Below are positions 1 through 6,269 of a stretch of DNA of 6,269 nucleotides, piece by piece (position 1 is the first letter of the stretch; each line of letters opens with the position of its first letter). The notes below the pieces were generated by a model. The model was given only the letters and a program-made list of their open reading frames with translations. It ran no database searches and was not told where the DNA came from. Made by a program: the position numbers and the translations under genes. Origin of the DNA: Candidatus Atribacteria bacterium (GTDB lineage Bacteria; Atribacterota; JALVIU01); the NCBI GenBank assembly GCA_027028665.1, contig JALVIU010000030.1:1-6269 (forward strand). Reading direction: 5' to 3'.

Positions 1-791
1 ATAATACTTAAAAGGGATAGTGCATATCTTCTCTCATCACTGCGAGGAAAAGACAAAAACGCCATGGAAAGGTGTGTCTGGCTTATATCTCTATGTTCTA
101 CAATAAATTTATCACCCTGTATAACCCCTTCTGCTTCTAAAAACTTAGATGGTATACCATCTCTGTCCTCACAAAAATACTTCCTGGATAAAGAAGAGAT
201 ATCTTCAAAATCTATCTTACCTGCAATACTTACTGTGATGTTAGAAGGTGTATAAAATTTATCCATAAAATTTATTATATCCTCTTTTTTTATACCAGAT
301 ACAGACTCTACAGTCCCTAATATATCCCTCCCCAGTGGATGATCTCCCCATATAGCCTTTATGAGAAGGGTCTCCACCCATTCCTCAGGTATATCATAGT
401 ACCTTTTGATCTCCTCCAATACCACCCTTTTCTCCTTTACAAGGTCTTCTTCCCTTAGCAGTGGGTGGTATACCATATCAGATAATACATCAAAACCTAG
501 CTCTATATGATCTGCAGGTACCTTTACATAAAATCCTGTATACTCTTCAGAAGTAAATGCATTTATCTTTCCTCCCACCTCTTCTATAGCAAGAGAGATC
601 TTAAGGGCATTATCCCTTTTCCTGGACCCTTTGAATACCATATGTTCTATAAGATGAGAGATTCCGTTTAAATCTTCTGGCTCATATCTTGATCCCGTTT
701 TTACCCATACAATGATAGATGCAGACTCTACATAGGGGATCTCTTTTGCGACTACTTTTAATTTATCATCTATTGTTCTTAACTTTACCAT
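1..791 (-). CDS. M16 family zinc metallopeptidase (processing-peptidase-like), 3' end beyond the window
   Basis: This is the N-terminal 263 codons of a pitrilysin-family (M16, probably M16B, MPP/PqqF-like) peptidase; the frame is open to the left edge, so the C-terminal half is missing. The inverted zinc motif HxxEH is visible as HLIEH at residues 46-50, followed by MVFKGS, as in the usual HFLEHMxFKGT. The third zinc ligand is expected about 76 residues on and is met by the glutamates in VVLEEI (126/127). INAFTSEEYTGFY (77-89) and the WGDHPLGRDILGT stretch (148-160) are also typical. It starts at ATG 791-789 behind a strong GGAGGAG site, 14 bp after the mreC stop. There is no signal peptide, so it is probably cytoplasmic. 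Family members degrade or process peptides; the substrate here is unknown. The family call is firm, the subfamily less so, because the C-terminal R/Y half cannot be seen. Confidence 0.93.
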   Translation of the reverse strand, partial: MVKLRTIDDKLKVVAKEIPYVESASIIVWVKTGSRYEPEDLNGISHLIEHMVFKGSRKRDNALKISLAIEEVGGKINAFTSEEYTGFYVKVPADHIELGFDVLSDMVYHPLLREEDLVKEKRVVLEEIKRYYDIPEEWVETLLIKAIWGDHPLGRDILGTVESVSGIKKEDIINFMDKFYTPSNITVSIAGKIDFEDISSLSRKYFCEDRDGIPSKFLEAEGVIQGDKFIVEHRDISQTHLSMAFLSFPRSDERRYALSLLSI

Positions 792-805
792 ATCTCCTCC
801 TTTTT

Positions 806-1618
806 CTATTCCTTTATAACAAACACCTCTTCAAGGTGCATAAAATCCACTCGAGGGACAATATAAATCTTTTGGTACAATTTGTCAAGTTCTTTATCTA
901 TTTTAAATACTTCTCCTACAACTATACCTTTAGGATATATGCCACCCAAACCTGATGTTATAACTACATCTCCTCTTTTTATATTCGCCTGATTATTTAT
1001 ATAAATCATCTTCAAATAGTTCTTCCCCAAACCCTCTATAACTCCTATATCTCGTGTTCTCTGGATCATTCCACCTAAAGAACTCTTTACATCCAGAATA
1101 AGCATTACCTTTGCAGTTTTAGGAGTTGTAGCCTTCACCTTTCCTACAAGGCCAAGATATGTAATAACAGGCATATCCTTTCTTATACCATCATCACTTC
1201 CTTTATCTATAAATATATATTTAAACCAGTTGGAAGGCTCTCTTCCAATTACATTTGCAGGCAGAAGATTAAAGGAAGAGGTATCCTTATATCTAAGCAT
1301 CTTATTCCATCTTTTGTAATAGGAAAGTTTCTCTTTTAAGGTATTATTTTCGTTTAACAATAGAGAAATGGCCCTTTTCAGCTCTTGATTTTCAATTTTT
1401 ATTCGCCTATATTCTGTAAATATAGAAAGATAACTTGCTATATTTTCATAAAGTGATTGAAGGAATTGGGACAACTCGGAAAAGACCTGAGATATAGGAT
1501 AGGTGAACCTATATTGATCAAGAGAAAATTTATAACTTAATGTAATAAGTAATAAAGAGATAAAAACAATAAAAAGTAGAAGGTATATATGCCTACTTTT
1601 CTTCGTCTTGTAAAACAT
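806..1618 (-). CDS. mreC: Rod shape-determining protein MreC
   Basis: MreC is a bitopic membrane protein that links the MreB cytoskeleton to the cell-wall elongation machinery (PBP2/RodA) on the outer face of the membrane. The 270-aa product has the family's full layout: a short basic N-terminus, one membrane helix at about residues 11-29, a probable coiled coil at about 58-105 (E/K/L-rich, containing IENQELKRAISLLLNENN), then the beta-domain from about 118. Family signatures include NVIGREPSNWFKYIFIDKG (122-140), TSGLGGIYPKGIVVGEV (221-237) and the closing DFMHLEEVFVI (258-268), which matches the common DFSRLEEVxVI ending. The ATG start lies only 2 bp after the mreB TAG, with just a weak GATGGA upstream, so translation is probably coupled to mreB. 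It is followed not by mreD but by an M16 peptidase gene. Length is normal for the family. Confidence 0.95.
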   Translation of the reverse strand: MFYKTKKSRHIYLLLFIVFISLLLITLSYKFSLDQYRFTYPISQVFSELSQFLQSLYENIASYLSIFTEYRRIKIENQELKRAISLLLNENNTLKEKLSYYKRWNKMLRYKDTSSFNLLPANVIGREPSNWFKYIFIDKGSDDGIRKDMPVITYLGLVGKVKATTPKTAKVMLILDVKSSLGGMIQRTRDIGVIEGLGKNYLKMIYINNQANIKRGDVVITSGLGGIYPKGIVVGEVFKIDKELDKLYQKIYIVPRVDFMHLEEVFVIKE

Positions 1619-1620
1619 AT

Positions 1621-2637
1621 CTATTCCATCTGGATTAAGACACTAAAATATTTACTCGGATTATTAAATACCTTTGCTATACCATCTATCACGGAGAATA
1701 AAGGGTTTGGAGCAAAGATAACAGGTAGACCTAACTTCTCCCTTATATAGAGATCTAGGCCTTTTATAAGGGAGCCGCCTCCTGATAATACCAGACCCCT
1801 TTCCATTATATCTGCATGTATCTCGGGATCGGCTTTTGCAAGAGTTTCCCTCAATACCCTTACAATCTCATCTACAAGGGGTAGGAGTGCATGTCTTAAT
1901 TCTTCTGCACTTATCTCTTTGGCCTTTGGAAGACCTGTTACCAGATCTCTCCCCTTTGCAAAGTATTTCTCATTCGGGTTATTCACTATCCCAAGATTCA
2001 CCTTTATCGACTCTGCCATTTGTTCTCCTATCAGGATCTTATATTCTGATTTGAAAAATCTTATTATCTCCTCATTCATTCTATCTCCTGCTACACCTGT
2101 TATCTCATTTTGCACAAGGCCTCCTAAGGAGATAATGGCAGACTCGCTTGTACCTCCACCTATATCTATAATAAAACTACCCATGGCTTCAAATATATCC
2201 ATCCCTGCACCAATGGCTGCAGCTATTGGCTCTGATACAAGATATGCCTTTTTTGCACCCAACCTATAGGAGAGCTCAAGAACCGCCCTTTTATCCACTG
2301 AACTTACAGCAGAAGGGACACATACTATAGTTTCCATGGTAGAGAAAAAACCTGATCTTACATCTGTTAATTCAAAAAACTTTTTAAGCATAAGTATAGT
2401 GTATTCAAGCTCTGATATTACCCCATATCTTAATGGTCTTACCACATCAATATAATATGGTGCACGTCCAAGCATCTTTTTTGCCTTTCGACCTACATCT
2501 ACTACCTGTTTGGAATCTTTATATACACTTATTACACTGGGTTCATTAAGCACTATCCCCCTCCCCTTTACATATACAAGAGTATATGCAGTACCAAGGT
2601 CAACACCTATCTTTTTCTTAAAAATCGGTATACCCAT
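1621..2637 (-). CDS. mreB: MreB/Mbl-type bacterial actin, divergent
   Basis: The 338-aa product has the usual MreB length and actin-fold landmarks: phosphate-1 loop DLGTAYT (13-19), NEPSVISV (31-38), the catalytic glutamate in SEPIAAAIGAG (E136), phosphate-2 loop IDIGGGT (157-163), AGD (183-185) and the adenosine-motif SGGGSLIKGL (285-294). MreB forms membrane-bound, nucleotide-dependent filaments that direct lateral wall synthesis; the adjacent mreC supports that role. It is divergent: DLGTANT is DLGTAYT, RPxKDGVI is RPLRYGVI (Y71), and the usual ALGTGKAL near the end is VIDGIAKVF (316-324). It could be an MreB paralogue (Mbl/MreBH-like) rather than the only MreB of the cell. The ATG is preceded by a strong GAGGAGAG site in the 17-bp gap after the radical SAM gene. 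Confidence 0.93.
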   Translation of the reverse strand: MGIPIFKKKIGVDLGTAYTLVYVKGRGIVLNEPSVISVYKDSKQVVDVGRKAKKMLGRAPYYIDVVRPLRYGVISELEYTILMLKKFFELTDVRSGFFSTMETIVCVPSAVSSVDKRAVLELSYRLGAKKAYLVSEPIAAAIGAGMDIFEAMGSFIIDIGGGTSESAIISLGGLVQNEITGVAGDRMNEEIIRFFKSEYKILIGEQMAESIKVNLGIVNNPNEKYFAKGRDLVTGLPKAKEISAEELRHALLPLVDEIVRVLRETLAKADPEIHADIMERGLVLSGGGSLIKGLDLYIREKLGLPVIFAPNPLFSVIDGIAKVFNNPSKYFSVLIQME

Positions 2638-2654
2638 ATATAACTCTCCTCAAC

Positions 2655-3656
2655 TCATTCAAATACACCATCTACCTCTTCCCCACAGAATTTACATTTA
2701 CCGCTTTCTATGTTATACGAAATGATCTCATATCCCCTTCTTACAATTAAAGGTCTTCCACAATGCTTACAATAAGTTGTATTAGCATCTATATTCCAGA
2801 CATTGCCCATATAGACATAATGGAGTTTTTCTTGTGCCATATTATAGGCCATCTTTACATGCTCAACAGGGGTTTCAGGTATCGTCATCTTATATGCAGG
2901 AAAATAACGAGAAAAATGTAGGGGAATAGCAGGATCCAGGTGGTGTACCCAATCAATGAGCTTTTTTATCATCTCTGGGCTATCATTTAGCCCTGTTATC
3001 AAAAGATTGGTAATCTCTATATGAACACCTGCATTATAAGCAGCCTCTATGCTCCTAAGCACTGGTAAAAGATGTCCACCTGTATATTTTACATAGAAAT
3101 CATCACTAAATGCTTTAAGGTCTATATTCATTGCATCTATATATGGTAAGAGTTCCTTTTGAGGAATGGGATTTATATATCCATTTGTCACAAGTACCAC
3201 TTTTAAACTTCTCTCTTTTACCAAAGGTGCAGAATCTTTTATAAATTCATACCAGATGGATGGTTCATTATAGGTATACGCTACCCCACATGAACCATAT
3301 TCACCAGCATAAATAGCCAGATCCTCGATAGAAAGGGTCTTTGTGGGAACATCACTCTCTAAGGCTTGAGAAATCTCCCAATTTTGACAGAATGGACAGA
3401 AAAAATTACATCCAAATGTACCAATGGATAGAATCTTAGAGCCAGGTAAAAAATGATAAAGGGGTTTCTTTTCTATGGGATCTAATGCCAAAGATGTAAT
3501 CTTTTTATAATTTAACGTATAAAGTATCCCATTTCTATTTAGTCTTACTCTACAATCGCCCCTTTGCCCATTTTCTATAATACACCCTTTAGGACATAGA
3601 AGGCATCTTATCCTCTTATCTTCTAATGTTTTATAGAAAAGGGCTTCCTTCAGCAT
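2655..3656 (-). CDS. amrS: AmmeMemoRadiSam system radical SAM enzyme (AmrS-like)
   Basis: This 333-aa protein is a radical SAM enzyme of the type encoded beside AMMECR1 proteins. An N-terminal cysteine cluster (C18, C21, C25, C35; CLLCPKGC and GDC) comes first. The canonical CxxxCxxC cluster site follows at C83, C87 and C90 (GCNFFCPFCQNWEIS), binding the [4Fe-4S] that cleaves S-adenosylmethionine. Further signatures are YTYNEPSIWYEF (127-138), VTNGYINP (156-163), MNIDLKAF (176-183) and HFSRYFPAYKM (247-257). The end is a rubredoxin-like zinc ribbon with CKHCG (C296, C299) and CKFCG (C321, C324), typical of this family rather than of pyruvate formate-lyase activases, which are its nearest relatives. 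The reaction is not established to my knowledge. Its ATG lies 2 bp after the stop of the AMMECR1 gene, so the two are probably translationally coupled. The enzyme should be oxygen-sensitive and cytoplasmic. Confidence 0.94.
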   Translation of the reverse strand: MLKEALFYKTLEDKRIRCLLCPKGCIIENGQRGDCRVRLNRNGILYTLNYKKITSLALDPIEKKPLYHFLPGSKILSIGTFGCNFFCPFCQNWEISQALESDVPTKTLSIEDLAIYAGEYGSCGVAYTYNEPSIWYEFIKDSAPLVKERSLKVVLVTNGYINPIPQKELLPYIDAMNIDLKAFSDDFYVKYTGGHLLPVLRSIEAAYNAGVHIEITNLLITGLNDSPEMIKKLIDWVHHLDPAIPLHFSRYFPAYKMTIPETPVEHVKMAYNMAQEKLHYVYMGNVWNIDANTTYCKHCGRPLIVRRGYEIISYNIESGKCKFCGEEVDGVFE

Positions 3657-3658
3657 GT

Positions 3659-4174
3659 CTAATAATGCCTCGTAACGGTAAATTTATATATTTTGATAGG
3701 TTCACCAGGGTAAATGCCTGCCTTTCTCTTTGCAATCTCTATCTGATCATCTACTGTATCCACTCCTTCAATATCAGGTAGCAGAAGACCCCTCTTAAAA
3801 CCACTCTCTACTATAATTCCATACTTTTTAGGGTCAAGTTCTTCTATATCCTCTACCTCTTCTGGTTCAGATAGCACATCCACAGAGATCTCAAGTTCTG
3901 GAAGTTCACTCTCCCTCACAGGGGGAAAACGCGGGTCTTCTGTAGCGGCTGCTATTGCATTTCTTATGATTTCTTCTGCAATATTTCTCTGAGTTGGTAT
4001 AAAGGTGCCTATACATCCCCTGAGGTTTCCATATTTATGCAGAGTAACAAATACACCTGCTCTATTTTCTGTAAGTTCAGATGGTGTATCATCTGGTACA
4101 TCTATTATACGTCCATTCCTAATATATTCTTCTATAGCCAATCTTGCAAGTTTTGCATGGGGACTTTTCTCCAT
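3659..4174 (-). CDS. amrA: AmmeMemoRadiSam system protein A (AMMECR1 domain)
   Basis: This is a whole-length AMMECR1-domain protein, about 171 aa from the chosen start. The diagnostic LRGCIGT is present (residues 54-60 counted from the upstream GTG; subtract 3 for the ATG), with [12 protein letters not shown] (78-89), [12 protein letters not shown] (97-108), and [20 protein letters not shown] (132-151) leading to AKRKAGI. These are the conserved blocks of bacterial, archaeal and human AMMECR1. Its biochemical role is unknown; in bacteria and archaea it travels with the radical SAM enzyme encoded 2 bp downstream, and often with a Memo-family protein, which is absent here. I prefer ATG 4174-4172 because AGGGGTGATC sits at proper spacing before it. 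The alternative is GTG 4183, which overlaps the preceding stop as GTGA but has almost no spacing to the same purine run. Confidence 0.94.
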
Positions 4175-4177
4175 AAC

Positions 4178-4187
4178 GATCACCCCT
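4178..4187 (-). promoter_or_regulatory. Ribosome binding site deciding the AMMECR1 gene start
   Basis: The minus strand reads AGGGGTGATC followed by GTT and ATG. This is a close match to the 16S anti-Shine-Dalgarno complement (AGGAGGTGATC), with 8 nt between GGGG and the ATG at 4174. The alternative GTG start at 4183 lies inside this same element, so it would lack a properly spaced site. The element also contains the TGA stop of the 60-aa gene, so ribosomes ending there are placed at the next start. Confidence 0.65.
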
Positions 4188-4362
4188 CTTTTTTCTCATC
4201 TATTATAATCTCGATCTTTTCAAGATTTTGGGGCATACCCTTTAGACTCTTGAGGATACCCCTTATAGCACCTTTTAAAAATTCTCCTACAAACCTATTT
4301 ATCTCTATATGCTGACCATTTACCCTAAGATATACATCTTCAGAGACTTTATGCTTTCCCAT
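4180..4362 (-). CDS. Small protein of unknown function (60 aa)
   Basis: I do not recognise this gene. The 60-aa product has no membrane segment and no cysteine. It looks like a small folded domain: a strand-turn-strand at about residues 9-21 ([12 protein letters not shown]), an amphipathic helix at about 22-42 ([19 protein letters not shown]), and a final strand at about 48-54 (EKIEIII), ending in a charged DEKKEG tail. Evidence that it is real: an ATG with GGGG 9 nt upstream, a length that fills the gap between two genes exactly, and a stop placed within the ribosome site of the AMMECR1 gene. The position suggests co-production with the AMMECR1/radical SAM pair, perhaps as a small partner or binding protein, but nothing in the sequence gives a function. 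Confidence 0.72.
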
Positions 4363-4376
4363 AATAAATTACCCCA

Positions 4377-4946
4377 TTATATAAACTTCCAGAGGTCTAC
4401 AAATTTCTCAAAATCCTTATATTGATCATCATATTCATCAAAATTCGCAGCAAAACTTATTATATAATATATATCATCCCTTTTCACAAGAATAAGTTTT
4501 AATCTAAAGTGTTTATCCCCCTTCTTTAGAGTAAGGTCATACTCTGCTTCTCTTGCAGGAACATCTTTAAATGTAGTCTCCTCTATCCCCTTTATCATCT
4601 TTCCACCCTCTTTATAGGTCTTCTGCTTGGGAACACTTACAAAAAACTTCTGTATCTCTTCTTCAGAAAGAGGCTTCTTGGGTTTTACCACACCAACTAC
4701 TATTACAGGAAAATCTTTTTTTCTGTCTTTTAAGGTCATTTCTATCTGTACGCCATCTTTTGCCTTTCGATAGTTAGAAAATTCCCAATTATCTCCTGGT
4801 AAAGAAATAGAAAAATGTAGTTTTTCATCACTTATCGTACTACCCTCTACCTTATGCGGGCGATTCATAAAAGTAAATATAATCTGGGGTAGAAAGATAA
4901 GGATAATCGCAATATAGATAAAAACTAACCACTTATTTTTAAACAT
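4377..4946 (-). CDS. Membrane-anchored protein of unknown function, possible PsbP/Mog1-like domain
   Basis: This is the first gene of the cluster, 189 aa. It has a short basic N-terminus, one hydrophobic helix at about residues 6-26 (an uncleaved anchor or signal peptide), then a soluble domain that should face outside. There is no cysteine, so it is not a lipoprotein. The domain starts with LHFSISLPGDNWEFS (43-57), passes through alternating strands (IEMTL, PVIVVGVV, AEYDLTL, HFRLKLILVKRDDIYYIISFAAN), and closes with a helix (DEYDDQYKDFEKFVDLWKF). The pattern 'FSISLPxxW ... YxIxFAAxxxxFxxxxxxFxxxxxSF' recalls the PsbP/Mog1-like fold of many bacterial exported proteins; this is by eye and tentative. 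The ATG at 4946 has a good AAAGGAG site 7 to 8 nt upstream. The stop lies 14 bp before the 60-aa gene. Confidence 0.82.
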   Translation of the reverse strand: MFKNKWLVFIYIAIILIFLPQIIFTFMNRPHKVEGSTISDEKLHFSISLPGDNWEFSNYRKAKDGVQIEMTLKDRKKDFPVIVVGVVKPKKPLSEEEIQKFFVSVPKQKTYKEGGKMIKGIEETTFKDVPAREAEYDLTLKKGDKHFRLKLILVKRDDIYYIISFAANFDEYDDQYKDFEKFVDLWKFI

Positions 4947-4974
4947 AAATATTGCTCCTTTCGGTTTTTTATAT

Positions 4975-5002
4975 ATTATACATTATAATCTAAAATATGC
5001 AA
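4975..5002 (-). promoter_or_regulatory. Sigma-70-type promoter for the seven-gene cluster
   Basis: The minus strand carries TTGCAT (5002-4997), a 16-bp spacer, and a perfect TATAAT (4980-4975). The start of transcription would lie near 4968, giving a leader of about 20 nt that holds the AAAGGAG site of the 189-aa gene. A second TATAAT (4987-4982) lies in the spacer but has no plausible -35 partner. The region is very A+T-rich, so chance matches are easy, but the position between a terminator and the first gene of a packed cluster supports it. I see no operator palindrome or riboswitch in the leader. Confidence 0.65.
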
Positions 5003-5018
5003 GTAATTTTATAAGAAC

Positions 5019-5053
5019 AAAAAAGCCCTGACAGATAAAACTGTCAGGGCTTT
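5019..5053 (-). terminator. Intrinsic terminator of the pyruvate:ferredoxin oxidoreductase gene
   Basis: A perfect 13-bp inverted repeat (arms 5022-5034 and 5041-5053, core GCCCTGACAG/CTGTCAGGGC) encloses a 6-nt loop. On the minus strand the hairpin is followed by six T residues (5024-5019), the outer ones shared with the stem. It begins 14 bp after the stop codon at 5067. On the plus strand only three T follow, so it should work mainly in the minus direction, separating the oxidoreductase gene from the next cluster. Confidence 0.93.
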
Positions 5054-5066
5054 ACAAATAAGAGGG

Positions 5067-6269
5067 TTAGAACCCATGCTCTGCAAACCTCTTTAGTCTT
5101 TCAAAGCGTTCCTTTACATCCTCTTCTGCCTTTTTAAAGAGCATCTCTGCCCTCTCCGGGAATAGCGTCTTAAGACCTGCAAATCTTACCTCTCCATTCA
5201 TGAAATCTATAAGTTTTCCATTTAGCTCTTTTGGTCCATCAAGACGGAATGGGTTCTTTCCTTCTGCTTTTAAACGTGGGTCATATCTATATATTGGCCA
5301 GTATCCACAATCTACTGCTTCTTTTTCTTCACGAATAGAGAACATACCTTTCTTTATACCATGTGCAATACATGGAGAATAAGCAATGATAATTGATGGT
5401 CCTTTGTAGGATTCTGCCTCCTTAAATGCCTTAAATGTCTGAGCAAAGTTTGCACCAAGTGCCACCTGAGCCACATAGACATAGCCATAGGTCATTGCCA
5501 TAAGGCCAAGTTCCTTTTTCTTAATATACTTTCCTGCTGCTGCAAATTTTGCCATGGCACCAGTCTGTGTAGCCTTGGATGCCTGTCCACCTGTATTGGA
5601 ATATACCTCTGTATCAAGTACCAGTACATTTACATCCTCACCAGATGCAAGCACATGATCAAGACCACCATATCCTATATCATATGCCCATCCATCTCCA
5701 CCTATGATCCACACAGATTTCTTGATAAAGTACTCTTTATTTTCATAAAGTTCATTTAGGATCTCTTTTAATCTTCCTTTTGCATCTTTATGCGCAAGAA
5801 GAATAGCCCTTCTAAGCTCTGTGTTAAGTTCCTTTGTCTTTTCTGGGTCATCTATATTCTCAATCCATGAGGTAAAGAGATTTCTAAGCTCATCACCTAC
5901 ACCTAATGACATGGCCTCTTTCATAAGGGCTGCCATGCTCTCTCTTGTATTTTTTATACCAAGTGCTATACCATATCCATATTCTGCATTGTCCTCAAAT
6001 AGGGAATTGGCCCAGGCAGGTCCTTTTCCTTCTTTATTCATACAGTATGGTGTAGACGGTGCAGTTCCTCCATATATGGATGAACACCCTGTAGCATTTG
6101 CTATTACCATCCTGTCTCCGAATAACTGTGTTGCAAGCTTGATGTAAGGTGTTTCACCACATCCTGCACATGCACCAGAGAACTCAAACAAAGGTCTATT
6201 AAACATAGCATTTGTAAAGTTGTTATCTCCGATAGGATTTCTATCTGGTAAGCTCTCTGCAAATTCCCA
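5067..6269 (-). CDS. nifJ: Pyruvate:ferredoxin (flavodoxin) oxidoreductase, C-terminal part; 5' end beyond the window
   Basis: These are the last 400 residues of a single-chain pyruvate:ferredoxin oxidoreductase, which decarboxylates pyruvate with CoA to acetyl-CoA and CO2 and reduces ferredoxin. Whole enzymes are about 1,170-1,200 aa, so roughly the C-terminal third is seen. The frame is open through the right edge; the ATG at 6206 is internal, since SLPDRNPIGDNNF just before it matches the family linker. Counting from the edge, GACAGCGETPY gives C34 and C37, NATGCSSIYGG gives C62, and YSPCIAHG gives C300: these are the expected ligands of the [4Fe-4S] cluster next to thiamine diphosphate. 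The cofactor-binding motif is GDGWAYDIGYGG (191-202) with DTEVYSNTGGQ (219-229). The terminator directly follows, so this gene ends its own transcript. It indicates anaerobic central metabolism. All visible key residues are intact. Confidence 0.97.
   Translation of the reverse strand, partial: WEFAESLPDRNPIGDNNFTNAMFNRPLFEFSGACAGCGETPYIKLATQLFGDRMVIANATGCSSIYGGTAPSTPYCMNKEGKGPAWANSLFEDNAEYGYGIALGIKNTRESMAALMKEAMSLGVGDELRNLFTSWIENIDDPEKTKELNTELRRAILLAHKDAKGRLKEILNELYENKEYFIKKSVWIIGGDGWAYDIGYGGLDHVLASGEDVNVLVLDTEVYSNTGGQASKATQTGAMAKFAAAGKYIKKKELGLMAMTYGYVYVAQVALGANFAQTFKAFKEAESYKGPSIIIAYSPCIAHGIKKGMFSIREEKEAVDCGYWPIYRYDPRLKAEGKNPFRLDGPKELNGKLIDFMNGEVRFAGLKTLFPERAEMLFKKAEEDVKERFERLKRFAEHGF

Follow-up and report, generated by a model that had tools for sequence, protein, structure and literature searches.

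The window analysed here, 6269 bp in length, is the whole of contig C30 of a 1.79-Mb draft genome (G000), and all eight main genes in it lie on the minus strand. In the order of transcription they begin with the C-terminal part of pyruvate:ferredoxin oxidoreductase (PFOR), which is closed by a strong terminator, and continue with genes for a PsbP_2-family protein, a 60-aa protein, AMMECR1, a radical SAM enzyme (rSAM), an MreB, MreC and an M16 peptidase (Table 1). The original prediction had placed AMMECR1, rSAM, mreB and mreC in a single operon with gaps of 2, 17 and 2 bp, and these gaps and the coordinates behind them were confirmed when we re-measured the gene ends. A further 14 bp separate mreC from the M16 gene. 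At the other end the 60-aa ORF lies 5 bp before the ATG of AMMECR1 (–4 bp if the possible alternative GTG at 4183 is taken as the start) and the PsbP_2 ORF 14 bp ahead of that, giving a run of seven genes. The 60-aa ORF overlaps the possible GTG start of AMMECR1, and the other Atribacterota loci that we compared lack it.

Table 1. Features of the AMMECR1–rSAM–mre unit in the window, listed in the direction of transcription
Feature	Position	Strand	Basis and remarks
Intrinsic terminator ending the PFOR gene upstream, start boundary of the unit	5022..5053	-	13-bp stem, 6-nt loop, T-run; -23.1 kcal/mol, z -7.40
Likely promoter region and Shine-Dalgarno of first gene	4947..5020	-	Putative TTGCAT-16-TATAAT, by eye; under scan threshold
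PsbP_2-family protein (189 aa), probably the first gene in the unit	4377..4946	-	PF18933 32 bits, cut-off 27
60-aa protein, weak likeness to MobB/FeS C-terminal domain (PRK14494)	4180..4362	-	27 bits, far under full-length cut-off
AMMECR1, AmmeMemoRadiSam protein A	3659..4174	-	PF01871 173.5 bits; TIGR04335 153.9 bits, cut-off 99; LRGCIGT invariant
AmmeMemoRadiSam radical SAM enzyme	2655..3656	-	TIGR04337 346.8 bits, cut-off 220; invariant Cys sets; PFL-activating-enzyme-like fold
MreB2, second divergent MreB paralog	1621..2637	-	PF06723 375.9 bits; f2/f5 MreB2 clade; ATPase motifs kept
MreC	806..1618	-	PF04085 171.8 bits; sole MreC found in genome
M16-family peptidase, C-terminus lost at contig end	3..791	-	PF00675 139 bits

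Tight spacing was ruled out as evidence for an operon, as 43 of 60 same-strand neighbours (72%) in a 94-kb sample from other contigs of the genome are separated by 17 bp or less. Such gaps are the rule in this compact genome, so that packing alone says little, and the earlier caution that the adjacency might be due to chance was apt as far as spacing is concerned. Scanning the 17-bp gap between rSAM and mreB revealed neither a promoter-like nor a terminator-like site on the minus strand, in keeping with the claim that the genes leave no room for either, and no separate transcript start is visible immediately before mreB. The same gap holds a good Shine-Dalgarno sequence for mreB (GAGGAG). Across the window promoter-like sites are not enriched (19, versus 23.1 in shuffled sequences).

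Identity of the AMMECR1, radical SAM and MreB proteins

Conservation of AMMECR1 extends from archaea to humans; we know of no settled function for its bacterial and archaeal rSAM partner or for the AmmeMemoRadiSam system. The window proteins belong to this system, as both of its dedicated members score above their curated cut-offs and are adjacent, as they are in the system as known. The window genome differs from it in the linkage to mre. A profile search for Memo (PF01875) gave no match in the assembly, but this is ∼90% complete and in 413 contigs. In most Bacillota loci AMMECR1 is part of a longer, apparently fused ORF beside rSAM, whereas the window AMMECR1 is a single domain. This is by sequence the same domain as in the solved structures of PH0010, MM0484 and ST0229 (1vaj, 1zq7 and 1wsc), all of which are labelled hypothetical proteins and carry no function.

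The CxxxCxxC motif of the rSAM, its N-terminal Cys set and its C-terminal CxxC...CxxC set are all invariant. Its structure is predicted with confidence (pLDDT 88), and the best solved relative both by sequence (about 9e-13) and by fold (target TM 0.76–0.78) is pyruvate formate-lyase (PFL) activating enzyme. The likeness has its bounds, as the two share ∼17% identity, the score is far under the PFLA cut-off and the rSAM has the additional N- and C-terminal Cys sets. This fold and sequence suggest that the rSAM may abstract hydrogen by means of a 5′-deoxyadenosyl radical, possibly on a polypeptide.

The gene called mreB in the original prediction does encode a member of the MreB family, but not the ordinary MreB: it is a divergent paralog, and the normal mreB of the genome is found on contig C43. 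The window protein is an actin-type PF06723 member, retains the nucleotide motifs DLGT, EP, DIGGGT and GGG, and exceeds the NF010539 MreB cut-off (373.6 versus 293) while reaching about 353 bits (352.7–353.1) on TIGR00904, under the curated cut-off of 365.75. Together with copies from Atribacterota families f2 and f5 it forms a clade, here termed MreB2 (support 99/90), separate from the ordinary MreB that these genomes also carry. Its branch length of 1.65 is about 15 times the median, and it has diverged far beyond every other MreB2 and beyond the C43 MreB of its own genome. An alignment revealed no obvious new invariant site in MreB2. As in the mreBCD-PBP2-rodA operon, mreB directly precedes mreC in the window; unlike in that operon, this mreB is a paralog, AMMECR1 and rSAM stand ahead of it, and the M16 peptidase takes the place of mreD-PBP2-rodA after mreC. 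A profile search of the genome for MreD gave no match.

Gene order across Atribacterota

We searched 50 Atribacterota genomes for AMMECR1 and MreC. Both are present in 40, on one contig in 36 of these and on different contigs of draft assemblies in the remaining four. In all 36, spanning seven families, mreC has AMMECR1 ahead of it on its own strand, 1.7–11.5 kb away. It is this order and not the spacing that takes the conservation beyond chance, and it shows that the adjacency is not a peculiarity of one species.

Three arrangements can be distinguished. In families f3, f4, f6 and f7 the order is yqgF-like, AMMECR1, rSAM, ApbE, mreC, a gene in the mreD position, PBP2 and rodA, with most junctions being small overlaps of a few bp. 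The window has AMMECR1, rSAM, MreB2, mreC and M16 with gaps of 2 to 17 bp. Families f5 and f2 have a looser version, in which hypE, AMMECR1, rSAM (in f5 only), MreB2 and mreC are followed by the M16 peptidase in those loci compared that extend so far. The f5 gaps are 100–400 bp, and several f5 genomes carry an opposite-strand CitMHS transporter gene between rSAM and mreB. In f2 AMMECR1 precedes MreB2 and MreC with no rSAM in the cluster; TIGR04337 copies found elsewhere in f2 genomes (G001, G003, G007, G015, G025 and G043) are of a distant subfamily. Neither the window genome nor any f5 genome has ApbE, which lies inside the cluster in f3, f4, f6 and f7, indicating that a single slot is filled by either ApbE or MreB2. 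The mreD and rodA genes of f2 and f5 are together, about 2 kb apart (leaving room for PBP2) and away from mreC, and in f3, f4, f6 and f7 it is mreB that is away from mreC. Across the phylum, mreC is thus linked more firmly with AMMECR1 than with the genes that usually accompany it.

By its normal MreB the window genome groups with f2 and f5. The phylum is divided into the classes JS1/Phoenicimicrobiia and Atribacteria (OP9) (PMC11227167), and f2 and f5 would fall on the former side and f3, f4, f6 and f7 on the latter. The rSAM trees leave many forks open, including whether all Atribacterota cluster rSAMs form one clade.

The flanks of the cluster vary as well. In f2 and f5 the genes for NiFe-hydrogenase maturation (hypF, hypC, hypD and hypE) often precede AMMECR1 (L066, L068, L070, L071, L076 and L079), and in f3, f4 and f6 there is a FeFe hydrogenase cluster upstream (L075, L199 and L200). 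A complete turnover of both flanks between the two deep lineages, against which the core would have been the more conspicuous, was considered and rejected in part, as YqgF-like and NuoF/HydB-like genes are also retained upstream in some f2 and f5 genomes. Passive descent of a block consequently explains part of the conservation. Taken to its end, this reading holds that hydrogenase genes, yqgF, AMMECR1, rSAM and mre are an ancestral block that was never broken up and that AMMECR1 and rSAM have, apart from a shared transcript, no functional connection with wall growth. Besides the retained flank, the compact genome with its short gaps everywhere, the tolerance of the cluster for gene insertion and for absence of the rSAM, and the near lack of linkage in other sampled phyla are all consistent with it. 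However, the link between mreC and AMMECR1 outlived those of mreC to mreB and to mreD-rodA, overlaps are tight in four families, and the linkage recurs elsewhere with a different rSAM subfamily (see below). We regard inheritance of the block as a serious contender, though as a full account a rather unlikely one.

Linkage outside the phylum and its interpretation

Outside Atribacterota we examined about 85 genomes in two samples (35 + 50). In the first, the rSAM was near MreC in only 1 of 35 genomes with a TIGR04337 relative, a Spirochaetes MAG in which it lies 3.7 kb past rodA, and in the second AMMECR1 was close to MreC (2.6 kb) in 1 of 50 genomes having both. The latter genome (G143, L222:5797-14897 on its contig C1), which is probably a Coprothermobacter (C. 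proteolyticus), has an mre operon led by genes for a LigB-domain protein, AMMECR1 and rSAM with 4-bp overlaps, followed by DUF4321, mreB, a gene whose product resembles MreC (27.1 bits, slightly short of the 28 set by Pfam), a gene for a small protein at the place of mreD, PBP2, minC-like, minD, minE and rodA; an M16 peptidase gene is convergent to the operon. Its rSAM is of another subfamily, grouping on a long branch with a Thermoplasmatota sequence and not with those of Atribacterota. Orthology of this operon to the Atribacterota cluster is unsupported, as neither its MreB nor its rSAM joins the Atribacterota groups, with the caveat that their branches are long. One direct case in about 85 genomes makes recurrence of the linkage suggestive. 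Together with the phylum-wide conservation, this recurrence in a second phylum means that co-transcription of AMMECR1, rSAM, mreB and mreC, probably as a single transcript, is well supported, and the shared operon of the original prediction stands on its conserved same-strand order.

Both in Atribacterota (L017, L018, L029-L031, L075 and L198-L200) and in Thermotogota, WOR-3 and Deferribacterota loci (L091, L105, L113 and L150) the gene for ApbE, an FMN transferase, lies immediately beside that for the rSAM, often with ∼40 bp of overlap. In other phyla, genes of envelope type close to the rSAM encode a CwlD-like amidase (L096, L103, L107 and L122), a UppP-like protein (L098 and L135) and a GlmM-type mutase (L084). 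As the rSAM was missed by ORF calling in 7 of the 80 named loci, neighbour counts outside the phylum are lower bounds.

It is conceivable that the product of the pair modifies a lipid carrier, for example an isoprenoid, or another wall or envelope component, and so belongs functionally with the elongasome. The two apparently separate linkages to mre are compatible with this, as are scattered rSAM neighbours named by inspection (the GlmM-type mutase, in Dictyoglomota, and UppP-like, CwlD-like amidase and KdtA-like genes), and a genome-context study of the Memo/PCAD superfamily reportedly proposed base or isoprenoid modification. These neighbours are raw counts, uncorrected for a background rate, and may be due to chance, however, and hydrogenase genes and ApbE neighbour the rSAM too, leading us to consider such an envelope substrate improbable. 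The broader statement that AMMECR1 and rSAM make or modify something that wall elongation uses, having been joined to mre at least twice (early in Atribacterota and in the G143 lineage), is a speculative one to which we give only limited credence.

The original prediction went further in proposing a functional link in which the product of the set is needed with wall growth or serves to modify a component of the machinery. The operon and the adjacency behind this link were upheld, but the control genomes speak against modification of MreB or MreC. Methanocaldococcus jannaschii and Methanosarcina acetivorans have matches to AMMECR1, Memo and the rSAM family and none to MreB or MreC, and Escherichia coli, Bacillus subtilis and Caulobacter have MreB and MreC matches and no AMMECR1. 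As these methanogens have the set and no MreB or MreC, its core reaction must be independent of the elongasome. Furthermore, f2 keeps MreB2 and MreC though its cluster lacks the rSAM, the clusters of f3, f4, f6 and f7 have no mreB, and MreB2 offers no evident new site. The adjacency itself, the likeness of the rSAM to PFL activase, whose group acts on the protein backbone, and the unusual divergence of the window MreB2 would fit post-translational modification of MreB, MreC or another elongasome protein, which we nonetheless judge very improbable.

These archaeal sets lead us to prefer growth-coupled co-transcription to a modification of MreB or MreC. In such a model a core of AMMECR1, rSAM, a slot gene (MreB2 in the window lineage, ApbE in f3, f4, f6 and f7) and mreC would have been passed down throughout the phylum Atribacterota, the rSAM with AMMECR1 as its partner would work on a substrate other than MreB or MreC, and the place of the pair in the mre operon would reflect a demand for its product in proportion to growth or envelope synthesis. 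We place the probability of this growth-coupled unit at roughly one half. The order kept in 36 of 36 genomes, the tight overlaps, the persistence of the mreC–AMMECR1 link beyond the other links of mreC, the second-phylum recurrence, the archaeal controls and the PFL-activase-like rSAM all argue for it; the loose f5 gaps with their CitMHS insertion, the rSAM missing from the f2 cluster, the retained yqgF/hydrogenase flank and the near absence of the linkage outside the phylum argue against it.

Among known arrangements, the AmmeMemoRadiSam set and the mre operon come closest. We found no paper in the open-access literature that joins AMMECR1 with MreB or ApbE, and a joined AMMECR1–rSAM–mre cluster that swaps the gene in its slot appears to be undescribed in the searchable literature. 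In Atribacterota, a little-studied phylum with the cultured members Atribacter laminatus and Thermatribacter velox (PMC7736352, PMC11227167), two functionally unsolved proteins thus stand ahead of genes for cell-wall elongation. Such a phylum-wide link, read from genomes, does not in itself show the role of the pair, but it makes the open functional question testable, as the mre operon would offer a specific place at which co-expression, cell shape and envelope chemistry could be measured.
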